Positions 1 to 13,136 of a DNA stretch of 13,136 bases are shown one piece after another (the stretch's first letter is position 1; every line of letters starts with the position of its first letter). The stretch covers positions 1-13,136 of the forward strand of contig OMIW01000046.1 in NCBI GenBank assembly GCA_900299205.1. Reading direction: 5' to 3'. Origin of the DNA: Pseudomonadota bacterium (GTDB lineage: Bacteria; Bdellovibrionota_C; UBA2361; OMIW01). The notes below the pieces were generated by a model. The model searched no databases and was not told the origin of the DNA. It saw nothing but the letters and a program-made list of their open reading frames with translations. The position numbers were made by a program, and so were the translations under genes.

Positions 1-256
1 CCGCCCCTACAAATAGGTCGCCAAAGAGAGCATCGCGCCATACAAACCACCCGTTGTGAGCAAGATGAACGGCAGCTCGCCAGTGGGGAGCCTCAGGGAG
101 GGGCGTGAGAGCAAATCGCACTGATTCAGTGGGGCTGAACATTACGAGCACCCCAACACCGACAGCAAGGCAGAGGAGAGAGATGATTGGGATCAGGTTG
201 AGGTGAGGAAGCTCCGCAATCCATTGATTGATTCGATAGGGCAATTTTCCTTTCAT
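1..256 (-). CDS. N-terminal part of an unknown membrane protein (runs off the left edge)
   Basis: An open frame begins with ATG at 254-256 and stays open for 85 codons to the window edge, so the C-terminus is missing. It starts MKGKLPYRINQWIAELPHLN. Residues about 20-40 form one strongly hydrophobic helix, probably a membrane anchor. The rest is a mixed, Trp/His-containing segment that would follow the helix outside the membrane or lead to more helices. The start lies only 6 nt after the stop of the large membrane protein upstream on the same strand, which argues for one transcript and a joint role at the cell envelope. The ribosome binding site is only a weak AAGGG-like stretch. I do not recognise a family. 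Being a gene is likely from frame, position and hydrophobic pattern; the function is unknown. Confidence 0.65.
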   Translation of the reverse strand, partial: MKGKLPYRINQWIAELPHLNLIPIISLLCLAVGVGVLVMFSPTESVRFALTPLPEAPHWRAAVHLAHNGWFVWRDALFGDLFVGA

Positions 257-262
257 ATACCC

Positions 263-2683
263 TTAGCCCCCCTGAGTAAGGAGACGATCTAACGGTGATC
301 CCGCACGCACCGTAATGCTCTGGCCCGGGGTGCATCGAGAAAACCGGATAAAGGTGAGGTCCTGTCCTACGGGATGCGGTGCGAGGTCACACCCTCCGTC
401 GGGGCGAAGGAAAGGGAACCACCGAAACGAGACGACCCCATCAGCTGTCGTCGGCTTGAAGGTAAAACCATCGGTATCCTGCGAAACGATTGTTCCGTCC
501 CCTTCAATGAAATACGACGCCCGCACCTGAATTCGACGAAAAGCCGCAAAAGGAGGACCAGAGAGCACCTGAGTATAGCGCTCGGGACGCGATGAGAACC
601 ACTGTCGCCACTTTGGATCGTGAGCAAATACGAGGGAGACGTTCATCTTGGTAAGGTAATCCTCGATACCAGTTTCTCCTCGGGCAAGAAAGTCACGCGG
701 GATTACCTGCTGGTAAGACCAAAGATTATGGACCGGGCTGGATGCTACCATGGGGTGTCGTGTCAGAATGGTGAGGGGAGCGACATGTCCATTATCAAGT
801 TCGTGAAGCACCTGGCCAGAAAAAAGAACCCGACCTGGACCTCCATGCTCCTTCACCGTTTGCACGATGCTATCGTAGGCTGAGGATGAGAAATAAATCT
901 CCTCCCGTGAGCGATTTTGCGCAATCGAGGAGGTGTAAAGTGGGGTAAGAATGAGAAACGCAAAACTGAGAAGAGCACCAACTGAGGTTATGGGAGCGAG
1001 CGATGCTCTCCAACGCCCCATCCTGTGCTCGTCCCTTTCAGAAGAGAGTCTCGCCGTTCTGAGCCGCATTAAAACCCGGAGAGCCACTCCGGTCGGGATG
1101 CAGAGGAAAACGCTTGCCATCACCAACATGCGGTCGAGCTCTAGCTGGGGTTTCAGGGGGACCAGTACAGTGCCAATCACGAGCAGCCAACCTAACTGTG
1201 CCCCAAAGAGAAGCCCCAATCGGCGACGAAATACGAGAACTCCGATGGGTCCCAGGATAAAGAGGAGGGGATGGAGCGTAACCCCCCAGCTACGAAGGCC
1301 AGCAACTGCTCGTGATACAGAAAGGCCCGAAGAACGGTGACGAAATGCAGGAGCAGTCTGATGCTGTTGAAAGGTCATACGACTATGGGAAGTCGGCTCA
1401 GAGTCGACAGTGGCTGATGTGGGTGACGGTAAGGAAACTGGTGAGGTTACAACCGACGTCGGTCGTGAGGCTTCTGCGTCGGCACCGAGGAACGAGGTCA
1501 CTCGGGAGACCGTAAGGAAGAGCACGATCCAGGGGAGATTGAAAACAACGAGAGCAGCGATCAACGACAGCACCCGGCGACGATAGAGCTCTCGAAATCG
1601 GAACGGTAGCAGGGTAAGGGCAACAGGAGCTATTGCCAGTGGGGCGAGTGACCAGAATGCCACCAGGGTTGTGATGGCGAAGGTCGCTAACCAGAGAGGC
1701 CTCGAGACCGGGACGCGAAGCTCCGATATCCGATACCATAGAGCCCAGCACAGGGGTGCCAGCGACGCTGAGGTGATAAATCCCATCGTTCCATATGCAA
1801 GCCCCCACCGATACCAAAGAAGTGAGGGGGCAAGCGCCAAGGTGGCGGCACAGGCAGCGGATGCCCGACTTAGTCCGAGAAGCCGGGTTGCGATTGCGAG
1901 CGAGGCGGGAGGGATAACAAATAGTGAAAGGGCGATAATCGTGGTGTATACATGCCAGACCTCGAATGACGCGATGATCGGGTACATCAACAAGAAGAGA
2001 TTGAGCGAACCACTCGCAAAAAAATCACGCGCATCGGTACCTCCATTCCATAGGGGGTAGTAAAAGGGAATGGATGGAAACTGCTCCTTGAGAAGTTGTA
2101 GCCGGTAGAGAAATACGGTGTGGTCATCAGAGACAAGAGTACGCCCGTCACCGTAGTTAAGGAATGATGTAAAGGCGATCAGTGAACCGATGACCGGGAG
2201 AAAAAGGAGAGCGGTCTTCTGAGCCCGACGTTTCTGGTAAACGAGATACCAGACGCATCCTCCGACGATAGACGCTTCGGGCCGAACGAATGGGCCAGTG
2301 AAGAGGGAATAGGGTCTGGAGAGCCAATCGGAGAGAAAAATCCCAACGAGCGCGAGAGATGCTCCCGCCGCCAGGCGAGGCAGGATGTGAGTGCCGTTGA
2401 GCTGCTGGTCCGTTGTTTTTTCGGTTCTTATTTTTCCGTATGGGAGAGGTATGTATTTCGGAAACAGAGCCGCAATCATGCCCGCAAGACCAATAATCAC
2501 CAAAGCCGTTGTGGACCCGAACAGGGCGGTTGGTCCTGATAACTCCCATAAGCGCGGTCGTCCTCCGAGAAGCCCGAACATTGCAAGGGCTATCGAAAAT
2601 CCCAAAAGGAAAGGGTGGGCCGGCCAGGCGTGGCACCGAAAAAGAAGGTGTCGGCTGGAACGGAGTAAGAGGGCTGTCAGCAT
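263..2683 (-). CDS. Large polytopic membrane protein, GT-C glycosyltransferase-like (YfhO / PTPS-related type)
   Basis: About 806 residues if the first ATG (2681-2683) is used; the frame extends to a TTG at 2806, adding 41 Arg/Pro-rich residues that look untranslated. No candidate start has a clear Shine-Dalgarno sequence. The protein has roughly 12-15 hydrophobic helices. Early in the chain a loop contains SDDHTVFLYR and, about 25 residues on, YPLWNGGTDARDF; an acidic pair in the first large external loop followed by a P-W-G segment is the pattern of GT-C glycosyltransferases and of YfhO/6-pyruvoyl-tetrahydropterin-synthase-related membrane proteins. Residues about 400-450 are a Ser/Thr/Pro-rich low-complexity loop between helices. 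The last ~190 residues form a soluble, probably periplasmic domain ending in a beta-rich part. Such proteins usually act on lipid-linked sugars or cell-surface polymers, but that is inference here. It is probably co-transcribed with the partial gene 6 nt downstream. Identity as a membrane protein is firm; enzyme class is tentative. Confidence 0.75.
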   Translation of the reverse strand: MLTALLLRSSRHLLFRCHAWPAHPFLLGFSIALAMFGLLGGRPRLWELSGPTALFGSTTALVIIGLAGMIAALFPKYIPLPYGKIRTEKTTDQQLNGTHILPRLAAGASLALVGIFLSDWLSRPYSLFTGPFVRPEASIVGGCVWYLVYQKRRAQKTALLFLPVIGSLIAFTSFLNYGDGRTLVSDDHTVFLYRLQLLKEQFPSIPFYYPLWNGGTDARDFFASGSLNLFLLMYPIIASFEVWHVYTTIIALSLFVIPPASLAIATRLLGLSRASAACAATLALAPSLLWYRWGLAYGTMGFITSASLAPLCWALWYRISELRVPVSRPLWLATFAITTLVAFWSLAPLAIAPVALTLLPFRFRELYRRRVLSLIAALVVFNLPWIVLFLTVSRVTSFLGADAEASRPTSVVTSPVSLPSPTSATVDSEPTSHSRMTFQQHQTAPAFRHRSSGLSVSRAVAGLRSWGVTLHPLLFILGPIGVLVFRRRLGLLFGAQLGWLLVIGTVLVPLKPQLELDRMLVMASVFLCIPTGVALRVLMRLRTARLSSERDEHRMGRWRASLAPITSVGALLSFAFLILTPLYTSSIAQNRSREEIYFSSSAYDSIVQTVKEHGGPGRVLFSGQVLHELDNGHVAPLTILTRHPMVASSPVHNLWSYQQVIPRDFLARGETGIEDYLTKMNVSLVFAHDPKWRQWFSSRPERYTQVLSGPPFAAFRRIQVRASYFIEGDGTIVSQDTDGFTFKPTTADGVVSFRWFPFLRPDGGCDLAPHPVGQDLTFIRFSRCTPGQSITVRAGSPLDRLLTQGG

Positions 2684-3025
2684 CGGTGAAGGGTACAAAT
2701 GGAAGCAAACGCGTCGATGCGGTTCCCGCAACCGCGTGGTTACCACAGGATAGCTGGGGATTTGGGGTGTTGGCAAAGGGCGGGAGGGGGTAAGCCTCCG
2801 CGCCAAGGAGTTTAATGGAGGTCGAATTTTTAGAACCGGGGAGAGGTCGTAGGGTAGTATCGAGAGATTTTGCTGCCATTTCCTTGATGGGAGGCTTCCT
2901 TGTTGAATTCTTAAGGCCTTCGTATGTTTGCAGGTGTTCGAAGGCCCTTAAAGTATCAGAATTAATTGATATATCTTTTAATTTCACCATTATTCAATGA
3001 GATTTTTTCGCCCTAAAGAGAGGTA

Positions 3026-3065
3026 GGTAACTACTTCATCAAAATATATTGATGAAGTAGTTACC
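3026..3065. promoter_or_regulatory. Perfect palindrome, probable operator of the ArsR-type regulator
   Basis: The left arm GGTAACTACTTCATCAA (3026-3042) and the right arm TTGATGAAGTAGTTACC (3049-3065) are exact reverse complements, 17 bp each, around an AATATA spacer. The core CATCAA-N6-TTGATG has the size and symmetry of ArsR/SmtB-family operators, which bind a dimer. The right arm overlaps the -35 box of the promoter of the regulator gene, so bound protein would block RNA polymerase. There is no T-run after it, so a terminator is unlikely. Autoregulation, and control of ahcY downstream, is inference from position. Confidence 0.65.
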
Positions 3066-3077
3066 CCATGATATTCT
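3049..3077 (+). promoter_or_regulatory. Putative sigma70 promoter for the regulator-ahcY operon
   Basis: TTGATG at 3049-3054 serves as the -35 box and TATTCT at 3072-3077 as the -10 box, with an ideal 17-bp spacer. Each box matches the consensus at 4 of 6 bases. Transcription would start near 3084, leaving a leader of about 24 nt before the GTG start at 3108. The -35 box is inside the right arm of the palindrome. Confidence 0.5.
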
Positions 3078-3107
3078 AAGAGGGGCAATTAAACGTTTCT
3101 AGGTTCC

Positions 3108-4151
3108 GTGACGGCATTTAATCGATTTGCATCATCTCTGGAAGTCCTTTCCTCCGAGGGAGATCCGACTGAAGAGCTTCTCAAGGCGTGCGCCGACTCG
3201 GTTCGGCTGCGGATCCTTCGCGCTCTTCGTCACGATTCGTTCTCGGTCTCTGAGTTGTGTGTGATTCTTGAGATGAAGCAGCCGGCGGTCAGCCACCATC
3301 TCAAGTTACTTCTTGGGGCGGGATTGGTCGCGATTAGACGCGAGGGGACGATTACCTTCTATCGGCGAGTATGGCCAGCAGTTGCCGATTCGGTGCGCGC
3401 TGACCTTGTGCGAGCTCTCTTTTCAGCATTCGATGCGCGTCCTCTTGATGCCAGTCTCTCTGACCAGATTGAAGAGATTAAGCGTCTTCGGTCGCGGGAT
3501 GCTCGTGATTTTTTTAATCGGCACAGCCGCGAGTTCACAAAAACTCAGGAGCTTATCGCGCTTCCGGGGCAGTATTTGCCGACGGTCCAAGAGATGCTTG
3601 AGCGATCATGTTGGGGGCGGGCGCGTGCTGAAATTGGAATTAACGAACCGCTAGCCAAAGGGAGAGCCGTTCTTGAGATCGGTGCCGGCCGGGGGGAGCT
3701 TATCAGTCCGCTCTTGGACCTTTTTCATTCGGTATATGTCGTTGATGTTTCTGAAGAGATGATTGAGCTTACCTGTCGGGCCATTCCCGCGGGAGAGCGG
3801 GAACGGGTGACGATTATTCATGGCGATACCGGCGTTGCGGTAGCAACGGGGATAACGGTAAGCCATGTTATCTGCGCGATGGTCCTCCATCATGTCCCGT
3901 CACCGGCCGATATTTTTCGTGATTGTGCCGAGCTGCTTGAGCCGGGGGGGAGCGTGATTGTTGCCGACCTTTGTCGCCATAATCAAAGCTGGGCAATCGA
4001 GCGATGTGGTGATATGTGGATGGGATTCGATCCGATGGAGCTTGAGGGGTTTGCCACCCTTGCGGGATTGGTCGCAGGAGACCAGGCGTTTTTCGCCCTT
4101 CGGAATGGGTTTCAGATTCAGGTGCGGCGTTTTGACAAGATTTCGGTGTGA
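3108..4151 (+). CDS. ArsR-family HTH repressor fused to a SAM-dependent methyltransferase domain (SahR-like)
   Basis: 347 residues from a GTG start; a short AGG at 3101-3103 is the only ribosome-binding hint, and no ATG lies upstream in frame. Residues about 20-90 form an ArsR winged-helix domain, with recognition-helix sequence KQPAVSHHLKLL at 57-68. Residues about 150-290 are a class I methyltransferase fold: motif I VLEIGAGRGEL (188-198), the acidic end of beta-2 in VVDVSEEM, and a post-motif HHVPSPADIF. The C-terminal DLCRHNQSW...GDMWMGF segment is typical of the proteobacterial ArsR-methyltransferase fusions found near metK, metH or ahcY. The metal-binding ELCVCDL box of true ArsR proteins is altered to ELCVILE, so arsenite sensing is unlikely. 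Proteobacterial SahR regulators respond to S-adenosylhomocysteine and repress methionine-cycle genes; the adjacent ahcY and the palindrome at 3026-3065 fit this. Whether the methyltransferase domain is catalytic or only a sensor cannot be told. Confidence 0.88.
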   Translation: MTAFNRFASSLEVLSSEGDPTEELLKACADSVRLRILRALRHDSFSVSELCVILEMKQPAVSHHLKLLLGAGLVAIRREGTITFYRRVWPAVADSVRADLVRALFSAFDARPLDASLSDQIEEIKRLRSRDARDFFNRHSREFTKTQELIALPGQYLPTVQEMLERSCWGRARAEIGINEPLAKGRAVLEIGAGRGELISPLLDLFHSVYVVDVSEEMIELTCRAIPAGERERVTIIHGDTGVAVATGITVSHVICAMVLHHVPSPADIFRDCAELLEPGGSVIVADLCRHNQSWAIERCGDMWMGFDPMELEGFATLAGLVAGDQAFFALRNGFQIQVRRFDKISV

Positions 4152-4214
4152 AGAAAATGGCCTGCGAAGACGGGATGCCTGTCGCCGTGAGGCCGGTAAT
4201 CAATGGGAGAAAAA

Positions 4215-5615
4215 ATGACAACACAGACAGCACAGAAGGTACCACCGGCACAGGCCGACTATAAAGTCGCGGATATTTCGCTCGCCTCGTGGGGGCGACG
4301 TGAGATCGAGATTGCAGAGACTGAGATGCCTGCCCTCATGGCGATCCGTGAGCGCTATCGTGCTCAGCAGCCACTCAAGGGAGCTAAAATCATGGGGTGT
4401 ATCCACATGACGATTCAGACTGCTGTTCTCGTCGAGACCCTGATGGCCCTGGGAGCTGAGGTTCGTTGGTCGTCTTGCAATATCTTCTCGACCCAAGATC
4501 ACGCTGCCGCTGCTCTTGCTGAGCAAGGGATTCCAGTCTTTGCGTGGAAGGGTGAGACTGAAGAGGAGTTCTGGTGGTGTATCGAACAGACGATATTGCA
4601 GAACGGATCTGATTGGGGAGCAAATATGATCCTCGATGACGGAGGTGATCTCACTCTCGTGCTTCATCAAAAATATCCCGAGATTCTCGACAGGTGTCAT
4701 GGGATCTCCGAGGAGACTACGACCGGCGTGCACCGTCTTCTCGAGATGCTCGAGCGAGGAGAGCTCAAGGTGCCAGCGATTAATGTCAATGATTCCGTCA
4801 CGAAATCGAAGAACGACAACAAATACGGTTGTCGGCATAGTCTCAATGACGCCATCAAGCGAGGCACCGATCACCTTCTTTCAGGCAAAAAGGCGTTGGT
4901 GTTGGGATATGGCGATGTTGGTAAAGGCTCGGCGGCATCGCTGCGACAGGAGGGGATGATCGTCAAGATAACCGAGATAGATCCGATCTGCGCGATGCAG
5001 GCATGTATGGATGGGTACGAGGTGGTTTCTCCATACATTGGGGGAAAAAATACCGGAGATAGCAAGTGTATTGATACTGCTCTGATGGGCGCAGTCGATC
5101 TCGTGGTGACCGCGACGGGCAATATCGATGTGTGTGATCGATTCATGCTTCAGGCGCTCAAGCCGGGAGCGGTTGTGTGCAATATTGGACATTTCGATAA
5201 CGAGATTGATACCAAATATATGCGCGATAACTGGCAGTGGGAGGAGGTAAAACCGCAGGTCCACCGAGTTTATCGAGATAAAGCAAAGGGTGATTATCTG
5301 ATAATTCTCTCTGAAGGGCGGTTGGTTAATCTCGGCAATGCCACCGGTCATCCATCCCGGATCATGGATGGTTCATTCGCGAACCAGGTGCTCGCACAGA
5401 TACACCTGTATGGAGAGAAATTTGGGGACCTCCCAGCCGACAAAAAGAAGGCGGCGTTATACCTGAAGGTGTTACCAAAAGAGCTCGATGAGGAGGTCGC
5501 TCGATTAATGGTATTGGGATTTGGGGGGGTTGTCACCGAGATGACGACTGAGCAGTCAGCGTACACCGGCATCCCCGTGTCGGGGCCGTTTAAAGCGGAG
5601 GAGTATCGGTACTAA
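4215..5615 (+). CDS. ahcY: Adenosylhomocysteinase (S-adenosyl-L-homocysteine hydrolase)
   Basis: This cytoplasmic NAD-dependent enzyme reversibly splits S-adenosylhomocysteine into adenosine and homocysteine, relieving product inhibition of methyltransferases. The protein has 466 residues, in the family's usual 430-480 range. Visible motifs are HMTIQTA (64-70), the catalytic stretch [15 protein letters not shown] with Lys197 and Asp201, the NAD-binding [10 protein letters not shown] (231-240), GHFDNEID, and the C-terminal FKAEEYRY carrying the conserved Lys and Tyr. The SKNDN variant (SKFDN in the human enzyme) is, from memory, usual in Pseudomonas/Xanthomonas-type AhcY, so it is not a defect. 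I chose the ATG at 4215 because GGGAG at 4205-4209 sits 5 nt before it; the in-frame ATG at 4203 would lie upstream of that site. The gene follows the SahR-like regulator by 63 nt and is followed by a hairpin terminator, so the two form one transcription unit. Confidence 0.97.
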
Positions 5616-5626
5616 ACCGAGCTGTC

Positions 5627-5653
5627 GACGGGGCGAGATCAGTACGCCCCGTC
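5627..5653 (+). terminator. Hairpin terminator after ahcY
   Basis: GACGGGGCG (5627-5635) and CGCCCCGTC (5645-5653) pair perfectly over 9 bp with a 9-nt loop, starting 11 nt after the ahcY stop codon. The following ATTTATCC is only a weak T-tract, so termination may be partial. Confidence 0.6.
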
Positions 5654-6052
5654 ATTTATCCAAGAATCTCGAATGGGGAAGTGCCCGTGCCTTCCTTCGC
5701 GATGTCGTAGGTTACGGTAACTTTCGATTGGTACCCGAGTTTCCTGGTCGCGGGTGATAGCGAACTAGCAGCCGGCGCTGGCATAACTCTTCAATGCAGC
5801 GACCCCGTTTTGCACCGGATCGTGAGAGTCCAATTCTTCGCGCGGCGGGAGTGGGAGGTGCCTGTTCCTTGCGCCTTTTCCTCGAATGGATGAAATCTGG
5901 CGAGACTCAAGCGGGGCTTGAGATGACTCGCGGGGCCAAACTCTCCCTCCGAGGATGGGATCGGGTGAGGGGCAAGGGAGGCCTGTCATTGACGCCTCTC
6001 CTTTGCGATTTTTCTCCTCCTGGCATACTGTTCTCAGCCAGATGGTTTTGTT
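5654..6052. other. Intergenic stretch of about 400 bp with no confident gene
   Basis: This is the longest gap in the window. Open frames of 74-87 codons exist on both strands at about 5765-6057 but have compositions unlike real proteins (Arg/Pro/Ser-rich, no plausible ribosome binding site). The best candidate is a 42-codon leftward frame at 5656-5784 ending in LGYQSKVTVTYDIAKEG and more, with protein-like codon use, facing ahcY. It may be a small gene or the tail of a decayed one. A weak rightward promoter (TTGCGA at 6003-6008 and TACTGT at 6026-6031, 17-bp spacing, with an overlapping TG-extended CATACT) could serve the monooxygenase gene. Confidence 0.45.
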
Positions 6053-6114
6053 CCTGAAATAAGCTCACTCTTCTGCCAGAAATCCGTCGGAGTTTCGGGT
6101 GAGCTTATTTCAGG
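6053..6114 (+). promoter_or_regulatory. Structured 5' leader with long perfect inverted repeat covering the ribosome binding site
   Basis: CCTGAAATAAGCTCAC (6053-6068) and GTGAGCTTATTTCAGG (6099-6114) are exact reverse complements of 16 bp. The 30-nt loop between them can form a second hairpin: GAAATCC at 6079-6085 pairs with GGA(G)TTTC at 6089-6096 around GTC, with one bulged G. The 3' arm contains TCAGG (6110-6114), the only Shine-Dalgarno-like sequence before the ATG at 6123, so the folded RNA would hide it. No T-run follows, which argues against a terminator. It could be a translational switch or a DNA-level operator; it matches no riboswitch class I know. Confidence 0.5.
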
Positions 6115-6122
6115 TATTCACG

Positions 6123-7295
6123 ATGGTTTTACAACCTGTGGCACCCTTTCTGGGGATTCGTACCCCCGATTCGGTGTGCGAAATGGCGTGGTTCGCTGAT
6201 CTTTGTGGGGGTGATACCACGATGATTGGTGTTCCTGACCCGGAACGTCGGAGTAGTTTTGAGCACTGTCGGAAGATTGTGCTTACTGCGGAGGAGCAGG
6301 GATTTCTCAATATCCTGCTGCCAACGTCCTATATGATTGGCCAGGAGGTGATTCCGTTTGCGGCTGCGGTTGCACCGAGCACCTCGACGATCAGTTTGCT
6401 TCCGGCGATTCGTCTCGGTGAAGTTCACCCGCCCACTTTGGCGAGGACCGTCTCGACGCTCGACCACCTGTTACAGGGTCGGCTTTCTCTGAACATAATC
6501 AGTTCGGATTTGCCGGGCCTGCGGGAAGAGGGGGGGTACCGATATCGGCGAACCTCGGAAATTATCCGTGTCCTTAGGTCTGCCTGGACGGAGGGGAGGC
6601 TCCAGAACGATGGTGAACTATATCAGTTCGACCTTCCTGGGGCACCCGTGCGGTCGTACCAACGGGGTGGTCCGCTCCTTTATTTCGGGGGGCTGTCCGA
6701 GCTTGCCCGTGAGGTCGCGGCGTGGCTCTGTGATGTCTATCTGTTGTGGCCCCTTCCAGAAGAGGAGCTTGCGGCCATCATTGCGGATGTTTCAGCGAGA
6801 GCGGCTCGGTATGGGCGAAAGATAGACTTCGGGCTTCGGATCCACGTTGTTGTGCGGGAAACACGAAAGGAGGCGCGCGAGTGGGCGACTTTTCTTGCGC
6901 GAGGTATTGATGAGGCTAAGCGGATTAACCTCAAGGGGAGAACTCAGGATATCGCCTCAGCAGGGGTCGTTGCGCAACGGTCATTGCGGGCGATGGCTGA
7001 TGGAGATGGTTATGCTGAGGAGGTCCTCTGGACCACCATCGGTGAAGTCCGGTCCGGAGCCAGTAGTGCGATTGTGGGCAGCTCCGCAGAGGTGCTGGAG
7101 AAGCTAGGGCGGTATCGGACCCTCGGGTTCCGTTCATTCATCCTGTCCGGATACCCTCTCATTGAGGAGTCCCGGCAGGTTGGGAGGCTGTTATTACCGG
7201 AGCTTCCGAATCACCGTCTAAGTGAGCTTCAGGGACGCCTCACGCAGGGCATCCCCGAAACTCCGCTCACCTTCGGCTCGCTCAGCTATGATTGA
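6123..7295 (+). CDS. SsuD-like flavin-dependent monooxygenase (bacterial luciferase-like family)
   Basis: 390 residues, close to the ~380 of E. coli SsuD. The whole chain reads as a luciferase-like TIM barrel using reduced FMN and oxygen. Stretches shared with alkanesulfonate monooxygenase are LLYFGGLSELAREVAA (185-200), AARYGRKIDFGLRIHVVVRE (227-246), IGEVRSGASSAIVG and FILSGYPLIEES. By recalled alignment the SsuD active-site Arg226, His228, Arg297 and Tyr331 correspond to Arg239, His241, Arg310 and Tyr344 here, while His11 and Cys54 have no equivalent (the latter region reads LPTSYMIGQ). It is therefore probably a related oxygenase with a different or unknown substrate. ATG 6123 was preferred over an in-frame GTG at 6099 because the GTG lies inside the inverted repeat and TCAGG sits 8 nt before the ATG. 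A short-chain dehydrogenase follows after 54 nt. No flavin reductase or sulfonate transporter is nearby. Confidence 0.85.
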   Translation: MVLQPVAPFLGIRTPDSVCEMAWFADLCGGDTTMIGVPDPERRSSFEHCRKIVLTAEEQGFLNILLPTSYMIGQEVIPFAAAVAPSTSTISLLPAIRLGEVHPPTLARTVSTLDHLLQGRLSLNIISSDLPGLREEGGYRYRRTSEIIRVLRSAWTEGRLQNDGELYQFDLPGAPVRSYQRGGPLLYFGGLSELAREVAAWLCDVYLLWPLPEEELAAIIADVSARAARYGRKIDFGLRIHVVVRETRKEAREWATFLARGIDEAKRINLKGRTQDIASAGVVAQRSLRAMADGDGYAEEVLWTTIGEVRSGASSAIVGSSAEVLEKLGRYRTLGFRSFILSGYPLIEESRQVGRLLLPELPNHRLSELQGRLTQGIPETPLTFGSLSYD

Positions 7296-7349
7296 TGAGC
7301 ATAAGCTGAAGCAACATCTCGTACCAGCAAACACTCTTTGAGGTTTCCC

Positions 7350-8105
7350 ATGAACAACAATGCTACACCCCCGAAAGGGGTTATCCTCATCACCGGGGCA
7401 TCAAGTGGTGTCGGTGAGGCAGTTGCACGCTCGATGGTCGAACTGATCAAGTCAGCAGCTGATCAATCCGGCGGTCATGAGCTGGTGCTCCTCGGTCGCT
7501 CGGCTCAGAAGTTGACGGAACTTCAGGCAGAGCTCAGAGGTGATATGAGCCCCGTCACCGCGTATGCAGGTGATATCACTGATGTCGGCTATCTTGGATC
7601 GGTTCTCTCCCCGATTATTGCAATGGGTAAGCGGCTCTCCGTGGTCGTCCATTGCGCGGGAATGGGACGGTTTGGAAAGCACGATGAGGTGAAGCTTGGC
7701 GACATCGATGAGATGATCGCTACCAACATTCTCGGAACCGCCGTGCTTCTGCAAAGCGTCATTCCGGTAATGAAGGAGGCTCGAGCGGGGCACCTAGTGG
7801 TCGTCACATCAGATGTCGCCCGCCGACCACTCGAGGAAGGTGCCATCTATAGCGCCTCAAAATATGCCCAGAGCTCGATGGTTGCGTCCATCCGCAAGGA
7901 GGTTCAGCCATTTGGTATCAGGGTATCCGAGGTGCTGCCGGGGCTTATTGATACGAACTTTCATGCGGAACCAGCAGGCTCTCCCGCGCATCACGACTGG
8001 CTTCAGCCGACCGATGTAGCGTGGTGGATTCAGGCTGTGGTTTGTGCGCCCCAGCATGTGGTTGTTGATGAAGTGATGATTCATCCGCTATCGCAGCGCT
8101 ATTGA
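7350..8105 (+). CDS. Short-chain dehydrogenase/reductase (SDR), probably NADP-dependent
   Basis: 251 residues, the normal size of a classical SDR. The Rossmann cofactor motif TGASSGVG is at 15-22, Arg50 after beta-2 (LLGRSAQKL) suggests NADP(H), HCAG at 101-104 replaces the common NNAG, Asn126 is in place, and the catalytic set is Ser154, Tyr167 and Lys171 in YSASK. The C-terminal VVVDEVMIHPLSQRY resembles the YdfG/serine-dehydrogenase-like group of SDRs. The substrate cannot be deduced. The ATG at 7350 follows GAGG (7340-7343) at good spacing; an upstream in-frame TTG at 7338 is unlikely. The gene lies 54 nt after the flavin monooxygenase and before a strong terminator, so the two form an operon, perhaps oxidising a substrate and reducing or oxidising the product. 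Confidence 0.9.
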   Translation: MNNNATPPKGVILITGASSGVGEAVARSMVELIKSAADQSGGHELVLLGRSAQKLTELQAELRGDMSPVTAYAGDITDVGYLGSVLSPIIAMGKRLSVVVHCAGMGRFGKHDEVKLGDIDEMIATNILGTAVLLQSVIPVMKEARAGHLVVVTSDVARRPLEEGAIYSASKYAQSSMVASIRKEVQPFGIRVSEVLPGLIDTNFHAEPAGSPAHHDWLQPTDVAWWIQAVVCAPQHVVVDEVMIHPLSQRY

Positions 8106-8186
8106 TTTTTGCCTTGCCTTGTTGGGGCAATTTCGTCGCTCGCAGGTATCAGGTTCGCGGCATGTCCGCTCTGGTTGCTATTGGTC

Positions 8187-8223
8187 GCCCGGGATGCTTT
8201 GTCGCATCGCCGGGCTTTTTTTT
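8187..8223 (+). terminator. Strong rho-independent terminator after the SDR gene
   Basis: GCCCGGGATGC (8187-8197) pairs with GCATC plus CCGGGC (8204-8215, one bulged G at 8209) around a TTTGTC loop, giving 11 pairs. Eight T residues follow at 8216-8223. It ends the monooxygenase-SDR unit and separates it from the galactose operon. Confidence 0.92.
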
Positions 8224-8364
8224 CTGAGAGGCTGGGAAATAAGAGGGTTTGAATGGGTGTATGGGCCAAATAAGCGGTGCTATCGTCCACGAGCCATTAT
8301 GTCGCAGCCTCTGAGCCGCCACTCGCCAATTTTTGTCTCCCTCAGTTAAATCACGGGTGCCCCA
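8224..8364 (+). other. Upstream region of the galactose operon
   Basis: The 141 bp between the terminator and galT must hold the galactose-operon promoter if the operon is transcribed independently. I see no convincing -35/-10 pair; TTGAAT at 8249-8254 is the best -35 candidate but lacks a good -10. An imperfect inverted repeat, CTGAGAGGCTG (8224-8234) with CAGCCTCTGAG (8305-8315), pairs at 10 of 11 positions across a 70-nt gap. It may be chance. Confidence 0.35.
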
Positions 8365-9516
8365 ATGCTTCACAAGTTTGAATGGCGAAAGCCCGATGGT
8401 CGTCTCTGGATCGAATACAGCAGACAGCCGTATCCGGATGATTATCGCTTAACCGGTCCCGTTGTTGAGCGTCCGGAAAGCTGGTCGCCCCCGCACCTCA
8501 GATGGCATGCGATGAGGGGTGAGTTCGTGAGTATATCGGCCAGTCGGCAGGACCGTCCCTTTTTGCCTCCCCGAGAGTATTGCCCGCTTTGTAACCCGAT
8601 TGTCAGAGGTGATGGCGTTATTGTTCCGAGCGAGGTTCCGCTCGGAGGGAGGTGCTACTCGTGGGCCGTCTTTGAGAATATGTTCCCGGGATTATCTGCC
8701 GGTAATCGAGGAGGGGGTGAGCGAGATAGCTCCGGGGTCACGGACCGAACGGTTACCGGTCGGTGTGAGGTTGTATTGTACTCTCCTCGACACGATTCGA
8801 CTCTTGCTCTCGAGTCGCTCTCGCACATCGAAGGTTTGATCGCGGTGTGGCAAGACCGGTGTCGAGAATTAGAAAAGGATAGGGAGCTCGCGTATCTTTT
8901 CCCCTTTGAAAATAAGGGGACCGAAATCGGGGTGACGCTACACCATCCTCATGGACAGCTCTACGCGTTCACCCACATACCCCCTTTTGTCGCCACTGAG
9001 CACCATATCGCTGCAGCTCACCATGCTCAGACTGGCGAGTGTCTCGTGTGTGCGATTGCGGGTGAGGAGGAGCGCATCGGAGAACGATTGGTAGAGATGA
9101 CAAACACGATGGTGGCTTTCGTTCCCTACGCTGCGCGATATCCCTATGAAGTTCATATTACCTCCCGTTGTCACCGTCCGCTCATCCATCAGCTCAATGA
9201 TGTTGAGCGTCGTGAACTTGCTATCGTTCTCAAGACGGTTCTCCTGAAATACAACAGGCTATTTAACTTCTCGATGCCATATATTATGGTGCATCATCAG
9301 GCGGCAGCCCGCGATGGAGAGTGTCCCTCCTATCACTGGCACATCGAGCTCTACCCTCCGTATCGAACCGCGGAGAAGCTCAAGTATCTCGCAGGGGTGG
9401 AGAGTGGTACCGGCCTGTTTATCAACGATACCTTTCCAGAGGAAAAAGCCGCTGAGCTCCGCGCGATTCAGGTATCAGTCGGCGCATTCGATGATGAGGG
9501 ACGAGAAACCAAATAG
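8365..9516 (+). CDS. galT: Galactose-1-phosphate uridylyltransferase
   Basis: Leloir-pathway enzyme that exchanges UMP between UDP-glucose and galactose-1-phosphate, forming UDP-galactose and glucose-1-phosphate in the cytoplasm. The protein has 383 residues, slightly longer than E. coli GalT (348). The active-site HPHGQ is at 194-198, His196 being the residue that takes up UMP. Zinc-ligand candidates are Cys73 and Cys76 (CPLC), His143 (YSPRH) and His194. FENKGTEIGVTLHHPHGQ and YHWHIELYPPYR (323-334) are family hallmarks. The extra length includes a Gly/Ser-rich stretch at about 111-130. ATG 8365 is the only start, since a stop codon lies 18 nt upstream in frame; its ribosome binding site is weak. 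galK follows after 9 nt, so translation is probably coupled. Confidence 0.96.
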   Translation: MLHKFEWRKPDGRLWIEYSRQPYPDDYRLTGPVVERPESWSPPHLRWHAMRGEFVSISASRQDRPFLPPREYCPLCNPIVRGDGVIVPSEVPLGGRCYSWAVFENMFPGLSAGNRGGGERDSSGVTDRTVTGRCEVVLYSPRHDSTLALESLSHIEGLIAVWQDRCRELEKDRELAYLFPFENKGTEIGVTLHHPHGQLYAFTHIPPFVATEHHIAAAHHAQTGECLVCAIAGEEERIGERLVEMTNTMVAFVPYAARYPYEVHITSRCHRPLIHQLNDVERRELAIVLKTVLLKYNRLFNFSMPYIMVHHQAAARDGECPSYHWHIELYPPYRTAEKLKYLAGVESGTGLFINDTFPEEKAAELRAIQVSVGAFDDEGRETK

Positions 9517-9525
9517 GGAATTCTC

Positions 9526-10914
9526 ATGCGAATACTCCAGCACATTGAGCCTTCCGCCCCGGAACCACGAAGAGCGATTTGCTGTCTTCACTCCTTTACC
9601 CCGGGCCGGGTCAATCTCATAGGCGAGCACACCGACTACAATGGGGGGATGGTGATGCCGGCAGCAATCTCGCTCGGTATTCGCGCTGAGCTCATCATGA
9701 TGGAGGAGCCAGAGGATGAATTTTCCCAGGCAGGCGAAGTTCGGATTGCTTCACGAGCTCGGGGTGAGACATTGTGCTTTGGGAGTGAGGAGATCGCCGA
9801 GATAGCATCGTCGGTCCTTCTTACGGGGATTGAACTGAGCACTCCAGTCGAGGTGCCCGGGCTCGAGGAATGTCAGTGGGGGAGGTATATCGTCGGGTGT
9901 TTCATCCTGTTTGAGGCAACCCTGCGATTGCGTGGGATGGATCGTACGCCGTGGAGGAGAGGTACTCTCGAGATATCCCTTGATTCGACACTTCCGCAGG
10001 GGGCAGGTTTAAGCAGCTCAGCGGCGCTTTGTATCTCCATACTTGGTCAGTTAAATAAAGTATCTGGGGATCCCCTTGATGCGTCAACGGTTGCGCGGCT
10101 CGCGATGTATGTCGAGCACCGGTTTGTGGGGACGGCTTGTGGACTGATGGATCAGCTTGCAGTACTTTGCTCACAAGCAAATCACTTTACCTGCATCGAC
10201 TTTGTTCGTTTCCCGATCAACCGAGAATTCGAAGTCCAGTATGTGTTAGCCCACGAGGCGCTTCAGCAACATCAGCTCCTCATCTTCAAAACGGGGGTAA
10301 GCCACTCCCTCGCTGAAAGCGAGTACAACGAGCGCCGAGCAAGTTGTGAGAGAGCGCTCGTGGATCTCAAAGGAGCACTCGGTGTTGAGGCGCATTCGCT
10401 GGGAGAACTAGCTCGGTGTACACCCTTTAGGGGGTTAGGAGAGATGGAGACCTTACGGGTTTTAGAGGGCCTCCTCGGAGAAAACGAAGGTGGGGTGATG
10501 CGTGCGCGCCGGGCGTGTCATGCGATGTGTGAAAATGGCCGAGTTGTCGGGGCTGTTCAGGCACTTTCTCAGGGAGATGCGCGAACTCTTGGGGGGCTGA
10601 TGCGGGCAAGTCACCGATCACTCGATAGTTTGTATGAAGTCTCGTGTGATGAGTTGAATTATGCGTGTAAAGCTGTAGAGGAAGTTGCTGCTCGGGTGGC
10701 ACTGGGATGCGGCTTGAATCCGGAGCAAGCCTTTATAGGTTCGAGAATGACCGGAGGAGGGTTTGGCGGATCCACGATTCAACTAGTCCACCGGAGTATC
10801 GGCGACAAACTGGTCGATTGCTTTTGCTCACCTTCGAATCCCTACACAGCAGAGACGGGGATTCTCCCCGAACTGTTCCTCTGCGAGGTATCGCCGGGAT
10901 TTTCAATCGGCTGA
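9526..10914 (+). CDS. galK: Galactokinase
   Basis: GHMP-family kinase that phosphorylates galactose at C1 with ATP, giving the substrate of GalT. The galactokinase signature GRVNLIGEHTDYNGG is at 27-41, the ATP-binding LPQGAGLSSSAA at 156-167, the catalytic Asp209 in CGLMDQ, and the third GHMP motif MTGGGFGG at 408-415. At 462 residues it is about 80 longer than E. coli GalK; extra sequence lies between the substrate signature and the ATP loop (about 58-145) and near 283-325. AGGGA (9515-9519) overlaps the galT stop codon and places the ATG at 9526 with 6-nt spacing. The beta-galactosidase gene follows after 22 nt. All key motifs are intact, so I expect an active enzyme; a related sugar kinase is less likely given the galT neighbour. 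Confidence 0.95.
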   Translation: MRILQHIEPSAPEPRRAICCLHSFTPGRVNLIGEHTDYNGGMVMPAAISLGIRAELIMMEEPEDEFSQAGEVRIASRARGETLCFGSEEIAEIASSVLLTGIELSTPVEVPGLEECQWGRYIVGCFILFEATLRLRGMDRTPWRRGTLEISLDSTLPQGAGLSSSAALCISILGQLNKVSGDPLDASTVARLAMYVEHRFVGTACGLMDQLAVLCSQANHFTCIDFVRFPINREFEVQYVLAHEALQQHQLLIFKTGVSHSLAESEYNERRASCERALVDLKGALGVEAHSLGELARCTPFRGLGEMETLRVLEGLLGENEGGVMRARRACHAMCENGRVVGAVQALSQGDARTLGGLMRASHRSLDSLYEVSCDELNYACKAVEEVAARVALGCGLNPEQAFIGSRMTGGGFGGSTIQLVHRSIGDKLVDCFCSPSNPYTAETGILPELFLCEVSPGFSIG

Positions 10915-10936
10915 TGGAACAAAAAGGAACTCGGTG

Positions 10937-13102
10937 ATGAGGAAGCCTCAACATATCTACAAACTGGGAGCCGCCTATTATCCTGACTATATATCGGCGG
11001 GAGAGACGGTAACACGTCGGGTGGAAAGTGGTGAGATAGTAAGGCTCTCGAGGGAAGAGAGGCTGGAGGAAGACTTTCGTCGTATGGTGAGACAGGGGAT
11101 TCATACGATTCGGATGGGCGAATTCAGCTGGGCGACAGTTGAGCCATCGCCCGGCGAGTGGTGCCCCGATACCTTTCTCCGTGCGCTTGATCGAGCGGCG
11201 GAGAGCGCGATTTCGGTGATTTTTTGCACACCGACTGCGACTCCCCCGAAATGGCTAATAGACCAACACCCCGACATCCTGCCGGTCACCCGCTCGGGAG
11301 AAAGGATTCCGTTTGGTTCGCGCCGTCATTACGATTTTCATAACCCAGTGTATCGGGCCGAGAGTATCCGAATTACCGAGGCGTATGCCCGCTCTTTCGG
11401 GGGCCATCCCGCAGTCGTTTCGTGGCAGACCGATAACGAGTTTGGATGTCATAATTCTATCTTTCTTTTTACCTCGGCGGCTCGGGATGGATTTCAGAAG
11501 TGGCTTGCTGACCGGTATGATAACGATATCGAAAAGCTTAATGAGGAGTGGTTTACCTGTTTCTGGTCCCAGCGTTATCGATATTTTTCGGAGATTGATC
11601 TCCCTCGCACGTCTTGGACCGATCAAAATCCTCACATGGAGCTAGATTTTCGCCGATTCAGCAACGATGCGGTGTGCCGTTTTCAACGAGAACAGATCGA
11701 TGTCTTAAGGCACTGGAGTCCCGGTCGTCCCATTACTCACAATCTTATGACCCTCTTCACCGATCTCTGCCCATGGCAGGTATCTCGCGATCTCGATTAT
11801 GTCGGATTTGACCATTACCAGATGGAACAAGAGCCTCATCCGACGACCTCTGCTTGGCAGTTCGCGCTGATGCGCTCTGCGAGGCAGCAACACTTCTCCA
11901 TCCTCGAACAACAGCCGGTGCAGGTAAACTGGCAGCCGACAAATCGACGGTTCTCGCTTGATTGGCTTTTCTTGTGGGGAATGCAGTCCGCTTTTCAAGG
12001 AGCTAACCAGATGCTCTACTTCAGCTGGCAACGTATGCCGGGTGGGTGTGAACAGTATCATGATGGTATTGTGCCCCACGATGTGCGGATCGAAACGTCG
12101 CAGCAGGAGAAGATTATCGCGGCTAAAAATGAGATTTTTGGTCGGCTCGAGAGAGAGCTTGGGCTATCGACGGCGCTTCCTCTTCCCTCTCGAGATATAT
12201 TGTGTATTCACGATTCGGAAAGTCTATGGACTCATGAAATTGCCGCACAAAGCGTGGCGTACTCGACTCGTCATCAGCTCGATCATGTAGCTCGGTTTTG
12301 TCTTCGACATGGATTTGGGTTCTGGTTTTCCCAGAGTCTCGGGGCGGAGCGTCAGCATCTCATGAAGTACAAACTCATCGTCTTGCCGGGCTATGCCTTC
12401 GAGCTTACCGATGAAGAGAGAGAGCTTCTGATTGAATTCCGAAGACACGGGGGGCGCGTACTAAGTTTTCCCCGAACTGGGTACAAACAGCGAAACAATA
12501 AGCTCAGTCCGCTTCCCACGGTTTTTTACGATAGGAGCGATTTCTACCTTGAGGACTACGGCGCGATGCTCGCTACTGAACGGGATATGTGCGTGTGGGT
12601 CGATGGTTCTCTCGATAAGGGCTTTGAGGGGCACCTGTGGGCGGAAAAGATAGTGATCTTGAATCAGGGGTGGGAGGCTAAAGCGTTTTTTTCTGAGGGG
12701 TCTCTCTATGCAGGGTATCCCGCAGTGATTAAGCTTCAGGAGCATCCGCACTACGGACCCCATGTCCATGTCGCGACGTGTCCTGTTTCCACCGAGAGAT
12801 TTCTTGGATGCCTCCGGGAGACGCTCGATATCAGGGCGGTTGCTGAGGCTAATTCCCCTGAGCTCCAGCTCCAGGTTTTACGGGGAGAGGATGGCGTGTT
12901 TTTAACGGGTGTGCATACTGGTCACGCTGCCACCACCCTTCGCATAAATCCGGGGCTTCATCTCCGGAGGATATTTAAGCTCGGAATTAATCCCGCACTC
13001 GAAGCGACAATCTCGGTTGAACGAACAGCAGGAGCGGTCTTACAGGTAGCTCCCCGTTCGGCGTTCATCGCCGAGATTGAATCAGGGTATCGCCTTATTT
13101 GA
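10937..13102 (+). CDS. Beta-galactosidase, glycoside hydrolase family 42
   Basis: 721 residues, within the 650-720+ range of GH42. It hydrolyses terminal beta-galactose residues from oligosaccharides with retention. The barrel domain starts at LGAAYYPDY; MGEFSWATVEPSPGEW (60-75) and CTPTATPPKW (97-106) are GH42 landmarks. The acid/base is Glu168 in WQTDNEFG and the nucleophile Glu324 in ILEQQP, matching Glu141/Glu312 of the Thermus A4 enzyme. A trimerisation (class I glutamine amidotransferase-like) domain begins near 410 and a beta domain ends the chain. About 22 extra residues sit between YYPDY and EEDFRRM (19-45), and the Cys cluster that binds zinc in the Thermus enzyme is absent. There is no signal peptide, so it acts in the cytoplasm on imported sugars. 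AGGA at 10925-10928 fits either GTG 10934 or ATG 10937; I chose ATG. The operon with galT and galK channels its product galactose. Confidence 0.95.
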   Translation: MRKPQHIYKLGAAYYPDYISAGETVTRRVESGEIVRLSREERLEEDFRRMVRQGIHTIRMGEFSWATVEPSPGEWCPDTFLRALDRAAESAISVIFCTPTATPPKWLIDQHPDILPVTRSGERIPFGSRRHYDFHNPVYRAESIRITEAYARSFGGHPAVVSWQTDNEFGCHNSIFLFTSAARDGFQKWLADRYDNDIEKLNEEWFTCFWSQRYRYFSEIDLPRTSWTDQNPHMELDFRRFSNDAVCRFQREQIDVLRHWSPGRPITHNLMTLFTDLCPWQVSRDLDYVGFDHYQMEQEPHPTTSAWQFALMRSARQQHFSILEQQPVQVNWQPTNRRFSLDWLFLWGMQSAFQGANQMLYFSWQRMPGGCEQYHDGIVPHDVRIETSQQEKIIAAKNEIFGRLERELGLSTALPLPSRDILCIHDSESLWTHEIAAQSVAYSTRHQLDHVARFCLRHGFGFWFSQSLGAERQHLMKYKLIVLPGYAFELTDEERELLIEFRRHGGRVLSFPRTGYKQRNNKLSPLPTVFYDRSDFYLEDYGAMLATERDMCVWVDGSLDKGFEGHLWAEKIVILNQGWEAKAFFSEGSLYAGYPAVIKLQEHPHYGPHVHVATCPVSTERFLGCLRETLDIRAVAEANSPELQLQVLRGEDGVFLTGVHTGHAATTLRINPGLHLRRIFKLGINPALEATISVERTAGAVLQVAPRSAFIAEIESGYRLI

Positions 13103-13136
13103 TTGTGGGTTGAGAGAGCTATTTACAAAAGGCTCC

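Follow-up and report, generated by a model that had tools for sequence, protein, structure and literature searches.

A long perfect palindrome upstream of a probably transferred sahR-ahcY operon is a likely SahR operator

RESULTS

Genes of the Locus

The window, i.e., the whole stretch of 13,136 nucleotides that was analyzed, carries on its plus strand a sahR-type gene with a GTG start (positions 3108–4151, 347 amino acids) and, after a gap of 51 bp, the adenosylhomocysteinase gene ahcY (4203–5615, TIGR00936 above cut-off), with which it is presumed to form an operon. Profile searches (Pfam HTH_5 and Methyltransf_11/23/25, NCBIfam HTH_metalloreg) place an ArsR helix-turn-helix at amino acids 30–74 of the regulator and a methyltransferase-like domain at amino acids 184–291, and thereby confirm both products named in the first-pass annotation, an ArsR-methyltransferase regulator and AhcY. 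The joining of an ArsR helix-turn-helix to a methyltransferase-like domain in a protein of about 340 amino acids is the architecture of SahR, and the gene context is that of SahR as well, with a gene of the SAM cycle, ahcY, adjoining the regulator gene. The length of sahR in Ensifer aridi, 1023 bp, fits the same two-domain architecture (PMC8877191).

Divergently from sahR, a membrane protein of about 805 amino acids that belongs to no Pfam family is encoded on the minus strand at 266–2680; it is found in 44 of the 45 genomes of the phylum that were searched. Downstream of ahcY lies a gene (6099–7295) for a luciferase-like monooxygenase related to alkanesulfonate and dimethylsulfone monooxygenases, a possible sulfur link, and positions 8365–13102 hold a galactose cluster with galT, galK and the gene for a GH42 beta-galactosidase.

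The Palindrome and the sahR-ahcY Promoter

Upstream of sahR, positions 3026–3065 read GGTAACTACTTCATCAA-AATATA-TTGATGAAGTAGTTACC, i.e., two perfect 17-bp arms flanking a 6-bp centre. All 17 arm pairs match, as do 19 of 20 pairs when the centre is included, the sole break in the dyad being an A/A pair at ±3. The exact 40-bp inverted repeat reported earlier was recovered at precisely these positions. The runner-up among the perfect inverted repeats of the window has an arm of 9 bp, the longest arm among 40 Markov sequences matched in length and dinucleotide content was 10 bp, and 2000 draws from an AT-rich intergenic model gave a maximum of 11 bp. The palindrome is real and far exceeds the chance level. 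In the 2.45-Mb genome CATCAAN6TTGATG has one exact copy, the one at the palindrome; when up to 2 mismatches are allowed it matches 119 places compared with 26 for the reversed control, which is too loose for use. A 28-bp version of the palindrome has no second place in this genome at up to 3 mismatches, and the reading as a dispersed repeat was dropped on this ground.

The right half-site contains a -35-like hexamer, TTGATG (3049–3054, plus strand), and 17 nt past it lies a -10-like hexamer, TATTCT (3072–3077, plus strand); a -35-like hexamer does stand in the right arm, as had been described. Each hexamer matches the consensus at 4 of 6 positions, and because the resulting 8 of 12 does not reach the threshold of 9 used in the promoter scan, which left this promoter unlisted, the sahR-ahcY promoter is best regarded as plausible and not as strong. 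An effect of the palindrome on the divergent membrane-protein gene, also suggested at first, found no support: over 200 bp separate the palindrome from the start of that gene, toward which no promoter-like site is directed at the palindrome, and control of this gene was removed from the model.

The Operator Core Compared with Published Sites

SahR is an ArsR-family regulator of Proteobacteria that responds to S-adenosylhomocysteine (SAH) and has a 20-bp palindrome as its site; sahR, ahcY, metH, metF, and metK belong to its core regulon, and ATC-10nt-GAT is common to the sites of SahR and SamR (PMC4239095). The first-pass annotation had pointed to the published SahR motifs, and the core of the window operator, ATCAAAATATATTGAT (3038–3053), reads ATC-AAAATATATT-GAT, which is this consensus in register and with exactly the published spacing (PMC4239095). 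A palindrome of the 20-bp ATC-10nt-GAT kind is accordingly found upstream of sahR, at 3038–3053. The proteobacterial SahR regulons (PMC4239095) and the window have in common the two-domain regulator, the ATC-10nt-GAT palindrome upstream of sahR, ahcY as a target, which in the window is a predicted one, and the overlap of the site with a promoter. The window differs from them in lying outside Proteobacteria, probably by transfer (see below), in a palindrome that reaches 40 bp and in a single sahR-ahcY operon with no second site found. SamR of Xanthomonadales, a distant SahR homologue, has a longer, 24-bp palindrome which shares ATC-10nt-GAT with the window, but SamR regulons comprise genes of methionine and SAM biosynthesis and not ahcY (PMC4239095), whereas ahcY is adjacent to the regulator gene in the window. 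At up to 1 mismatch the core has no further site in the window's genome, in which the sequences preceding metH, metE, and metK were not identified. With this one copy of the core, the regulon may consist of the sahR-ahcY operon only.

SahR Sites in Other Bacteria

The nearest SahR homologues found are gammaproteobacterial, and homology extends over the full length; the name SahR is given to these proteins here from architecture, context and operator. The window regulator is 37–39% identical to those of G207, 33–37% to those of UBA6968 and about 28–30% to the Leptospira and alphaproteobacterial homologues, and its assignment to SahR should be read with caution given an identity of 33–39% to the nearest SahR and long branches in the tree. 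A scan of genome contigs with a single short ArsR pattern gave mainly ArsR proteins lacking the second domain. The AhcY of the window is 71–75% identical to gammaproteobacterial AhcY. In UBA6968, a gammaproteobacterial MAG, the regulator gene is followed by that for an AhcY 71% identical to the one of the window, and the site at this locus, ATAAAAATATTTTTAT, is alphaproteobacterial-looking.

The motif does recur beside methionine-cycle genes in relatives, the check that had been proposed earlier: the core is found in register before sahR-metK of G207, before gammaproteobacterial sahR genes and before sahR-ahcY-metH of Leptospira, and a divergent version of it, also in register, precedes sahR-ahcY in the window's own order. 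In G207 the site is a perfect palindrome, CAATATCAAAATATTTTGATATTG, and the order to which G207 belongs has a SahR homologue in 267 of 390 genomes. A matching site of 20–24 bp (CTATATCAAAAT/ATTTTGATATAG type), taken as one that scores 14 or more of 18 when compared with the half-site ATNTTGATAT, was present in 68 of the 70 gammaproteobacterial sahR upstream regions that were read. The commonest form is CTATATCAAAATATTTTGATATAG, to which the left core half of the window, ATCAAAAT, is identical; the window site as such scores 14 of 18 and has GA at ±9 and ±10, where most gammaproteobacterial sites have AT. Two alphaproteobacterial homologues have the site ACATAAA[G/C]ATATCTTTATGT, and Leptospira has GGATATCAAGAT/ATCTTGATATCC.

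On the second replicon of Leptospira interrogans (L151) a perfect 24-bp palindrome, GGATATCAAGATATCTTGATATCC (2406–2429), stands before genes at 2435–5891 in the order sahR-ahcY-(4Fe-4S protein)-metH, and this cluster is, judged from its sequence, a probable SahR regulon outside Proteobacteria. In two other genomes, G580 and G621 (L297 and L277), a sequence resembling a SAH riboswitch was recognized by eye upstream of ahcY, at a distance of 8–16 kb from sahR and its SahR site, and control of the SAM cycle may there be split between RNA and SahR. Control of ahcY by a SAH riboswitch has the target and the presumed signal in common with the window. Such a riboswitch is however an RNA element, and no Rfam family reached its gathering score anywhere in the window.

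A palindrome of this length could also act in RNA, as an intrinsic terminator or hairpin, and not as a protein site. A strong stem is indeed possible on both strands and a pattern scan lists the palindrome as terminator-like on the minus strand, but such matches numbered 1 in the window compared with 1.1 in shuffles and are not in excess. Moreover the palindrome lies upstream of the -10 hexamer and of the expected transcription start, the plus strand has no T run, no known gene reads into it on the minus strand, the window has no Rfam match and other sahR promoters have the same dyad core. A terminator or RNA hairpin is therefore most improbable, and was rejected because of its position, a plus strand that lacks a T run and the absence of an Rfam match.

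Native sahR-ahcY Operons of the Same Order

Regulators that are 25–30% identical to that of the window are encoded in nine genomes of the window's own order, all from other families. The regulator gene is directly before ahcY in eight of them; in the remaining one the contig breaks off. Their dyad, with the half-site TATCGATAT or a near form of it, lies about 24–31 nt before the ATG in the same register as the window core and overlies the -35 and the spacer, the likely -35 (TTTACA or TTGATA) being the other half. As the likely -10 is just 6–9 nt before the ATG (L010–L015, L018, L036, and L038), the sequences suggest that these sahR messages are leaderless. An extended form of the own-order pattern was found in five of the nine genomes, once in each and at the sahR-ahcY locus. 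A search upstream of metF in the own-order genomes gave no credible site, and metF was dropped as an additional target. The native operons are like the window in the gene pair, the register of the dyad and the placing of the operator over the promoter, but differ from it in their regulators, which are 28–30% identical in this comparison, in the half-site TATCGATAT, in a TTTACA or TTGATA -35 and in a -10 close to the ATG.

Origin of the sahR-ahcY Module

In the SahR tree the window protein groups with two gammaproteobacterial SahRs (support 100/99) and a placement with its own order is rejected (AU p 0.00012), in a tree that has long branches and was flagged by a warning. The AhcY tree, which was unflagged, groups the window protein with those of Acinetobacter and UBA6968 (support 100/100) and rejects a placement in its own phylum (AU p 0.00007). 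Because both trees and the operator follow gammaproteobacteria, while the native operons use another operator, it is probable that operator, sahR and ahcY were acquired together, as one module, from a gammaproteobacterium-like donor. The simplest reading is that the window operator tracks the ancestry of its regulator and not that of its host.

A rival reading is that the contig is misbinned gammaproteobacterial DNA, with no transfer between phyla: sahR and ahcY are both gammaproteobacterial in type, and the window is one complete 13-kb contig. However, its 4-mer profile correlates at 0.90 with 23 kb sampled from the remaining contigs of the genome and at 0.33–0.51 with two gammaproteobacterial sahR loci, and the divergent membrane protein has its homologues in the 44 phylum genomes mentioned above. 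Misbinning is very unlikely with such a native 4-mer profile and a phylum-wide membrane gene, and was set aside.

The Extended Arms

The conserved SahR site spans 20–24 bp and the arms past ±12 are outside the standard motif. At gammaproteobacterial SahR sites, flanks that are symmetric but vary in sequence are found repeatedly, some of these palindromes reaching about 40 bp, and it is proposed that the outer arms of the window are an extension of the type found at a minority of SahR operators. In a sample of 36 non-redundant gammaproteobacterial operators the flank symmetry at ±13 to 16 was 0.51 compared with 0.34 in a cross-paired control, in which left and right flanks were taken from different operators, and none of 5000 shuffles reached 0.51. 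Runs of at least four further pairs were present in 9 of the 36 operators where 0.46 were expected. At ±17 to 20 and farther out these operators had no excess of symmetry, which argues against an effect of base composition. The symmetry extends to about ±20 in L212, L214, and L220, each with a different sequence. The left flanks of L212 and L214 are mirror images of their right flanks, where the conserved TTGC of a putative -35 is found (TTGCTG-N17-TAGACT in L212), and relatives such as L211 and L200–L202 resemble them in the right flank and differ in the left; SahR of L211 is 86% identical to that of L214.

It is conceivable that the core of 20–24 bp is the operator and that the perfection over 40 bp arose by mutation, the outer arms being unselected. 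An imperfect palindrome would then have formed a hairpin, on which replication switched template and copied one flank onto the other. This would account for symmetry above the control at ±13 to 16 in operators whose sequences differ, for the excess of runs of extra pairs, for the mirrored left flanks of L212 and L214 beside relatives that differ on the left and are similar on the right, and for the sole mismatched pair of the window dyad, which falls in the would-be hairpin loop; one report documents template-switch mutation associated with quasipalindromes in E. coli (PMC7202029). On the other hand no ancestral state is readable, the window's genome having no close relative among the genomes compared, and operators would likewise be expected to have symmetric flanks if the dimers each favoured a flank sequence of their own. 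That the arms arose by mutation is a real prospect that falls somewhat short of even odds.

Alternatively the outer arms may be functional, in that the SahR dimer or a neighbouring second dimer contacts the flanks past ±12 in a lineage-specific manner. That the symmetry excess stops near ±17 is what a limited contact zone predicts, and matches at 10 of 10 further pairs would occur by chance with a probability of about 3e-6 (a simple product with a background match rate of about 0.28). Most SahR operators have little symmetry past ±16 however, and when 400 kb were read per genome, two gammaproteobacterial genomes each yielded a single SahR site, which leaves flanks without a comparison within a regulon. 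Functional arms deserve serious weight, without being the reading that one would bet on. Both accounts of the arms are compatible with a SahR operator.

DISCUSSION

The palindrome at 3026–3065 most likely serves as operator for a SahR-type repressor, the product of the gene just downstream, and would control one operon, sahR-ahcY; we put the probability of this reading at almost 0.9. Autorepression and control of ahcY by SAH or SAM through an ArsR-type operator had been suggested from the outset, and the core, the gene context and the recurrence of the site all argue for it. A SahR dimer would bind the ATCAAAAT/ATATTGAT core, which includes the -35 hexamer, and would when bound block RNA polymerase from the sahR-ahcY promoter. 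Accumulating SAH would bind the methyltransferase-like domain of SahR and make the dimer release the operator, after which AhcY would be made and would remove SAH, and SahR repression would return. SAM instead of SAH is a possible effector of this SahR.

The window operator adds a probable SahR-type site to a known kind, and what is new about it is the transferred module and the long arms of a recurrent type. It is tempting to speculate that SahR operators are hot spots of template switching, where the hairpin-forming core copies one flank onto the other time and again and perfect palindromes of about 40 bp appear transiently and with lineage-specific sequence, the one in the window being among the longest. 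We offer this tentatively, as something rather more apt to be wrong than right. If true, palindromes at repressor sites would grow by a mutational process that can be measured, and their growth would not indicate tighter binding. The covarying outer arms of the 36 non-redundant operators provide a data set on which selected contacts may be set against by-products of replication. For the SahR family as a whole, control of the SAM cycle probably reaches beyond Proteobacteria, and regulator, target and operator sequence appear to have moved jointly into an order whose native module has a different operator.
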